Source of the DNA: Halolamina sediminis
Lineage (GTDB): Archaea > Halobacteriota > Halobacteria > Halobacteriales > Haloferacaceae
DNA: 64,000 nt
Reading direction: 5' to 3'
NCBI RefSeq assembly: GCF_001282785.1
Contig: NZ_CVUA01000001.1
Span: 1,674,001 to 1,738,000, forward strand
Of this stretch, positions 1 to 64,000 are shown one piece after another; position 1 is the stretch's first letter, and every line of letters starts with the position of its first letter. Below the pieces are notes generated by a model. That model saw nothing but the letters and a program-made list of their open reading frames with translations. It was not told the origin of the DNA and searched no databases. The translations under genes and the position numbers were made by a program.

Positions 1-58
1 CGCTCACGAGGAGGCCGATGAAGATCACCGCCGTCGCGCCGCTGACGCTGAACCCCAT
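1..58 (-). CDS. arlF: Archaellum protein ArlF (FlaF), N-terminal fragment cut by window edge
   Basis: Only the first 19 codons are inside the window (MGFSVSGATAVIFIGLLVS). A short polar start followed at once by a membrane helix is the usual N-terminus of ArlF/ArlG, the small pseudo-periplasmic stator proteins that anchor the archaellum motor to the S-layer. The ATG shares one base with the TGA stop of the upstream ArlCE-type gene (TGATG), so the two genes form one operon read leftwards. ArlF and ArlG have similar N-termini, so the choice between them is an inference from a very short segment. Confidence 0.6.
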   Translation of the reverse strand, partial: MGFSVSGATAVIFIGLLVS

Positions 59-1026
59 CAGATATCGTTCAGACAGGCGAGCACGCGAATGTACTCGTGT
101 GAGACGGCGTGTTCCTCGGCGGTCGGCTCGCGGGCCTGTGTCGGGTCGACGAACACGTCGAGCGCCGGCCCACCGATCACGTCGACGAGTCGCTCCTCGA
201 CTTTCGGGGAGATCCAGCCGACGTTCTCGTAGTAGTCGACCGCGCGGAACGCACCCGCGGGCCCGGACCGGTCCATCAGCGTCGCCAGCCACTCCATCAC
301 GAGCACCTCGCCCGCGTAGCCGTCGGGGATCGACTCGAGCACCGGGCCGCCGTCCGCGGCCTGTGAGTCCCGAGCGGCGTCGTCGTCCCCGCCCCGGCGC
401 TCCTGGTGGTCGGGGGCCGAACCCGTCTCGAACTCGGCAGCCGCATCGAACGGATCCGCCGCCGGCTCCTCCTGAAGATCGTCGAAGGAGACGACCGGAT
501 CCGCCGCCGCCTCCGACTCCTCCGCCGGGGCGTGGTCGTCGCGTGCGGGTTCGTCCGGGGCCGGATCCGCGTCCGGGACCGCCGCGTCGGCCGCCTCGCC
601 GTCGACCCCGGCCATCGGCGAAGCGCCGCCCGCCGCCTCGGTCGGATCGTCGACGAACGGGTTCTCCTCGGCTGCGAGCCGGTCGTAGACGCCGACGAGC
701 TGTCTGACCGTGTCGTTCATCTCGTCGATCGAGTCCGCCATCTCCTCTTGGGAGTTCTGGAGGGCGCGGACCGAGGACTCCGTCGACGAGAGCTCGTCGT
801 CCAGTTCGTCGAGTCGGACGTCGAGCTCGTTGACGTCCGGCCCGTCGTCTTCGGGGGCGGATACTTTCACGGGCGAGCCCTCGTCCCCACCCAGCGCCTC
901 CCGATCGCTTTCTGGCGCTTCCGGCTCCGGGTTCGCGGACGGGTCGCCGTCCGCCGTGTCGGTCGGTCCTTCGTCGGTGTTTTCGTCGTCGTTCGAGCTG
1001 AACATGCTGCTGATGATTTCGAACAT
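58..1026 (-). CDS. arlCE: Archaellum motor accessory protein, ArlCE/ArlD type
   Basis: A 322-residue cytoplasmic archaellum protein. Residues 229-322 form the conserved FlaD/E-type domain (ESIPDGYAGE, then W-rich VLVMEWLATLM and YYENVGWIS), which in haloarchaea links the motor to the chemotaxis adaptor. Residues about 66-117 are heptad-like and predicted coiled coil. The stretch between them is a long acidic low-complexity linker. I chose the ATG at 1026 rather than the longer frame from 1089, because the extra 21 residues are basic and unlike the family; GGGAAG lies upstream of the chosen start. It is divergent from the archaellin gene and precedes arlF. Confidence 0.85.
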   Translation of the reverse strand: MFEIISSMFSSNDDENTDEGPTDTADGDPSANPEPEAPESDREALGGDEGSPVKVSAPEDDGPDVNELDVRLDELDDELSSTESSVRALQNSQEEMADSIDEMNDTVRQLVGVYDRLAAEENPFVDDPTEAAGGASPMAGVDGEAADAAVPDADPAPDEPARDDHAPAEESEAAADPVVSFDDLQEEPAADPFDAAAEFETGSAPDHQERRGGDDDAARDSQAADGGPVLESIPDGYAGEVLVMEWLATLMDRSGPAGAFRAVDYYENVGWISPKVEERLVDVIGGPALDVFVDPTQAREPTAEEHAVSHEYIRVLACLNDI

Positions 1027-1150
1027 AGTTTTCTTCCCGCGTACTGTGCCGTCGACGCTCTTGTGAGAATACAGAACCACCGAGCACATAGGTCGCGGGG
1101 CGAACTCGAGTCGCGTTTCGAGTCTCGATACGGTCGGCGAAACCGTTCGC

Positions 1151-1158
1151 TATACTAA
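1151..1158 (+). promoter_or_regulatory. Candidate TATA box for archaellin
   Basis: TATACTAA lies in the divergent spacer, about 70 bases before the archaellin start, which would leave a leader of roughly 40 bases. It is the most A/T-rich promoter-like stretch on this strand in the spacer. No transcript data are available. Confidence 0.4.
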
Positions 1159-1222
1159 GTGGATACCCCCCGGTGAACGAGATGGGAACGAACCCATCCG
1201 ATAAGGGAGTGAGACTACGACA

Positions 1223-1795
1223 ATGAAACTACCATCACGAGACGACGCCGACCGCGGACAGGTCGGTATCGGGACGCTGATCATCTTCATCGCGCTGGTG
1301 CTGGTCGCCGCGGTCGCCGCGGGGGTCCTCATCAACACGGCGGATGATCTCCAGACGCGTGCCTCCGATACCGGGGAGGACGCACAAGCACAGGTATCCA
1401 ACCAGATCGACGTCGTGTCCGCAACGGGCGCGACCGGCGGCGATAGCAACGTCGATAACGTCACGCTGGTCGTGAAGAAGTCGCCGGGGTCTGACCCAAT
1501 CGACCTCAGCGCGGCCACGATCGAGTATACGAGTAGTAGTAGTTCGGTGACGCTGACTCAAGGGGGCTCGGCCAACGGAACGGCATTCTCGACGGAAGCG
1601 ATCGTCGGCAGCGAGGACACGGTCCTCGAGGACACGAATCAGCGAATCGAGATCACGATCAACACGAGCGACATCCAAAGCGGCCTCGCCGAGGGCGAGG
1701 ACGCCCAGCTGCGGATCGTCGACCAGTCGGGCGCGGAGACGGTCTACGGCGTGAGCGTGCCGGAAGTGCTCACGGGCGACTTCGTGGAAGTGTAG
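1223..1795 (+). CDS. arlA: Archaellin (flagellin), main filament subunit
   Basis: A 190-residue archaellin, the filament subunit of the archaellum. The N-terminus is a class III signal peptide. Basic and polar residues are followed by RG at 11-12 and [10 protein letters not shown], with cleavage expected after Gly12 by the prepilin peptidase ArlK/PibD. The helix at 14-37 would form the filament core. The rest is an acidic, Ser/Thr/Asn-rich outer domain with possible N-glycosylation sequons (NGT, NVT). The protein is at the short end for haloarchaeal archaellins. It lies divergent from the arlCE/arlF operon with about 200 bases between them. Confidence 0.92.
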
Positions 1796-1870
1796 GCGCT
1801 CGCGACGACGACCACACACGGCAGCCGGCTGCGTCCGGTGTGACGCGCCGACCGTGTGACTGCGTTCGCC

Positions 1871-1875
1871 TTTTT
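1871..1875 (+). terminator. Candidate T-tract terminator after archaellin
   Basis: Five Ts about 75 bases downstream of the archaellin stop, preceded by GC-rich DNA. Short T runs are typical archaeal termination signals. Confidence 0.35.
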
Positions 1876-1944
1876 CCCAGACTGAAGCGATCGAGTACTG
1901 GCTCCAGTAACGATTCGGCGGGAGACCCACCACGGACGCGATAG

Positions 1945-2325
1945 ATGCTCGACGACGACACTGACGACACGACGACCGAACGGGAGGGATCGAGTGACGA
2001 ACACGTCCAGCCGCTGGGCGAGGACCGGTACGTGGTCAGTCTGGACGAGCGGGTGGAAGCGCCACCGGCCGGCGCGCACGCGCCGGACCCCGGCAGCGAT
2101 GCGGGTCGAACGCTCGACGACCTCGACGGCGCCTACGCGCTCGAACTCCACGCCCGACACGAGGACGACGCAGACAGTCTCCGCGTCGAGACCAACGACG
2201 TGGCAGACGCCTTCGAGTCGCTGCTGCGGTGGTACGCCGAGAAGGTGGCGCCGGCGACCCCGCCCGAAGCTGTCGTGGGGACGCTGCTCGCGAACTCCGA
2301 TCTCGAGCTCGACGGGCGGAGCTGA
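1945..2325 (+). CDS. Small acidic haloarchaeal protein of unknown function
   Basis: A 126-residue, very acidic soluble protein with no signal peptide or membrane helix. The first half is disordered-looking (DDDTDDTTT and similar). A short conserved-looking segment (HVQPLGEDRYVVSLDE) and a helical C-terminal part (VADAFESLLRWYAEKV) follow. It lies beside archaellum genes. I recall small acidic proteins of this kind near archaellum and chemotaxis clusters in other haloarchaea, but I cannot assign a function. Its codon use matches the neighbours, so the gene itself looks real. Confidence 0.65.
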   Translation: MLDDDTDDTTTEREGSSDEHVQPLGEDRYVVSLDERVEAPPAGAHAPDPGSDAGRTLDDLDGAYALELHARHEDDADSLRVETNDVADAFESLLRWYAEKVAPATPPEAVVGTLLANSDLELDGRS

Positions 2326-2490
2326 GCCGGGTCGGCGTCGACGGCGCCGGCGGACTGCCGGCCGACTCGAAACGGTGTGTGAATCACAGAAGCCCGACGG
2401 CTCGTGACTGTGTGAGAACGACAGTCGCTGCCGGTGGACTCGCCACTGGAGAGCACGTCGACAGCGCGGCGACTCGGGGCGGCGTGAGAA

Positions 2491-3057
2491 CTACGACAGC
2501 TCGTCGAGGGCAGACCGCAGGAAGAGCCCAAGCGTCAGGTGTTGTTCCATCGCGGCCGTGACACGCTCGACGAGCGCGTCCTCGTCGTCGACCTCGTACT
2601 CCTTCGTTCGGACCAGTTCCTGCACCCGGAGCACCTCCTCCTCCTCGAGGTCGTGGAGCTGCGGGTAGACCGTCCCGGGGCTGAGTCTGGTGCCGAAGAT
2701 GGTCGTGAGGTCACCCATGAGGCTCTTTCCGTTCGTGTTGGACGAACGGTGTGCGACCAGCACCAGCAGGATCTCTTCGAGGTTGTCTTTCACCGTCGAC
2801 TCGTCGAACGTGAACTCCGCGCCGTCGAACAGCGATCGCTCGACGTGTTCGAGCACGACCTCGGACTGCTGTTCCGGGGTCATGCGGACGTCCATTTCGG
2901 GTGGCTCCTCCTCGAGTGAACGTAGTTCCTCGTAGAGTTGGTCGACGGTTGCCCCTGAGGCCGGTTCCGACGCGGCAGCCGCGGACCTCCGCGTCTCGGT
3001 GCGGGTGGATTCGTCGTCCGAAGACGGCATATTGACAGTTCCCAGATCGCGGCTCAT
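2491..3057 (-). CDS. PadR-like winged-helix regulator near archaellum genes
   Basis: 188 residues. The first 60 are polar and disordered. Residues about 92-158 form a winged helix of PadR type (LEEILLVLVAHRSSN, GKSLMGDLTTIFG, LSPGTVYPQLHDLEEEEVL), followed by an acidic C-terminal helix. PadR-like regulators adjacent to archaellum genes include EarA, the activator of the archaellum operon in Methanococcus, so control of motility is a reasonable inference but not shown here. A TATA-like box about 27 bases upstream of the ATG fits a leaderless transcript. The gene is divergent from another winged-helix gene. Confidence 0.78.
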   Translation of the reverse strand: MSRDLGTVNMPSSDDESTRTETRRSAAAASEPASGATVDQLYEELRSLEEEPPEMDVRMTPEQQSEVVLEHVERSLFDGAEFTFDESTVKDNLEEILLVLVAHRSSNTNGKSLMGDLTTIFGTRLSPGTVYPQLHDLEEEEVLRVQELVRTKEYEVDDEDALVERVTAAMEQHLTLGLFLRSALDELS

Positions 3058-3080
3058 ATCGAAACATCATGGCTCAACTT

Positions 3081-3090
3081 ATCATATAAC
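3081..3090 (-). promoter_or_regulatory. TATA box of the PadR-like gene
   Basis: On the minus strand this reads GTTATATGAT, centred about 28 bases upstream of the ATG at 3057. That spacing predicts a leaderless or near-leaderless transcript. Confidence 0.6.
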
Positions 3091-3121
3091 TATGACAGCA
3101 TATTCGGATTTTGAGAAAACC

Positions 3122-3129
3122 TATATAAA
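3122..3129 (+). promoter_or_regulatory. TATA box of the winged-helix gene at 3157
   Basis: TATATAAA, a near-consensus archaeal TATA element, centred about 31 bases before the GTG at 3157. It forms the other half of a 100-base divergent promoter region. Confidence 0.65.
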
Positions 3130-3156
3130 CTTGTTATCAAAGACGAGAACGCATAA

Positions 3157-3522
3157 GTGCTGACATGGACAGCCAAAAAACACATGCAGGAAGACAGGGC
3201 TGGCAACGGGGTTCTCGAAGCGATCGGTGACGAGCGCACGCGGACCGTGTTGGCGGCTATCGTTAGGAAGCCCGGGCCAGTAAATGATTTGATAGAACAG
3301 CTCGATCTCTCTGAAGCGACGATCTATCGGCGGATCGAAACACTCAGAGAACACGATCTCGTGGAGGAGCGGACGCTCGTGGCCGACGACGGCAACCACT
3401 ACAACGTGTACTGGTCGGATTTCGCCGGGGCGGTGGTGACGTTGGAGGAGGACGGGTACGACGCCCGCGTTCTTCAGGAGGGGGATCTCCCGGACGCCGC
3501 CACCCCGATCACGGACAGCTGA
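3157..3522 (+). CDS. ArsR-type winged-helix transcription regulator
   Basis: About 121 residues from a GTG at 3157, or 112 from the ATG at 3184. Residues 20-75 show a winged helix (LEAIGDERTRTVLAAIVRKP, then LSEATIYRRIETLREHDLV) typical of small haloarchaeal ArsR/MarR-like regulators that sense a neighbouring process. The TATA box favours the GTG start with a leader of about 5 bases. There is no visible metal-binding cysteine pair, so it is not a classic ArsR metal sensor. Its target is unknown. Confidence 0.75.
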   Translation: MLTWTAKKHMQEDRAGNGVLEAIGDERTRTVLAAIVRKPGPVNDLIEQLDLSEATIYRRIETLREHDLVEERTLVADDGNHYNVYWSDFAGAVVTLEEDGYDARVLQEGDLPDAATPITDS

Positions 3523-3653
3523 TCCACCGGTGAGCTGATCTCGGTCGTGGTGCGCTCGATCAGTTCCTCGTAGTCGTCGATGGCGTACGGCTGCATGAAC
3601 TGCCAGACGTTAGTCCACCACGAACACCCATCCGGCTCGCGGTCGATGAGCCT
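3474..3653 (-). pseudogene. Coding-like fragment without a start (possible gene remnant)
   Basis: Read on the minus strand, this 60-codon open frame ends at TGA (3476-3474). It has strongly GC-biased third positions and a plausible protein composition (GCSWWTNVWQFMQ, then YAIDDYEELIERTT). It has no start codon in a sensible place, follows the acetyltransferase stop directly, and runs into the convergent winged-helix gene. I read it as the decayed 3' end of a lost gene. Chance coding-like sequence in GC-rich DNA is the alternative. Confidence 0.3.
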
Positions 3654-3654
3654 G

Positions 3655-4194
3655 TTACTCCCGCCACTCCTCCCGCAACAGCCCGTAGTGGATCGTGTCC
3701 ACGTACTCGCCGTCGATGAACCGATCCCGGCGCACGCGCCCCTCCTGCTCGAACCCGAGCGACTCGAGCAGCCCCCGCGAGGCGTCGTTGAACTCGTAGG
3801 CGATCGCGCCCACCGCGGGGTGGTCGTACGTCGCGAACACGTAGTCGACTGCGAGCCCCACCGCCTCGCCGCCGTACCCCTCGCCGTGGAACTCCGGCGC
3901 GAGCCAGTAGGAGAGCTCCGGCCGCCGGTAGCTCATGTCCTCGACGCCGACCCAGCCGACCCGGGTCAGCGCCGACTCATCGGGCGACCCCGGCCCCGCG
4001 CCGTCCAGACAGACGAGGAACTGGTCGCCCTCGGACTCGGCCACGTCGCCGAGTTCCGTCCGGCTCCGCAGGGGGTTCCCGATCGGGATCCGGATCTCCG
4101 GGTTGGCCGACGCCCGCTGGCAGAACGCCCGATCCTCCTCCTCGACGGTCCGGAGCGTCACCCGCTCGCCCCGACTGACGCTGGCTCCAGGCAT
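3655..4194 (-). CDS. GNAT family N-acetyltransferase (RimJ/RimL-like)
   Basis: 179 residues covering one complete GNAT fold. The RimJ/RimL pattern is visible: VTLRTVEEEDRAFC at the start, then the segment ELSYWLAPEFHGEGYGGEAV, which contains the acetyl-CoA-binding loop (usually Q/RxxGxG/A; here HGEGYGGEA), and finally SRGLLESLGFEQEGRVRRDRF. Enzymes of this group transfer acetyl from acetyl-CoA to protein N-termini or small amines; the substrate cannot be told from sequence. It is a single-gene unit with a weak TATA-like box about 30 bases upstream. Confidence 0.85.
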   Translation of the reverse strand: MPGASVSRGERVTLRTVEEEDRAFCQRASANPEIRIPIGNPLRSRTELGDVAESEGDQFLVCLDGAGPGSPDESALTRVGWVGVEDMSYRRPELSYWLAPEFHGEGYGGEAVGLAVDYVFATYDHPAVGAIAYEFNDASRGLLESLGFEQEGRVRRDRFIDGEYVDTIHYGLLREEWRE

Positions 4195-4304
4195 GGCTCT
4201 CCCCTCCGGGGGTCGGGGAATAGGTTTTGTGAGATCACGTCGAGGGTCCAGAAACCGTGGACTGTTCGAGCGCCCTGCACGCCTGCTCCGCAGTCAGCCG
4301 CCGG

Positions 4305-4781
4305 TCAGTCCTGCTTCGATCCCGTCCACTGCGGGGCGCGGTTGATCTCCTGTTCGGAGTGTTCGTGGAGGATTCCGAGCACGTCGTAGATGAACTCGGT
4401 GAGACCCGGCGCCGTCGACGGTTCGAGCGAGATCATCGTCCCCCGGGCGTCGCCCTGGATGAAGTGGACGACGAGCGCGTCGTCGAACGCCCGGATCGTG
4501 CAGTACAGCGACCCGACGTCGAAGAGGCTCTCCTGTCTGGTCTGGGAGACGTCCTGCAGTCGGAGGTCGTCGATGATCTCCTGGACGTGGTCGTCGGTGA
4601 CGCCGTCGCCGACGCCGTCGGCAGTCCGGATATCGGCGGAGTTGTGATCGTAGTGGGCGACGGCACGCACGTTCTCCCCGAGCGCCTCCTACAAGTAGCC
4701 GAGTAGCTCCTCCGGGATCTGCTTCGGCAGCGAATCCACCCCGCCGCTCCCGCTCGAGAGCTCCCAGTTTTCCTCGGTCAT
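4305..4781 (-). pseudogene. Small haloarchaeal protein gene interrupted by in-frame TAG
   Basis: The frame starts at ATG 4781, encodes MTEENWELSSGS... through IPEELLGYL, meets TAG at 4691-4689 (codon 31), then continues in the same frame for 127 further codons to 4305. The second part keeps coding character, with acidic helices and FDVGSLYCTIRAFDDALVVHFIQ. A single C-to-T change in a CAG codon would explain the stop. The family is unknown to me beyond being haloarchaeal. A clean TATA box 27 bases before the ATG shows the promoter is intact. A restart at the internal ATG at 4670 could give a 121-residue product. Confidence 0.7.
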
Positions 4782-4804
4782 CGGGGTTCGTTAGGCCCCA
4801 AAAG

Positions 4805-4812
4805 CATAAATC
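4805..4812 (-). promoter_or_regulatory. TATA box of the interrupted gene
   Basis: On the minus strand it reads ATTTATGC, centred 27 bases upstream of the ATG at 4781. This fixes 4781 as the original start of the gene broken at codon 31. Confidence 0.6.
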
Positions 4813-4952
4813 AGTTTAGGACACTGCGAGGCACAGCCCGGAACGGGGCCGATGCCGGTGGGGACAGTCGAGACCATCGAGGAATCTCACAAATCGTGGA
4901 ATGTGTGAATTTCGCAAGCGTCCGAGACCGTTCGAAAACGGGGGCCGGGAGC

Positions 4953-9664
<4,712 letters not shown>

Positions 9665-12100
9665 ATGACCTCGCAGCAGACGACACTCGGCGAGGACACC
9701 ACTACGGCCGAGGAGTTGGCCGAGGGGCAGCGCGAGATCTCCATCGCCGAGTTCTTCGAGAAGAACAAACACATGCTCGGGTTCGACTCGGGCGCCCGGG
9801 GGCTGGTGACGGCCGTGAAGGAGGCCGTCGACAACGCTCTCGACGCGACCGAGGAGGCCGGCATCCGGCCCGATATCTACGTCGAGATCCGCGAGGTCGG
9901 CGACTACTACCGCCTCGTGGTCGAGGATAACGGGCCCGGGATCACCAAGGAGCAGCTCCCCAAAGTGTTCGGGAAGTTGCTGTACGGCTCGCGGTTCCAC
10001 AAGCGCGAGCAGAGCCGCGGGCAGCAGGGAATCGGGATCTCCGCGGCCGTGCTCTACTCCCAGCTCACCTCCGGCAAGCCCGCGAAGATCACCTCCCGCA
10101 CGCAGGGCAGCACCGAGGCGGAGTACTTCGAGCTCATCATCGACACCGACACCAACGAGCCGGAGATCGGGACCGCCGAGACCACCTCGTGGGACCGCAG
10201 CCACGGCACCCGCATCGAGTTGGAGATGGAGGCCAACATGCGCGCCCGCCAGCAGCTCCACGACTACATCAAACACACCGCAGTCGTCAACCCCCACGCC
10301 CGGATCGAACTTCGAGAGCCGGGGCTGGACGAGCCGCTGAAGTTCGAGCGCGCGACCGACCAGCTCCCCGCCGAGACCGAGGAGATCCGGCCCCACCCCC
10401 ACGGCGTCGAGCTCGGGACGCTGATCAAGATGCTCGACGCGACCGACTCCTACTCCGTCTCCGGGTTCATGCAGGGGGAGTTCACCCGCGTCGGGAAGAA
10501 GACCGCCGACAGCGTCCTCGACAACTTCCGCGACCGCCACTTCGGCCGCGAGCTCGGCTGGCCCGCCCGGAACGGCGCCCCGACCGCCGACGTGGAAGCG
10601 GACATCCAAAGCGCCCTCTACGAGGCCGTCTCGAACAAGGGCGCCGACGCGACCGACGTGTTCGCCGAGCGGATCGCGAACAGCCTGACCGAACGCGAGC
10701 GGACGACCTACTCCAAGCTCGTGGAGGTCGTCGGCACCGAGACGGGCAAGACGTTCGGCGCGACCGTCCGGGAGAACGCCGTCGCGGCGGCGTGGGCCGA
10801 GCTCACCCGGTTCGGTTCCGAGAACGACGAGGGCGACGATCTCGACCGGCTCACACCGACGCTGTACGAGCTAGTCGACGACGCCACCTCGACGCGGAAG
10901 GACGATGCCGCGGTCAACGGGCTGGCCGAGCGGCTGGCCGAACGCTTCGTCGCACTGGGCGACGACGACGCCCCCAACCGGATGCGGCTCACCCTCGCCG
11001 ACCTGAAGACGCTCGTCGACGAGGCCGCCGACACCACCGAGGAGTACGACGACGAGACGTTCGGCGACACCGCCCGCGAGAACGTCGTCGAGTCGCTGTG
11101 GTCGCGGATGGAGACCGTCCCGGACGACCCGCCGGACGTGAGCGAAATCGCGGGCGACCGCGACACCGCCTCCGAGCTGCTGGAGGCGATGCGGGAGACG
11201 GACATTCTCTCGCCGCCGACGGGCTGTCTCGCCCCGATCACGGCCGAACTGGTCGAGGCCGGGCTCCGGAAGGAGTACGATGCCGACTTCTACGCCGCTT
11301 CGACCCGGGACGCCGAGGTTCACGGCGGTGACCCGTTCGTCGTCGAGGCCGGGATCGCCTACGGCGGCGACATCCCCGCCGACGGGAGCGTCGAACTGCT
11401 GCGCTTCGCGAACCGCGTGCCGCTGGTGTACCAGCGCGGCGCGTGTGCGACGACGAACGTCGTCAAGCGCATCGGTTGGCGCAACTACGGGCTCGATCAG
11501 CCCGGTGGCTCGGGGATGCCCTCGGGGCCGGCGGTGATCTCGATCCACGTCGCCTCCACGAACGTTCCCTTCACCAGCGAGTCGAAGGACGCGCTGGCGT
11601 CGGTGCCGGAGATCGAAGACGAGATCGAACTCGCGATCCGGGAGGCCGCCCGCGAGCTCAAATCCTACCTCAACAAGCGCCGCTCGATGGCCAAGCGCCG
11701 GGAGAAACAGGACGTGCTCGGACGCATCCTCCCACAGATGGCCGAGAAGGTCGCCGAGGTCACGGGTCGGGACCACCCCGACATCGAGGGCGCGATGGCC
11801 CGGATCATGAACAACGTCGGCGTCGATCGCGAGCGCGACGGCGAGACGGTGACGCTGCGAGTCGAGAACCACTCCGATCGGAACGAGAGCCTAGAGATCA
11901 CCGAGATCGTCTCCGCCGAGCCCGAGGGGCTGCCCGACGGCGTCGACGCGATCGAGATGGACGAGGAGTGGTTCGTGAACTGGAACCCCGACGTGGGGTC
12001 GGGCGAGACGGTCGAACTGGAGTACAGCCTGCCGACCGATGCCGACGCCGACGCCACCGTCGACGGCGTCGACGACGAGAAACTCACGGTGAACGCATGA
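9665..12100 (+). CDS. top6B: DNA topoisomerase VI subunit B (ATPase)
   Basis: 811 residues. Topo VI is the type IIB enzyme that relaxes and decatenates DNA. The GHKL ATPase motifs are complete: [14 protein letters not shown] (Glu53, Asn57), VEDNGPGI (about 87-94), and [20 protein letters not shown] as the G2/lid region. A helix-two-turn-helix and transducer follow, with a Ig-like C-terminal segment (about 720-811). It is longer than crenarchaeal Top6B; an acidic insertion of about 200 residues lies in the middle, as I recall for haloarchaea. Start at 9665 gives a normal N-terminus. It overlaps top6A by ATGA. Confidence 0.97.
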
Positions 12101-13194
12101 GCACGAAAGACCTGAGCGACGCCGAGGCGCGGGAACGGCTAATCGACCTGGCCGCGGAGTTTTACGACCAGTTCGCGGCCGGCGAGATCCCCCGGATGGA
12201 GCTGCCCACCCGGACGAAGAGCAACATCGAGTACGACCCCGAGAAGAGCGTCTGGGTGTACGGCGACCGCAAATCCACCCGGTCGGCCAACTCCGTCAGC
12301 GGCGCGCGGAAGCTGCTGAAGGCCGCCTACACGATCGAGTTCCTCGCGAACCAGCTCGACGAGGACCGCTCCTCGACGCTGCGAGAGCTCTACTACCTCT
12401 CAGAGTCGTGGGACAACGAGGAGGCTCAGTTCAACGGGCAGGACGAGTCGAACAACCTCGTCGAGGACTTAGAGATCATCACGGGCGTCACCCGCGAGGA
12501 CTTCCACATGCGGCCCGAGGAGTCCGGCGCGACCCTGATGGGGCCGCTGAAGCTGCGCGAACAGACCCGCCGCGGCGAGCGGGAGATTCACTGCCAGCTC
12601 GACGTGGGTGAGGGTGGCTACCAGATCCCGAACAACCCCGACACGATCGAGTTCCTCGACCACGACATCGACTTCGTGCTCTGTGTGGAGACGGGTGGGA
12701 TGCGGGACCGCCTGATCGAGAACGGGTTCGACGACGAGTACAACTGCCTGATCGTCCACCTCAAAGGCCAACCCGCACGCGCGACCCGGCGGATCACCAA
12801 GCGACTCCGCGACGAACTCGACCTGCCGGTCGTGGTGTTCACTGACGGCGACCCGTGGTCCTACCGGATATACGGCTCCGTGGCGTACGGCTCGATCAAG
12901 TCCGCCCACCTCTCGGAGTATCTCGCGACCCCGGAGGCTCAGTACGTCGGCATCCGTCCACAGGACATCGTCGACTACGACCTGCCGACGGACCCGCTGT
13001 CGGACTCCGACGTGAACGCCCTGGAGTCCGAACTCGAGGACCCGCGCTTCCAGACGGAGTTCTGGGAGGAGCAGATCGAACTGCAGTTGGAGATCGACAA
13101 GAAGGCCGAGCAGCAGGCGCTCGCCTCCCGGGGGCTCGACTTCGTGACGGACACGTACCTGCCCGAGCGACTGGAGACGATGGGCGTGCTGTAA
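12097..13194 (+). CDS. top6A: DNA topoisomerase VI subunit A (Spo11-like)
   Basis: 365 residues. This is the DNA-cleaving subunit, a relative of eukaryotic Spo11. A winged-helix (CAP-like) domain carries [12 protein letters not shown], where one of Tyr99/Tyr100 is the nucleophile that makes the 5' phosphotyrosine bond. The TOPRIM domain shows [10 protein letters not shown] (Glu198) and [12 protein letters not shown] (Asp250, Asp252), which bind magnesium. The ATG overlaps the top6B stop (ATGA), so both subunits are made from one message. A T5 run sits just after the stop. Confidence 0.97.
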
Positions 13195-13197
13195 CTC

Positions 13198-13202
13198 TTT
13201 TT
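13198..13202 (+). terminator. T-tract terminator after top6A
   Basis: A run of five Ts begins four bases after the top6A stop codon and is followed by GC-rich spacer, a likely end of the top6BA transcript. Confidence 0.5.
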
Positions 13203-13416
13203 CGGCCGGGTTTCGCCGAGTTGTCGGCTCGCATAGTCGGTCGTTCCGTCGACGCATCTGGTCTCGACGGAGGCGAATCGATATAGCGGTTAGTGATTCA
13301 AAACTTCCCCTCGTGGGCCAAGACAAACGCACTGGACTCCGAACTGGACTCAGAGGACGGAGGATATCCGACAGTGAACGACAGCCTTACGCCCCACAGC
13401 GGAGAACCGCGAAAGC

Positions 13417-14226
13417 ATGTCCGACGCGTCCGACGAGATGGAGTACCACGTCGAACTCGAACCCGGCGATGTCGCCGACAGCGTCCTGCTCCCGGGCGAC
13501 CCCGAACGGCTGGACAAGATCACGCCGCTGTGGGACGACCACGAGGAGGTCGCCCACCACCGCGAGTACCGCACTGCAACCGGGAACTACGACGGCGCCC
13601 CGATCTCGGTCACCTCCACCGGGATCGGCTCGCCGTCGGCGGCGATCGCCGTCGAGGAACTCGCTCGCGTCGGCGCGGACACGTTCATCCGGGTCGGTTC
13701 CTGCGGCGCGATCCAGCCCGAAATGGACGTGGGCGATCTGGTGATCACCCGCGGCGCCGTCCGGCAGGAGGGCACGAGCAAGGAGTACGTCCGGGAGGAC
13801 TACCCCGCAGTCGCCGACGAGGAGGTCGTCTCGGCGCTTGTCGCGGCCGCCGAGCGACTCGGTCACGACTACCACGTCGGTCTCACGATGTCCGCCGACT
13901 CCTTCTACGCCGGGCAGGGGCGGGAAGGGTTCGAAGGGTTCGAAGCCGCCGGCAGCGAGACGCTCGTCGAGGACCTGAAGGAGGCGAACGTGCTCAACAT
14001 CGAGATGGAGACCGCCGCCATCTGCACGCTCGCGAACGTCTACGGCCTGCGGGCGGGTGCGGTCTGCTCGGTGTTCGCGAACCGCACCACGGGGGAGTTC
14101 ATGACCGAGGGCGAGTCCGTCGCCGCCGAGACCGCCAGCCTCGCCGTGAAGCTGCTCGCGAAGATGGACGAAGTGAAGGAAGCGGCCGGCGCGGACCGCT
14201 GGCACGCCGGCCTCAGTCTTGACTGA
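13417..14226 (+). CDS. udp: Uridine phosphorylase (nucleoside phosphorylase NP-I family)
   Basis: 269 residues, typical for the hexameric NP-I family. It would split uridine with phosphate into uracil and ribose-1-phosphate. The pattern is clear: VLLPGDPERLDKI at the N-terminus, RVGSCGAIQPEMDVGDLVI (phosphate and ribose site) and VLNIEMETAAICTLAN, whose Glu-Met-Glu binds ribose. In haloarchaea ribose-1-phosphate enters a nucleoside degradation route to central carbon. The exact base preference is inferred. It ends one base before the convergent methyltransferase stop. A CCTTACG box lies about 30 bases before the ATG. Confidence 0.88.
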   Translation: MSDASDEMEYHVELEPGDVADSVLLPGDPERLDKITPLWDDHEEVAHHREYRTATGNYDGAPISVTSTGIGSPSAAIAVEELARVGADTFIRVGSCGAIQPEMDVGDLVITRGAVRQEGTSKEYVREDYPAVADEEVVSALVAAAERLGHDYHVGLTMSADSFYAGQGREGFEGFEAAGSETLVEDLKEANVLNIEMETAAICTLANVYGLRAGAVCSVFANRTTGEFMTEGESVAAETASLAVKLLAKMDEVKEAAGADRWHAGLSLD

Positions 14227-14997
14227 TCACCGTGCGACCGCCCAGAACCGCACGCTCTGGGGAACTTTCCAAAGCACGTCGGGCAGATCGCTCTCCTCGG
14301 GCTCTGTGTGCTCGACCTCGTGGTTGTGGTGTTCGAGCAGCCGCGGGACCTCGAAGCCGGCGTCGACGAGACCGTTGTGCAGGTCTGCGACCGTGCGGTC
14401 GAACACCGTCAGCGTCTCCTCGAACGACTCGTCGATCTCGATTTCCCGGGGCCCGTCGTCGACGTAGCTGTGTTCGAGCGTGCCGGACTCCGCATCGAGC
14501 GCTTCGTGCAGCGGGTGCAGCACGCTGAACACGAACACGCCCCCCTCACGGAGGACGCGGTGGGCCTCCGCGAACGCGCGGTCGACGTTCTCGACCATCT
14601 GGAACGCCGCCTCCGAGGAGGCCACGTCGAAGCGGTCGTCCGGCAGCGGGAGGTCGGTCACGTCGCCCTGCACGAACTGCGCGTCGACAGCGTACTCGTC
14701 GCGGAGCGCCCGGGCGTACCGAAGCTGCTCACCCGAGAAGTCGACGCCGACGGCGGGCTCGGCGCCGAGCTCCGCGGTGCCGACGGTGCCCTGCCCGCCG
14801 CCACAGCCGAGTTCGACGTACGCCTTCCCCTCGACGCTCTCCAGAACCCCCGGCTGCGGGCCGCCGGGGGCGTCCGCGGCGAACGGTGAGGGTGCGGGTG
14901 GAAGCTCACCGTCGTCGGTATCAGAGCGCCAGATCGCCTGGAAGTCGTCGCTCCACTCGTCCCAGAGCTGTCGGTTCGACTGACGGAGGTCGCTCAT
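14227..14997 (-). CDS. Class I SAM-dependent methyltransferase
   Basis: 256 residues. Motif I of the Rossmann-type methyltransferase fold is clear at residues 60-70 (YVELGCGGGQG), followed by the acidic end of strand 2 (AVGVDFSGEQL). Motif post-II (VQGDVTDLPLPDDRFDVASSEAAF) is that of the Methyltransf_11 group. Substrate unknown; small-molecule or lipid methylation is typical. Start at 14997 gives MSDLRQSNRQLWDEWSDDFQ, common for this group. The 3' end abuts udp convergently. Confidence 0.85.
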   Translation of the reverse strand: MSDLRQSNRQLWDEWSDDFQAIWRSDTDDGELPPAPSPFAADAPGGPQPGVLESVEGKAYVELGCGGGQGTVGTAELGAEPAVGVDFSGEQLRYARALRDEYAVDAQFVQGDVTDLPLPDDRFDVASSEAAFQMVENVDRAFAEAHRVLREGGVFVFSVLHPLHEALDAESGTLEHSYVDDGPREIEIDESFEETLTVFDRTVADLHNGLVDAGFEVPRLLEHHNHEVEHTEPEESDLPDVLWKVPQSVRFWAVAR

Positions 14998-15062
14998 GAC
15001 GCTGGCTGTGTCGGGGGTCGGTATCAGTTTTCCGTCCGTTCGAGACGGCGACCCACGCCCAG

Positions 15063-15680
15063 TCAGCGGAGGTCCGACCACGCGCCCCAGAACCGCTGGA
15101 GTGCAGTTAGGTGGCCGACGGCCGCGAACAGGACGAGCAGCAGTTCGACCGCGCCGAAGCCGGCGACGATCTCGCCGGGGAGCACGAACGCGACGACGCC
15201 GACGATCCCCACGAGCGCGAGCCGATCCGCCCGGCCGAGTAGGCCACCGTACTGCCGGCCGAGCCCGACCGCCTGGATCTGCGTGCCGAGGTAGGAGGTG
15301 AGCAGCACGCCCGTCACCGCGAGCAGGCCCAGCGCGTAGGCGTCCGCGCCCGCCGCGAGCCCGGCGATAATCAGCACGTCGGCGTAGCGATCGAGCACGT
15401 GGTCGAGCAGGTCGCCGCCCTTCGAGTCGGTGCCGAGGCTGCGGGCGAGCGCGCCGTCGACGAGATCGAGCCAGCCGTTCGCGAACACGAAGAAGCTGGC
15501 CGCGAGATAGAGCCAGAGCGGCCCCTGCCCGCCCGCGAGCGCGAACGCGCCACCGGCGGCACTGGCGAACACGAACGCGACCACGCTCACGCCGTCGGGC
15601 GTGAGCCCCAACGCCTCCGCGGCGTCGACGAACGGGACGAGCAGCCGGTCCGCAATATCGCGGTACTGATCGAGCGTCAC
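15063..15680 (-). CDS. CDP-alcohol phosphatidyltransferase family membrane enzyme
   Basis: 205 residues, about six membrane helices. The family signature D-x2-DG-x2-AR-x8-G-x3-D-x3-D is complete in DLVDGALARSLGTDSK followed by GGDLLDHVLD. These enzymes transfer a phosphoalcohol group from a CDP-activated lipid, in archaea making polar archaeol lipids such as archaetidylinositol phosphate. The precise alcohol acceptor is not decidable from sequence. The start is a GTG that overlaps the TGA of the kinase gene upstream (GTGA), giving tight coupling in the hisC / kinase / CDP-alcohol operon. Confidence 0.88.
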   Translation of the reverse strand: MTLDQYRDIADRLLVPFVDAAEALGLTPDGVSVVAFVFASAAGGAFALAGGQGPLWLYLAASFFVFANGWLDLVDGALARSLGTDSKGGDLLDHVLDRYADVLIIAGLAAGADAYALGLLAVTGVLLTSYLGTQIQAVGLGRQYGGLLGRADRLALVGIVGVVAFVLPGEIVAGFGAVELLLVLFAAVGHLTALQRFWGAWSDLR

Positions 15681-16201
15681 AGCGCCCCCGTGAAGTCGAC
15701 CGTGCCGGCCGACGGCTGGCGCTCGCCGCGCAGGACGGCGATCACGTCGTCGACGACGGCCTCGACCGGCCGGTCGGTGGTGTCGATCTCGTAGACGTTC
15801 TCCTCGCCGTAGGTTCGGACCGCCTCGCTGAGTACGATGTCCAGTGCCTCGCTCTCGGCGTTCTCGGCGATCTTCGCGTCCGGTTCGTCACGCTCGGCGA
15901 GCCGTTCCTCCAGTTCGTCGGGGTGACAGCGCAGCACGATCGCGGCGTCGGCCTCGAAGTGGTGAGCGAGGTGAGAGTCGAGCAGTCCCGACCAGTCGCC
16001 GAGGTACTCCCGGATCGCGTCGAGGTCGGCCACGAGCGAGCCGCGCTGCTCGTCCTCACCCTCGTGGAGCCCCTCCTCGCGGATCAGGTCGTTGAGGTGG
16101 TAGACGTCGATGCCGCGGCGGTCGCCGACTGCCTCGGCGACGGTCGTCTTACCCGTCCCGGGCGTGCCCGTGAGCGCGACGCGGTCGTCACTCCTGGTCA
16201 T
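15677..16201 (-). CDS. Adenylate kinase-like NTPase (Fap7/AK6 type)
   Basis: 174 residues. A P-loop TGTPGTGKTT lies at residues 11-20, followed by an HLNDLIREEGL lid/NMP region and a terminal acidic helix. The size and motif order match the AK6/Fap7-type archaeal adenylate kinases, which phosphorylate AMP and, in eukaryotes and archaea, assist small-subunit ribosome maturation. Which role dominates here is inferred. ATG overlaps the hisC stop (ATGA), and its own stop overlaps the GTG of the next gene. Confidence 0.82.
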   Translation of the reverse strand: MTRSDDRVALTGTPGTGKTTVAEAVGDRRGIDVYHLNDLIREEGLHEGEDEQRGSLVADLDAIREYLGDWSGLLDSHLAHHFEADAAIVLRCHPDELEERLAERDEPDAKIAENAESEALDIVLSEAVRTYGEENVYEIDTTDRPVEAVVDDVIAVLRGERQPSAGTVDFTGAL

Positions 16202-17286
16202 GCCGTGGCCTCCAACTCGGCGAGCACCTCGTTCAGCGTCTCGACGGCCCGGCGCGTCTCGGCCTCGGTCCCACAGGAGATCCGGATACAGCCCGGGAGG
16301 CCGAAGGAGCTGCAGTCCCGGACGATCACGCCCTCGCGCTGGGCGGCCTCGGCGACGGCGCTGCCGTCGCCGACTTCACACAGTACGAAGTTGGCCTCGC
16401 TGTCGAACGTCGGGGCGTCGAGTTGGTCGTGGATGTGCGCCCGCGCCCACTCGGCGCTCTCGACGGACGTCTCGACGTGTGCGTCGTCGTCGAGTGCAGC
16501 GATGGCGGCCCGCAGCGCCATCTCGCTGGCGGCGAACGGCGTCGAGACCTTCGCGTAGGCGTCGCCCCACGCAGAGGGGACGAGCGCGTAGCCGATCCGG
16601 AGGCCGGCGAGCCCGTACGCCTTCGAGAACGTCCGCAGGACTGCGAGGTTCTCGTACTCGTCGAGAAGCTCAGCGGCGGGGGGCTCCTCGGCGAACTCGC
16701 CGTAGGCCTCGTCGATCACGACCAGCGAGTCGTCGTCGACCCTGCGGAGGAGTGCCTCGATCTCCTCGCGGGCCATCGTCGCCCCCGTGGGGTTGTGCGG
16801 CGACGTGACGAACACCATTCGCTCGCCGTCGTACGCGTCCAGCACGGTGTCGGCGGTCATCTCGAACGCGTCGCCCTTCGAGAGTTCGTAGGTCTCGACG
16901 TCACCGTGGTGGTAGCGCGCGCTCATCCCGTAGTAGGAGAAGCCGGGGTCGGGGACGAGCACGGGGTCCGCGGGGTCGAGCATCGCCCGGGAGAGATAGT
17001 CGATCGCGCCGTCGGCGCCCGGGCTGACCCAGACCTGCTCGGTGTCGACGTTCCAGTGGTCGGCGAGGTCGGCCGTGAGGTCGGTGTGGGCCGCCTTGGG
17101 GTAGACGGAGATCTCGTGGGCGGCGTCCCGGACGGCGTCGACGGCCGCGGGGCTGGCGCCGTGTGGGTTCTCGTTCGAGGAGAGTTTGACGAGCTCGTCG
17201 GGATCGAGGCCGAGGTCGCGGGCGACCTCCTCGACCCCCCGGCCGGGGACGTACTCGACGTGGGCGGAGAGGTCGCGTGGTTGCAT
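16198..17286 (-). CDS. hisC: Histidinol-phosphate aminotransferase
   Basis: 362 residues, normal for HisC. It is a fold-type I PLP enzyme that converts imidazole-acetol phosphate and glutamate to histidinol phosphate. Visible features are LSSNENPHGASP at residues 36-46, TSPHNPTGATM (161-171), IDEAYGEF (191-198) and the PLP lysine Lys222 in TFSKAYGLAGLRIGY. The terminal ISCGTEAETRRAVETL is typical of the family. It is first in a three-gene overlapping operon. A CCTTATCC TATA box 27 bases upstream indicates a leaderless message. Confidence 0.95.
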   Translation of the reverse strand: MQPRDLSAHVEYVPGRGVEEVARDLGLDPDELVKLSSNENPHGASPAAVDAVRDAAHEISVYPKAAHTDLTADLADHWNVDTEQVWVSPGADGAIDYLSRAMLDPADPVLVPDPGFSYYGMSARYHHGDVETYELSKGDAFEMTADTVLDAYDGERMVFVTSPHNPTGATMAREEIEALLRRVDDDSLVVIDEAYGEFAEEPPAAELLDEYENLAVLRTFSKAYGLAGLRIGYALVPSAWGDAYAKVSTPFAASEMALRAAIAALDDDAHVETSVESAEWARAHIHDQLDAPTFDSEANFVLCEVGDGSAVAEAAQREGVIVRDCSSFGLPGCIRISCGTEAETRRAVETLNEVLAELEATA

Positions 17287-17309
17287 ATCGCGACGTTCTC
17301 GGTGATGGG

Positions 17310-17317
17310 GGATAAGG
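17310..17317 (-). promoter_or_regulatory. TATA box of hisC operon
   Basis: Minus-strand CCTTATCC centred 27 bases before the hisC ATG, the expected spacing for a leaderless haloarchaeal promoter. Confidence 0.6.
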
Positions 17318-17382
17318 CTCCCGCCCTCGACTGAGGTTGGGGTCTCGGCGGAGCGTTCTTCGGGGAGAATGGTGAGTGCGTT

Positions 17383-17484
17383 GTGACTGAAACAGTATCT
17401 CTTCAGTAAGGGTGCTGTGACGGCAACAGCATCTCTTCACTGGGTCTACTGCGACGGCGACAGCAGCTCGATCGTTGGCACCTT
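17383..17484 (+). repeat. Three tandem degenerate 34-bp units at the edge of repeat element copy 1
   Basis: Units at 17383-17416, 17417-17450 and 17451-17484 share a GTGACNGNAACAG(C/T)ATCTC-like core with exactly 34-base spacing. The third merges into the left arm of the structured element. Single copies of the same 34-bp unit form arms of copies 2 and 3. Units 1 and 2 are most alike (CATCTCTTCA against TATCTCTTCA). They are contiguous without spacers, so this is not a CRISPR array. Confidence 0.75.
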
Positions 17485-17782
17485 GCGACCGCACCGCCCC
17501 GCACAGCCCTCACGCCTTCCCAGCCGACTCGTTCGGGCTCGTTCGCCCACGGAGGCGTCGTGCGGGCGACCCACGCGTCGCCCGCACTGCCAGCGAGACC
17601 GCCGGTCTCGCCCTGCTCACGTCGCGCGCCACCGCCGGCTGCAGTGCGGTCGCGGTGGACGCCTCGCGAGCGCCACGTTGGCGCTCGCGGGGGGAGGGGT
17701 GGGGATTCCGTGCTGCGCCGGACCCCGTGTCCGGCACACTGCGGTCACAAGTGGCCATGCTCACTCCGCGGTCCTGTTCGCG
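17451..17782 (+). repeat. Structured intergenic repeat element, copy 1
   Basis: About 332 bases between hisC and the next gene, homologous to elements at 40664-41019 and 54616-54975. Ends are imperfect inverted repeats: the left arm runs into TTGCGACCGCACCG, and the right arm read backwards gives ACTTGTGACCGCAGTG. Shared blocks are CGCCCCGCACAGCCC, CCCAGCCGACTCG, CGGTGGACGCC and GGGGAGGGGTGGGGATTC. Hairpins occur at 17665-17689 (11-bp stem, CGT loop) and 17717-17735 (7-bp stem, CCCGT loop). No protein is credible across it. It could be a MITE-like element or a structured RNA. Confidence 0.85.
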
Positions 17783-17864
17783 ATCGAAGAACGAACGGAT
17801 CACCTCACGACGCCACGACTGACGGCGCTCTCCCCGGAACTGAAAAAGCGAGCCGTTACCGCTG

Positions 17865-18605
17865 TTACTCCGCGTCCTCCTCGAGCAGCCGCGTCTCGAC
17901 GGCCGCCTGCACGACCTCGGACACGTCGCCGAGGCTGTTCGAACTGTTCGCGACCACGCCGTTCAGCATCGCCTCGTGGTCACGCAGGCCAGCGACGGTC
18001 AGCTCGTCGTCCTCGGGCACGTCGTACGCCTCGGCGACCGCCGCGACCACCACGTCGCCGCGGTCTTGCTCCTCCTCGGCGACGGCGTCGAGCAGGCCCC
18101 CGAACACGTCGTCGGCCTCGACCTCGACGCGGCGCTTCAGCGTGCCCGGCGACTCCACGTCGCCACCGAGTAGCCCCGCGAGATACCCTTTCACGGAGCC
18201 GACGACGTACTCGTCGAGCGTCTCGTCGAGCGACTCGGCCCGCCGCGCGGCGAAGGCGCACACGAACCGATCGAGTTCGACGTCCAGCGACGAGCGGTCC
18301 TCCTCCTCGCTCTCGTAGTCGTCGGTGCTCGCCTCCGGAGTCACCTCCGTCTCGCGCTCGGGGGCGTCATCGCCGCCGTTATCGTCGGCTTCCGGCGTCA
18401 CGCCGGTGTCGCGGTCGGTCTCCCCGTCGCCGCCGCGATCGTCGCCGCCGGCCTCCGGCGTTACGCCCGTCTCCGAGTCGGCGTCGTCGCCCTCGGTTGC
18501 GTCGGCGCCATGGCTCCGCCGGCCGCTCACGTTGTTGCCCGTGCCGAGCGTGTTGATTCGTCCCTCGATGTCCCGTCGTCGGTCGTTGCCGCCGTTGTCA
18601 GTCAT
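17865..18605 (-). CDS. Acidic haloarchaeal protein with TPEA repeats, unknown function
   Basis: 246 residues from the ATG at 18605. The N-terminal half is disordered and very acidic, with three spaced copies of a VTPEA motif (TGVTPEAGG, TGVTPEADD, TEVTPEAST). The C-terminal 130 residues are helical (LDVELDRFVCAFAARRAESLDETLDEYVVGSVKG and onward), with no membrane helix. I do not recognise the family. It stands alone between the repeat element and hflX. The longer frame from 18677 adds a basic, coding-unlike stretch and was not used. Confidence 0.7.
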   Translation of the reverse strand: MTDNGGNDRRRDIEGRINTLGTGNNVSGRRSHGADATEGDDADSETGVTPEAGGDDRGGDGETDRDTGVTPEADDNGGDDAPERETEVTPEASTDDYESEEEDRSSLDVELDRFVCAFAARRAESLDETLDEYVVGSVKGYLAGLLGGDVESPGTLKRRVEVEADDVFGGLLDAVAEEEQDRGDVVVAAVAEAYDVPEDDELTVAGLRDHEAMLNGVVANSSNSLGDVSEVVQAAVETRLLEEDAE

Positions 18606-18730
18606 GGTTGAAGCACCGCGTGCGTGGCCGGCGGGCGCCGCCGTGACCGCGCCCGCGGCCGTGTGCCGCACACACAAGCACCCTCGGGGCAGAGTGAGAA
18701 AAAGTCAGCGGAGCAGTACCGGGATCGCGA

Positions 18731-20095
18731 TCAGTCCACCCGGATCGAGGCCGCCCGCGAGCGCGCCCGGTCGACGACCGCCGGCCGGCCGGCGAACCGA
18801 ACGCGAACACGGTCGCCCTCGTACTCGGCGTCGGCACACCCGTGCTCGTGCGCCCACGCGAGGAACGACTGCGTCTCCCCGGTGTTGGGCAGGTCGAACT
18901 GGACCGTTTCACTCGGGAGTGCCGCCGCGACGGTATCGCGCAGGCGGTCTGCGCCATCGCCCGCCAGCGCGCTGACCGTGAGCACTGCGGCGGCCCGATC
19001 GCCGGCCACCGACTCCACTGCCTCTCGGCGTTCGTCGAGTGCGTCACCGTCGACGAGATCGACCTTGTTGAGCACGACCAGGAGCTCGCCGCGGGGTGCG
19101 TCGAGCTCCCGGAGCGAGACTCGGAGCTTCTCGCGCAGCTTCGGCAGGGGATCGCTCGCGTCGGCGACCAGCAACGCGAGATCGCTATCGGCGATGGCGT
19201 CGAGCGTCGCGCTGAATGACGCCACGAGGTCGTGCGGGATCCCATCGACGAGCCCGACGGTGTCGGTCAGCAGGACGCGCCGGCCGTCGATCGCCGCGCG
19301 GCGGGTGGTGGTGTCGAGGGTCTTGAACAGTCGATCCGCGACTTCGGCTTCGCCGTCGAGGTCGGCATGCCCCGGCGCCATCCCGTCGATAGAGAGGTCG
19401 TCCGCTAGCCGGTGCAGCAGCGTCGACTTGCCCGCGTTGGTGTAGCCAGCGATCGCGACGAGGTCGAATCCCTGGTCGCGGCGCTCGGCCCGGCGCTCGC
19501 TTGCGCGGTCGGTCAGATCGTCGAGCTTGTTCTCGACGGTCCGAATCCGCCGCTCGGTGTCGACCACGCGGGAGCCGGTCTCCGCGGCGCGCTGCATGTG
19601 GGTTCGCTCCTCGGTCTCCCTGATCCGAGGGAGCTCGTAGCGCAGCCTCGCCCGTTCGACTTGGAGGCGGGCAGCCTCGTCGCCGGCGCCGGCCTCGAAG
19701 ATCTCGAGCACGAGCCGGTGACGGTCGACGACGCCGGTGCCGTCGGGCAGGAGCGCCGTCAGGGAACTGTACTGCCCGGGCGTGAGCTCCACGTCGAACA
19801 GGGCGGCGTCGGCGTCGGTCTCGACCACGCGACGGGCGAGTGCCTCGGCCTTCCCGCGGCCGAGGTTGTACTGGCCGTCCTCGGCGCGGCGCTGGGTGAG
19901 CGCGTCGACGACCTCGTACCTCGCTGCGGCGGCGAGGCGTTCGACCTCGGTCGTGTCGGGCTGCTCGTCGGCGTCGCGGGCGACGACGATCGCGGTTCGG
20001 TCGGGGTCGCCATCGGCGTCACTGATGTTTGCTCGCTGTGCATCCGTCTCGGCTGGTGGTGAGTGTTGCAACGTTGGTGGGGATGAGTCTCCCAC
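18731..20095 (-). CDS. hflX: GTPase HflX
   Basis: 454 residues. HflX binds the ribosome and splits stalled or heat-damaged 70S-type particles. The N-terminal HflX domain contains the hallmark glycine-rich GQYNLGRGKAEAL (about 74-86), then a coiled linker rich in Arg/Glu (about 140-210). The G domain shows G1 GYTNAGKST (217-225), G3 DTVGLVDGIPHDLVASF and G4 NKVD. The exact start is uncertain; the first 30 residues are polar and poorly conserved. It is monocistronic. Confidence 0.93.
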   Translation of the reverse strand: MGDSSPPTLQHSPPAETDAQRANISDADGDPDRTAIVVARDADEQPDTTEVERLAAAARYEVVDALTQRRAEDGQYNLGRGKAEALARRVVETDADAALFDVELTPGQYSSLTALLPDGTGVVDRHRLVLEIFEAGAGDEAARLQVERARLRYELPRIRETEERTHMQRAAETGSRVVDTERRIRTVENKLDDLTDRASERRAERRDQGFDLVAIAGYTNAGKSTLLHRLADDLSIDGMAPGHADLDGEAEVADRLFKTLDTTTRRAAIDGRRVLLTDTVGLVDGIPHDLVASFSATLDAIADSDLALLVADASDPLPKLREKLRVSLRELDAPRGELLVVLNKVDLVDGDALDERREAVESVAGDRAAAVLTVSALAGDGADRLRDTVAAALPSETVQFDLPNTGETQSFLAWAHEHGCADAEYEGDRVRVRFAGRPAVVDRARSRAASIRVD

Positions 20096-20142
20096 CGTGG
20101 ACGGGCGACGACGGCAGGATCGGCCCGCGGCCGGCGGGAGAC

Positions 20143-20255
20143 CCGAGGCTGTCGGGGAACGGTGCCACAGGTGGTCTCCCGCTGCTCACAGCGTGGTCGC
20201 GGAACCACGGGTGCCGAGGCTGTCGCCTCGCTACTTTCCGAGGCTGTCGCCTCGC
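20143..20255 (+). repeat. Short hairpin repeats upstream of hflX
   Basis: CCGAGGCTGTCGCCTCGC occurs at 20214-20231 and again at 20238-20255. A partial copy, CCGAGGCTGTCG, is at 20143-20154. Each full copy can fold as a GCGAGGC/GCCTCGC-like stem with a TGTC loop. They lie in the 279-base spacer between the hflX start and the FKBP gene. No gene is supported in that spacer. Confidence 0.6.
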
Positions 20256-20374
20256 CGCCGTCGCGTGAGCCGCGCGGGCTCAGGAGAAGTCGAGCTTCAT
20301 CGGCTATGCGCTACTGGCGTGGGATCCCGCAAAAAGGTTCGGCCGGTGTGTGACGGCGTCGCGTGCCGGCTGCG

Positions 20375-21310
20375 TTACTCGTCTTCGAGCTCGTCGACGA
20401 TCTCCTCGGCGTCGACGTCGGCGTCCTCGAGGTCCTCCTCGATGTCCTCGATCTCCTCTTCGATCTGCTCGGCACCGCCCATGCCGCCCATCATACCGCC
20501 CATGCCGCCCATCATGCCGCCGCCGCTGCCGTCGAAGACCTCCTCGACGACCACGCGGTCGAGGTCGAGGCGGTCCATCAGCTCCTGGGCGACCTGGCTC
20601 TTCTGGAACATCCACTGCTGGTTCATCTGCATCTGCTGAGTGGCCTCGATGTAGAGGGAGCGCTGCTCGACCTCCTCGGTCGTCGCCTCGCCGTCCTCGT
20701 CCTCGCTGGTGATCTCCTCCTCGACCGTCTCGGTCTCGATGCGCAGCTCCGGCTCCATCTGGAGGTACATCCCCAGCAGGCCGGCCGCCTTCTCCTCGTC
20801 GTCGTCGACGACGTCGACGATCTCGTACTCGTACTCGAGATCCTCCCCGGCCAGCGGGTGGTTGAAGTCGACGCGGGCACGCCCGCCGATTACGGTCTCG
20901 ACGTAGCCCTGCTCGCCGTCGATCTGGACCTGCGCGCCGGGGCGGCGGTTCTCCTCGTCCAGCTTGTTGGCGCTGACGGTGCGAACCTCTTCCTCGTCGT
21001 ACTCGCCGAAGCCGTCCTCGGCGTCGATCTCGACGGTGCCCTCGTCGCCGACCTCGCCGTCGAGCAGCGCGTCGTCGACGCCCGGGAACACGTGGCCCTC
21101 GCCGACGACGATGATGCGCGGCGAGAAGTCGTACTCGTCGTCGTCGATGCCGGCCTCCTCGGCGACGTCCTTGCGGGTCGTGTCGACGACGCGGTCGTCG
21201 CTGACGGTGCGGACGTTGTAGTCGATACGGACGAAGTCACCGTCCTGGATTCCCGACTCGGTCTCGGCTGCCTCGGCCTCGTTCTCGGCGTCGGCCTCGT
21301 TTTCGCTCAT
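20375..21310 (-). CDS. FKBP-type peptidyl-prolyl isomerase, SlyD-like, with extended C-terminus
   Basis: 311 residues. The first 170 form an FKBP domain of the SlyD type with an insert-in-flap (VRIDYNVRTVSDDRVVDTT, then VVGEGHVFPGVDDALLDGE, and VDFNHPLAGEDLEYEYEIVDV). This fold catalyses proline isomerisation and acts as a chaperone. The C-terminal 140 residues are a second alpha/beta segment ending in a Met/Gly repeat (MMGGMGGMMGGMGG) and an acidic helix. Start at 21310 gives an acidic N-terminus with a CCTTAAG box about 30 bases upstream. Confidence 0.9.
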   Translation of the reverse strand: MSENEADAENEAEAAETESGIQDGDFVRIDYNVRTVSDDRVVDTTRKDVAEEAGIDDDEYDFSPRIIVVGEGHVFPGVDDALLDGEVGDEGTVEIDAEDGFGEYDEEEVRTVSANKLDEENRRPGAQVQIDGEQGYVETVIGGRARVDFNHPLAGEDLEYEYEIVDVVDDDEEKAAGLLGMYLQMEPELRIETETVEEEITSEDEDGEATTEEVEQRSLYIEATQQMQMNQQWMFQKSQVAQELMDRLDLDRVVVEEVFDGSGGGMMGGMGGMMGGMGGAEQIEEEIEDIEEDLEDADVDAEEIVDELEDE

Positions 21311-21440
21311 ACCTCTACGGTCTCGTGTTCCACTCTTAAGGACAACGTTTCGGGGCTGGACGCTCCCGATGCCGGCGGCCCTGCCGACGCGTCGCGGCCG
21401 AGAGGGCAGCCTTTTCGTCGCCGCCGCCGTCCCCGGAGTC

Positions 21441-21995
21441 ATGTACGAGGTCGAACTCAAAGTCGCAGCCGACCACGATCCCGTCCGGTCGGCGCTCGCC
21501 GACGCCGGCGCCGAGCCCGTCGATCACGTCCGGCAGGTAGACACGTACTACGACGCTCCCCACCGCGAGTTCGCCGAGACAGACGAGGCGCTCCGGCTCC
21601 GCGAGGAGACCGACCTCGCTGCCGACGTGACGACGACGAAGCTGACCTACAAGGGCCCGCTCGTCGAGGCCGACTCGAAGACTCGCGAGGAGCACGAGAC
21701 CGCCGTCGCCAACGGCGACGCCGCCGCGGGAATCCTCGACGGGCTCGGGTTCGAGCCGGCCGCGACCGTCGAGAAGGAGCGCGAACGGTTCGAGTTCGAG
21801 GGGTACACCGTCACCCTCGATACGGTCGACGGGCTCGGCTCGTTCGTCGAGGTCGAACGCGAGGCGTCCGAATCCGACATCGAGACGGTGCGGGAGCGGG
21901 CACAGGAGCGACTCCGAGCGCTTGGGCTCGACCCCGACGGCCAGATCCGTACGTCCTACCTCGGTCTGCTGCTCGACGCTGATGCCCCACAGTAA
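21441..21995 (+). CDS. cyaB: CyaB-type CYTH domain protein (class IV adenylate cyclase / triphosphatase family)
   Basis: 184 residues covering one CYTH triphosphate tunnel domain. The diagnostic ExExK is at residues 3-7 (EVELK), followed by DTYYDAPHREF, LRLREE and TYKGPL lining the tunnel, and an FVEVEREA strand near the end. The family cleaves or cyclises triphosphate substrates. Archaeal members are called class IV adenylate cyclase or thiamine-triphosphatase-like, and the true substrate is not established by sequence. The start at MYEVELK matches family N-termini; the upstream in-frame extension was rejected. Confidence 0.87.
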   Translation: MYEVELKVAADHDPVRSALADAGAEPVDHVRQVDTYYDAPHREFAETDEALRLREETDLAADVTTTKLTYKGPLVEADSKTREEHETAVANGDAAAGILDGLGFEPAATVEKERERFEFEGYTVTLDTVDGLGSFVEVEREASESDIETVRERAQERLRALGLDPDGQIRTSYLGLLLDADAPQ

Positions 21996-22022
21996 TTTCC
22001 GTCTCCCGGATCGTTTCCGAAG

Positions 22023-22031
22023 GTTATAGAC
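22023..22031 (+). promoter_or_regulatory. TATA box of metK
   Basis: GTTATAGAC centred 28 bases before the metK ATG, predicting a leaderless transcript. Confidence 0.6.
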
Positions 22032-22054
22032 CCCGCGCCACGGAAGAGGGAGCA

Positions 22055-23269
22055 ATGACGCGGAACGTTCAGGTTTCCGAACTCGACCGGCGGGCGGTCG
22101 AGGACCAGCAAGTCGAGATCGTCGAGCGAAAGGGGATCGGCCACCCCGACTCTATCTGCGACGGCATCGCCGAGAGCGTCTCCCGAGCGCTCTCACAGCT
22201 CTACCTCGATCGCGTGGGGAAGGTGCTCCACTACAACACCGACGAGACACAGCTCGCTGCGGGCCGTGCCTCGCCGGCCTACGGCGGCGGCGAAGTGATC
22301 GAGCCGATCTACATCCTGATCGTCGGCCGCGCGACCAAGAGCTACGAGCGCGACGGCGAGACGATCGAGCTGCCGGTCGACTCGACGGCGCTCGCGGCCG
22401 CCCGTGAGTACCTCCAAGAACAGATCCCCGAACTGGAGTACGGGACCGACGTAATCGTCGACATCCAGCTCGGTGAGGGCAGCGGCGACCTGCAGGACGT
22501 GTTCGGCGAGGAGGAGGTCCAGGTACCGATGGCCAACGACACCTCCTACGGCGTCGGCCACGCCCCCCTGACCGAGACGGAGACGATCGTCCACGAGATC
22601 GAGCGCGGGATCAACACCGAGTACGCCGCCGACCACCCCGAGGTCGGCCCGGACGTGAAGGTGATGGGCAAGCGCGAGGGCGACACGATCGACGTGACCG
22701 TCGCCGTCGCGATGGTCGACACGTACGTCGAGAGTCTGGAGGCGTACAAGGCCGCGGTAGAGGAGGTACAGGCGTACGCCGAGAGCGTCGCCCGGGAGCA
22801 CACCGACCGCGAGATCAGCGTCGAGGTCAACACCGCCGACGACTACGACGCCGGCTCGGTGTACCTCACCGTCACCGGCACCTCCGCCGAGCAGGGCGAC
22901 GACGGCTCTGTCGGTCGCGGGAACCGCGCCAACGGGCTCATCACGCCGAACCGACCGATGAGCATGGAGGCCACCTCGGGGAAGAACCCCGTCAACCACA
23001 TCGGGAAGATCTACAACCTCCTCTCGACGGCCACCGCCGAGGACGTCGTCGCGGAAGTCGACGGCATCCGCGACCTCCAACTGCGCCTGCTCTCCCAGAT
23101 CGGCCGGCCGATCGACGAGCCCCACGTCGCCGACGCGCAGGTCGTCACCGCCGACGGCGTCGACGTGGCCGACATCGAGGGCGAGGTGAGCGACATCGTC
23201 GACGACAACCTCGCGAACGTCACCGAGATCACCCGCGAGGCGATCGAGGGCGACATCTCGACGTTCTGA
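22055..23269 (+). CDS. metK: S-adenosylmethionine synthetase, archaeal type
   Basis: 404 residues. Makes S-adenosylmethionine from methionine and ATP. This is the archaeal-specific family, recognisable by [21 protein letters not shown] near the start, [22 protein letters not shown] and [20 protein letters not shown]. It carries the usual acidic metal site and [12 protein letters not shown] near residue 310. It is a single-gene unit with a leaderless promoter. Its product supplies the methyltransferase found in this window, and its methionine substrate would come from metX/metY at 49.7-52.4 kb. Confidence 0.97.
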
Positions 23270-23299
23270 GCGCGCGCTCCCCCCGGCGCAGCCGGGGCG

Positions 23300-23770
23300 A
23301 TGAGTGACCGCTCGACCGATCCCGACTGCCAGTTCCTCCGACCGATCGGCTTCGTCGAGGACGAACCGGTTCTCGCAGTGCTGGACTACCGTGGCCTCCA
23401 CCTCGGCAACCGCCACGCCGCCGACCCCGGCTGCCACGACCGTCGCTTCGACGCCGTCGTCTCCGTCTCGGCCGACGCGTTCCCCCTGACCACCCACCAC
23501 CATCCGCTGACCGACGGCGAGGGGAACGACTGGGCGGCGTTCGCGGCGGCCGTCGACGCCGTGCGACGACTCTCGCGGACGGCCGACGTGCTCGTCAACT
23601 GCAAGGCGGGCGTGAGTCGGAGCACCGCGGTGCTCGCGACGGCGGTCGCCGCCGAGCGGGGTGGGTCGTTCCGGGACGGGCTGAGAACCGTCGAGGCGGC
23701 GCGACCGGAGGCGGTGCCACACCCGGCGCTGGTCGAACTGGGGGCCGTCTACCTCGCCGCGAGGGGGTAG
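23300..23770 (+). CDS. Dual-specificity/tyrosine phosphatase-like protein
   Basis: 156 residues. The C-x5-R phosphatase loop is visible as VNCKAGVSRST with Cys101 as nucleophile and Arg107 binding phosphate. A potential general-acid loop rich in His (FPLTTHHHPLTDGEGND) lies before it. This fits a small dual-specificity protein phosphatase. The substrate is unknown. It begins 31 bases after metK and may be co-transcribed with it. Confidence 0.8.
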   Translation: MSDRSTDPDCQFLRPIGFVEDEPVLAVLDYRGLHLGNRHAADPGCHDRRFDAVVSVSADAFPLTTHHHPLTDGEGNDWAAFAAAVDAVRRLSRTADVLVNCKAGVSRSTAVLATAVAAERGGSFRDGLRTVEAARPEAVPHPALVELGAVYLAARG

Positions 23771-23817
23771 CCCCGGAGCCACCGGGCATTTACCGGGGGC
23801 GGTCCAGAGACACCCCC

Positions 23818-24873
23818 ATGCAGACGTTCGAACTGACCGCCAGACTGATCGCGGGGGTGGGGTTGATCCTCGCGAACGGCTTTTTCGTCGCGATCGAGTT
23901 CGCGCTCACCCGCGCTCGGCAGTTCTCGAAGGAGGAGTTCCTCGGCGACGGGGAGAACAGCGCGGCGCTCGAACGCGCCTGGGAGATGACCAATGACCTC
24001 GAACTGTACCTCACCACCTGTCAGGTGGGGATCACCGCCTCCAGCATCGCGGTCGGGATCGTCGCCGAGCCCGCGCTGGGGGCGCTGTTCGAGCCGTTAG
24101 TGGGGGTCGGCGTCGGCGCGATCATCGCGTTCCTGATCATCAACCTCGTCCATCTGACCCACGGCGAGCAGACGCCAACCTACCTCGGCGTCGAGCGCTC
24201 CCGGCTGGTCTGTCGGTACGGCGCGACGCCGCTGTACTGGTGTAACCGGCTCATCCTTCCGATCATCAAGCTGGGCGACTGGGTCGCGAAGGCCACCCTC
24301 GGCCTGTTCGGCGTCGAGATGACCGGCGCGTGGCTGGAGACCGAGGAGGACGCCATCGAGTCCCGTGCCGACCTCCACAAGCGGCTGGGCTCGGTGCTCT
24401 CGCAGGGAGAGATGTCCGAGGAACGCCGCGAGGAGGTGTTGAACGCGCTCACTATCGGCGATCAGCAGGTCAAGGACGTGATGGTGCCGACCGAGGAGAT
24501 CGTGACGCTCTCGACGGCGGTCGACGCCGAGGAGAACTTCCGCCGGATGGAGGAGCACCCCCACACGCGCTACCCGCTGATCGGCGAGGAGGTCGACGAC
24601 TTCCGGGGGATCGTCTACTTCCCGATGCTCGCTCGCTACCGCGACAGCGTCGCCGAGGGCGAGATCGACTTCACGAACCTCTCGGCGCCGCCGATGACGA
24701 TGTCCCACGACACCAGCGTCAGCAACGCGATCGACCAGTTCCAGGTCGAGAGCCAGGAGCTCGCGTTCGTGCTGGAGAACGGTGACGTGGTCGGGATGGT
24801 GACGGTGACCGACCTGCTCGAGTCGATCACCGGGCAGATCGAGGACCCGATCGACCTGCTGGACGAGGAGTAA
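23818..24873 (+). CDS. CNNM/HlyC-type membrane protein with CBS domains
   Basis: 351 residues. The N-terminal half is a DUF21/CNNM membrane module with about four helices (LIAGVGLILANGFFVAIEFAL, LTTCQVGITASSIAVGIV, IIAFLIINLVHLTHGEQTP). The cytoplasmic half holds a CBS pair (IGDQQVKDVMVPTEEIVTL and SNAIDQFQVESQELAFVLEN). The CorC_HlyC terminal domain found in longer relatives is absent. Such proteins are linked to magnesium or other cation homeostasis, with CBS binding adenine nucleotides. The transported ion is an inference. Confidence 0.85.
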   Translation: MQTFELTARLIAGVGLILANGFFVAIEFALTRARQFSKEEFLGDGENSAALERAWEMTNDLELYLTTCQVGITASSIAVGIVAEPALGALFEPLVGVGVGAIIAFLIINLVHLTHGEQTPTYLGVERSRLVCRYGATPLYWCNRLILPIIKLGDWVAKATLGLFGVEMTGAWLETEEDAIESRADLHKRLGSVLSQGEMSEERREEVLNALTIGDQQVKDVMVPTEEIVTLSTAVDAEENFRRMEEHPHTRYPLIGEEVDDFRGIVYFPMLARYRDSVAEGEIDFTNLSAPPMTMSHDTSVSNAIDQFQVESQELAFVLENGDVVGMVTVTDLLESITGQIEDPIDLLDEE

Positions 24874-24929
24874 CGGCCGGGTCCGTCCCGGAAGGAAACA
24901 CCCATGCTCGCCCGCCCGTTACCCCGCCC

Positions 24930-26114
24930 GTGCAGCAGTCACCCGACCTCGCGGTCGTCCGCTACGGCGAGGCAGGCATCAAGAGCGACAAGGTCCGCGG
25001 GCAGATGCTCGACCGCCTCGCCGAGAACGTGCGGGCAGTCCTCGACGACCGCGGGATCCCCGGGGCGGTCGAGCGCACTTGGTCGCGACTCCTGGTCCGG
25101 CCGGCCGAGCCCGAAACGGACTTCTCCGCCGACGAGGCCGCTCGCGCGGCTGCCGACACGTTCGGCGTCGTCTCGACACGGCCCGCGATCTCGACCGCCC
25201 CCGAGGCCGAGGCGCTGGCCGAGGCGGCGGTCGCACTGACCGACGACCACCCCGAGGGCGCGACGTTCGCGGTCCGGGCGAACCGCGCCGGGACGGCCGA
25301 GACCCACCCGTTCACGAGTCAGGAGGTCGCGTCGGAAGTCGGCGCGGCGATCGGCAACGCGACCGGCGCCGACGTGGATCTCGACGATCCCGACCGCACC
25401 TATCGCCTCGACGTCCGGGAGGACGAAGCGTTCGTCTCCGCCGTCGAGTACGACGGGCCGGGGGGGCTCCCCGTCGGGACGCAGGGGACGACGGTCGCGC
25501 TGTTCTCCGGCGGGCTCGACTCCCCCGTCGCGGCGTGGGAGCTGTTCAAACGCGGACTGGAGGTCGTCCCCGTCTACCTCGATCTCGGCGACTACGGCGG
25601 CCCGGACCACCTCGCTCGCGCGACCGAGACTGCCCGGACGGTCGCCCGCTCGGCGCCGCACGTCGACGCTCGGCTGCGCGTCGTGCCCGCGGGCGACCTC
25701 GTCGACGAGCTGGTCGCCGAGACGGGAGCGACGCGGATGCTCTCACTCCGACGCGCGATGCTCCGGGTCGCGGAGGCGGTCGCCGACGACGTCGGCGCCC
25801 ACTCGATCGCGACCGGAGAGTCGATCGGGCAGAAGTCCTCCCAGACCGGCCCGAACGTTCGCGTCACCGACGCCGCCGCGAGCCTGCCAGTCCACCGCCC
25901 CCTACTCACGCGGGACAAGCCCGAGATCGTCGAGCAGGCCCGCGACATCGGCACGTTCGTCGACGCGACGACGAACGTCGGCTGCGAGCGCGTCGCCCCC
26001 GACTACCCGGAGACTAACGCGACACTTGCCGAGGTCGAGGCCGCCGAGCCCGACGACCTGCTCGCCCGCGCGGAAGCGCTGGCCGACGAACGCTCCGTCG
26101 TCGGCGACCACTGA
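24930..26114 (+). CDS. thiI: tRNA 4-thiouridine synthase ThiI
   Basis: 394 residues from a GTG start. An N-terminal ferredoxin-like/THUMP part (about 1-170) binds tRNA. The PP-loop SGGLDSP at 193-199 adenylates U8 of tRNA, and ATGESIGQKSSQT matches the ThiI core. The C-terminal rhodanese domain of bacterial ThiI is absent, as in other archaea. I see only one cysteine, in NVGCERV near residue 355. That is fewer than the cluster-binding set I recall in methanogen ThiI, so sulfur delivery may differ. Confidence 0.93.
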   Translation: MQQSPDLAVVRYGEAGIKSDKVRGQMLDRLAENVRAVLDDRGIPGAVERTWSRLLVRPAEPETDFSADEAARAAADTFGVVSTRPAISTAPEAEALAEAAVALTDDHPEGATFAVRANRAGTAETHPFTSQEVASEVGAAIGNATGADVDLDDPDRTYRLDVREDEAFVSAVEYDGPGGLPVGTQGTTVALFSGGLDSPVAAWELFKRGLEVVPVYLDLGDYGGPDHLARATETARTVARSAPHVDARLRVVPAGDLVDELVAETGATRMLSLRRAMLRVAEAVADDVGAHSIATGESIGQKSSQTGPNVRVTDAAASLPVHRPLLTRDKPEIVEQARDIGTFVDATTNVGCERVAPDYPETNATLAEVEAAEPDDLLARAEALADERSVVGDH

Positions 26115-26165
26115 CCCCGGCGCCGGACCGCAACCCACTTCTTCCGCCCCGGCGACCCCCCGACG

Positions 26166-26612
26166 ATGGCGCAGGTCTGTCTGCTGGGCGAGCCCGAGAG
26201 CGACCTCCGGTACGAACTGCTCTCCCGGGAGACCGCCCGGGAGGCGCTCTCGACGTACGAGCTCCGGGAGCCGTACGCGAACAGCCTCGCGCTCGACACC
26301 GTCTCGATCGGCGCCGCGGTGTCGCTGCTGAACGACTTGAACTGGTACCTCGTCCGGTTCGTCAGGACGGCGCTGGTGCAGTCGGACTCGGTATCGGAGA
26401 CGGAATGGCTCTCCCGCGAACTCGCGACGGCGATCAGGGACGGTGAGGTGGCCCCCGAGGAGACGGGGACGCTTCTACAGGTGTACGGAGTCGAGGACGG
26501 GCGACCGGAGGACGCCGTGTTCGTCGAACGGGAAGGTGAGTGGACTCCGGAACGTGAGGGGTACGACGACGTGCTCGTCGTTCGGGTGACGGAGTCCGAG
26601 TTCGACGGGTAG
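26166..26612 (+). CDS. Conserved haloarchaeal protein (DUF5804-like)
   Basis: 148 residues, soluble. The pattern RYELLSRETAREALSTYELREPYANSLALDT and AAVSLLNDLNWYLVRFVRTALV matches what I recall as the DUF5804 family, known only from haloarchaea and without assigned function. It ends with a beta-rich DDVLVVRVTESEF. It abuts thiI upstream and is convergent with cysK, sharing no bases with it. Confidence 0.75.
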   Translation: MAQVCLLGEPESDLRYELLSRETAREALSTYELREPYANSLALDTVSIGAAVSLLNDLNWYLVRFVRTALVQSDSVSETEWLSRELATAIRDGEVAPEETGTLLQVYGVEDGRPEDAVFVEREGEWTPEREGYDDVLVVRVTESEFDG

Positions 26613-27554
26613 TCAGTCCTCACACTCCCACTGGCAGTCCTCGGCCTCCTCGGCCTCGAACAGCCCGGTGGACATGTACCGCTCGCCGCCGTCGGGGAAC
26701 ACGGTCACTACCAGCGGATCGTCGACCCCCTCCTCGACGAGGCGCTTGACGGTCCGCCGCGCGGCGACGTTGGCGGCGCCGCTTGACTGTCCCACTAGGA
26801 TCCCCTCCTCGCGGGCCAGACAGCGACACTCCCGCTCGGCGGTCGACAGATCGACGGCCTCGACCGCGTCGATGAGATCTACGTCGAGGTTCGGGGCGAC
26901 GAACCCCGGGCCCATCCCCTGGTAGTCGTCGTGGCCGGATTTGCCCGTGGAGAGCACGGCGTTCTCTTCTGGCTCGACTGCGACGACCTCCATCTCGGGG
27001 AAGGACTCCAAGAGCCGGCGGCTCGTCCCCGTCAGTGTCCCGCCGGTGCCGACGCCGGCGACGAAAGCGTCGATATCGTGGTCGTCGACCTGATCGAGAA
27101 TCTCCGGGCCCGTCGTCTCGTAGTGGGCCCGGGGGTTGGCGCCGTTCTCGAACTGCCGGACCTGCACGTACTCGCCGGTCGCTTCGAGCTCGTCGGCGCG
27201 GTCGCGTGCGTCGCTGATGTCACCGTCGACGACCTCGATGTCGGCGCCGTAGGCGCGCATGATCCGCCGGCGCTCGGGGGATTTCGAGCCGGGGATGACG
27301 ATCCGCACGTCGTACCCTTTCACCGCGCCGATGAGGGCGAGCCCGATTCCGGTGTTCCCGCTCGTGGGTTCGACGATCGCGTCCCCCTCGCCGAGTTCGC
27401 CGGCCTCCTCGGCCGCCCGGATCATGTACAGCGCGGGGCGGTCCTTCGCGGAGCCGCCGGGGTTTTTCGACTCCAGTTTGGCGGCGACCGTACCGACCGG
27501 CGACGCCACTTCGACCAGCGGCGAGCCGATGGCGTCGATCACGTTCGCGTCCAT
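26613..27554 (-). CDS. cysK: Cysteine synthase (O-acetylserine sulfhydrylase family)
   Basis: 313 residues. A fold-type II PLP enzyme with the lysine in NPGGSAKDRPA (Lys37), the substrate loop PTSGNTGIG, the phosphate loop GVGTGGTLTG, and QGMGPGFVAPNLD near residue 220. It would form cysteine from O-acetylserine and sulfide, or related beta-replacement products. An unusual C-terminal tail carries two cysteines (CQWECED). A CCCTTTACT box lies about 31 bases upstream of the ATG. Confidence 0.93.
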   Translation of the reverse strand: MDANVIDAIGSPLVEVASPVGTVAAKLESKNPGGSAKDRPALYMIRAAEEAGELGEGDAIVEPTSGNTGIGLALIGAVKGYDVRIVIPGSKSPERRRIMRAYGADIEVVDGDISDARDRADELEATGEYVQVRQFENGANPRAHYETTGPEILDQVDDHDIDAFVAGVGTGGTLTGTSRRLLESFPEMEVVAVEPEENAVLSTGKSGHDDYQGMGPGFVAPNLDVDLIDAVEAVDLSTAERECRCLAREEGILVGQSSGAANVAARRTVKRLVEEGVDDPLVVTVFPDGGERYMSTGLFEAEEAEDCQWECED

Positions 27555-27629
27555 CTACCCCGGCCTACCCGGGTCGGGAGTAAAGGGGTAGCGACAGCGG
27601 CTTCCCGCGCCGCCGACGGCCGTCAGAGA

Positions 27630-27636
27630 TTTTTAC
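27630..27636 (+). promoter_or_regulatory. TATA box of the membrane protein gene at 27658
   Basis: TTTTTAC centred 25 bases before the ATG, consistent with a leaderless transcript. Confidence 0.5.
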
Positions 27637-27657
27637 CCACGGACGATCCGTACAACC

Positions 27658-28221
27658 ATGAGCACCGAGAGCACGACGGAGAAACTGCCGTTCGGCGCTG
27701 GCGCGGGCACGGGGGTCGCCGCCTACCTGCTCGGCTACCTGATCAGCTACGTCTGGCTGAGCGGCTCCATCGAGGAGCGGCTAGAGGCGTACAACTTCAT
27801 CGCCGACCTGTTCGGCGGCGAGCCCATCGCCGTCTGGGAGGGCGTCGGCTGGATGTTCTACAACGCCCACTTCGTCAGTACCCGGATCGACGGGTTCGGG
27901 GGCACGCAGTCACAGAACTTCATCGCCGGCAGCGACGGCGGGTCGATTGCGCTGCTGTACGCGGTGCCGATCGTCCTGCTGCTCGCGGCGGGGCTGCTGA
28001 CCGCGCGGCTCGCCGACGCCGAGGCGCCGGCCGACGGCGCGATCGCCGGCGCCGCGGTCGCGATCGGCTACTTCCCGCTGGCGCTGCTCGGTCGGTTCCT
28101 GTTCTCCTACCAGGGATCGGCGGCACCGGATCTGGTCACGGCGATCCTGCTCGCTGGACTAGTGTACCCCCTCGTCTTCGGCGCGGTCGGCGGCGTGCTC
28201 GGGAGCGCGGTCGGCGACTGA
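27658..28221 (+). CDS. Haloarchaeal membrane protein of unknown function
   Basis: 187 residues with about five predicted helices: GTGVAAYLLGYLISYVWL near the start, then three long hydrophobic segments from LLYAVPIVLLLAAGLL onward. A hydrophilic loop (about 45-95) would face outside. I associate this size and pattern with a haloarchaeal-only family of unknown function. Nothing suggests transport or catalysis. It is a single-gene unit. Confidence 0.7.
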   Translation: MSTESTTEKLPFGAGAGTGVAAYLLGYLISYVWLSGSIEERLEAYNFIADLFGGEPIAVWEGVGWMFYNAHFVSTRIDGFGGTQSQNFIAGSDGGSIALLYAVPIVLLLAAGLLTARLADAEAPADGAIAGAAVAIGYFPLALLGRFLFSYQGSAAPDLVTAILLAGLVYPLVFGAVGGVLGSAVGD

Positions 28222-28236
28222 TCGGGGGGTGATTTT

Positions 28237-28295
28237 GGCGGCGGACAGCCGCCGACGTACAAATTCGGAGGCGGCGACTGACAGCCGCCGACGTA
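28237..28295 (+). repeat. Duplicated hairpin after the membrane protein gene
   Basis: ACAGCCGCCGACGTA is present at 28245-28259 and 28281-28295, a 36-base repeat. Each copy is preceded by GGCGGC, so each can fold as a GGCGGC/GCCGCC stem. The first may act as terminator for the upstream gene. The second lies at the promoter of the thioredoxin gene. Confidence 0.6.
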
Positions 28296-28296
28296 T

Positions 28297-28305
28297 GACT
28301 TATCC
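28297..28305 (+). promoter_or_regulatory. TATA box of the thioredoxin gene
   Basis: GACTTATCC centred 27 bases before the ATG at 28328, expected for a leaderless message. It directly follows the duplicated hairpin. Confidence 0.55.
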
Positions 28306-28327
28306 TCGCCGGGGCCCATCTTCGTGT

Positions 28328-28723
28328 ATGGCCAACACAGAGACTGATTCCCCCGAATCGACGCTCTCGACGCTCCAGCCGGACCCGACGTGGAGCGCCG
28401 ACGCCCACGAGGAGACGGTCGAGGCCCTCGGCGCCGAGGGGCTCACGTTCCGCATCTGGGGCGGCGACTGGTGTGGCGACTGCCGCCAGCAGCTACCCGC
28501 CTTCGCGGCCGCGCTTTCGGCCGCGGGCGTGCCCGACGAGCGGATCCACGCCCACGCGGTCGAGCGCGTGGACGGCGAGAAAGTGGGCGACGGTATCGAA
28601 GAGTACGGGATCGACCTGATCCCGACGGTGATCGTCGAGCGCGATGGGGAGGAGATCGCGCGGTTCGTCGAAAGCGAGGCCCGACCGATCGCGGTCTACC
28701 TCGCCGACGAGATTTCCGGGTGA
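28328..28723 (+). CDS. Thioredoxin family protein
   Basis: 131 residues, one thioredoxin fold. The redox motif is WCGDC (Cys49, Cys52) in GGDWCGDCRQQLPAF, and the cis-proline loop is DLIPTVIV. No signal peptide is present, so it is cytoplasmic. WCGDC instead of WCGPC suggests a changed redox potential. I see no partner reductase gene nearby. Confidence 0.87.
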   Translation: MANTETDSPESTLSTLQPDPTWSADAHEETVEALGAEGLTFRIWGGDWCGDCRQQLPAFAAALSAAGVPDERIHAHAVERVDGEKVGDGIEEYGIDLIPTVIVERDGEEIARFVESEARPIAVYLADEISG

Positions 28724-28826
28724 GTTCGGAATCTTGGTAGAATCCTCGCTCGTAGTAGAATCCCGGCCTTACACCGTTGAGCAAGCAGTTCGACCAGAAT
28801 CAGATTCGACGTATCATCCCTGAGTA

Positions 28827-28835
28827 AACATATTT
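28827..28835 (+). promoter_or_regulatory. TATA box of the pentapeptide protein gene
   Basis: AACATATTT centred about 30 bases before the ATG at 28861. It supports 28861 as the start instead of the GTG at 28840, which would lie too close. Confidence 0.5.
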
Positions 28836-28860
28836 CACTGTGGCGACGGAAGCCGCGATC

Positions 28861-29550
28861 ATGGAACTCCCACACAGTGAACTCGAACCGGAGGAGATCA
28901 AACCGGGAGCCGACCTGAACGAGGCCGGCCTTCGGGAGGCGAATCTCACGGACGCCGATCTACAAGGTGCCGACCTCAGTGAGGGTGACCTTCGGGGAGC
29001 AACCCTTGTGGACGCCGACCTCCGAAACGCCGACCTCAGTGAAGCTGAACTCGGTGATGCTGATTTCACCGGCGCTGACCTGTCCGGAGCGGATCTTAGC
29101 GATGCCCAGCGTGAATCGATCTATCGCGACGACGGTGATTCGATCGACCCCGGTGGCCCGACCTTCAGCGGTGCGAAGCTCCAGAATGCAGACCTGTCGG
29201 GCGGTGCGTTCATCGATGGCGACTTCAGTACCGCAGACCTCGGCGACGCCGACCTCACTGATGCCAGGCTATCGGACGCAACGTTCACGGATGCAAGCCT
29301 CGACGCTGCCGAGATGACTGGTGCTGATCTGGGCAGCGGCAGCTTGGACGGAGCAACTCTCGTCGACGCGACACTCACGGATGCGACACTGATCGGCTGC
29401 AACATGCGGGACGCAGAGTTCACGGACGCCGATCTGTCGAACGCGAATCTGGGCGGTGGCAAAATCGAGGGCGCGACGTTCACCGGAGCGATGGTACCGG
29501 ACGCGATCCACGATCAGTTAGTCGAACACGGGCTCATTGACGAGGAGTAA
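28861..29550 (+). CDS. Pentapeptide repeat protein
   Basis: 229 residues. Two blocks of A(D/N)LXX pentapeptides (ADLNEAGLREANLTDADLQG onward, and a second block after residue 100) predict a right-handed beta helix, interrupted by a loop at about 80-100 (QRESIYRDDGDSIDPGGPTF). Some relatives mimic DNA and protect gyrase from inhibitors. Nothing here proves that role, and the gene is about 20 kb from gyrBA. Helical caps flank the repeats. Its codons are slightly less GC-rich than its neighbours. Confidence 0.85.
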   Translation: MELPHSELEPEEIKPGADLNEAGLREANLTDADLQGADLSEGDLRGATLVDADLRNADLSEAELGDADFTGADLSGADLSDAQRESIYRDDGDSIDPGGPTFSGAKLQNADLSGGAFIDGDFSTADLGDADLTDARLSDATFTDASLDAAEMTGADLGSGSLDGATLVDATLTDATLIGCNMRDAEFTDADLSNANLGGGKIEGATFTGAMVPDAIHDQLVEHGLIDEE

Positions 29551-29973
29551 GCGGCCGTCACCCGCATCGGTAGCGACGGTACTGTTGTGCCGTGTGTTAC
29601 CACTCCCTGCTCAGCTTTTTACTGTCGTCTCCACTACCAGTGACCGAGGTGACGACGACGTGCTACACAACTCACTGAGCGTGCTTCTCCCCGGCCAGGG
29701 GACCCAGTCACGCGACCGCCGTTCGGTCGTGGCCGATGGGTTCCGTGCCCGCCTCACGCGCGTTGTCGTCGCCGCCGTCCGGTGGACGATCTGACGGAGT
29801 TCGTCCCCCGACGGCCCCGTCCCGATCCCGACTCGTTCGGGTGCTAACGCTCGAATCCCGGGTACGGCGACGTGGCTCGTATCGCTCCGCTGACGCACCT
29901 CCCTCCACAGACGATGTACCCACCACGGAATCCGGACCATCGGACGTATCGCCACCCACCCACCTTCGGAACG
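29551..29973. other. Gene-poor spacer
   Basis: Over 400 bases between the pentapeptide gene and the small protein at 29974. A T5 run sits near 29616 as a likely terminator. The frames running through the rest have poor codon bias on both strands, so I support no gene. TCGAATCCCGGG at about 29851 resembles a tRNA T-arm only superficially; no acceptor stem or anticodon arm is found. Confidence 0.5.
29616..29620 (+). terminator. T-tract terminator after pentapeptide gene
   Basis: Five Ts 66 bases downstream of the stop, followed by A and GC-rich DNA. Confidence 0.4.
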
Positions 29974-30084
29974 ATGCTGCTGCTCGCTGCTCTGCCGCTC
30001 GCAGTGGTGTTCGCGGCGGCGTTCCCCGCGGTCACCGCCGGCCTGCTCGTCGGCGCCGTCGCGGGGGCGACCCTGCAGCGATAG
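29974..30084 (+). CDS. Possible 36-residue hydrophobic small protein
   Basis: MLLLAALPLAVVFAAAFPAV followed by TAGLLVGAVAGATLQR: two short hydrophobic helices with a C-terminal Arg. GTATCGC lies about 26 bases before the ATG, the leaderless spacing. A longer start at 29914 is possible but would add a proline/arginine-rich stretch unlike a coding N-terminus. Function unknown; a membrane hairpin peptide is the simplest reading. Confidence 0.4.
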   Translation: MLLLAALPLAVVFAAAFPAVTAGLLVGAVAGATLQR

Positions 30085-30130
30085 CTCGCTCCCCTCGCGG
30101 GAGTCAGTGACCCGAGACGGTCACACAGTT

Positions 30131-32329
30131 CTACAGGTTCGCTTCGACCCAGTCCAGCGCTGCCGACAGATCCGTCTCCGGCGGCGAGCAGGTTCGCGAC
30201 CGACAGGCGTACACCGTCGGTTCGCCGTCGCGGGCCTCGCGTCCGGCCCAGATCGGCGGTGCCTCCTCGAGTCCGAGTTCGTCGAGCCACGCCTCCAGCC
30301 CCGCCGCCGTCGGCGGTCGCCGGGCAACGACGGCACCCGGGAGATGGCGGTCAGCGAGCGTCTCGCGCCATTCGCCCGGCAGTTCGTCGGCGGCGACGGT
30401 GAGTTCGAGCGAGCCGCGCTCGGCCGCGTCGGCAGCCATCGCGAGCGTCCCGTGCTCGACGGGGCTGGCCTCGATCCGGCCGCGGTGGGTCGCGAGCGTC
30501 TCGCGGGCCACTTCGCCGAGATCGTCGTCGGTGAAGTGGTCCAGATCGAGCAGCAGCGCGACCGCGGCGCCGACGCTGGAGGGCGTCGACTGGTCGGTGA
30601 GCTCCTGCGGCCGGGCGACGAGCTCCTCCCCGTCGTTCGGCGAGAGGTAGAGCGTCCCGTCCTCGGGGTCGTAGAACGAGTCGGCGACGACGCCAGCGAG
30701 ATCGAGCGCGAACGCGAGCGGCTCCACGTCGCCGGTCGCTTGGTACAGCTCGAACGCGCCGCGGCCGAGGAACGCGTAGTCCTCGAGGGCGGCGTCGATC
30801 CCCACCTGCCCGTCCTTGAACCGGCGGGCGAGCCGGCCGGCATCGGCGTTCCAGAGCTCGTCGCGGACGAAACCAAGCGCCGACTGTGCGCGCTCGATCC
30901 GGGCGTCGTCGCCCAGCACGAACCCCGCACGGGCGAACGTCTCGATCAGCAGGCCGTTCCAGCCCGCCAGCACCTTCTCGTCGCGGAGCGGTCGGGGGCG
31001 TTCCTCGCGGGCCGCAAACAGCGTCTCGCGGGCGTCTGCCAGCAGTTCCCGAACCGCGGCCGCCGAATCGGGCGCGGTGACCGTCTCTCGCGCGACCTCG
31101 ATCTCGGCGCCGACCAACTCCGCCACGGGGACGGTCTCGTTCAGAACGCTCGTGCCGCCCTCGAAGTTGCCGCCGGAGACGACGCCGTATCGCCGACAGA
31201 ACAGCGTCGCCGCCGGCTCGTCGACGTGCTCGCGGACCTCCGCGGGCGTCCAGACGTAGAACGCCCCCTCCTCGCGTTCGGGCTCCTCCCCCTCGTCGAG
31301 GCGTGAGGCGGGGGTCTCGCTCCGTGCGTCGAGCGTGCTGAAGAAGCCGCCCTCGGGGTGGGAGAGTTCGCGTTCCGCGAAGTCGAGCGTCTCCCGGACG
31401 ATCTCGGCGTAGCGCTCCCGCCCCGTCGCGCGATAGCCCGCGAGAAAGGCCGCCGGGATCGTGGCGTTGTCGTACGCCATCTTCTCGAAGTGGGGGACCG
31501 TCCAGTCCTCGTCGACGCAGTAGCGGTGGAAGCCGCCGCCGAGGTGGTCGTACAGTCCGCCGCTGCCCATCGCCCCCAACGCGTTCTCGGCGACCGTCAG
31601 CGGCTCGGAATCACCCGACAGCGACGCGACACGGAGCAGGAGTTCGACCCGCCCGGGCTGGGGGAACTTCGGGCTCCCCTGCCCGAACCCGCCGTGCTGG
31701 CGGTCGGCGCCGCGGATCGCCGCCGCCGCGGCGTCGTCGAGGATCTCGCTGCTCGGCCGCTCGGTCTCTTCCTCCGGGGAGTCCGCGGGCGCCATGCGGT
31801 CCCGCGCCGCCGCCGTCCACTGCTCGGCGCGGTTCTCCATCTCCCCGCGCTGCTCGGGGTCGTTCCAGGAGTCGGCGATCTGGCGGCAGAGCTGCTCGAA
31901 CCCGGGAACGTTCCGCCCAGGCTGCGGCTCGGGCGGGAAGTACGTCCCGACGTAGAACGGCTTCCCCTCGGGCGTCAGAAACGCCGACAGCGGCCACCCG
32001 CCGCCGCCGGTGACCAGCTGACAGACAGTCTGGTAGACGCGGTCGAGGTCCGGCCGCTCCTCGCGGTCGACCTTGACCGGGACGAAGTTCTCGTTCAGCA
32101 CCTCGGCGACCGCGGGGTCCTCGAAGGACTCCTCGGCCATGACGTGACACCAGTGGCAAGCCGAGTAGCCGACCGAGAGGAAGATCGGCACGTCGCGCTC
32201 CCGGGCCTCCGCGAGCGCGTCGTCGTCCCACGGCTGCCAGTTCACGGGGTTGTCGGCGTGCTGCTGCAGGTAGGGGCTGGCCGCCCCGGCGAGTCGGTTC
32301 CGCGCGTCGCCGCTGGGCGAGTCGGTCAT
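30131..32329 (-). CDS. Thioredoxin-domain protein of the DUF255/YyaL family
   Basis: 732 residues, the normal length of this family. The N-terminal thioredoxin-like domain contains VGYSACHWCHVMAEESFEDP, with Cys58 and Cys61 in CHWC; NFVPVKVDREERPDLD follows. The large remainder is an alpha/alpha toroid resembling glycan epimerases (GGFHRYCVDEDWTVPHFEKM, then GWNGLLIETFARAG). The family's reaction is unknown, although the two domains suggest redox-linked sugar or aldehyde metabolism. It is a single gene with no close partner. Confidence 0.92.
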   Translation of the reverse strand: MTDSPSGDARNRLAGAASPYLQQHADNPVNWQPWDDDALAEARERDVPIFLSVGYSACHWCHVMAEESFEDPAVAEVLNENFVPVKVDREERPDLDRVYQTVCQLVTGGGGWPLSAFLTPEGKPFYVGTYFPPEPQPGRNVPGFEQLCRQIADSWNDPEQRGEMENRAEQWTAAARDRMAPADSPEEETERPSSEILDDAAAAAIRGADRQHGGFGQGSPKFPQPGRVELLLRVASLSGDSEPLTVAENALGAMGSGGLYDHLGGGFHRYCVDEDWTVPHFEKMAYDNATIPAAFLAGYRATGRERYAEIVRETLDFAERELSHPEGGFFSTLDARSETPASRLDEGEEPEREEGAFYVWTPAEVREHVDEPAATLFCRRYGVVSGGNFEGGTSVLNETVPVAELVGAEIEVARETVTAPDSAAAVRELLADARETLFAAREERPRPLRDEKVLAGWNGLLIETFARAGFVLGDDARIERAQSALGFVRDELWNADAGRLARRFKDGQVGIDAALEDYAFLGRGAFELYQATGDVEPLAFALDLAGVVADSFYDPEDGTLYLSPNDGEELVARPQELTDQSTPSSVGAAVALLLDLDHFTDDDLGEVARETLATHRGRIEASPVEHGTLAMAADAAERGSLELTVAADELPGEWRETLADRHLPGAVVARRPPTAAGLEAWLDELGLEEAPPIWAGREARDGEPTVYACRSRTCSPPETDLSAALDWVEANL

Positions 32330-32375
32330 CGTCGGAGAAAGCGCACGGAGGGGGAAGTAGCCGGTGGTCGCGGCG

Positions 32376-33917
32376 CTACCCGGCCGCGCGGTAGACGACC
32401 ACGCCGTCGTTCTCGTACGCGCGCTCCCAGTCCGGCGACGCCGCGAACGAACGGTCGAGCGTACCGAACGTCACCTCAGGGTGCCCCCGAACCGTGTAAG
32501 CGCCCTTTGGGAGGTAGACGTACTCGGGATCGGCGCCGACGGCTCCCGCCTCTCCCTCGACACAGGACGCCGAATCACACCGAGAAATCGCCTCGAACGA
32601 CGCCAACTGCGTGGTGTACGCGTCCGGCCCGCGCCACTCCACGCCCCACGGACCGACGAGGATCGTCCGGTCGGCCAACGCCGGGAACCACTCCGCGGCG
32701 TCGCCGAGCACGACGAACGTCGCGTCGGGCGCCGTCTCGCGCTCGGCCCACTCCATCGCCGCCACGTCCTCGTCGTCGAGGAACTCGGGCGTCGAGGGGT
32801 CGCTTCCGAGCGTCATTTCGTGGGCGAGGTACGCCCCGCCGGCGACGCTCGCGAGGAGGAGACACGCCGCGGCGGCGGCCTCCCGGCGATTGACTGCGCC
32901 CGTTCCGGGCAGCGAGATGCTTCCGTCCAGCGCGGGGAGGCGCCGAGCCACGTCGACGGCCGCGACCGCCGCGACGACGCTCCCGACGGTGAAGACGAAC
33001 CGCGGCTGGGCGAACAGTAGCTCCGCGGCGAGGGTCCACGCCGCGAGGAACCACTCCCGGCGGGCCCACAGTAAGTAGGCGGCGCCGAGCAGCGGCAACG
33101 CAGTGGCCGAACTCAGCGCGCCGAAAAGCGTCGCCGCGCCGCCGCCGACGCCGCCGTGGGTGCCCGCGGCGCCCGTGAGCACGGCGATCCCGTGGGTGCT
33201 CGTCACCCACAGCAGCCACGGCGTCGCGACGACGGCGCCGCCGAGGCCGACCGCCGCGCTCCGGGCGAGCCCGGCGACTGAGCGGTCCCGGACGCCCCAC
33301 AGCAGGACGTAGCTGACGACGACGAACAGCGAGTACGTCGGGTGGGTGAGCACCGTCGCGCCGAACGCCAGCGCGCCGACGGCAACCGCCGGCCGCGAGT
33401 CGTGTTCGAGCGCCCGGTAGCCGGCGTAGATCGCGGTCAGCGCGTAGCAGAACGCGAACGCCCGCACCACGCCGCCAGCGGAGACGTGCCACTGGAGCAG
33501 TTGGGGGTTGAGCGCGACGGCGACGCCCGCGGCCGCGCCCGCGGGCTGCGATCCCGCGTAGTCCCGCGCAAGCAGGTAAACGGGCACGAGCGCGGCCAGT
33601 ACGCCGACAGAGGGGAGCACGCGGGCTAGCGCGATGGGGGTCGCGCCGAGATCGAGCAGCACCGCGAGCACGTAGAACTGCAGCGGCGGGTAGGCGAAGG
33701 GGACGCCCTCGGCAGTGTACCCCGCGATCCGGGCCGGCGGGGCGTAGCCGCCGGCGGCGATCGCGTCGGCGATCCGGAGGTAGAGTCCGGCGCCGTACGC
33801 CGGATAGGGGTTGGTCGCGAGGTAGACGGCGACCGCGAGCAGCCCCGCCGCGAGGGTGGCGCCGAACCACCGCGCGTCGTCGCGTGTGATCGGGAGGCGG
33901 CCGACGACGCGGCTCAT
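32376..33917 (-). CDS. Polytopic membrane glycosyltransferase-like protein (GT39/PMT superfamily)
   Basis: 513 residues with about eleven membrane helices. The N-terminal loop after the first helix holds charged residues (YLRIADAIAAGGY) like the GT-C catalytic loop, and a C-terminal extracellular domain of about 130 residues follows the last helix (WGVEWRGPDAYTTQLASFE). GT-C enzymes use lipid-linked sugars outside the membrane. The substrate is unknown. It overlaps the upstream sulfotransferase-like gene by ATGA, so they are co-expressed and likely act on the same surface polymer. Confidence 0.72.
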   Translation of the reverse strand: MSRVVGRLPITRDDARWFGATLAAGLLAVAVYLATNPYPAYGAGLYLRIADAIAAGGYAPPARIAGYTAEGVPFAYPPLQFYVLAVLLDLGATPIALARVLPSVGVLAALVPVYLLARDYAGSQPAGAAAGVAVALNPQLLQWHVSAGGVVRAFAFCYALTAIYAGYRALEHDSRPAVAVGALAFGATVLTHPTYSLFVVVSYVLLWGVRDRSVAGLARSAAVGLGGAVVATPWLLWVTSTHGIAVLTGAAGTHGGVGGGAATLFGALSSATALPLLGAAYLLWARREWFLAAWTLAAELLFAQPRFVFTVGSVVAAVAAVDVARRLPALDGSISLPGTGAVNRREAAAAACLLLASVAGGAYLAHEMTLGSDPSTPEFLDDEDVAAMEWAERETAPDATFVVLGDAAEWFPALADRTILVGPWGVEWRGPDAYTTQLASFEAISRCDSASCVEGEAGAVGADPEYVYLPKGAYTVRGHPEVTFGTLDRSFAASPDWERAYENDGVVVYRAAG

Positions 33918-35302
33918 TTCCGGCGGAACTCGATCGGCGATCGGAACGCCACCGTTCTGTCGCGCCAGCAGTACTCCAGCGTCGCCCAGCGCAGCAGGCT
34001 GCCGAGCAGGACGACGATCGCGCTCCCCTCCAGCAGGCCGACCCAGCGCGGGAAGGCGTAGGAGATCGCGTTCGCGATCGCTGGGGGCAGCGCGTTCTGG
34101 ACCCGATCGAACAGCGACGCGTTCTCGGGCGCTGGCTCGTGGCTCGGTAGCCCCAGCGACGCCGCGCTCTCCCCACCCGTGCTCTCGTCACCGGTGCCGA
34201 GCCGCTCGGACTCGTAGGGGAACCCCACGTCGGCCGACCAGACGATCTCACCTTCGCGGTCGACCTCGACCACCCGGTCGCCGTTGGAGTCGGTGATCAG
34301 CGTGTGGCCGTTCGGAAGCCGGTCGGCGTCGCGGGGCCACTGCATCCGCTGGTCGGTCCACGTCCACGACTCGACCCACTCGCCGTCCTCGCGCTGGTAC
34401 TCGACGATCCGGCCGTTCTCGGAGTCGCCGACGAGCAGCGCCGGGCCGCCCCGCTCGGCGGGGATGAAGTCGGGGTTGTGCTGCTCGTACAGCGTCGCGT
34501 GGTCACCGTCGGTGCCGAGCGTCCAGTTCTCCTTCAGTTCGCCGTCCATGCCGACGAAGGCGACTTGGTCTTGGTTCCGGAGGCTGACCATCACCGCTTT
34601 CTGCCCGTCGATCTCGACGTGCTCCACGTCGTTGATGTGGGTCCAGTCCTCGGGGAACGGCCCGCCGCTCGACACGTCGTAGTCTGCCTGTGCTTCCCAC
34701 GACCACTCGATCAGCCCGGTCGTCGTGTTCACGATGAACGCGCGGTCCTGTGCAATGTCGGCAATTAGGAGTCGCTCGTCGTCGATGCGGTCGGCGTCGT
34801 GCCAGCGCGTGGAGTGCTTGCCGGCGGTGATCCGGCTGAACACGTCCGTGCGCTCACCCGTGGTGAGGTTGACGCGCTCGATCCCGTTTCGGGTACAGAC
34901 CGAGCCGTCACACTCGTCGGCGTCGAGGTGGTCGGCGTAGACGAACTCGACGGTGTGGCTGGTGCCCTCGACGGGGTCGACGTCCCAGTAGCGCGTGTGG
35001 TCGTTCTGGTAGTAGTAGACGCTTCCGTCGGGGGCGAACGCCGCGAGTTCGGCCTGCGCCCGCGGCGCGTCGCTCTCGTCGCTGACGAACGCGTTGGAGT
35101 CCGTCGCGACGACGGTGATTCCCTCGCGCTCGCCGACGACGGCTTCGTCGCTACCGGACCGGAACGCCTGCTCGACGGCGGGGTCGCCGGTCACACGGTC
35201 GTTCGTGCGTTCACTCTCGACGTAGCCGGCGACGACCGTCACTGCCGAGACGACGACCAACGCGGCGAGCAGGAGGCGAGCGGTCCGCTTGGGGAACGAC
35301 AT
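33914..35302 (-). CDS. Arylsulfotransferase-like (ASST) membrane-anchored beta-propeller protein
   Basis: 462 residues from the ATG at 35302. An N-terminal membrane anchor (LLLAALVVVSAVTVVAGYV) leads to an extracellular beta-propeller with Trp/His/Asp-rich blades (RDADRLPNGHTLITDSNGDRVVEVDREGEIV, and similar) and a second helix near the C-terminus. The pattern WTHINDVEHVEIDG and NPDFIPAERGGPALLVGDSENGRIVEY matches the arylsulfotransferase (ASST) family. True sulfate transfer is unproved. Start choice avoids a basic 88-residue extension. It is the first gene of a two-gene unit with the GT-C gene. Confidence 0.75.
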   Translation of the reverse strand: MSFPKRTARLLLAALVVVSAVTVVAGYVESERTNDRVTGDPAVEQAFRSGSDEAVVGEREGITVVATDSNAFVSDESDAPRAQAELAAFAPDGSVYYYQNDHTRYWDVDPVEGTSHTVEFVYADHLDADECDGSVCTRNGIERVNLTTGERTDVFSRITAGKHSTRWHDADRIDDERLLIADIAQDRAFIVNTTTGLIEWSWEAQADYDVSSGGPFPEDWTHINDVEHVEIDGQKAVMVSLRNQDQVAFVGMDGELKENWTLGTDGDHATLYEQHNPDFIPAERGGPALLVGDSENGRIVEYQREDGEWVESWTWTDQRMQWPRDADRLPNGHTLITDSNGDRVVEVDREGEIVWSADVGFPYESERLGTGDESTGGESAASLGLPSHEPAPENASLFDRVQNALPPAIANAISYAFPRWVGLLEGSAIVVLLGSLLRWATLEYCWRDRTVAFRSPIEFRRK

Positions 35303-35385
35303 CGCCGGGAGGGAGTCGGGGCGGGCGGTAAAGTCTGTCTGAAACCGTCGCGGCGCCCGTGCGCCGCGGATCGAGTAGCATAATC

Positions 35386-35393
35386 CATATATC
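35386..35393 (+). promoter_or_regulatory. TATA box of the binding-lipoprotein gene
   Basis: CATATATC centred about 28 bases before the ATG at 35418, within a 115-base divergent spacer shared with the ASST-like gene. Confidence 0.55.
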
Positions 35394-35417
35394 CGTTCAT
35401 CGCACACCTGAAGGAAG

Positions 35418-37184
35418 ATGAGCGACCAGCCACGTCTGCCGACGGGCCGACGATCGGTCCTCGCGGCGCTGGGCAGCGGCGTCGCCGCCCTCGGCAGTGG
35501 CTGTCTCCGCCGAGCCCGGAACCTCACCGGCTGGCGATCCGCACAGCCCGTCGAACTGCGGATCAAGACGCTGCCGGCCGACGCCGACCCTTACGCCCTC
35601 CGGCTCGCACGACGGGTCGCCGCGTGGTTCCGCGAGGCGGGCATCGGCGTCGACGTGCTCCCGATGGCCGAACAGGAGCTCGTACGCCAGTGTCTGCTCC
35701 GGTCCGAGTTCGACCTGTTCGTGATGCGGCTGCCAGCGAAGTTCCGCGATCCCGACGCGCTCACCACCCTGCTCCACTCGCGGTTCGCCGACGCCCCGGG
35801 CTGGCAGAACCCGTTCAGCTACACCGACCTCGATGCCGACGGCACGATCGAGCGCCAGCGACGGACCAGCGGCGAGCAGCGCCGGGAGGCGCTCGCCGAC
35901 CTCCAGCGGACGATCGCCCGATCGCAGCCGTTCACCATGCTGACGGTACCCGACGACGTTCGGGCGGCACGAACCGCCGACGACACGAACTGGCGGGCGG
36001 CCGATCTGACCGACCCGATGGACTACCTGCAGCTGGATCGCGGCGACGGGCAGCTCCGGGTGGTCGGCACCGATCGCCGGGCGACCACGAACCTGAACCC
36101 GCTCTCCGTCGAGTTCCGGCGAAGTGGCGTGTTGACCGGGCTGCTGTACGACCCGCTCGCGCGGCCCCTCGACGGCGAGTACACACCGTGGCTCGCGTCC
36201 TCGATCGAGTTCGGGACCGACGAAGCGCCGACCGCGCAGGTCACGCTCCGGGAGGACGTCCGCTGGCACGACGGGGAGTCGTTGACCGCCGACGACGTGG
36301 TGTTCACGTACGACCTGCTCGCGGACACGACGCTGGGCGACGACGAGTCGGCTGCGGTGCCGTCCCCGGAGTTCCGCGGCCGGCGCACGCTCGTCGACGA
36401 GGTCTCGGTCGTCGACGATCGACGGGTGACGCTGTCGTTCGTCGATGCCGACGAGGACGTGGCTCGGCGTGCGCTGACGGCGCCGATACTTCCCGAACAC
36501 GTCTGGCGCGACCGGACCGACCCGGCCGCCATTGGCGGTATCCCCGTCGGGACGGTGACCGAGGCGCTGGTCACGAACAACATCCCACCGGTGGGGAGCG
36601 GCCCGTTCGAGTTCGTCCGGAACACCCCCCGTGAGCGCCTGCTACTCGAACGTGTCGACGACCACTTCTCGACGCGGGAAGGGACGGCGCTGCCCGGCTG
36701 GATCGCCGACTCCGCGCTCGACGCGCTGTCGGTTCGGGTCGTCGGCTCCGACGTGGCCGCCGTCGAGGCAGTGACCGACGGGGAGTCGGACGTGACTGGC
36801 ACCGCCGTCGGCGCGTCGACGGTCCCCCGGATCGGCCGCGCCGAGGGGACCGAACTGCTCGTGCGTCGGTCGGAGCGGCCGTACGTGCTCGGCTACAACA
36901 CGGGCCGCCCGCACCTCTCTAACCCCCGGTTCCGGCACACGCTCGCGCGACTGATCGACGGGGCACACCTCGGCGAGGACGTGCTCGACGGCTACGCCCG
37001 GCCCGCGGTCGGCCCGCTCCAGGGGACGGAGTGGTACCCCGACGATCTGGCGTGGGACGACGGGAACCCAGTCGTCCCATTCCTCGGACAGCACGGCGAA
37101 CTCAACGCCGAAGCGGCCCGCGCGTCGTTCCGCGAGGCGGGCTACCAGTACGACGACGACACGCTCGTCGGGGGGGCGACGTGA
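35418..37184 (+). CDS. Extracellular solute-binding lipoprotein, SBP_bac_5 family, apparently circularly permuted
   Basis: 588 residues. A Tat-type lipoprotein signal (GRRSVLAALGSGVAALGSGC, Cys29 lipidated) precedes the mature protein. Residues about 46-205 resemble what is normally the C-terminal module of family 5 binding proteins (FDLFVMRLPAKFRDPDAL, then LADLQRTIARSQPFTMLTVP). Residues 212-580 then hold the usual N-terminal module (TNLNPL, GLLYDPL, VTLREDVRWHDGESLTADDV) and a mid-protein end (NTGRPHLSNPRFRHTLARLID, EAGY). No permease or ATPase genes are nearby. The stop overlaps the GTG of the PAP2 gene. Confidence 0.85.
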   Translation: MSDQPRLPTGRRSVLAALGSGVAALGSGCLRRARNLTGWRSAQPVELRIKTLPADADPYALRLARRVAAWFREAGIGVDVLPMAEQELVRQCLLRSEFDLFVMRLPAKFRDPDALTTLLHSRFADAPGWQNPFSYTDLDADGTIERQRRTSGEQRREALADLQRTIARSQPFTMLTVPDDVRAARTADDTNWRAADLTDPMDYLQLDRGDGQLRVVGTDRRATTNLNPLSVEFRRSGVLTGLLYDPLARPLDGEYTPWLASSIEFGTDEAPTAQVTLREDVRWHDGESLTADDVVFTYDLLADTTLGDDESAAVPSPEFRGRRTLVDEVSVVDDRRVTLSFVDADEDVARRALTAPILPEHVWRDRTDPAAIGGIPVGTVTEALVTNNIPPVGSGPFEFVRNTPRERLLLERVDDHFSTREGTALPGWIADSALDALSVRVVGSDVAAVEAVTDGESDVTGTAVGASTVPRIGRAEGTELLVRRSERPYVLGYNTGRPHLSNPRFRHTLARLIDGAHLGEDVLDGYARPAVGPLQGTEWYPDDLAWDDGNPVVPFLGQHGELNAEAARASFREAGYQYDDDTLVGGAT

Positions 37185-38047
37185 GCCTGCTGACCGTCCT
37201 CTCAAACGTCGTCGCCGTCGTCCTCCTCCTGCATCTGGTGAGCCTCGGCACGCTCCGCTGGCTCTCCGGCGCCGGAATCTGCCGCGGTTCGCTTCGGGAG
37301 AACGTCCGCGCAGTCGGTCCGACGGCGGCGGTGCTCGGCGCGCTGCTGCTGGCCAACGGCACCGTCCGGGACGTGGGGGTCCAGCTCTCCTGGCTGATCG
37401 GCATCAACGTCACGGGCGCGATTCACGCGATCGAGGGCGGGTTCGTCGCCGGCCTCCAGTCGTACGCGACGCCGCCGCTGACGGCGTACTTCAGCTTCGT
37501 CTACGTGTTCGGCTACGTGTTCCTCTTGACGTTCCCGATCGTGCTCTACGTGCTCCACGACGACACGCGTCCACTGTCGGCGACGCTGGTAGCGTACGCA
37601 CTGAACTACGGTATCGGCCTCGTCTGTTACGTGCTGTTCGTCGCGTACGGCCCCCGGAACTTCATGCCGGGCGCGGTCGAGTCGCTGCTGTTCGCCAACT
37701 GGCCGGAGGTGCAGGCGCTCACGAGTCAGGTCAACGAGAACACCAACGTGTTCCCGTCGCTGCACACCTCACTGTCGGCGACGGTGGCGCTGCTGGCCGC
37801 CCGGTACCGTTCGACCGCGCCGGGGTGGCTCCCGATCGCGGCGATCGGCGCTGTCTCGGTCGCGATCGCGACGATGTATCTGGGAATCCACTGGCTGACC
37901 GACGTGCTCGCCGGCTTCCTGCTCGCGGCGTTCAGCGTCGGCGTCGGCGCCCGGTTCGCCGAGCGCCGACACGGGGAGGACGGGACGGAGTCGCTCGATC
38001 GATCACGCGGCACCGCGGGCGGCGTCGTCGAGCAGTTCAGGCGGTAG
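37181..38047 (+). CDS. PAP2 superfamily membrane phosphatase/phosphotransferase
   Basis: 288 residues from a GTG that overlaps the upstream TGA (GTGA). About six helices. The PAP2 catalytic motifs are FPSLHTS (191-197) and GIHWLTDVLAG with His237 and Asp241, as in the inositol-phosphoceramide-synthase-like branch. Such enzymes move or remove phosphate groups on lipids. Coupling to an ABC-type binding lipoprotein is unusual and may mean both act on one surface lipid or solute. That link is inference. Confidence 0.85.
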   Translation: MSLLTVLSNVVAVVLLLHLVSLGTLRWLSGAGICRGSLRENVRAVGPTAAVLGALLLANGTVRDVGVQLSWLIGINVTGAIHAIEGGFVAGLQSYATPPLTAYFSFVYVFGYVFLLTFPIVLYVLHDDTRPLSATLVAYALNYGIGLVCYVLFVAYGPRNFMPGAVESLLFANWPEVQALTSQVNENTNVFPSLHTSLSATVALLAARYRSTAPGWLPIAAIGAVSVAIATMYLGIHWLTDVLAGFLLAAFSVGVGARFAERRHGEDGTESLDRSRGTAGGVVEQFRR

Positions 38048-38188
38048 TTCGGCGGCGTCACCGACGGAACGCCCATCACCCGTATTTGAGCGAACCGACG
38101 GTTCGTTGTCTGGGGCCCGGCCGAGGACTGTTTGTGCGGACCGCTGGCAGAATCTCCCGACAGTGAAGAGTACGTATCGAACACCAAT

Positions 38189-38196
38189 GCATAAAA
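38189..38196 (+). promoter_or_regulatory. TATA box ahead of the small upstream frame
   Basis: GCATAAAA centred about 30 bases before the ATG at 38223. This predicts transcript start at or next to that ATG, not at the lipoprotein start 50 bases further on. Confidence 0.5.
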
Positions 38197-38222
38197 CCCT
38201 GCCGAGGCATACCACCACAGGA

Positions 38223-38276
38223 ATGCGCCCTCCAGAAAGTACGATCCGTCGGTCACTGAATCGCTCGCCCGTATGA
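38223..38276 (+). CDS. Candidate leaderless upstream ORF (17 residues)
   Basis: ATG at 38223 opens a 17-residue frame (MRPPESTIRRSLNRSPV) whose TGA stop at 38274-38276 overlaps the ATG of the PQQ lipoprotein at 38273. The TATA spacing fits initiation at this ATG. Translation of the short frame may couple to the downstream gene or supply the ribosome entry for it. The peptide itself is unlike known proteins. Evidence is positional only. Confidence 0.45.
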   Translation: MRPPESTIRRSLNRSPV

Positions 38277-39505
38277 ACCGGCGCACGCTCCTGACGGCCG
38301 CGTGCGTCGGTACCGCAGCGCTGTCTGGCTGTCTATCGATCCTGCCGTCGGGCAGGCCGGACACGCCCTTGCCCGCCGTTCCAGACGGGTCGTGGACCCA
38401 ACACGGCAGCGACAGCGGCAACACGTTCGCGCCGGACGTCTCCGCACCCTCGCGGGGAAACCTGGCGTGGGAGTCGGCGGCGTTCACGCGGTGGGACCCG
38501 GTCATCGCCGGCGGAACGGTGTACATCACGAACTTCGACGCCAGCAACGAGGGAAGCGCGATCGCCCTCGACGCCCAGGACGGGAGCGAGCAGTGGCGGA
38601 CCGCTCTCGGCGGGGAGAGCGACCACGGACGAGCGCTCGTCGACGACCGCTTCCTCGTGGCGTACGACGGCGAGCTCGTCGCGCTCGACCGAGGCAACGG
38701 CGACGTTCTCTGGCGACAGCTCCTCGGGGAGTCCGAAACCGACGGCAGGCCGAACTACTCTCCGGAACTGCTCGCCGTCGACGACCAGTCGGGTGTCGTC
38801 GTCATCCCGCATCAGGATGGCCTCGAAGCGTTCCGGGCGGAGGGCGGCGACCCACACTGGGAGACGGCCGAGGTGGCACAGCAGCGCGTCACGCCGGCGA
38901 TCCACGACGGCACCGTCTACGCTATCGGGGAGATCGACGGAACGGACGGCCTCGGGGCGTTCGACGTCGAAGACGGAACGACCCGCTGGACGGAGGCACT
39001 GACGGAGCCGGCGGTAAGCGCCGATCCGGTAGCGACCGAGCGTGGCGTTTTCGTCGTGGACGGGAACAGCCTCGCCGTCCACGACCCCGAGACCGGAGAG
39101 AGAACCACGGAGATCGACGTGCCCGAAATCGACGGGACCGAAAGGACGACAGTGGCCGTGGACGGGGAGACAGCGTTCGTGGCGAACGCTGAGGGGCTAC
39201 TCGCGGTCGATCTCGCGCGCGGAACGACGCGGGTGCTCCACGACGACGATGTGTACGCCCAAGGGTTCTCCGTCGGGAGCGAGACGGTTATCGCCATGGT
39301 GGACGGCTCCGAGTACGTCTCCACCGACCTCCGCGAGACGATCACGGCCTTCGACCGTGAGACGGGGGAGGTCGAGTGGAACTACGTGATGGACGGGTTC
39401 CACTCGGTGACGATCCCGCCGGTCCTCGCCGGCGGCGCCGTGTTCTTCGCGACCAGCAGCATCGGCGCGCTGGCGGTACTCGGGGACGTGGAGAAAAACG
39501 GCTAG
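38273..39505 (+). CDS. PQQ-type beta-propeller lipoprotein
   Basis: 410 residues. A Tat/lipoprotein signal (MNRRTLLTAACVGTAALSGC) predicts export and lipid anchoring at Cys20. The mature part has repeats of the PQQ-like propeller (SAIALDAQDGSEQWRTAL, ELVALDRGNGDVLWRQLL, AFDRETGEVEWNYVM), probably seven to eight blades. Haloarchaeal relatives are abundant outside the membrane and usually lack enzyme residues, so it may be a scaffold rather than a PQQ dehydrogenase. It is translationally coupled to the short frame upstream. Confidence 0.85.
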   Translation: MNRRTLLTAACVGTAALSGCLSILPSGRPDTPLPAVPDGSWTQHGSDSGNTFAPDVSAPSRGNLAWESAAFTRWDPVIAGGTVYITNFDASNEGSAIALDAQDGSEQWRTALGGESDHGRALVDDRFLVAYDGELVALDRGNGDVLWRQLLGESETDGRPNYSPELLAVDDQSGVVVIPHQDGLEAFRAEGGDPHWETAEVAQQRVTPAIHDGTVYAIGEIDGTDGLGAFDVEDGTTRWTEALTEPAVSADPVATERGVFVVDGNSLAVHDPETGERTTEIDVPEIDGTERTTVAVDGETAFVANAEGLLAVDLARGTTRVLHDDDVYAQGFSVGSETVIAMVDGSEYVSTDLRETITAFDRETGEVEWNYVMDGFHSVTIPPVLAGGAVFFATSSIGALAVLGDVEKNG

Positions 39506-39554
39506 GAGGACGACAGCCTCGGGAGACTCCGGGGAGGGAGGGTTTCGGCCGCGT

Positions 39555-40391
39555 TCACTCCGCTTCCAAACTCTCGACGACGCCGACGAGCGACTCGCTC
39601 TCGGCGTGGCCGTGGTCGACCGACAGCGGCGACACCGACACCTCCCCCTCGATCATCGCGCGGCGGTCGCTCCCGTGGGGGTAGCGCTCCTCGTGCTGGT
39701 CCGCGAGCGGGAACGGGTTCTCGAACCCCTCGGTGTCGGGCCAGACCGAGTCCGAGAGCCGGACCGCAGTCTCGCCGTTGCCGAGGTCGCGGTCGACGGC
39801 GTCGGTGCGGTGTGCCACGTCGAGGTCGTAGTCGTGTGTGGGGCGGGTGATCCGAGCGTCCGGATCCGGGGCATCGACGGGCGCGTTGACGTTCAGTAGG
39901 TCCACGTCGCTGTACGTGTCAGTCGCGAGCGCGCGGTCGAGCAGATCCGCGGCCACCCGCGCGGGCCGGGCGAAGTCGTACTCCTCCGGCGGGTGGGGGA
40001 AGAAGTCGACCGCGTGGTACGCCGACACCGCGAGTGCAGGGACGCCGAGAAAGGCCGCCTCGATCCCCGCGCCGACGGTGCCCGAGCGCCCGACGACGTA
40101 GTTGCCCGCGTTCGGGCCGTCGTTGACGCCGGAGACGACCGCGTCGAACTCGGTCTCGAGGCCGCTGAGCGCGTAGGCGACGCAGTCCGCCGGGGTCCCT
40201 TCGAGAGAGTACCCCCACGGGTGATCGTGGCGGACGGCGCTGCTCGATCGCGTGCGGCCGACGCCGCTCTGGTTCTCGTGGGGCGCGACGACGGTCACGT
40301 CGCCCACTGCGGTGAGCTCTTCGCGGAGGGACGCGAGGCCGGAGGCGTCGATCCCGTCGTCGTTCGTGAGGAGGATATCGGGGTCGCTCAT
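39555..40391 (-). CDS. surE: 5'/3'-nucleotidase SurE
   Basis: 278 residues. SurE removes phosphate from nucleoside monophosphates and short polyphosphate. The hallmark ILLTNDDGIDASGL lies at residues 6-19 with the metal-binding Asp pair 11-12, then VVAPHENQSGVGR, and SGVNDGPNAGNYVVGRSGTVGAG near residue 90. The start at 40391 gives MSDPDILLTNDDG; the longer frame merges with the repeat element copy 2 upstream and was rejected. Confidence 0.93.
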   Translation of the reverse strand: MSDPDILLTNDDGIDASGLASLREELTAVGDVTVVAPHENQSGVGRTRSSSAVRHDHPWGYSLEGTPADCVAYALSGLETEFDAVVSGVNDGPNAGNYVVGRSGTVGAGIEAAFLGVPALAVSAYHAVDFFPHPPEEYDFARPARVAADLLDRALATDTYSDVDLLNVNAPVDAPDPDARITRPTHDYDLDVAHRTDAVDRDLGNGETAVRLSDSVWPDTEGFENPFPLADQHEERYPHGSDRRAMIEGEVSVSPLSVDHGHAESESLVGVVESLEAE

Positions 40392-40444
40392 ACGGGAAGT
40401 GGACGCCTGCGGGTAGAAACGGTTGCGGTACGGGGCAGCGGCCG

Positions 40445-40570
40445 CTAGGAGCCGAGCCAGCGGGCGACTGCGCCAGCCAACAGGACGAGTGCGCCAGCCA
40501 CGAACGTCCCGGGGATCGGGAGCACGAACACGAACACGCCGAACGCGAGGACGAGCGTAGATGCTCGCAT
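40445..40570 (-). CDS. 41-residue small membrane protein
   Basis: MRASTLVLAFGVFVFVLPIP followed by GTFVAGALVLLAGAVARWLGS. Two short helices joined by a PIPG turn and ending with basic residues. I recall small proteins of this length and turn being conserved in haloarchaea, with no proved function. It reads in the same direction as surE, upstream of it, with a 53-base gap, so co-transcription is possible. Confidence 0.6.
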   Translation of the reverse strand: MRASTLVLAFGVFVFVLPIPGTFVAGALVLLAGAVARWLGS

Positions 40571-40663
40571 ACAGTCGACGGTGGGGAGCCATCGGGATAC
40601 GGGTTGTGGCGGTATTCGGATCGTGGCGTTCGATCGGTTCGGCCGCGAGTCGGTCGGATCGAC

Positions 40664-41019
40664 CGCGAACACGACCGCGGAGCGAGCATGGCCTCTTGTG
40701 ACCGCACCGCCCCGCACAACCCACGAACCTCCCCAGCCGACTCGTTCGGCCTCCGGCCTCACTCGTCCCTCGCGCTGACATGCGCCACGAGGGCGCATGC
40801 GCTTCGCGCCGACAGCCACAACGTGCGGTGGCGGTGGACGCCGCAGGCCGGCACTTGTCGCCGTCATCAGAAATCGGAAATTTCTGATTGGCAGACGAGA
40901 ATCTCCGATTCTCGTCGACGGCCCGCGGGGGAGGAGTGGGGACTCGGAACTGTGCCGGGCCTCGTGCCCGGCACCCTGCGGTCGCAAGTGGTCAAGCATC
41001 GAGATGCTGTTGCGGTTGC
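40664..41019 (+). repeat. Structured intergenic repeat element, copy 2
   Basis: About 356 bases in the spacer between the 41-residue gene and ndh. It keeps the shared blocks of copies 1 and 3: GACCGCACCGCCCCGCACA, CCCCAGCCGACTCGTTCGG, GGCGGTGGACGCCG and GGGGGAGGAGTGGGGACTCGG. The left arm is type B and the right arm type A. Hairpins: 40866-40888 (9-bp A/T-rich stem), 40894-40916 (10-bp stem, TCC loop) and 40952-40974 (9-bp stem, CTCGT loop). The stems differ in sequence from copies 1 and 3. No gene is supported. Confidence 0.85.
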
Positions 41020-41118
41020 TGTCCCAGTAGCCAACGACCCAGCTACTGTCGGTGCGACGGATTCAGCGAAAGAACTCACCACCTCCAAACCCAACCAAAG
41101 AAAGCGACTACCCGACGC

Positions 41119-42312
41119 TCACATGTCGCTCCAGGCGTCCATCCCCCGACTCACCGAGGAGACCGACGCGATCCACCGGGCCGCGGCCGCCTTCTTCAGG
41201 AACTTCGCGCCGATCCCGCCGAAGGTGTCGAACGGGAGCGCGTCGATGTCGTGGGCGACGGCCTCGTCGCCGACGGAGATCAGCGTCCCCTTGTCCTCGT
41301 ACGTCCACTGCGAGAGCGGCCGGCCCTGCACGGCGTTGACGAGATTCTCGCCCGCCACTTCGGCCGCGGTCCACGCCGCGACCGCCGTCGGCGGCGCGAC
41401 GTCGTCCTCGCCCTGATCGATCAGCGCCGTGTCGCCGATCGCGAACACGCGGTCGTCGCTGGTCTGGAAGTCACGGTCGGCGAACACGCGCCGGGAGCGC
41501 TCGTCCTTGTCGAGGTCGGTGTTCTCCAGTTCCTCCCGCCCCGTGATGCCGCCGGTCCAGACGAGCACGTCGTACGGCATCTCGGCGGGCGCCTCGTCGT
41601 CGCCGCCGCCGATGTACACCGTGTCCTCGTCGACACTGGAGATGAACTCGCCGCACTCGATGTTCACGTCTGCGGCCTCCAGCCGGCTGCGGATCGCCTG
41701 CTGGACGTCGTCGGGGTTGTTGGGGAACACCTGATCCAGCCCCTCGACGAGGTGGACGTCGATCGGGGCGTCGTGCTCGTCGCGGTACGCCGCGATCTCG
41801 CCGGCGGCCTGAATCCCGGAGAGGCCGGCACCGCCGACGATCACCTGTGCGGGATCGGCGACGGAAGCGTCCGCGGCGGCCGTCTTCACGTCCTCGTGGA
41901 TCTCACGGGCGTCCGCGAGGCTCTTGAGCGTGAGCGCGTGCTCGCGCAGGCCGTCGATCCCGAAGAACGCGGTGGCGCTGCCGACCCCCAGCAGGAGGTA
42001 GTCGTAGTCGACCGCGTCGCCGTCTTCGAGTTCGAGCGTTCGGTCGTCGGTGTCGAGGCCGACGACGCGGTCCTGGACGAACTCTCCCCAGTCGGGCAGG
42101 ATCGACGCACAGGGGATCGTGATCTTCGATGCCACGTCCGGGTTCCGGATCACGCGGTGGGCCTCGTGCAGCACGAGGTGGTAGTCGTGTTCGTTGATCC
42201 AGACGAGCTCGACGTCGTCTTCCAGCCCGGCGTCGGGCAGTTCATCCTTGAGCGAGTCGACGGTTCCGGCGCCCGCGTAGCCGGCCCCGACGACGACGAT
42301 GCGGTCGGTCAT
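41119..42312 (-). CDS. ndh: Type II NADH dehydrogenase / FAD-dependent pyridine nucleotide oxidoreductase
   Basis: 397 residues. FAD-binding Rossmann motif VVVGAGYAGAGTV at residues 5-17, a second nucleotide site VIVGGAGLSGIQAAGEIA near residue 165, and the C-terminal FAD contact VFAIGDTALIDQ with a membrane-associating amphipathic helix near the end (GGIGAKFLKKAAAARWIA). It would pass electrons from NADH to quinone without pumping protons. It lies beside and divergent from the menaquinone genes, which supports menaquinone as acceptor. A role as sulfide:quinone-like enzyme is less likely. Confidence 0.88.
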   Translation of the reverse strand: MTDRIVVVGAGYAGAGTVDSLKDELPDAGLEDDVELVWINEHDYHLVLHEAHRVIRNPDVASKITIPCASILPDWGEFVQDRVVGLDTDDRTLELEDGDAVDYDYLLLGVGSATAFFGIDGLREHALTLKSLADAREIHEDVKTAAADASVADPAQVIVGGAGLSGIQAAGEIAAYRDEHDAPIDVHLVEGLDQVFPNNPDDVQQAIRSRLEAADVNIECGEFISSVDEDTVYIGGGDDEAPAEMPYDVLVWTGGITGREELENTDLDKDERSRRVFADRDFQTSDDRVFAIGDTALIDQGEDDVAPPTAVAAWTAAEVAGENLVNAVQGRPLSQWTYEDKGTLISVGDEAVAHDIDALPFDTFGGIGAKFLKKAAAARWIASVSSVSRGMDAWSDM

Positions 42313-42479
42313 AGGCGGAGGTGACACGGGCTCCGGTAAAGTCGCTACGGAACCGTCGCGGGGAATGATCGACCGCTCCGGCCGCGTGACGCCGGCCCAG
42401 TCGCCCCAAGCCCCGAGCCCGACTCGGCCGTCGGCCCGGGAACGCAGGAACCAACAGCCCCCGCCGCGACGATCCGACA

Positions 42480-44288
42480 ATGACTGCGCCGAACCGCAAC
42501 ACGCTCTGGGCCCGGGCGATCGTCGACGAGCTCGCCCGGGGCGGCGTCACCGCGGCCTGCATCTCGCCGGGATCGCGATCGACGGCGTTGACGGTCGCGT
42601 TCGACGAACACGAGTCGGTCCGGACGTTCTCTCATCTCGACGAACGCGCCGCCGCCTACTTCGCGCTCGGCCGGGCCCGCCGCACCGGCGAGGTGACGCC
42701 GCTGGTCTGCACTTCCGGCACGGCCGCCGCGAACTACCACCCCGCGGTGCTGGAGGCCGACCAGTCCCGCGTCCCGCTGCTCGCGCTCACGGCCGACCGC
42801 CCACCCGAACTGCGCGATTCGGGCGCGAACCAGACCGCCGACCAGGAGAAGCTGTACGGGGACGCCGTCCGGTGGTACAAGGACCTGCCCGAGCCCGAGG
42901 CCGAGGCGCGCAAGCTCCGCTCGCTGCGGACCACCGTCGCCCGCGCGCTGGCCGAGGCCGAGGGAACCGACGCCGGCCCGGTCCACCTCAACTGCCCGTT
43001 CCGCAAGCCGCTCGAACCGACCGAGGTGCCCGGCGACGTGCCCGAGGATCTCGAAACGCTGGCCGCCGAGGGGCGAGAGCGCGAGGGCAGCGCCGCCGCC
43101 CCCGCCGGCGTCGGTGCCGGATCGTCGTCGCCCGCGTTCGTCGAGCGCACACAGGGGGCGCCCGAGCTCCCCGACACCGAGATTCGTTCGCTTGCGGAGT
43201 CCCTCGGCGTCGAGCGCGGCCTGATCGTCGCCGGCCCCGCCGACCCCACCGAGGTCGACCCCGAGGCGATCGTCGCACTCGCCCACGCGACGGGGTTCCC
43301 AATTCTCGCGGATCCGCTATCCGGCCTGCGCTTCGGCGGCCACACCCGCGTCGCGCCCGTGCTCGGCGGCTACGACGCCTACCTCGACGAGAGCGTCACC
43401 GGTGACTGGCCCGATCCCGAGGCGGTGCTGCGGATCGGCGCCTCCCCGACCTCGAAGCCGCTGCGGAACTATCTCGGCCGGGTCGACGCCGAGCAGTTCG
43501 TCGTCGATCCCGCCGGGAAGTGGCGCGAGGCGGAGTTCACCGCGACCGACCTCGTCGTCGCCGACCACTCGCGGCTGGCCGAGGCGCTGGCTCGGGTCGT
43601 CGCCGGGCCGGATTCGGCCGATTGGCGGGAACGGTGGGGCGAAGCCGAGCGGACCCACTGGGAGACGGTCGACGCCCACGAGGGGCTATTCGAGGGCGGG
43701 ATCGTCGCCGACGCCGTCGACGCGGCCCCCGAACCCACGACGCTGTTCGTCTCGAACTCGATGCCCGTGCGGGATCTCGATCGGTTCGCCCGACCGAGCG
43801 CGGACGCGGTGACGGCGCTGGGCAACCGCGGCGTCTCGGGGATCGACGGGATCACCTCGACCGCGCTGGGTGCGGGGTCGGCGACGGCAGACCACCTGAC
43901 GCTCGTGATCGGCGATCTGGCGTACTACCACGACATGAACGCGCTGCTCGCGATCGCGCGCTGTGACGTGGACGCGACCATCGTCCTTCTCAACAACGAC
44001 GGCGGGGGGATCTTCCACATGCTCCCGATCGAGTCGTTCGAGCCGCCGTTCACCGACCAGTTCAAGACGCCCCACGGGATCGACTTCGAGCCGACGGGCG
44101 AGCTGTACGGGCTCGACTACGAACGGGTGGACTCCCGGGAGGAGTTCGTCGACGCCTACAGCGAGGCGGTCGAGAGCGAGGGGAGCACCGTCGTCGAGGT
44201 CGTCACCGAGGCCGGCGACTCCCACGCGGTTCGGGACCGCCTGCGGGAGCAGGTGATCGAGGAACTCGGCGGCGACCCGGCGAACTGA
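42480..44288 (+). CDS. menD: MenD (SEPHCHC synthase), menaquinone biosynthesis
   Basis: 602 residues. A thiamine-diphosphate enzyme joining isochorismate and 2-oxoglutarate in menaquinone synthesis. Seen: CISPGSRSTALTVAF (27-41), the cofactor glutamate Glu55 in SHLDERAAAYFALG, CTSGTAAANYHPAV, LTADRPPELRDSGANQT, and the C-terminal ThDP motif GDLAYYHDMN with NNDGGGIFHMLP. An acidic/Ala-rich insertion lies at about 195-225. It starts a men gene cluster facing away from ndh. No TATA is obvious. Confidence 0.95.
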   Translation: MTAPNRNTLWARAIVDELARGGVTAACISPGSRSTALTVAFDEHESVRTFSHLDERAAAYFALGRARRTGEVTPLVCTSGTAAANYHPAVLEADQSRVPLLALTADRPPELRDSGANQTADQEKLYGDAVRWYKDLPEPEAEARKLRSLRTTVARALAEAEGTDAGPVHLNCPFRKPLEPTEVPGDVPEDLETLAAEGREREGSAAAPAGVGAGSSSPAFVERTQGAPELPDTEIRSLAESLGVERGLIVAGPADPTEVDPEAIVALAHATGFPILADPLSGLRFGGHTRVAPVLGGYDAYLDESVTGDWPDPEAVLRIGASPTSKPLRNYLGRVDAEQFVVDPAGKWREAEFTATDLVVADHSRLAEALARVVAGPDSADWRERWGEAERTHWETVDAHEGLFEGGIVADAVDAAPEPTTLFVSNSMPVRDLDRFARPSADAVTALGNRGVSGIDGITSTALGAGSATADHLTLVIGDLAYYHDMNALLAIARCDVDATIVLLNNDGGGIFHMLPIESFEPPFTDQFKTPHGIDFEPTGELYGLDYERVDSREEFVDAYSEAVESEGSTVVEVVTEAGDSHAVRDRLREQVIEELGGDPAN

Positions 44289-44317
44289 GGCGCTCCACGG
44301 CCGCGCCGACCGCGGAC

Positions 44318-44322
44318 TTTTT
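44318..44322 (+). terminator. T-tract between menD and menB
   Basis: Five Ts in the 58-base spacer. They may end part of the menD transcripts or help start menB. Evidence is weak. Confidence 0.25.
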
Positions 44323-44346
44323 GCGGGCCGGCGTCGCGGTTCCGGT

Positions 44347-45264
44347 ATGGTCTCAGAGCTGTTCGACCCCGAGCGCTGGGAGCAGGTCGACGGCGCCGGC
44401 GAGTTCAACGACATCACCTACCACCGCGGCGTGGATTTCCCGGCGGTCCGGATCGCGTTCGACCGTCCCGACGTGCGGAACGCGTTCCGGCCCGGCACAG
44501 TGGACGAACTCCACGCCGCGCTCGACCACGCGCGCAAGCAGGCCGACATCGGCGCCGTCCTCCTGACGGGCAACGGCCCCTCCGAGAAGGACGGCGGCTG
44601 GGCGTTCTGTGCCGGCGGCGACCAGTCGGTCCGCGGCGGCTCGGGCTACGAGTACCGCGGCGACGACGAGGCCGCCGAGGACGAGTCCGAGTCCGTCAAA
44701 CAGGCCAAAGCTGGCCGGCTCCACATCCTCGAAGTGCAGCGACTCATTCGGTTCATGCCCAAGCCCGTCGTCGCCGTCGTCCCGGGGTGGGCGGTCGGCG
44801 GCGGCCACTCGCTGCACGTGGTCTGTGATCTCACCCTCGCGAGCGAGGAGCACGCGAAGTTCCTCCAGACCGACCCCGACGTGGCCTCCTTCGACGGCGG
44901 CTTCGGCTCGGCGTACCTCGCCCGCCAGATCGGCCAGAAGAAGGCTCGTGAAGTGTTCTTCCTCGGGAAGACCTACTCCGCAGAGGAGGCCGTCGACATG
45001 GGGATGGCCAACGAGGCCGTTCCACACGACGAGCTGGAGGAGACGGCGATCGAGTGGGCCGAGACGATGACGAGCAAGAGCCCGACGGCGATGCGGATGT
45101 TGAAGTACGCGTTCAACATGGCCGACGACGGGATGGTGGGCCAGCAGGTCTTCGCGGGCGAAGCGACGCGGCTCGGGTACATGACCGACGAGGCCAAGGA
45201 GGGCCGGGACGCGTTCCTCGAAGGTCGGGAGCCCGACTTCTCGGGCTACCCCTGGCACTACTGA
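44347..45264 (+). CDS. menB: 1,4-dihydroxy-2-naphthoyl-CoA synthase (MenB)
   Basis: 305 residues. A crotonase-fold enzyme that closes the second ring of menaquinone from o-succinylbenzoyl-CoA. Visible: ITYHRGVDFPAVRIAFDRPDVRNAFRP, GNGPSEKDGGWAFCAGGDQS (oxyanion region), MPKPVVAVVPGWAVGGGHSL, FDGGFGSAYLARQIGQKKAREVFF and the C-terminal GREPDFSGYPWHY, which is specific to MenB. The gene is complete and of normal length. Confidence 0.96.
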   Translation: MVSELFDPERWEQVDGAGEFNDITYHRGVDFPAVRIAFDRPDVRNAFRPGTVDELHAALDHARKQADIGAVLLTGNGPSEKDGGWAFCAGGDQSVRGGSGYEYRGDDEAAEDESESVKQAKAGRLHILEVQRLIRFMPKPVVAVVPGWAVGGGHSLHVVCDLTLASEEHAKFLQTDPDVASFDGGFGSAYLARQIGQKKAREVFFLGKTYSAEEAVDMGMANEAVPHDELEETAIEWAETMTSKSPTAMRMLKYAFNMADDGMVGQQVFAGEATRLGYMTDEAKEGRDAFLEGREPDFSGYPWHY

Positions 45265-45276
45265 TCCGGGAACGGC

Positions 45277-45789
45277 TCAGAGCCGGCTTCGTGCCCGCTC
45301 GAACAGCGCTTCCGCGTGATCGCGGGCGAACAGCGGCTCCGGGAGCTCGGCGAACCACGTGGCGTCGGTGATCGACTCGTCGTCGACGCCGAGATCGCTC
45401 CCGACGGTCGTACTCAGGGGCGTCGCCTCGAAGCCCACGACGGTGAACGCCGCCGAGCGCTCGCCGTCGCTACAGACCGACTCGATCGCGCTGTGTGGCC
45501 GCTGCGGGACGATCTCGACGCCGGCCTCCTCCTCGACCTCGCGGACGACGCTCTCGGTCAGCGACTCGCCGGGCTGGAGCGTCCCGCCCGGGAGCATCCA
45601 CGACTCGTCGTCGGCGTCGTAGATCAACAGGACCCGCCCCTCGCCGTCGAGCACGGACGCGACCGTGACCCAGCCGGTGCTGAACGGCTCTCCGTCGACC
45701 AGCTCGTCGAACCGTTCGGGCTCGACCTCGTGGACCTGCTCGGTCTCGTAGAGGTCGTCGTAGGTCGTTCGCGGGTCGCTTCGGTCCAC
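45277..45789 (-). CDS. NUDIX hydrolase
   Basis: 170 residues from a GTG at 45789, chosen for a strong ribosome-binding stretch GGAGGAGG just upstream and because the longer frame would run into menA. The Nudix box is complete (GGTLQPGESLTESVVREVEEE then AGVEI). Nudix enzymes hydrolyse nucleoside diphosphates linked to another moiety; the substrate is unknown. It is inserted antisense between menB and menA, breaking the men cluster into two transcripts. Confidence 0.85.
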   Translation of the reverse strand: MDRSDPRTTYDDLYETEQVHEVEPERFDELVDGEPFSTGWVTVASVLDGEGRVLLIYDADDESWMLPGGTLQPGESLTESVVREVEEEAGVEIVPQRPHSAIESVCSDGERSAAFTVVGFEATPLSTTVGSDLGVDDESITDATWFAELPEPLFARDHAEALFERARSRL

Positions 45790-45874
45790 GGTTCCTCCTC
45801 CCAGCGCACGTCCGAAACGGTTCCGACTTCCGGCAACCACAGTCGCTTTGGGGCGCCCGCGCGAACCGCCGGCA

Positions 45875-46810
45875 ATGAGTTCGAACGCGGAGCCGTCGCG
45901 GGCGAAAGCGTGGGTGATGGCCGCCCGCCCCCAGACGATGCCGGCGGCGATCTCCCCGGTGCTCGTCGGCGTCGGCGTCGCCGTCCACGAGGGGTTGTTC
46001 GCGCCGATCCCGGCCGCCGCAGCGCTTTTGGGCGCGATCCTGATCCAGATCGGCACCAACTTCGCGAACGACTACTACGACGCGATCCAAGGCGCCGACA
46101 CGGAGGACCGCGAGGGGTTCACCCGCGTGACCGCGGGCGGGCTGATCGAACCCGCCGCGGTCAAGCGGGCGATGTGGCTCACCTTCGCCGCCGCGATCTT
46201 AGTCGGCAGCTACCTCGTCTGGATCGGCGGCGTCCCGATCCTCGTGATCGGCCTGCTCTCGGTCGCCTCCGGGATCGCCTACACCGGGGGGCCGTACCCC
46301 TTGGGCTACCACGGGCTCGGCGACCTGTTCGTGTTCGTCTTCTTCGGCCTCGTCGCCGTCACCGGGACCGTCTACGTGCAGGCCGCCGCGGCCGTCGCCG
46401 GGGTTCCGATGGGCCTCCCCGAGGGAACGGTGCCGTCGCTCGCACTGCTGGCTAGCCTCCCGATGGCGGGGCTCACGACGAACGTCCTCGTGGTGAACAA
46501 CGTCCGGGACAAGGAAGAGGACAGCAGAACCGGAAAACGAACGCTCGCCGTTCGTTTCGGCTACGGCGTCTGCCGGGTCGAGTACGTCGCGATGCTCGCA
46601 CTCGCGTACGCGGTCCCGGTGTTCCTGTTCGTCGAGGGGTTCGGTCCGGCTGTCCTACTCCCCCTCCTGTCGATCCCGCTGGCGGCGGTCGTGGGACGAA
46701 CCGTCCTGACGCGAACCGACGGCGAGGCGCTCAACCCCGCCTTGGAGCGAACCGGGCAGCTGCTCGCGCTGTACGCGGCGCTGTTCACCACCGGACTGAT
46801 CCTCGGATGA
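45875..46810 (+). CDS. menA: 1,4-dihydroxy-2-naphthoate polyprenyltransferase (MenA)
   Basis: 311 residues, about nine helices, UbiA superfamily. The two aspartate-rich motifs are NFANDYYDAIQGADTEDREG and NNVRDKEEDSRTGKRTLAVR, which bind prenyl diphosphate through magnesium. It attaches the polyprenyl tail to dihydroxynaphthoate in the membrane. It overlaps menC by ATGA. The MKAW-like start (SSNAEPSRAKAWVMAARPQT) is normal for the family. Confidence 0.93.
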   Translation: MSSNAEPSRAKAWVMAARPQTMPAAISPVLVGVGVAVHEGLFAPIPAAAALLGAILIQIGTNFANDYYDAIQGADTEDREGFTRVTAGGLIEPAAVKRAMWLTFAAAILVGSYLVWIGGVPILVIGLLSVASGIAYTGGPYPLGYHGLGDLFVFVFFGLVAVTGTVYVQAAAAVAGVPMGLPEGTVPSLALLASLPMAGLTTNVLVVNNVRDKEEDSRTGKRTLAVRFGYGVCRVEYVAMLALAYAVPVFLFVEGFGPAVLLPLLSIPLAAVVGRTVLTRTDGEALNPALERTGQLLALYAALFTTGLILG

Positions 46811-47868
46811 GCCCGAACATCCGGTCGTTCACGCTGGATCTCGCACGCCCGCTGTCGACCGCCGACAGAACCATCGACGAGCGTCGTGGGTTCCTCGTCG
46901 GCATGGAGCGATCGACAGACACGGGAACGGTTCACGGCGTCGGTGAGGCGACGCCGCTTCCGGGGTGGACCGAGGAATACGAGGACTGTGAGGCCGCACT
47001 CCGAGATCCGCCCCAGTCGTGGCAGCACACCGACGCCGTTGCGGACGGCGGCCAACCGTCGACGCCGGCTGCCCGTCACGGCTACCGGCTCGCCGTGCTG
47101 GACGCGGAAGCGCGATCGAACGGAACGCCGCTCGCAGCGCTACTCGCGGACCGCGGCGGGTTTCCCGGACCGAGCGAATCGGTGCCGGTAAACGCGACAG
47201 TGGGGGACGGGAGCGTCGACGAGACCGTCGCCGCCGCTCGGACCGCCGTCGACGCCGGGTTCGACTGTCTCAAGCTCAAAGTCGGGGCGCGATCGCTCGA
47301 CACCGACCTCGATCGCGTGGCGGCGGTCCGTGATGCCGTCGACGCGACCGTTCGAATCGACGCGAACGGCGCGTGGGACTGTGAGACGGCTACGGAGGCC
47401 GTCGATACGTTCGCCTCGATCGGTGTCGAGTACGTCGAACAGCCCCTGCCCGCGACAGAGCTCTCGGGGCTAGCGGCGCTGCGCGGTCGCGGTGTCGAGG
47501 TCGCGGTCGACGAGTCGGTCCAGGCAGTCGGGATCCAGGCGGTGCTCGACGCCGGCGCGGCCGACGTGGCGGTGCTGAAGCCGATGGCGCTCGGCGGGCC
47601 GGACGCGGCGGTCGCCGCGGCTGGACGGCTGGCGGCCGCCGGCGTCGACCCCGTCGTGACCACGACGATCGACGGCGCCGTCGCTCGGGCCGGCGCGGTC
47701 CACGTCGCCGCCGCGATTTCGGGCGACCGCGCGTGCGGGCTCGCAACCGGCGGGATGCTCGCGTCGGATCTGGGCACGGATCCGGTCCCGGTCGTCGACG
47801 GGGCGATCGCCGTCCCCGACGGACCGGGGAACGTCGGGGCGGCGTTCGACGACCGCGTGTGGGACTGA
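46807..47868 (+). CDS. menC: o-Succinylbenzoate synthase (MenC)
   Basis: 353 residues. Enolase-superfamily enzyme that dehydrates SHCHC to o-succinylbenzoate. Seen: GVGEATPLPGWTEEYEDCE capping domain, the catalytic KLKVGARS strand, metal ligands in RIDANGAWD, EYVEQPLP and VAVDESV, and the second lysine in VAVLKPMALGG. ATG overlaps the menA stop. menE, menF and menH are not in this window, so the pathway is completed elsewhere. Confidence 0.92.
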   Translation: MSPNIRSFTLDLARPLSTADRTIDERRGFLVGMERSTDTGTVHGVGEATPLPGWTEEYEDCEAALRDPPQSWQHTDAVADGGQPSTPAARHGYRLAVLDAEARSNGTPLAALLADRGGFPGPSESVPVNATVGDGSVDETVAAARTAVDAGFDCLKLKVGARSLDTDLDRVAAVRDAVDATVRIDANGAWDCETATEAVDTFASIGVEYVEQPLPATELSGLAALRGRGVEVAVDESVQAVGIQAVLDAGAADVAVLKPMALGGPDAAVAAAGRLAAAGVDPVVTTTIDGAVARAGAVHVAAAISGDRACGLATGGMLASDLGTDPVPVVDGAIAVPDGPGNVGAAFDDRVWD

Positions 47869-48045
47869 GCAGCCGCTTCCCGAGATGGCGAACAGGCGAC
47901 ACGGTCGCTCACAGGGCGGTGTGTCACGCTCCCGCCTCGTTCGCCCTGCGGCAGCTCTCAGCGCACACAGGGGTTGGTCACCCTATCGGGGATAAGGATC
48001 GGGGAGGGTGATTAGTCGTCCTCGCCGGCCGACCAGCGCCGGCGA

Positions 48046-48128
48046 GATCAGTCGCCCCGCTCGGCTGACAGCGTGCCGAACGGATCAGTCGCCCCGCTCG
48101 GCTGACAGCGTGCCGAACGGATCAGTCG
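48046..48128 (+). repeat. 37-bp tandem duplication reaching into the nhaC stop
   Basis: A 37-base unit at 48046-48082 is exactly repeated at 48083-48119. The next nine bases (GATCAGTCG, 48120-48128) begin a third copy that contains the nhaC stop codon. A more diverged copy of the start of the unit lies near 48011. The layout suggests duplication of the gene end. No gene is present in the spacer between menC and nhaC. Confidence 0.85.
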
Positions 48129-49597
48129 TCCGCAACGGCGGGCTCGCTACCCGCATCGACGCCGCCGCGGGGCGGCACGGAGTCGAGGCCGACACCCGCA
48201 ATCGTCAGGACCACCAGCACCAGCGGCGAGAGGAACGCGAAGAAGTAGTACTGCGCGTACTCGGTGAGGATGAGCAGCGAGGTCCCGCCCTGCAGGCCGA
48301 ACACGCTGGTCATGAACACGCCGCCGGCGTGGTACGGAAGCAGCGCGCCCGTCGGCGTCCCGGCGGACTCGACCGCCCGCGAAAGCACCGAGCTGTCGAG
48401 GTCGTGCTCGTCGAACAGCTCCCGCAGCGTCATCCCGGGGACGACGATGCTCATGTACTGCTGGGCGGAGAACGCGTTGACGGCGAACGCCGAGATGCCC
48501 GTCCCGATGACGAGGCTACGCTGACCCATGACGAGATCCGCGAGCTGTGCGGCGAGTGTCGAGAGCACGCCCAGATGGTCGAGCAGTCCCCCGAGGGAGA
48601 GCGCGAGCACGACCACCGAGATCGTCCACGCCGAGCCAGCGAGCCCGCCGCTCACGAGCAGTTCGTTCACCAGCGTGACGCCCGTCTCCGGCGCGGTCCC
48701 GTTGAGGAACACGTCCCACGCGTCGGTGAACGCGGTGCCCTGCACGAGCACCGTCGTGCCGGCGCCGGCGAACACGCCGGCGACGAGGGAGGCCAGCGCC
48801 GGAATCCCGCGGATCGCCAGCGCGAACGTGACGAGCAGCGGGACGAAGACGAGCAAGCCGAGATCGTACGTGCCCGCGAGCGCACCGCGAATCTCGGCGA
48901 CCCGCCCCGTCGGGATGGCGCCGCCGGCTTGGAGCCCCAGCCAAGCGTACAGCAGCACCGAGAGCCCGAACGCGATCGCGGTGCCGAGCCGCATCGAGAG
49001 GATGTGATCGTACAGCTCCGTGTCGGTCACCGCGGCCGCGAGGTTGGTCGTGTCCGAGAGCGGGGACTGCTTGTCACCGGCGTACGCGCCAGAGAGCACC
49101 GCTCCCGCCGTCATCGGGATCGGGATGCCGAGCCCCGAACCGATGCCGGTAAAGGCGACGCCCAGCGTCCCCGCGGTCGTCCACGAGGAGCCGATCGAGA
49201 ACGCAACGACCGCTGCCAGCAGCGCCGTCGCGGGGAGGAACGTTTCGGGCGTGAGTATCCCCAGCCCGTAGTACATCAGCCCCGGGATCGTCCCGGCGGC
49301 GATCCACGTCGCGATCAGCGCGTAGATCGTGAAGAGGATCAGAATCGCCTGGAGCCCCATCCGCAGCCCGTGTTCGACCCCGTCGGCGAGGTCGTCGTAC
49401 CCCACGCCGATCCAGTACCGGCCGACCAGCGCTGCGAGCACGACGCTCCAGAGCAGCGGTGCGTGGGGTGCCATCCCCAGCAGCCCGGAGCCGATACCGA
49501 GGAAGACGACGATCCCCAGCGTCGGTACGAGCGCCTGTTCCAGCGTCGGCAACACGTCGGGCGAGCTGTCCGTCGGCGAACCATTCGCAGAGCTCAT
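48122..49597 (-). CDS. nhaC: NhaC family Na+/H+ antiporter
   Basis: 491 residues, about twelve helices, typical of the NhaC/ion transporter superfamily. Characteristic segments are SIGSSWTTAGTLGVAFTGIGSGLGIP, AGAVLSGAYAGDKQSPLSDTTNLAA and VNAFSAQQYMSIVVPGMTL. It would export Na+ in exchange for H+, a central need in a halophile. Exact stoichiometry and ion preference are not inferable. The last codons are part of a 37-bp tandem repeat. Confidence 0.92.
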   Translation of the reverse strand: MSSANGSPTDSSPDVLPTLEQALVPTLGIVVFLGIGSGLLGMAPHAPLLWSVVLAALVGRYWIGVGYDDLADGVEHGLRMGLQAILILFTIYALIATWIAAGTIPGLMYYGLGILTPETFLPATALLAAVVAFSIGSSWTTAGTLGVAFTGIGSGLGIPIPMTAGAVLSGAYAGDKQSPLSDTTNLAAAVTDTELYDHILSMRLGTAIAFGLSVLLYAWLGLQAGGAIPTGRVAEIRGALAGTYDLGLLVFVPLLVTFALAIRGIPALASLVAGVFAGAGTTVLVQGTAFTDAWDVFLNGTAPETGVTLVNELLVSGGLAGSAWTISVVVLALSLGGLLDHLGVLSTLAAQLADLVMGQRSLVIGTGISAFAVNAFSAQQYMSIVVPGMTLRELFDEHDLDSSVLSRAVESAGTPTGALLPYHAGGVFMTSVFGLQGGTSLLILTEYAQYYFFAFLSPLVLVVLTIAGVGLDSVPPRGGVDAGSEPAVADD

Positions 49598-49732
49598 TTT
49601 CGTAGACGGAACAATTACCTTAGGGAATAAAGACCTGACGGGACGGCCGTGTTTTGGGATCAGGTGTCACACGCCACTGTCCAACCGCGGCGCATGGTGG
49701 CGCTCACCGCCAAAAGAAAATACTCCCATGCA

Positions 49733-49740
49733 TTTTTATC
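49733..49740 (+). promoter_or_regulatory. TATA box of metY operon
   Basis: TTTTTATC centred about 27 bases before the ATG at 49763. It supports that start over the 38-codon longer frame. Confidence 0.65.
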
Positions 49741-49762
49741 TATTGAGATATGCGTTATATAC

Positions 49763-51037
49763 ATGACTCGCGGGTTCCGGAGCCGAAGCCTCCACGGCGG
49801 CCACGAGCCGGACGCCGACGGGGGGTCGTTCGCACCACCGATCCACCAGACGACGTCGTATCGACTGGGCAGCGCCGACCGCGCCGCCGACCTCTACGCG
49901 CTGGAGGCCGAGGGCGACGTCTACAGCCGCATCTCGAATCCGACCGTCCGCGCGCTGGAGCACCGGCTGGCGTCGCTCTCCGGCGGAGTCGGGGCCGTCG
50001 CGACCAACGCCGGGATGGCCGCCGTCGACGCGCTGACGACCGTACTCGCGAAGTCGGGCGAGAACGTCGTCACCGCGGGCGACCTCTACGGCGGCACGAC
50101 TGCTTACTTCGCCCACACCGCGACCCGTCGGGGGATCGAGATCAGGACCGTCGACACACTCGACTACGACGGTTACGCCGACGCGATCGACGAGGACACC
50201 GCCTACGTCCACGTCGAGACGATGGCTAACCCCTCGCTGGTGACCCCCGACTTCGAACGCCTCGCGACGATCGCCCACGAGCACGCGACGCCGCTGGTCG
50301 TCGACAACACGTTCGCCTCCCCGGCGCTCTGTCGGCCGATCGAGCACGGCGCCGACGCCGTCTGGGAGTCCACCACGAAGTGGATCCACGGCTCGGGCAC
50401 CACCGTCGGCGGCGTCGTGGTCGACGGCGGGACGTTCCCGTGGGACCACCCCGACGCCGACTACGACGAGCTCTCGGGGGTAAACCCCGCCTTCGGCGTC
50501 GACTTCGCGGAGCGCTTCGGCGAGGAGGCGCTGACCCACGCGCTCCGCCAGCGCGGGCTCCGACCGCTCGGCGCCCAGCAGACTCCCTTCGACGCGTGGG
50601 CGACGCTGCAGGGGCTGGAGACGCTCGACCTGCGGATGGACCGACACTGCGAGAACGCCGGGATCGTCGCCGAGCACCTCCAAGATCACCCCGACGTGGC
50701 GTGGGTTACCTACCCCGGGCTCGACGACCACCCGACTCACGACAACGCCGCGCGTTACCTCGAGGGGTTCGGCGGCATGGTCGCATTCGGGCTCGAAGAC
50801 GGGTTCTCGGCGGGCAAGCAGTTCTGTGAGGAGGTGGAGCTAGCCAGCTTCGTCGCCAACGTCGGCGACGCGCGGACGCTGGTGATTCACCCCGCGAGCA
50901 CCACCCACGCGCAGTTGAGCGAGGACGAACAGCGCGCCGCGGGCGTCTCCCCCGACCTGATCCGGCTCTCGGTGGGGCTGGAGGAGCCCGAGGACATCGT
51001 GGACGACATCGATGCCGCCATCGATCGATCGACATGA
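49763..51037 (+). CDS. metY: O-acetylhomoserine sulfhydrylase / cystathionine gamma-synthase family
   Basis: 424 residues. PLP enzyme of the Cys/Met metabolism family with [22 protein letters not shown] at the start, [13 protein letters not shown], and the PLP lysine Lys206 in [12 protein letters not shown]. Later [14 protein letters not shown]-like end ([19 protein letters not shown]). The adjacent metX makes O-acetylhomoserine, so direct sulfhydrylation to homocysteine (MetY) is preferred over cystathionine synthesis, although sequence alone cannot separate them. ATGA overlap with metX. Confidence 0.92.
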
Positions 51038-52350
51038 CGGGGAACACCGACCTCGATCCGACGCCGACACACGTCGCCGACACGCGCTCTGTGGGGGCCT
51101 TCGAGTTCGAGCGCGGCGGCTCGGTTCCCGACCTCGAACTGGCGTACGAAACCTACGGCGAGTACGACCCCGACGGCGGCCCGAACGGCGAGGGGAACGC
51201 GGTGCTCGTCTGTCACGCGCTCACCGGGAGCCAGCACGTCGCCAGCGCGCCGGGCGGGAGCGGCGCTGATGGCGACGGCGCCGATGGAACGGAGACGGCC
51301 GGGCAGGCCCGTGCGTGGTGGGACGACGTCGTCGGTCCCGAGCGAGCCATCGACACGACGGCGTACTTCGTCGTCTGCGTGAACGTCCCGGGCTCCTGCT
51401 ACGGCTCGACGGGGCCCGCGAGCCCCCACCCCGACGGGGGTGTCTGGGGCAGTTCGTTCCCGGCGGTCACCGTCGGCGACTGGACCCGCGCCCAGCGTCG
51501 ACTGCTGGACGAACTGGACGTCGAGCGCCTCCACGCCGTCGTCGGCGGCAGCGTCGGCGGGATGAACGTCCTCGACTGGGTGCGGCGGTTCCCCGACGAC
51601 CTCGACCGAGCGATCCCCGTCGCGGCCGCCCCGCGGCTCGACCAACAGCTGCTGGGGCTCAACGCCACCGCGCGGCGGGCGATCCGCGGGGATCCGGCGT
51701 GGCACGACGGCGAGTACGCTGCCGCGGGGAGCCACCCCGACCGGGGGCTCGCGCTGGCGCGCCAGCTCGGCCACCTCAGCTACCTCTCGAAGGCGTCGAT
51801 GGACCGCAAGTTCGACCGTGGCGAGAGCGAGTACGACGCGGAGTCGCCGTTCCCGGCCGACCCCGCGGCCGAGTCGTTCCCCGAACGGGAGGTGGAGTCC
51901 TACCTCGACCACAACGCCGCGCGGTTCGTCGAGCGCTTCGACGCCAACAGCTACCTCTACCTGACCCGCGCGATGGACGACTTCGACCTCGCGGCGGGAC
52001 ACGGCTCCGACGCCGACGCGCTCGCGGCGTTCGGCGGCGAGGCGCTGGTGCTCTCGTTTACGGGCGACTGGCACTTCCCGGCCGAGGCCGGCGGCGCGCT
52101 CGCGGACGCCTTCGCGGCGACGGACACTCCCGTCGCCCACCACGTCGTCGACTCCGACCACGGCCACGACGCCTTCCTCGTCGAACCCGAGCGGGTGGGG
52201 CCGCCGATCCGCTCGTTCCTCCGGGACGGCGTGGACGGTGATGCCGTCGACGACGCGGACCGTGACGACGCCGGCGACGACGGCGACGCCGACACGGCGA
52301 ACCCTCGCCTGGCGACGCCCGGAACACCGTGCTCCGGGTTTATGGGCTGA
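51034..52350 (+). CDS. metX: Homoserine O-acetyltransferase MetX
   Basis: 438 residues. Alpha/beta-hydrolase fold that acetylates homoserine with acetyl-CoA. Seen: [49 protein letters not shown], and the nucleophile Ser173 in [14 protein letters not shown]. Histidine of the triad is in [11 protein letters not shown]. An acidic insertion (about 75-92) and a 45-residue acidic tail are unlike bacterial MetX. It is second in the metYX operon. Confidence 0.95.
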
Positions 52351-52413
52351 GCATCCACGGGAGCGCCCCACGCCGATTTCCGCGACCGTAGCCCTTTTGA
52401 CTAACTGAACAGT

Positions 52414-52429
52414 CTGACTAACCAGTCAG
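52414..52429 (+). promoter_or_regulatory. Candidate TetR operator
   Basis: CTGACTAACCAGTCAG: a perfect 6-bp inverted repeat (CTGACT/AGTCAG) with a 4-base centre, ending six bases before the TetR ATG. It would overlap the transcript start of a leaderless message, the usual place for autorepression. A related GACTAAC lies about 20 bases upstream. Confidence 0.6.
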
Positions 52430-52434
52430 TCAGT

Positions 52435-53031
52435 ATGAGTACGGGAGAGTCGACGAGCGATCTCACGGAAGGAACGTACCGCGCGCTCTGCAAGCACGGG
52501 TACGCCGACGTGACCATGGAGGATATCGCCGCGGAGACGGACAGGAGCAAATCCGCCCTTCACTACCACTACGACAGCAAGCACGACCTGCTGATCTCGT
52601 TTTTCGAGGATCTGCTGGAGAGCTTCACCGAGCGGCTCGACGCCGTCGAGGGGGACACCGCACACGACCGCCTGCTGGACCTGATCGACACGATCCTGCT
52701 CCCGCCGGACGACGACGCCCCCGACCGAGGGTTCCAGACGGCGGTACTGGAGATGAAGGCACAGGGCCCCTACGACGAGGCGTTCCGGGAGCACCTCCAA
52801 GCCCACGACCGGACGCTGCGCGACCACGTCGAGGCCGAACTCGCGGCGGGCGTCGAGAGCGGGGAGTTCCGGTCGGATCTCGACGTGGAGGCGTCGGCAG
52901 ACTTCCTCGTGACCGTGTTCAACGGCGCCCAGACCCGTAGCGTCGCGGTCGGCCGACCGATCGAGGAGACGCGTGAGACGCTGCGGGCCCACATCGACTC
53001 GATGATCGTCGCCGGCGGGGGGTGCCAGTGA
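52435..53031 (+). CDS. TetR family transcriptional regulator
   Basis: 198 residues. The N-terminal helix-turn-helix is canonical (YADVTMEDIAAETDRSKSALHYHYDSKHDLL at about 23-53). The C-terminal ligand domain is all-helical and acidic. It overlaps the MATE efflux gene by GTGA, so it very likely controls that pump and responds to a drug or metabolite it exports. A palindromic candidate operator sits at its own start. Confidence 0.92.
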   Translation: MSTGESTSDLTEGTYRALCKHGYADVTMEDIAAETDRSKSALHYHYDSKHDLLISFFEDLLESFTERLDAVEGDTAHDRLLDLIDTILLPPDDDAPDRGFQTAVLEMKAQGPYDEAFREHLQAHDRTLRDHVEAELAAGVESGEFRSDLDVEASADFLVTVFNGAQTRSVAVGRPIEETRETLRAHIDSMIVAGGGCQ

Positions 53032-54542
53032 GCCTCCGCGATCAGCTCGCGGGCGTCCGGCGGCTGTTCGAGCGAGCGTTCAATCAGGAGGAGCTGGACC
53101 TAACCGAGGGCGGCATCGCCAAGCCGCTGTTCATCCTCGCGATCCCGATCGTCATCACGAACCTGTTCCAGACCGCCTACAACCTCGCGGACACGTTCTG
53201 GGTCGGGCGGTACAGCACCGAGGCGCTGGCGGCGATCAGCTTCGCGTTCCCGATGGTGTTCCTGCTGATCTCGCTGGGGATGGGGCTCTCGGTCGCGGGC
53301 AGCGTGTTGATCGCCCAGAACATCGGCGCCGGCGACGAGCGACAGGCCGACTACGCCGCATCCCAAACGGTCTCGTTCGCGGTCGTCGTCTCGATCGTGC
53401 TGGGCATCATCGGATACTTCGCCGTCGATACGCTGGTGGAGATCTACGGCGCCTCGCCCGACGTGAAGCCGCTGGCGGTCAACTACATGGAGGTGATCTC
53501 GCTTGGCCTGCTGTTCATGTTCGGTTTCTTCGTGTTCATCTCCCTGATGCGCGGGGCCGGCGACACGGTGACGCCGATGCTGGTGATGGCGCTCTCCGTG
53601 ATCGTCAACATCGTGCTCGACCCGTTCCTCATCTTCGGGTTCCAGGAGAACCCGCTGTTCGCGATCGTCGGGATGCCCGGGCTGCAGGAGCAGCTGTTCG
53701 CGATGACGGGCTATACGGGCGACGGGCTGCGTGGCGCCGCCATCGCGACCATCTTCTCCCGGGCGCTGGCGTTCGTAATCGGGCTGGGGATCATGTTCCG
53801 CGGGAACCAGGGCGTCCAGATCCGGCTCGGCGATATGGCGCCGGACCTCGAGTTCGCGCGGCGCATCCTCCAGATCGGCGTGCCCGCCTCCGTCGAGGGT
53901 GTGGGCCGGGCGCTCTCGGTGAACCTCCTGCTGATCGTCGTCGGACTGTTCGCGACGCCGGTCGTGTCGGCGTACGGGATCGGCACCAGGGTGCTCTCGG
54001 TCGTGTTCATGCCCGCGATCGCGATGGCCCGCGGGGTGGAGACGATGAGCGGCCAGAACATCGGCGCGGACAAGCCCGACCGCGCCGCGGCGACCGCCGC
54101 GTTCGCGTCGAAGGCGTCGTTCCTGATTCTCTCGGCGGTGGGCGTGGTCGCGTTCGTCTGGGCCGAGCCGATCGTCTCGATCTTCGTCGGCGCCGACCAG
54201 CCCGATGCGCCGCAGGTGATCGAGGTCGGGGCGCAGTTCATGCGCTTCGTCGCGCCGACGTTTGGCTTCATGGGGATCATGCGCGCCTACAACGGCAGCT
54301 TCCGCGGGGCAGGGAAGACCGCGACCGCGGCGGTGATCTCGGTGGGGACGCTGATGGTGTTCCGGCTGCCGATCGCGTGGCTGGGCTCCCAGACGTTCAA
54401 CCTCGGCCCGGACGGGCTGTGGCTCTCCTTCGCGCTCTCGAACGCGTTCGGCGCGGCGCTGGCGTACCTCTGGTACCAGCGCGGCACGTGGCGGAGCGTG
54501 GACGTCGACCGGACCCGCGGGGCAGCGCCCAGTGACGACTGA
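53028..54542 (+). CDS. MATE family efflux protein
   Basis: 504 residues, twelve predicted helices. MATE pattern: IAKPLFILAIPIVITNLFQTAYNLADTFWVG, then LISLGMGLSVAGSVLIAQNIGAGD, and IVLDPFLIFGF; the second half repeats the first. MATE proteins export cations or drugs using Na+ or H+. The GTG at 53028 overlaps the TetR stop; the GTG at 53022 is an alternative. Likely substrate unknown. The spacer after it carries repeat element copy 3. Confidence 0.92.
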   Translation: MSLRDQLAGVRRLFERAFNQEELDLTEGGIAKPLFILAIPIVITNLFQTAYNLADTFWVGRYSTEALAAISFAFPMVFLLISLGMGLSVAGSVLIAQNIGAGDERQADYAASQTVSFAVVVSIVLGIIGYFAVDTLVEIYGASPDVKPLAVNYMEVISLGLLFMFGFFVFISLMRGAGDTVTPMLVMALSVIVNIVLDPFLIFGFQENPLFAIVGMPGLQEQLFAMTGYTGDGLRGAAIATIFSRALAFVIGLGIMFRGNQGVQIRLGDMAPDLEFARRILQIGVPASVEGVGRALSVNLLLIVVGLFATPVVSAYGIGTRVLSVVFMPAIAMARGVETMSGQNIGADKPDRAAATAAFASKASFLILSAVGVVAFVWAEPIVSIFVGADQPDAPQVIEVGAQFMRFVAPTFGFMGIMRAYNGSFRGAGKTATAAVISVGTLMVFRLPIAWLGSQTFNLGPDGLWLSFALSNAFGAALAYLWYQRGTWRSVDVDRTRGAAPSDD

Positions 54543-54615
54543 TTCGTGGCAGTGGTGCGGTGCTTTTCGGTCGGTGGATTCTGAGAGAACGGCGGTCGCT
54601 CTGTCAAGGTCTACT

Positions 54616-54975
54616 TCGACAGCAACAGCGTCTCGACGCGAGACCACTTGCGACTGCACCGCCCCGCACAGCCCACAGATCTCCCCAGCCGACCCGCTCG
54701 CATGCGCTCGCTCGTCCCTCGCGCTCGGCTCGCGCACGGAGGCGTCGTGCGGGCGAGCCACGCGTCGCCCGCACGGCCAGCGGGACCGCCGGTCCCGCCC
54801 TGCTCGCGCTTCGCCCCCACAGCGACCGTGGTGCGGTAGCGGGGCGGTGGTCGCCGCGGGCCGGCGCCGGTCGCCGGCCCGCGGGGGAAGGGTGGGGATT
54901 CGGTACTGCGCCGAACCTCGTGTTCGGCGCACTGCGGTCACAAGTGGTCTACGAACGAGTTGCTGTTGCCGTCGT
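54616..54975 (+). repeat. Structured intergenic repeat element, copy 3
   Basis: About 360 bases between the MATE gene and a small regulator gene. Both 34-base arms are type A: left 54616-54649 into GCGACTGCACC, right 54942-54975 read backwards into GTGACCGCAGTGCG. Hairpins occur at 54854-54884 (12-bp stem, GCCGGTC loop) and 54907-54931 (10-bp stem, CTCGT loop). A further stem pair around GTGCGGGCGA and TCGCCCGCAC is shared with copy 1, as is CGGAGGCGTCGTGCGGGCGA. No gene is supported. Confidence 0.87.
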
Positions 54976-55017
54976 TGTCACTGAACAGCAGTCAGTTGAA
55001 CGAAGAAGTAGACGCTA

Positions 55018-55263
55018 CTACCGGACGATCCGACAGCGCTCCCCGGCACGCGCGACGTAGCCCGCCGACTGCAGCGAGCGCAGCGTCGGCAGCAGTTCGA
55101 TCAGCTGCAGGTCGAGCGCCTCGGCGATCCCGTCGACGGTCGCTTCCACGACCGACGAGAGGTAGACGTACACGAGCTTCCCGGCGGTCGACTCGACGTC
55201 CGCCGGCGGTTCGGTACTGAGTTCCGTCGTCGCGTCGCCCGCGCTGGGCTGAGTCTGCGTCAT
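55018..55263 (-). CDS. Small winged-helix DNA-binding protein
   Basis: 81 residues from the ATG at 55263. A single HTH region with TVDGIAEALDLQLIELLPTL and RSLQSAGYVARAGERCRIV as recognition helix and wing. It lacks any effector domain, so it could be a repressor needing a partner. CCTTTACG about 29 bases before the ATG supports this start over the frame beginning at 55287. It sits 55 bases from the TrmB gene, reading in the same direction downstream of it. Confidence 0.7.
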   Translation of the reverse strand: MTQTQPSAGDATTELSTEPPADVESTAGKLVYVYLSSVVEATVDGIAEALDLQLIELLPTLRSLQSAGYVARAGERCRIVR

Positions 55264-55288
55264 TGAATACGCCGATGAGTTCGACATC

Positions 55289-55296
55289 CGTAAAGG
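55289..55296 (-). promoter_or_regulatory. TATA box of the small HTH gene
   Basis: Minus-strand CCTTTACG centred about 29 bases upstream of the ATG at 55263, giving a leaderless message. Confidence 0.45.
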
Positions 55297-55318
55297 TTAG
55301 TTACAACGATCGTCGAAT

Positions 55319-56080
55319 TCAGAGCCCGTCGGTGCGCTCCATCCCGGAGTCGATCCCGGACTGCATGAACTGGGCGAGGATGCGGCCGATGCTGCTCTCG
55401 GCGGTCCACATCGCCTCCTCGCCCACGGCATCGTCTGTCGTCGCCGACAGCAACACGGTGTCGCCGTCGACCATCAGCGCCCGGCCGGCGAAATCCCCGG
55501 GGTTGTCCTCGTCCATCACGAACACCCGGACCGGGCTGTCGGCGAACCGCTCGCGCTGGTCCGGTTCGGCGGTGACGACGATCACGGCGACCCCCTCGCG
55601 GGCGCGCTCCCGCAGCGTCTCCGCCAGCGCGGCGGGGATCGACCGGGCGTCGGGCGCGACGAACACCACCCGGTCGGTCGCCGTCCGGAGCAGGTCACCC
55701 ACGCGGTCGTCGATCGGTTGTCGGCCGCGCAGCGTCGCGACCGTGCCGCCGGTGTCGCCGTCGTCGCCCTCGGTCCGGAGCTCCGCCAGGTTCTCGAACG
55801 CCCGGTCCCGTTCACGTTCGAGTCGCTGTCCCAACTGCTCTCGGGCGGTTTCGAGGCTCACCGGTCGGTACTCCTTGGGCGAGGACGCGACCAGTTCGAC
55901 CAGCCCGCGTTCGAGCAGGTCGTCGGCGGCGCCGTACACCTGCGACCGGGGCACCTCCGATACGTCGCTGATCTCCTGTGCCGTCCCCGTCCCGAGGCGC
56001 TGCAGCGCCGCGAACACTCGTGCCTCGTAGTTCGACAGCCCGAGTCGCTTCAGCGCGTCGACGGCGTCTCGTGTACTCAT
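55319..56080 (-). CDS. TrmB family transcriptional regulator
   Basis: 253 residues. N-terminal winged helix (LGLSNYEARVFAALQRLGTGTAQEISDVSEVPRSQVYGAADDLLERGLV, residues about 12-62), a coiled helix (AREQLGQRLERERDRAFENL), then a PLD-like effector domain typical of TrmB relatives (FVAPDARSIPAALAETLRERAREGVAVIVV). It is divergent from the RND transporter gene with a palindrome in the shared spacer, and probably controls it. The ligand is unknown; sugar binding known for TrmB itself should not be assumed. Confidence 0.85.
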   Translation of the reverse strand: MSTRDAVDALKRLGLSNYEARVFAALQRLGTGTAQEISDVSEVPRSQVYGAADDLLERGLVELVASSPKEYRPVSLETAREQLGQRLERERDRAFENLAELRTEGDDGDTGGTVATLRGRQPIDDRVGDLLRTATDRVVFVAPDARSIPAALAETLRERAREGVAVIVVTAEPDQRERFADSPVRVFVMDEDNPGDFAGRALMVDGDTVLLSATTDDAVGEEAMWTAESSIGRILAQFMQSGIDSGMERTDGL

Positions 56081-56158
56081 TGGCGTGGCGGGACCTCCAG
56101 TCGACCGGGGCTTCGTCGGGGGGCGATATGAGTGACCGGGGTCCGCATGAAGTATATT

Positions 56159-56174
56159 TTGTAGTAATCTACAA
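56159..56174 (+). promoter_or_regulatory. Candidate operator of the TrmB/RND divergon
   Basis: TTGTAGTAATCTACAA, a perfect 6-bp inverted repeat with a 4-base centre in the 127-base divergent spacer. It directly abuts ATATTTATC (56174-56182), the TATA box of the RND gene whose ATG is at 56208. Binding here would block TBP/TFB at that promoter, so the TrmB-like protein or another factor is the likely repressor. Confidence 0.7.
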
Positions 56175-56207
56175 TATTTATCTTCGTCGGGAAACAGGGA
56201 ACAGTCG

Positions 56208-58733
56208 ATGAAGCTCGCCGAGCGCTACGCCGCGGTCGTGACCGACCACAGCAAGCTGGTGATCGCTGCCGTCCTCGTGCTCTCGCTGGTGGTCGGTGCC
56301 GGCGCGGGCAGCGTCGACGGCGGGCTCACGATCGCCGGGTTCAGCAGCGACTCGCCGGAGGCGGCCGCGCTCGACGACATCGAGCGGAACTTCTCGGTCG
56401 CCGGCGAGAACACGACGACCGCACAGGTGGTCGTCCGGGGTGAGAACGTCCTCACCAAGGAGTCGCTGCTCGAAACACTCCGACTCCAGCGCGCGATCAG
56501 GGCGGACGACTCGATCAACGCGACGCTGCGGGGCGAGCAGCCGACCGTCGGCGTCTCCAACGTCGTCGCGACGGCGGCGTACTACGAGTCCCGCGGCGGG
56601 GGCGGCCCGCCGCCGTCGCTGAGCGAGCAGATCGATCAACTGGAGTCGATGTCCGCCGGCGAGGTGGAGTCGACCGTCGACCGCGTCCTCGATCCCGAGG
56701 CCGACACCCGCGGCGACCCCTACGCGCTGCTCTCGACGGAGTACGAGCCGGGGTCGACGACCGCGCCCGCCCGGATTCTTCTGGTGTATCAGGACACCAG
56801 CGGCGCGGCGACCGATAGCCTCCCCGCCGACGTGACCGACGCCCAGCTCGAACTGCAGGATCTCGCGGCCGCAGAGATCACCTCGACCGACCAGTTCACG
56901 TTCGCCACGGGGATCGTCGACGAGGAGAGCGGGCAGGCCACCGGCGAGAGCTTCGCGCTGATCTCGCCGGTTGCGCTGCTGCTGATCCTCGCGGTGCTGG
57001 GGATCGCCTATCGCGACGCGATCGACGTGCTGTTGGGGCTGTTCGGCGTCGCGCTGGTGCTGGTCTGGATGGCCGGCTTCCTCGGCTGGGCCGGCATCGG
57101 CATCACGCAGATCCTGATCGCCGTCCCGTTCCTGCTGATCGGGCTGAGCATCGACTACGCGCTCCACGTGGTGATGCGCTACCGCGAGGCCGCCACCGAC
57201 GACCCCGAGATCGAGCCTCGGGTGGCGATGCGCCGCGGGCTGGCGGGCGTCGTCGTCGCGATCGGCGCCGCGACGTTCACGACCGCGGTCGGCTTCCTCT
57301 CGAACGCGGTGAGCCCGATCGTCTCGATCCGGGAGTTCGGCCTCGTCAGCGGGTTCGGTATCGCGGCCGCGTTCGTCGTGTTCGGCCTGCTGTTCCCGGC
57401 GCTGAAGCTGGAGGTCGACCGGCTCCGCGCCCGGGTGGGTTGGGATCCCGATCGCCGCCCGTTCGGCCGTGGCGAGCGCGTCGGGCGCCTGCTGCGTGTC
57501 GGCCCCGAGCTCGCCCGCCGGGCGCCGTACGTGGTGCTCGCGATCGCGGTCGTGCTCGCGGCCGGCGGCGGCGTCGCGGCGACGGGGATCGATACGACGC
57601 TGGACCAGACGGCGTTTCTCCCGCAGGACTCGCCGGACTGGATGAACGTCCTCCCCGCGGCGATCCAGCCGAGCGACTACGACCTCCGGGAGAACGCCGA
57701 ATACCTCAACGAGAACTTCGTCCAGTCCCGCGGGGACTCGCGGGCGGAGTTCCTGATACGCGGCCCCGTCGCCGACCCCGGGGCGCTCGACGCGCTCGCA
57801 AACGGTCGTGACGCGCTCCGGGACACCGACTCCGCGGCAGTACGTGCCGACGGCAGCCTCCAAGTGACCGGCCCGATCGAGACGATCACCGCCGTCGCCG
57901 CCGAGAACGACACTGTCGCCGCGATGGTCGACGACGCCGACACTGACGGCGACGGTGTGCCCGACGAGAACCTCGCGGCGATCTACGATGCCGTCTACGA
58001 CGCGAACCCGGAGGCGGCCGCGGCGACGATCCACCGCGAGGGCGGCGAGTACCGCTCGCTGCGTGTCTCCGTCGCGCTGACCGGCACGACGAACACGCGG
58101 ACGATCACCGAGGAGATGCGGGGCGTCGCGACCGAGATGGAGTCCGGAAGCAGCCTCGACGCCGTCGCGACCGGTTCGCCGATCACGACCGAGCTAGTCC
58201 AGCGGTCGCTGCTGCGGACGCTGGTCGAGGGGTTCCTGATCACGTTCGGTGTGATCCTCGCGTTCCTCGCCGTCATCTTCCGACTGCGGTACGGCTCGGC
58301 GACGCTCGGCGCGGTGGTGCTGTTCCCCGTGGTGCTCGCGCAGGCGTGGCTGTTCGGCACGATGTATCTCGCCGAGCTGGCGTTCACGACCGAGACCGCG
58401 ATCATCGCCGCCATCGGAATCGGGATCGGCGTCGACTACGCGATCCACATCGGCGAGCGGTTCGTCGACGAACGTGGCGGCGGTCACGAGCCGATCGCCG
58501 CCCTGACTCGGACCGTCCAGGGCACCGGCGGCGCGCTGCTGGCCAGCGCGGCGACGACGGCCGCGGGGTTCGGCGTGCTCGCGCTGGCGCTCGTGCCCTC
58601 GCTCCAGCGATTCGGCTTCATCACTGCGGTCGCGATCAGCTACGCGTTCCTCGCGAGCGTGCTGGTGCTGCCGAGCCTGCTGACAGTGTGGGAGCGGTTC
58701 GACGGGTCGGCGTCGGCCGAGCCCGGCCGCTGA
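56208..58733 (+). CDS. RND/MMPL family transporter
   Basis: 841 residues. Two repeats, each with one helix, a large extracellular domain and five further helices (LISPVALLLILAVLGIAYRDAI, LLIGLSIDYALHVVMRYREA; repeat FLITFGVILAFLAVIFRLR, IAAIGIGIGVDYAIHIGERF). The membrane GxxxD-type IDYALH/VDYAIH motifs match the MMPL/HpnN group. Substrate is likely hydrophobic (lipid or drug) but not known. A calcium-binding-like DTDGDGVPDE lies in the second extracellular domain. Expression is probably under the palindrome just upstream. Confidence 0.92.
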   Translation: MKLAERYAAVVTDHSKLVIAAVLVLSLVVGAGAGSVDGGLTIAGFSSDSPEAAALDDIERNFSVAGENTTTAQVVVRGENVLTKESLLETLRLQRAIRADDSINATLRGEQPTVGVSNVVATAAYYESRGGGGPPPSLSEQIDQLESMSAGEVESTVDRVLDPEADTRGDPYALLSTEYEPGSTTAPARILLVYQDTSGAATDSLPADVTDAQLELQDLAAAEITSTDQFTFATGIVDEESGQATGESFALISPVALLLILAVLGIAYRDAIDVLLGLFGVALVLVWMAGFLGWAGIGITQILIAVPFLLIGLSIDYALHVVMRYREAATDDPEIEPRVAMRRGLAGVVVAIGAATFTTAVGFLSNAVSPIVSIREFGLVSGFGIAAAFVVFGLLFPALKLEVDRLRARVGWDPDRRPFGRGERVGRLLRVGPELARRAPYVVLAIAVVLAAGGGVAATGIDTTLDQTAFLPQDSPDWMNVLPAAIQPSDYDLRENAEYLNENFVQSRGDSRAEFLIRGPVADPGALDALANGRDALRDTDSAAVRADGSLQVTGPIETITAVAAENDTVAAMVDDADTDGDGVPDENLAAIYDAVYDANPEAAAATIHREGGEYRSLRVSVALTGTTNTRTITEEMRGVATEMESGSSLDAVATGSPITTELVQRSLLRTLVEGFLITFGVILAFLAVIFRLRYGSATLGAVVLFPVVLAQAWLFGTMYLAELAFTTETAIIAAIGIGIGVDYAIHIGERFVDERGGGHEPIAALTRTVQGTGGALLASAATTAAGFGVLALALVPSLQRFGFITAVAISYAFLASVLVLPSLLTVWERFDGSASAEPGR

Positions 58734-58736
58734 GGC

Positions 58737-60176
58737 TCAGTCCCGCAGGTGCCGCCACGTCGCGAGCGAGATCGCCCCGGCGGCCCCGAGCAGGCCGAAC
58801 CCGGGGGCGCTCACGGTCTTGCTCTCGGCAGCCGGCGTCGACGTGGGCGCGGGAGACGACGGTGTCGACGTACCGGGAGTGGAGGACGGCGTCGGCTCCA
58901 CGGTCGGCGTGGGCGTCTCGGTGTCGGTCAACGCCGGCGGCGACGCCTGCTCGCCGGCGCGGTTCGGGAAGGTGACCAACGCACCCTTGCCGGCGTTGTA
59001 CCGCCCCCGCGAGTGGCTGCTGGCGACGAAGAACTCCTCGGTGGCGTACTGGGCGGTCCAGAACGTCCACTCGTGGGGGTCGCGCCACCACGCCAGCAGC
59101 TCCGGGTTCCGCGGATCGCTCACGTCGTGGATCTTGACGCCGCCGTCGTACCACGAGCTGTAGAGGCGCTCGCCCCTGATCTCGAAGTTGTGCGGCGTGG
59201 TGTTGATCTCGGCCTTCTCGGGGTTTCGGGAGTGCGGCGCCTCGATCGTCGCGAGCCGCTCCGGCGCGGTCTCCTCGCGCACGTCCCAGAGTTCGACCTC
59301 GCCGAGGGGCTGGATCTCCGTCCCCTCTGTGAGTTCGGTCGGCCACGCCTCCTTGTTGAGGGCGAGCAGCGAGGCGTCGTCGTTCACGGCCGCCGTGTGG
59401 TGGTTCCCCGGCATGCTCAGCGAGTGGACGACGGCGTCCTCCGACGGTATCTCCGCGAGCGTCTCCGCCGACCGACCGCCGATCCGGGTCACAACCGTCG
59501 GTGCTGCCGGGTCACTCACGTCGAGGACGAACGTGCCCGCATCCCACTCGACGACGTACGCACGGTCGCCCTGCGCGTACACGTCGTGCGCGAAACGCAG
59601 CAGGCCGTCCACCTCCGCCCACGCCGGGTCGGCGTCTCGCGGCGCCCACCGCCCGAGTTCGGTCGGCTCGTCGGCGACGCCGACGAGCACCACCTCGCTC
59701 CCGTTGACCAGGTACGCACGCTCCTCGGTCAGTTCGGCGTTGTGGATGGGGAACTCGGTCTCGTGGAAGGCGACGCGCTCCGGGTCTTTGGGGTCCGTGA
59801 CGTCGTACAGCAGGAACCCCTCGACGACCGGTTCCTCGTGCCCGTTCGCGGGGCCGGCCACGAGCAGCCGATCGCCGGCGACCTTCACGTCGAGGATCTC
59901 CTGCATCGGCCCGCCTTCTCGTTCCGACAACAGCCCCGTCCGGCGCTGGAGCACGGCGGGCTCGTTCGGCGTGGAGATGTCGACGACCGCGAACCCGTCC
60001 TGGGTCGCGACGTACGCCGTCTCGCTCTCGGGGCCGACGACGGCCTCGGTCGCGCCGGTGATCGAGACGGAGCCGAGCGGTTCGAACGCAGATTGTGTAG
60101 CCGATGCGGTGGCAGGGAGGGCGCCGACGGCGGGGATCGCACAGCCGGCGGCCCGGAGGAACTGACGCCGGTGCAT
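58737..60176 (-). CDS. Secreted LVIVD-repeat beta-propeller with PGF-CTERM anchor
   Basis: 479 residues. Signal MHRRQFLRAAGCAIPAVGALP (Tat-like RR, but no lipobox cysteine after a cleavage point). The body has LVIVD-type propeller repeats (VAVDISTPNEP-like, LYDVTDPKDPERV, VLDVSDPAAPTVV, IHDVSDPRNPELL). A Thr/Pro/Ser linker leads to a C-terminal PGF-CTERM signal: APGFG, a hydrophobic helix and a basic end. This predicts archaeosortase processing and lipid attachment at the cell surface. Function unknown. Confidence 0.87.
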   Translation of the reverse strand: MHRRQFLRAAGCAIPAVGALPATASATQSAFEPLGSVSITGATEAVVGPESETAYVATQDGFAVVDISTPNEPAVLQRRTGLLSEREGGPMQEILDVKVAGDRLLVAGPANGHEEPVVEGFLLYDVTDPKDPERVAFHETEFPIHNAELTEERAYLVNGSEVVLVGVADEPTELGRWAPRDADPAWAEVDGLLRFAHDVYAQGDRAYVVEWDAGTFVLDVSDPAAPTVVTRIGGRSAETLAEIPSEDAVVHSLSMPGNHHTAAVNDDASLLALNKEAWPTELTEGTEIQPLGEVELWDVREETAPERLATIEAPHSRNPEKAEINTTPHNFEIRGERLYSSWYDGGVKIHDVSDPRNPELLAWWRDPHEWTFWTAQYATEEFFVASSHSRGRYNAGKGALVTFPNRAGEQASPPALTDTETPTPTVEPTPSSTPGTSTPSSPAPTSTPAAESKTVSAPGFGLLGAAGAISLATWRHLRD

Positions 60177-60250
60177 CGCCCCGACGGTGGGCCCAGCGGA
60201 GCAAAAGCGTGCTGGAGAGTGAAACGAAATTCGTTGCTTCCCCGCCCATC

Positions 60251-60262
60251 CGAACGTGTTCG
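60251..60262 (+). promoter_or_regulatory. CGAA-N4-TTCG site A
   Basis: CGAACGTGTTCG, within the longer palindrome CCGAACGTGTTCGG. It ends 38 bases before the ATG of the MIP18-like gene. The same motif is found at 37-39 bases before three other genes in this region. I recall CGAA-N4-TTCG as the element recognised by the anaerobic regulator NarO in Haloferax denitrification promoters. Confidence 0.65.
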
Positions 60263-60300
60263 GAGCCACGGGTAGGGGGCGAGAGCGCGTAGCGTCGACC

Positions 60301-60858
60301 ATGTCCGGTCTCTCACCCTTCGGCGGCGGCGGGAACGACGACGCGACGTTCGACGAGGAGGGCGAGTTCGTCCCCGAACACCTCCCAGAATCCGGCGAGT
60401 TCCTCGAGGGGCACGACGTGCTCGCCGAGGACGAACACGTCGCCGTCCACGATGTCGCACGGGAACTGTTCGAGGAACGCGGCGTGTACGACATGACGTT
60501 CGGCTACAACCTCGCGCGACTCAACCTCGACACGCGCCACCCCGGGGCCGGGTTCCGATACGCCGAAGAGGCGGACGACCCGGCCGTGCTGCGCGCCGAG
60601 TTCACGCCGACGACGGCGTTCTGCCCGCAGACACACACCCTCACTATCGGCGCGTTCCGGGCCTGGAACGGGCTCGCCGAGCGCCACGGCTACGAAATCG
60701 TCCGGATCCGCGCGGCCCCGATGCATCAGGAGAGCGACGCGGTCAACGAACAGCTCCGGTCGCTGGAAGAGGAGTACCGTGAGACGGGGAGCGTTCCGGA
60801 TGCGGACGACAGCGAGGACGGTGGGTCGACGACGGGCTCGCCGGACGCGCCGTTCTGA
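60301..60858 (+). CDS. MIP18/DUF59-like protein (possible iron-sulfur assembly factor)
   Basis: 185 residues. Residues 95-155 resemble the MIP18/Cia2 domain: FTPTTAFCPQTHTLTIGAF with Cys108, then RIRAAPMHQESDAVNEQLRSLEEE, close in pattern to the conserved FTPT..HC and TH...VNKQL segments. Members help insert Fe-S clusters. The N-terminal 60 residues are acidic and helical. Family assignment is by eye and moderate. The gene has its own CGAA-N4-TTCG site and only a weak TATA, which fits activator-dependent expression. Confidence 0.6.
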   Translation: MSGLSPFGGGGNDDATFDEEGEFVPEHLPESGEFLEGHDVLAEDEHVAVHDVARELFEERGVYDMTFGYNLARLNLDTRHPGAGFRYAEEADDPAVLRAEFTPTTAFCPQTHTLTIGAFRAWNGLAERHGYEIVRIRAAPMHQESDAVNEQLRSLEEEYRETGSVPDADDSEDGGSTTGSPDAPF

Positions 60859-60898
60859 CCCCGCCGTCGACAGTCTCGCCGCCGCTCTCGACTCTGAA

Positions 60899-61207
60899 CT
60901 ACGACTCCTCGGTGGCGGGCGCGAGGACGACGATGGCCGTGCTCGGCTCGACTGCGTGAGGGGAGATCGAACGCTCGCCGCTGAATCGGGCGAGCTCACC
61001 CGCCTCCAGTTCGTGCGTCTCGTCGTCGAGCGAGACCTCTAGCTGACCGTCGAGAAGGTGGAGGACGACGTTCGTCCCGGGGTGGGTGTGGGCGGGAACT
61101 CCCTCGCCGGCGTCGAGTTCGAGCCGGACCGTCCGGGGGTCGCGCTGCTCGAACACCTCCGCGTGGGGTGTGTCGGTCAGGTCGTCGATCGCGGTGATCT
61201 CGGGCAT
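60899..61207 (-). CDS. Cupin domain protein
   Basis: 102 residues, one small cupin barrel. The first cupin motif is PAHTHPGTNVVLHLLDGQLEV (His40, His42), and the second is weak (ISPHAVEPST). It could bind a metal, but the reaction is unknown. It is transcribed convergently with the MIP18-like gene and has its own CGAA-N4-TTCG site 38 bases upstream of the start. Confidence 0.82.
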   Translation of the reverse strand: MPEITAIDDLTDTPHAEVFEQRDPRTVRLELDAGEGVPAHTHPGTNVVLHLLDGQLEVSLDDETHELEAGELARFSGERSISPHAVEPSTAIVVLAPATEES

Positions 61208-61245
61208 CGACGGGACTCCGTTCGGGCCGGCCCTGAGCGTTCGGC

Positions 61246-61257
61246 CGAAGACGTTCG
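61246..61257 (-). promoter_or_regulatory. CGAA-N4-TTCG site B
   Basis: CGAAGACGTTCG, 38 bases upstream of the cupin ATG at 61207. The spacing is identical to site A. TATA-like sequence between site and ATG is weak. Confidence 0.6.
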
Positions 61258-61267
61258 TGCCGCCGGC

Positions 61268-62623
61268 TCAGTCGCGGTCGGCCGACGCCGACGCGCCGTC
61301 GGACTCGACCGTCGCCCACGTCCCGAGCAGTACCGTGAGCAGCGACTGCGGCGCGTGCTCGCGGACGACGCCGGCGACGTTCACGACGAACAGCAGCGTC
61401 CCGACGAGGACCGCGATCCCGGCGACCGCCGAAACCGCCGACGGGAGGTCGAGCAGGCCGTCGGCGACGAGCAGCGTCGTCCCGCCGAGAAGACACCAGA
61501 AGTCCGCCGCTGCGAGCCGGTCGTCGTACAGGTCGTCGACCATCGGCACCGGCTCGTACCCCAGACGGTCGCTGTAGCGGTGGACCCAGACGACGAAGGG
61601 GACGACGTGGTAGACAGTGCCGAGGACGACGAAGCCGACGACGCCGAGCAGGAGCAGGTGGCTCACGCCCGGTCGACCCAGCAGCGCGCTCCGCGCGAGC
61701 GGATCCGCGAGCCACGCGGGCAACGCGAGCGCGGCCCAGATCGCGGTCGCCGCGGCAACGACCGCATACCGCGAGAGCATCGGCGTCCGCTCGACCTGCG
61801 TCTCCCAGAGCCGGCGGGCGAGCACGACCGCGAACGCGACGAGCGCGAACGCGACGAGAACGCCGCCGGCGCGCGCGACAGTGGCCGATTCCGCGAGTCG
61901 GCCGGCTGCGAGCAGGAGCACGCCCGTCGGGTAGCCGAACTCCTCGAATCGGCCGAGCGGGACGTCGATCCCGTGGAGTTCGGTCTGGGTGAACATCGTC
62001 CCGAGCTGGTAGAGCGCGCCCAGCACCGTCGTGAGCACCGCACCGAACACGGCGAGTGTCGCGTGGGCGCCGACGACGGCCGGTCGGGGGACGGGGAGCA
62101 CCGACGGTCGAACGAAGCCGACCGCCAGCAGGAGCCCCAGCAGCGTCGCGAGGAGGAAGAAGCCGAGCGCGAGCGCGAAGTGACGCTCGGTCGTGTCGAA
62201 CGGTCGCACCCGGGCCAGCGTCCGGCCGATGTTGTAGACGAACACCCAGAACCCCAGCAGCATCGCCGCGCCGAAGGCTGGCAGGAGCGCGAGCTGCCCG
62301 GTGAGCAGGCCGGCGGCGAACCCCACCAGCCCGCCCGCGATCAGCGGGAGCTGGATCGCGGCGAGCCGCGTCGAGTGGAGGTCGACGCCCGACCAGACCG
62401 GCACGAACTGCGTCATCGCACCGGCGATCGTGAGACAGACCCACCCCACGAGCAGCAGGTGGGCGTGGGCGAGCGAGAGCAGTCCCAGACGGAGATCGGC
62501 GACAGCCGCGACGCCGGCCACTACGCCGAGCGGGAGGAACGCGCTCGCGACGAGGAAATGTCGCAGCGGGACGGTCATCGGCGGCTGACGGTCGGCGTCG
62601 ACGTCGCCGGGGATCGCGCTCAT
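61268..62623 (-). CDS. Polytopic membrane protein, heme-copper subunit I/NnrS-like
   Basis: 451 residues, about twelve helices. Histidines sit within or beside helices (LSLAHAHLLLVGWVCL, GTVYHVVPFVVWVHR), like the heme ligands of cbb3/NorB subunit I and NnrS. Haloarchaeal relatives occur near nitric-oxide and nitrite reduction genes. I cannot confirm heme or copper binding. It could be a heme carrier or a quinol-linked NO-responsive protein. A CGAA-N4-TTCG site lies 37 bases upstream. Confidence 0.72.
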   Translation of the reverse strand: MSAIPGDVDADRQPPMTVPLRHFLVASAFLPLGVVAGVAAVADLRLGLLSLAHAHLLLVGWVCLTIAGAMTQFVPVWSGVDLHSTRLAAIQLPLIAGGLVGFAAGLLTGQLALLPAFGAAMLLGFWVFVYNIGRTLARVRPFDTTERHFALALGFFLLATLLGLLLAVGFVRPSVLPVPRPAVVGAHATLAVFGAVLTTVLGALYQLGTMFTQTELHGIDVPLGRFEEFGYPTGVLLLAAGRLAESATVARAGGVLVAFALVAFAVVLARRLWETQVERTPMLSRYAVVAAATAIWAALALPAWLADPLARSALLGRPGVSHLLLLGVVGFVVLGTVYHVVPFVVWVHRYSDRLGYEPVPMVDDLYDDRLAAADFWCLLGGTTLLVADGLLDLPSAVSAVAGIAVLVGTLLFVVNVAGVVREHAPQSLLTVLLGTWATVESDGASASADRD

Positions 62624-62660
62624 ACCGGCGGAACGGGCCCCAGCGGCCTCCCAATGGCTG

Positions 62661-62672
62661 CGAACACGTTCG
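62661..62672 (-). promoter_or_regulatory. CGAA-N4-TTCG site C
   Basis: CGAACACGTTCG, 37 bases upstream of the ATG at 62623 of the NnrS/heme-copper-like gene. Confidence 0.65.
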
Positions 62673-62678
62673 GGTCGG

Positions 62679-62912
62679 CTACCGCTTGGGGAACCGCGCC
62701 ACGTACTCGTCGTCGTCGCGCTGTTCGACGCTGTAGCCGTCTGGGTCGAACGCCTCGACCTCGGCCTGCATCTCGTAGAACAGGGGTTTGGGCTCGTGGT
62801 CGTTGACGATCACCAGCTCGTCGCCGCTGTCGAGCGAGTCGAACGCGTCGTGGATCTTCGGGTGGCGGTCCGACGGCGGGATCTCACGAACGTCGAGTGT
62901 GGTCTCGGACAT
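62679..62912 (-). CDS. DUF2249 (TusA-like) small protein
   Basis: 77 residues. DUF2249 pattern: LDVREIPPSDRHPKIHDAFDSL, DELVIVNDHEPKPLFYEMQ, and a DDDEYVARF end. The fold is TusA-like without the sulfur-carrying cysteine. In haloarchaea DUF2249 proteins cluster with nitrite/NO reduction genes and with polytopic heme-copper-like proteins, as here. Role not defined. CGAA-N4-TTCG site D lies 39 bases before the ATG, and a second site lies 37 bases beyond. Confidence 0.83.
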   Translation of the reverse strand: MSETTLDVREIPPSDRHPKIHDAFDSLDSGDELVIVNDHEPKPLFYEMQAEVEAFDPDGYSVEQRDDDEYVARFPKR

Positions 62913-62951
62913 CGACTTCCGATAGCGGGCCAGTCCCCCAGAGGGTTCGCC

Positions 62952-62963
62952 CGAACTTGTTCG
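62952..62963 (-). promoter_or_regulatory. CGAA-N4-TTCG site D
   Basis: CGAACTTGTTCG, part of CCGAACTTGTTCGG, 39 bases upstream of the DUF2249 ATG at 62912. Confidence 0.65.
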
Positions 62964-62988
62964 GTTCTCGTCGGCCGGCGGAGTGTCC

Positions 62989-63000
62989 CGAACGTGTTCG
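62989..63000. promoter_or_regulatory. CGAA-N4-TTCG site E
   Basis: CGAACGTGTTCG, 25 bases from site D on the side away from DUF2249. It is too far from the HTH gene at 63242 for the same geometry. It may strengthen site D or serve an unseen plus-strand transcript. Confidence 0.55.
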
Positions 63001-63241
63001 GCAGCACCGATTGGTGGGGCAGGGCAGTACGATGAGGTATCGATGCCATGTCCCAGCGACACTCTCACTGCGACCGACCCGGGGCCAGTCGTAGACGCCC
63101 GCTGCCGGCCGAGTACCCCTCGATCGGCCGGCCCGCGAGCGACGCCGACGAGCGCAGGGTAGCCGACCATGAACACCTCACGACACCGGGACGATGACCG
63201 GACAGCTGTACGAGGCGAGCAGTCACGCCGAACGGAGAACG

Positions 63242-63616
63242 ATGAAGCGTGACCCGATCGCGGTCGAGGCGCCGGAGCTACAGGACGTGCTCGACGCACT
63301 GGACGATCCGGACTGCCGAGCGATCCTCGGGCAGCTCGACAGCCCGATGGCCGCCAAAGAGCTCTCAGAGGCGTGTGAGATTCCGCAATCGACGACCTAC
63401 CGCAAGCTGGACCTGCTCAGCGACGCCTCGCTGGTCGATGAACGGACGGAGATCCGCGACGACGGCCGCCACACGACCCGGTACGTCGCGGACTTCGAGG
63501 AGATCCAGGTCTCGCTGGACGAGGACGGTTCGCTCGAACTCGCGATCGGCCGCAGGGAGTCGACGCCCGAAGAGCGGCTCTCGGCGCTCTGGTCGGAGGT
63601 GCGCACCGAAACATGA
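63242..63616 (+). CDS. ArsR-like winged-helix regulator
   Basis: 124 residues from the ATG at 63242. Winged helix at about 10-75: LQDVLDALDDPDCRAILGQL, MAAKELSEACEIPQSTTYRKLDLLSDASLV. Belongs to the small haloarchaeal ArsR-type group. It is followed by an overlapping small membrane gene, an arrangement common in haloarchaea where the HTH protein may respond to a membrane signal. No metal-binding cysteines apart from Cys27 and Cys48, which are not in a classic sensor motif. Confidence 0.8.
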   Translation: MKRDPIAVEAPELQDVLDALDDPDCRAILGQLDSPMAAKELSEACEIPQSTTYRKLDLLSDASLVDERTEIRDDGRHTTRYVADFEEIQVSLDEDGSLELAIGRRESTPEERLSALWSEVRTET

Positions 63617-63879
63617 ACGTCGCCGTCGTCGTACTCAAGACCCTCACGCTCGTTCTCGGCGGCTCGATCACGCTGTACGCGGTCCGGGCCTATCGGCGCA
63701 ACGGGTCGCCGGCGCTGCGGGCGCTCGCGATCGGGTTCGGCGCGATCACCGTCGGTGCGCTGCTTGCGGGGATCGTCGACCAGCTCCTGCCGGTGAACAA
63801 CGAGTTCGCACTCGTCGTCGAGAGCGCGTTCACGACGCTGGGGTTCGGCGTGATCCTCTACTCGCTGTACGTGGAGTAG
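63613..63879 (+). CDS. Small three-helix membrane protein paired with HTH regulator
   Basis: 88 residues, three predicted helices (VVVLKTLTLVLGGSITLYAVRAY, ALAIGFGAITVGALLAGIVDQLL, and LVVESAFTTLGFGVILYSLYV). ATG overlaps the HTH stop (ATGA). I recall haloarchaeal proteins of this size encoded directly after ArsR-like regulators, of unknown function (possibly DUF7521). The membrane partner may tether or sense for the regulator. Confidence 0.75.
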   Translation: MNVAVVVLKTLTLVLGGSITLYAVRAYRRNGSPALRALAIGFGAITVGALLAGIVDQLLPVNNEFALVVESAFTTLGFGVILYSLYVE

Positions 63880-63926
63880 GGGGATCGTCGGCCCCGTCGT
63901 TCCGAGCCCGCAGCTCGGACACCGGG

Positions 63927-63934
63927 AATTATAC
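63927..63934 (+). promoter_or_regulatory. TATA box of the last gene
   Basis: AATTATAC centred 27 bases before the ATG at 63957, the expected leaderless spacing. Confidence 0.6.
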
Positions 63935-63956
63935 TCCCGTCGGCCGATCCGGAGCC

Positions 63957-64000
63957 ATGGCACTCGCGAACCCCGACCTCACTGGCTCGACGGCGTTCAT
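63957..64000 (+). CDS. N-terminal fragment, possibly SDR oxidoreductase
   Basis: Only 14 codons are present before the window ends (MALANPDLTGSTAF, then the first bases of Ile). The segment resembles the lead-in to the TAFITG motif of short-chain dehydrogenases in haloarchaea. That assignment is a guess from a few residues. The clean promoter shows the gene is real. Confidence 0.45.
   Translation, partial: MALANPDLTGSTAF

Follow-up and report, generated by a model that had tools for sequence, protein, structure and literature searches.

Variable hairpin slots in a large intergenic repeat of Halolamina sediminis, their probable exchange among copies and a separate double-hairpin mobile element

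The DNA analysed here (the window) is a stretch of 64,000 nucleotides of the Halolamina sediminis chromosome (contig NZ_CVUA01000001.1, positions 1,674,001 to 1,738,000 of the forward strand). It contains three copies, W1, W2 and W3, of an intergenic repeat of ∼300 bp with inverted ends, one of which carries an inserted double-hairpin mobile element (DHE). The features are as follows, numbered from the first letter of the window.

17478–17756, plus strand: repeat copy W1, with inverted ends, several hairpins and a G-rich block
17560–17611, plus strand: double hairpin in W1 of another sequence type than the DHE, with GTC before it (17557–17559)
17665–17689, plus strand: slot hairpin of W1, with an 11-bp stem and a 3-nt loop
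17690–17704, plus strand: G-rich block of W1
40690–40993, plus strand: repeat copy W2
40843–40852, plus strand: 5' arm of the W2 slot stem, GCAGGCCGGC, followed by its loop (40853–40859)
40860–40862 and 40920–40926, plus strand: 3' arm of the W2 slot stem, its halves parted by the DHE insertion
40863–40919, minus strand: DHE, an inserted 57-bp double-hairpin mobile element of the form GTC-hairpin-TGCCA-hairpin-GAC, containing the hairpins at 40866–40888 and 40894–40916
40927–40941, plus strand: G-rich block of W2
54642–54949, plus strand: repeat copy W3
54747–54798, plus strand: double hairpin in W3 of the same type as in W1, with linker GGCCA and with GTC before it (54744–54746)
54854–54884, plus strand: slot hairpin of W3, with a 13-bp stem and a 5-nt loop
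54885–54897, plus strand: G-rich block of W3

The frame of the large repeat consists of CCACTTGYGACCGCACCGCCCCGCACAGCCC...CCTCCCCAGCCGACTC, several small hairpins and GCGGTGGACGCC, followed by a hairpin slot and, after the slot, by GGGGGAGGGGTGGGGA, a second hairpin around CCTCGT and TGCGGTCRCAAGTGG. The inverted ends extend over ∼15 bp. Two BLAST probes and one pattern located 59 candidate places of the repeat, some of them partial, in the genome to which the window belongs (G000; 2.84 Mb, one contig), and these were then retrieved with their flanks. The left end of the repeat has an exact match in a contig of Halolamina rubra. The G-rich block alone was useless as a probe at two mismatches, with 364 matches versus 434 in a reversed control.

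The W2 slot, read without its insertion, forms the stem GCAGGCCGGC-ACTTGTC-GCCGGCCCGC, which is of the same class as that of W3 and has one A·C mismatch. The DHE lies in one arm of this ordinary stem and reads on the minus strand, in its first half, GTC, GACGAGAATC-GGA-GATTCTCGTC and TGCCA and, in its second half, ATCAGAAAT-TTCCG-ATTTCTGAT and GAC. The double hairpin of W1, of a different type, reads GTGCGGGCGA...TCGCCCGCAC-TGCCA-GCGAGACC...GGTCTCGC. A preliminary description of this DNA, partly right as an observation, had placed an 11-bp stem in W1, a 9-bp A/T-rich hairpin and a 10-bp hairpin in W2 and a 12-bp stem in W3 just before the G-rich block of each copy and had treated them as versions of one variable hairpin. 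All of these hairpins are present where it put them and precede the G-rich block, although the W3 stem comprises 13 bp on recomputation. The pair in W2 is not, however, that copy's version of the slot stem but the two halves of the one inserted DHE.

Slots were read in G000 and in a sister genome, G006, from which 40 places were retrieved; 54 slots without an insertion were readable. In 52 of these 54, well above chance, the stem is perfect over 9 bp or more, and Watson–Crick pairing holds in 481 of the 486 cells that make up the nine outer pairs, with five exceptions. Further copies were checked for random loss of pairing, and it was not seen. At most stem positions two or three kinds of pair occur, mainly G-C versus C-G, a change that cannot proceed via a G·T step. 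The preliminary statement that the stems share no sequence was too strong: they belong to a limited repertoire with outer and inner bases in common, and some of its alleles are each present in a large number of copies (e.g. CGCCGGCGCC, CGCGAGCGCC, CGCGCTCGCC and GCGGGCCGGC). The slot allele GAGGGCTCGCCACCGGTCGGCGAGCCCGT, accompanied by a degenerate G-rich block, recurs at three loci of G006 (L263, L279 and L287) and is absent among the G000 slots read.

Twenty-two places of the large repeat are common to G000 and G006, which represent two Halolamina species, with matches of at least 250 bp at 80% identity or more in both flanks (mean flank identity 89%). The repeat has the same orientation at 16 of them and is inverted at five, including W1; the remaining place has an odd flank layout. 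Where a plain slot could be read in both genomes the stems agree in none of 13 cases, of which 12 are paired over at least 8 bp in both genomes and the thirteenth (L277) was cut short by extraction; the other nine places, with an insertion or an unreadable slot, permit no plain-stem comparison. The counterpart of W1 in G006 (L261) is inverted with another stem, that of W2 (L262, with one matched flank only) lacks the insertion and has the stem CGCGAGCGCCA, and that of W3 (L263) has the slot stem GGGCTCGCC/GGCGAGCCC. A single shared place (280218/L283), the one with the odd flank layout, keeps its stem class.

The difference between orthologous copies extends well beyond the slot. Among 27 candidate ortholog pairs (19 with both cores parsed and 16 with both slots), core identity is 0.672 in the 19 pairs versus 0.679 in non-ortholog pairs (p 0.67), and every other segment tested of the orthologous repeats is likewise as unlike as in random pairs. 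The 25 bp just outside the repeat, in contrast, are more similar in orthologs (0.779 versus 0.682; p 0.0005). Change at the shared places is not specific to the hairpin; whole tracts of the repeat are replaced. The unrelated loci 47073 and 106793 have 156 identical bases in common across the slot, the unrelated loci 451307 and 2454784 have 120 and identical slot hairpins are found at unrelated loci, while the longest exact tract between orthologous repeats is 34 bp. These long tracts shared by non-orthologous copies indicate that contents are copied from locus to locus. The mean core identities within the two genomes (0.686 and 0.668) are hardly above that between them (0.675), which points to shuffling of a pool more than to homogenization; the case for simple concerted evolution of the large repeat is weak.

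The interpretation in the preliminary description is therefore half right. Its variable cassette in a conserved frame stands as far as the slot is concerned, and replacement of the slot content is what the orthologous loci display, but the unit replaced is larger than the hairpin. Its suggestion that the hairpin may specify partners is not supported: next to the same genes the hairpin differs between the two species, and identical hairpins are found at unrelated loci. Linkage between hairpin and neighbouring gene is likewise unsupported.

The five inverted copies could also have arisen if the entire repeat were lost and regained in each species, in either orientation, by recurrent insertion at preferred places, and the 'SwitchRepeats' of Haloquadratum walsbyi, different or inverted repeats at the same position in two strains, are the same pattern in the part of that account available (PMC3119063). 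The two genomes agree in at least 22 of the 40 places examined in G006, however, so that recurrent insertion would need a very strong choice of site; no empty site of the large repeat turned up in the comparisons made, and we regard this explanation as rather unlikely.

Exchange of contents must also be weighed against selection for the fold itself, in RNA or in one strand of DNA: the repeat would then function at 3' ends, in stability or in termination, and its stem would be kept by compensatory changes. The single-strand DNA folds of W1, W2 and W3, which are closed by the inverted ends, beat all shuffles (z -3.97, -6.68 and -6.44), and the gene pairs around the repeat comprise 39 convergent, seven divergent and 48 tandem pairs (94 callable of 99; raw counts without a genome-wide baseline). 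This orientation pattern resembles that reported for REPs in the accessible part of one study (PMC3733652), and a position leaning towards 3' ends would suit either tolerance or a role there. Intermediates of the G·U type are almost absent, though, the stem is not kept at orthologous loci and an Rfam scan of the whole window gave no match above the gathering score; selection of this kind would be a very unlikely explanation. No tRNA or tmRNA genes were found.

The DHE is also found in the slots of other copies of the large repeat, in both orientations, in the second hairpin and outside repeats. Its general form is GTY-hairpin-TGCCA-hairpin-GAY, as a rule of 55–57 bp, with 3-bp complementary ends, stems mostly of 9–10 bp and, as a rule, 3-nt loops. 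An alignment of 40 copies has standard pairs in 98.2% of 892 cells, and hairpin 1 has a G-C pair in first position in all 40. In this alignment 91 cells are changed on both sides, compared with 30.8 in shuffles, and two on one side only. The GTY end is nearly invariant and the element sits at (G)NC^G sites; C precedes it in 50 and G follows it in 48 of the 58 copies filtered as lying outside a host repeat, by a text filter that misfiled some copies and labelled the window's own DHE as free. There is no target duplication in the host stems, and the insert in dapA (see below) fits equally well as 57 bp without a duplication or 54 bp with a duplicated GTC. DHEs also occur in tandem, two or three head to tail, including inside genes (L115/L149, near position 170582 of G000, L107, L122, L192 and L235). 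A separate copy of the large repeat (G000:C1:308391-308629) looks as if the stretch from one double-hairpin element to another had been deleted: its slot side is fused to the second hairpin and the G-rich block is gone.

Some DHEs lie within protein genes. Among 118 double hairpins examined, ten are flanked left and right by coding sequence whose frame is consistent (one of them, L074, was judged to be a chance hairpin pair), none is frameshifted, 13 have coding sequence on one side and 95 on neither. The insert length is divisible by three in all 23 cases with coding sequence on one or both sides, compared with 57 of the other 95. ORF scoring of main-type DHEs in genes gave 18 in the sense and one in the antisense direction (p 8e-5), a count that omits L039, a different double hairpin, and L119 and L121, which look coding by eye. 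The pairs L144/L195 and L109/L162 probably each go back to one insertion in a shared ancestor, which reduces the independent sense cases to ∼16 (about 16 to 1). The lone antisense DHE (L113, in an aldo/keto-reductase-like ORF of G003) brings a stop codon into frame. The sense strand reads VDESxxLSSANQNAxRSGD or near it. The following host genes have a PDB or Pfam match.

L144, and L195 in the same gene: 4-hydroxytetrahydrodipicolinate synthase (dapA)
L221: isopentenyl phosphate kinase
L192: FtsJ-type methyltransferase
L125: Mrp/NADH antiporter protein
L107: sodium:solute symporter, with two tandem DHE copies
L159: toprim protein
L160: CobW protein
L109, and L162 in what looks like its ortholog: MazE-like protein

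The dapA locus was compared in seven genomes and is filled in G000 and G005 and empty in five sister genomes, G001, G002, G003, G004 and G006. The filled allele is 57 bp longer than the empty one, and alignment with an archaeal DapA of known structure, 2yxg, leaves a gap of 19 residues where the DHE residues lie. Both stems are identical in the two filled alleles, and the loops alone differ, one being the reverse complement of its counterpart (GAA versus TTC).

This last feature is one that template switching would produce, in which slippage on the folded arms copies changes across a palindrome in place and stems drift with neither selection nor exchange. The excess of DHE cells changed on both sides, with only two changed on one, and the frequent G-C/C-G flips of slot pairs without a G·T step are in line with it as well. 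It explains neither the identical slot alleles at unrelated loci nor the inversions of the whole repeat, and mismatches stay in eight of the 20 DHE copies within genes. Template switching may act within a pool of alleles; as the explanation of the whole we consider it decidedly unlikely.

A covariance model of the DHE matched 108 of the 118 genomes of the family at E 0.001 or better. In G000 at least 47 matches were obtained, a lower bound since this equals the number of candidates scored; G001 has 20 and G003 has 11. In a phylum sample of 294 genomes, the DHE was found in 48 of 53 Halobacteriales versus two of 241 others, a division counted from a kinship-ordered listing in which weak matches near the threshold may be chance. 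Two genomes of a family outside Halobacteriales (G145 and G163, family f15) have eight and five weak matches, with a best E of 6e-6.

No enzyme that moves the DHE was found. In a search for Y1 (IS200/IS605-type) transposases in G000, G001, G003 and G006, none was found in G001 or in G003 (79% complete), only fragments are present in G000 (broken or partial genes at L299, L302 and L305), and there are ten matches in the sister genome G006. The transposase does not follow the DHE copy number. The Y1 transposase in the genome that characterizes RAYT-mobilized REP/BIME elements is thus likewise missing from G001 and G003, which nonetheless contain DHEs; it is not required today, and its candidacy as the present-day mobilizer is unsupported. 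The preliminary description had raised the possibility of matches to phage or plasmid DNA. Phage records contain no match to W2 or the DHE, and viral contigs, searched with one exact pattern, no match to the DHE; plasmids provide partial matches to W2 in two records and partial or diverged matches to the DHE in 11 haloarchaeal records.

The nearest known description is that of SMR-A, PATE and the 'SwitchRepeats' of Haloquadratum walsbyi, as far as the available part of the account extends (PMC3119063). SMR-A elements insert into PATE palindromes without target duplication and are mobilized by unknown means, and the DHE is similarly tiny, transposase-free and inserted within palindromes of other repeats. 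SMR-A, however, has ∼110 bp and prominent inverted terminal repeats, whereas the DHE has 55–57 bp, two hairpins and 3-bp ends and, unlike SMR-A as described there, is also found in genes; PATEs are described as lacking terminal inverted repeats, unlike the large repeat with its inverted ends of ∼15 bp (PMC3119063). Owing to these differences in size, ends and host type we do not file the DHE under the Haloquadratum elements. Of the traits that mark MITEs, namely a target duplication and inverted ends in common with a transposon, the large repeat has inverted ends.

CGTC-tagged REPs, in the portion of their description available (PMC3733652), have in common with the DHE the CGTC tag, a CCA-like short tail, hairpin dimers with unlike stems, some copies inside genes and no dedicated transposase. 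They differ in having stems of 8–9 bp, in which the first two pairs are A-T, and 4–5-nt loops, compared with the stems mostly of 9–10 bp, G-C first pair in hairpin 1 and triloops of the DHE; archaea appear only in the reference list in what is available of that paper (Di Nocera et al., 2013; PMC3733652). Rickettsia palindromic elements are also palindromic and in-frame in unrelated genes, but are bacterial, ∼105–150 bp long and built as long stem-loops, as against the two hairpins in 55–57 bp of the DHE, according to the available parts of two sources (PMC10969869, PMC2229807). The double-hairpin elements of Allomyces mitochondria (Paquin et al., 2000) are, like the DHE, two-hairpin and mobile, with some copies in genes and an open mechanism, but belong to a fungal organelle, the likeness being one of description in the part of the source available (PMC2800124). 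Titles and abstracts, in a literature that excludes most subscription journals and all preprints, contained no recognizable haloarchaeal report of in-frame double-hairpin elements, and the DHE peptide strings were in no paper of the full-text literature searched within the same scope.

We propose that two layers are probably superimposed here: an intergenic frame whose contents are exchanged among its copies and a separate mobile DHE. The small element is well supported and exchange among the repeats moderately so; the latter we infer from two species ∼11% apart in their flanks. In the first layer, the multi-hairpin repeat of ∼300 bp occupies long-lived intergenic places, mostly downstream of genes, and its contents would be overwritten from other copies through gene conversion or ectopic recombination. 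Ectopic exchange with the inverted ends as its anchors is the best explanation for the frame contents. Each place would thereby sample a pool of hairpin alleles. These may stay perfectly paired either because the repeat depends on its folded strand or because one arm serves as template to restore a mispaired partner. The DHE, the second layer, would be mobilized in folded, single-stranded form by an enzyme provided from elsewhere, or else would travel through repair or template switching. Inside genes it would persist because the peptide read from its sense strand is hydrophilic, contains no stop and takes up a whole number of codons. Against the two-layer explanation, only six of the 11 DHE-interrupted slots in G000 and G006 rejoin to a stem of at least 9 bp on excision, the rest giving 7 or 8 bp; these slots were found, and the DHE cut out, by a regular expression that left three more long slots unmatched.

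A bolder version, to which we give only a small probability, would have haloarchaeal chromosomes carry inherited intergenic 'sockets' whose hairpins a recombination system, either dedicated or co-opted, actively and repeatedly exchanges or flips by way of the inverted ends. Each lineage would thereby re-tag the same places with new hairpins; the DHE would be a parasite of that system, escaped into protein genes, to which it adds a standard peptide. On the two-layer explanation, fixed places with exchanged contents offer a way to study how ectopic exchange proceeds in archaea and how palindromes stay perfect, and enzymes such as DapA, which exist in nature with and without the element, are material for measuring the effect of a standard 19-residue insert. 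Haloarchaea would have their own version of the Rickettsia-type in-frame palindromic elements, spread through the order. Methanocaldococcus reportedly figures in a 2005 study in connection with the Rickettsia elements.

In the outer flanks of the large repeat (e.g. at L043 and L067), tandem units of ∼39 bp (CAACGATCGAGTTGCTGTCGCGGTTGCTGT...) extend outward from the right end, and a related inverted sequence, CAACAGCAGCTCGATCGTTGG, lies outside the left end.

Follow-up and report, generated by a model that had tools for sequence, protein, structure and literature searches.

A palindromic intergenic repeat with eight predicted helices

The window, by which we mean the whole 64,000-nucleotide stretch of Halolamina sediminis DNA that was analysed, contains three copies of a modular palindromic intergenic repeat of roughly 235-520 bp that carries many hairpins. 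The neighbouring genes are ordinary and encode an aminotransferase, SurE, a pyridine-nucleotide oxidoreductase and a MatE transporter. The window also holds DNA gyrase subunit A on the minus strand (4953-7430) and, at 28906-29439, a series of in-frame repeats (GCCGACCTG..., family D5) that resemble a pentapeptide-repeat protein gene. On the plus strand, the element cores between the terminal inverted repeats span 17479-17753 in copy 1, 40692-40991 in copy 2 and 54643-54947 in copy 3. The terminal inverted repeats are ~15 nt long and in copy 3 lie at 54641-54656 (left, the 5' side of helix P1) and 54932-54947 (right, the 3' side of P1), both on the plus strand. They are flanked by conserved outer arms of ~40 nt that are mutually inverted. 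In copy 3, the right arm runs for ~40 nt past the terminal repeat (54948-54988, plus strand) and the left arm is of the same type in inverted orientation (54600-54642, minus strand), the ends of both being approximate. Copy 1 bears the sole B-type outer arm found on the hairpin side in the analysed genome, G000 (CATGCTCACTCCGCGGTCCTG..., 17754-17785, plus strand).

A consensus fold built from 46 short elements contains eight predicted helices, with P1 formed by pairing of the terminal repeats, P8 as the rightmost helix and P3-P7 between. In the predicted P2 helix, a C-rich left strip pairs with GGGGGAGGGGTGGGG; the conserved G-rich strip that would provide the P2 partner is located at 17690-17706 in copy 1 (GGGGGAGGGGTGGGGA) and at 54883-54899 in copy 3, both on the plus strand. 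P1 and P2 are mostly invariant, so that covariation speaks neither for nor against either helix. P7, by contrast, is hypervariable, more extremely so than P8: a stem of 6 pairs or more is retained in 86 of 87 copies, with ~41 different stem sequences among them. It forms a perfect hairpin at 17662-17692 in copy 1 and at 54854-54884 in copy 3 (plus strand). The P7 types are genome-specific, with a sharing of 0.115 within genomes versus 0.061 between them (0 of 2000 permutations). These genome-specific types, together with the many perfect stems, indicate that P7 is renewed in blocks.

Optional hairpin cassettes are nested inside the hairpins of the element. Among them is a double-hairpin cassette of 54-56 bp whose insertion point lies in the 5' arm of either P7 or P8, following a CGT-like target; the 56 bp example in the P7 arm of copy 2 occupies 40862-40917 on the minus strand. 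This cassette recalls small mobile repeats, which insert into palindromes (PMC3119063).

Covariation in P8 and across the element

The hairpin under study is P8 of copy 3 (54907-54931, plus strand, loop CTCGT), the right-hand hairpin of the larger repeat and one of its eight predicted helices. The initial annotation, which viewed P8 as a hairpin with compensatory changes, had placed it at 17717-17735, 40952-40974 and 54907-54931, and the hairpins are present exactly there, with the letters as written. As delimited here, P8 of copy 1 spans 17714-17738 (loop CCCGT, with the stem GCCGGAC/GTCCGGC at 17717-17735) and P8 of copy 2 spans 40952-40974 (loop CTCGT), both on the plus strand. Alignment confirmed that the hairpins hold the corresponding position in three alignable elements (repeat families D6/D7). 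All three copies are real elements, but they are not the only ones: on the G000 chromosome (2.84 Mb), a DNA search returned 74 matches and profile models of both ends identified 58 recognisable sites. An exact pattern gave no hit in the GTDB contigs, perhaps because close genomes are absent from them, whereas a gene beside the element pointed to Halolamina (89% to H. rubra, 87% to H. pelagica).

To describe P8 across the genus we used 113 distinct right ends, taken from seven genomes and one remnant. The loop, described in the annotation as a nearly fixed C(C/T)CGT, is less constant than claimed, although CTCGT is dominant (76 of 113); the remainder includes TTCAT (9), CTTGT (7), CCTGT (7) and others. 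Stems among the 113 right ends include GCCGGGC/GCCCGGC, GCCGGAC/GTCCGGC, GCCGAGC/GCTCGGC and GCCGAAC/GTTCGGC, and further GTCGGGC/GCCCGAC, GCTGGGC/GCCCAGC, GCCGGGG/CCCCGGC and TCCGGGC/GCCCGGA. Changes on the two sides of the stem go together: of its ten pairs, nine are at least 96% paired while the sequence varies, and the outermost, at 35% paired, is not real.

In a set of 27 sequences, two-sided changes were found in 27 cells, the P8 covariation score was reached by 0 of 500 shuffles, and sliding the partner by 1-3 columns destroyed the pairing. For the R-scape test that the annotation had proposed, we substituted a tree-aware null of our own, which is modelled on R-scape and combines FastTree, parsimony and the re-dealing of substitutions on the tree. 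The top seven ranks were all hairpin pairs, of which two P8 pairs had E<0.02 and one more had E = 0.13. These values are to be read with the tree itself, which is approximate for any set of element copies because the copies recombine. Across the whole element, nine pairs reached E<0.04 (none was reached in simulations), and all of them fall within the predicted P3, P4, P7 and P8 helices. The independent variation of paired columns with more homologues, which the annotation named as speaking against its reading, did not occur in the 27 sequences, in the 113 right ends or under the tree-aware null.

Two further properties of the stems bear on how this covariation arose. First, P8 intermediates are equally rare in both classes (9 G.T versus 10 A.C); counted by pair position, the figures are 28 G.T and 33 A.C. 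Cell counts over the whole element lean to G.T (114 versus 78), an excess mostly due to one P2 pair and to the fixed T-G pair by which P7 is closed. Second, in two copies, one each in G000 and the related species G055, the 5 nt loop is exactly reverse-complemented within an intact P8 stem. Template switching between the arms of inverted repeats homogenises the arms and inverts the spacers, and the two inverted loops carry this signature (PMC8604942). Template switching can also give rise to hairpins and keep them intact, with compensatory changes that span several bases (PMC8794818). Because covariation coexists here with inverted loops and with no G.U excess, covariation alone is insufficient to establish selection for the fold.

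Inherited positions and exchanged contents

The number of right-end copies ranges from 4 to about 70 per genome in the seven genomes. In the 170 family genomes searched, only members of the genus have the complete right end, the sole exception being one decayed half copy in another genus. This lone right half (G116, L090, about 1500-1620) is positioned ~230 bp downstream of what appears, by eye, to be a putative tyrosine integrase gene. The left module, consisting of the P2 5' strip and P3, is found in 99 of the 170 genomes and in 15 of 28 genera of the family. It occurs as a shorter form ending ...CGCGCGCCACCGCA, which is also present in G000. A short structured repeat of the form CCTCCCCAGCCGAYTC...CTCRTCCCTCGCGC...hairpin...GCGCCACCGC, often after CCCCTTTCAGTCCCACCC, was observed at L232 and L234-L237 (G000) and at L209-L229 (other genera). 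This widespread short repeat apparently forms the left half of the Halolamina element, and the long element would appear to be the family-wide short repeat joined to a genus-specific right half.

The window and G055 are syntenic, at 79-91% identity, and each of the three window sites is occupied by an element in G055 as well. Both flanks of 41 of the 58 G000 sites mapped to one place in G055, and 39 of these 41 places hold an element; as the comparison covered 1.2 Mb of G055 in pieces picked around known copies, the figure to rely on as a minimum is 39 of 58. At 6 of the 39 shared sites the element has the opposite orientation in G055. One of the six is copy 1, the core of which is inverted relative to the G055 site with the B-type outer arm unmoved. 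The G055 orthologue of copy 2 has the same orientation and different internal modules, and the site of copy 3 harbors a different right-end subtype that lacks P8. We considered whether G055 site 3 represents a decayed hairpin and rejected this, as it is a distinct right-end subtype. This second right-end subtype, GGGGAAGACYATCGCGGTGCTG..ACAAGTGGTCATGC, was noted at L203 and on G055:C1 at 623668, 956041, 1636996, 1909968, 2015941 and 2329735. At six G055 sites it takes the place of the P8, or of the P8-type right end, seen in G000.

Elements at 31 orthologous sites resemble each other no more (0.848) than non-orthologous elements do (0.844), and their ranks run from one end of the range to the other, although identity at four-fold sites between G000 and G055 is 73%. 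The spacer DNA beside the elements is hardly alignable between the two. Simple homogenisation within each genome does not suffice as an explanation, as similarity within and between genomes is almost equal. What is inherited is the position of the element; exchange or renewal of its content outpaces change at neutral sites. Elements also coincide with synteny breakpoints between G000 and G055 (sites 69530, 2825733, 684657, 705203 and 2002977). Several flanks map apart, each adjoining a G055 element (for example the pairs 69530/2825733 and 684657/705203), which is what rearrangement between element copies would produce. The elements of five other species examined are mostly at sites that are occupied in G000 or G055, and several sites are cleanly empty in G050 and G052, where the spacers are element-free.

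The 55 classifiable sites in G000 comprise 23 convergent, 27 tandem and 5 divergent gene pairs, and the element-free spacers 84, 403 and 227, respectively. Convergent pairs therefore account for 23 of 55 sites versus 12% of element-free spacers (odds ratio 5.4, p about 1e-7; genes were called by a simple codon model, and single site assignments may err). At the tandem-gene sites, the orientation of the element is indifferent to the flanking genes (14 versus 13).

Origin of the matched arms and relation to known repeats

We favour, with a probability of about 0.6, a transposase-free modular mobile repeat of the MITE, small-mobile-repeat or BOX-like kind, the arms of which are matched at the DNA level. 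Such a repeat would have spread mainly before the G000-G055 split and would now persist in gene-end spacers, with convergent genes strongly preferred. DNA-level copying of one arm from the other, either by template switching or by cruciform repair, would keep its stems matched, and the movement of whole hairpins between copies would contribute. Some selection for the fold may add to this DNA-level matching. Template switching is supported by the two inverted P8 loops and by the rarity of intermediates, the latter of which selection could give too. Mobility is suggested by the copy number and the empty sites; no transposase partner or target-site duplication was found. At G000 sites with both ends the cores are too short for any transposase gene, and target-site duplications are not readable, as the outer arms end raggedly and the empty spacers align too poorly. 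Against a mobile repeat stands the retention of the element at 39 of 41 mapped G055 sites, which is unusual for a selfish repeat and is possibly a sign of host function.

Such a function is central to a second account, which we regard as possible but doubtful, whereby the host maintains hairpins or cruciforms between convergent genes as a DNA structure bound by protein, in the manner of a BIME-like site that gyrase, SMC or a nucleoid protein would recognise, and the fold is selected at many fixed sites. What the annotation offered as its second option, a protein-recognised DNA hairpin, is of this kind and likewise possible. It would account for sites that are common to two species though the adjacent spacer can hardly be aligned, for the marked excess of sites between convergent genes and their shortage between divergent ones, for the indifference of orientation to genes and for the covariation of four separate helices beyond the tree-aware null. 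However, no binding protein was identified, the scarcity of divergent sites may merely reflect promoter avoidance, and the sites that are empty in G050 and G052 show that the full set is not needed throughout the genus. It is also conceivable, though we think it unlikely, that Halolamina has ~60 fixed chromosomal sockets whose hairpin cassettes an active recombination or repair process keeps exchanging, inverting on the spot and matching anew, with the position passed on and the content not.

That the element acts as a functional RNA, with one strand transcribed alone or within 3' UTRs and its fold under selection, we consider improbable. The predicted eight-helix fold closed by the terminal repeats and the base pairs that covary beyond phylogeny are in keeping with an RNA, and copy 3 folds better than shuffled sequences. 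The latter is true of both strands, however, and the opposite strand folds at least as well (z -3.8 versus -2.2). Were one RNA strand selected, G.U should outnumber A.C intermediates, and the P8 counts given above show no such strand preference. Moreover, elements lie in either orientation at tandem-gene sites, which also disfavours a strand-specific UTR element, and orthologous elements differ in orientation. No Rfam 15 family matches the window at its curated gathering score, and no AT-rich promoter-like stretch was seen by eye in the conserved core. Thus, the annotation's conclusion of selection for folding, and of a functional RNA, was borne out as regards covariation with many homologues but goes too far in view of the missing G.U excess, the inverted loops, the block-renewed P7, the lack of an Rfam match and the indifference to orientation. 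Finally, it is hardly credible that the covariation is a historical artefact in which a few ancestral hairpin variants were shuffled as blocks with no force matching the arms, for although P7 types are exchanged between sites, block exchange is unable to give rise to new matched stems, changes on both sides are seen in most P8 pairs, and ~41 P7 stems pair perfectly.

As a rule, compensatory changes count as proof that an RNA is functional. The Halolamina family combines strong covariation, inverted loops, no G.U excess and wholesale stem renewal, in tens of copies per genome and in several species, and can gauge how much covariation DNA-level arm copying alone makes. It is, in addition, a repeat with an inherited site and non-inherited content that marks rearrangement breakpoints between species.

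We found no description of this repeat in the open-licence literature. REP and BIME sequences are extragenic palindromes near gene 3' ends, as is the Halolamina element. An IS200/605 (Y1, RAYT) transposase is not supported as the mobiliser, as Y1 does not track the element: G000, with its 58 sites, has only broken pieces of Y1 transposases, and G050 and G052 have none. Like MITEs, the element is short and non-coding, has terminal inverted repeats and is present in many intergenic copies; unlike MITEs, its sites are largely common to two species, and no parent transposon was found in a search for Y1 transposases. PATEs are without terminal inverted repeats (PMC3119063), unlike the Halolamina element, in which these repeats are paired as P1.

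The small mobile repeats (SMRs) of Haloquadratum walsbyi are 80-110 bp long and commonly >95% identical within a type, and its SwitchRepeats are cases in which two strains have, at an identical position, a different repeat or the same repeat reversed (PMC3119063). Like these, the Halolamina element is haloarchaeal and transposase-free, has inverted ends and occurs in tens of copies; it likewise has a repeat inserted into the palindromes of another, and a shared position with different or reversed content. It differs from SMRs in its length of 235-520 bp, in the similarity of its copies (about 85%) and in having both a modular fold of eight helices and perfect stems that are hypervariable; the SMR comparison was between strains, ours between species. 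Pneumococcal BOX elements (67-637 bp) are modular, with fixed ends, variable middle modules and predicted stem-loops (PMC3049150). The Halolamina element shares the conserved ends and variable internal modules that fold on their own, but its modules are a variety of hairpin cassettes where BOX has tandem boxB copies, it is archaeal and very G+C-rich, and no target-site duplication was found for it. The closest published phenomena are the Haloquadratum SMRs and SwitchRepeats (PMC3119063) together with the BOX elements (PMC3049150).
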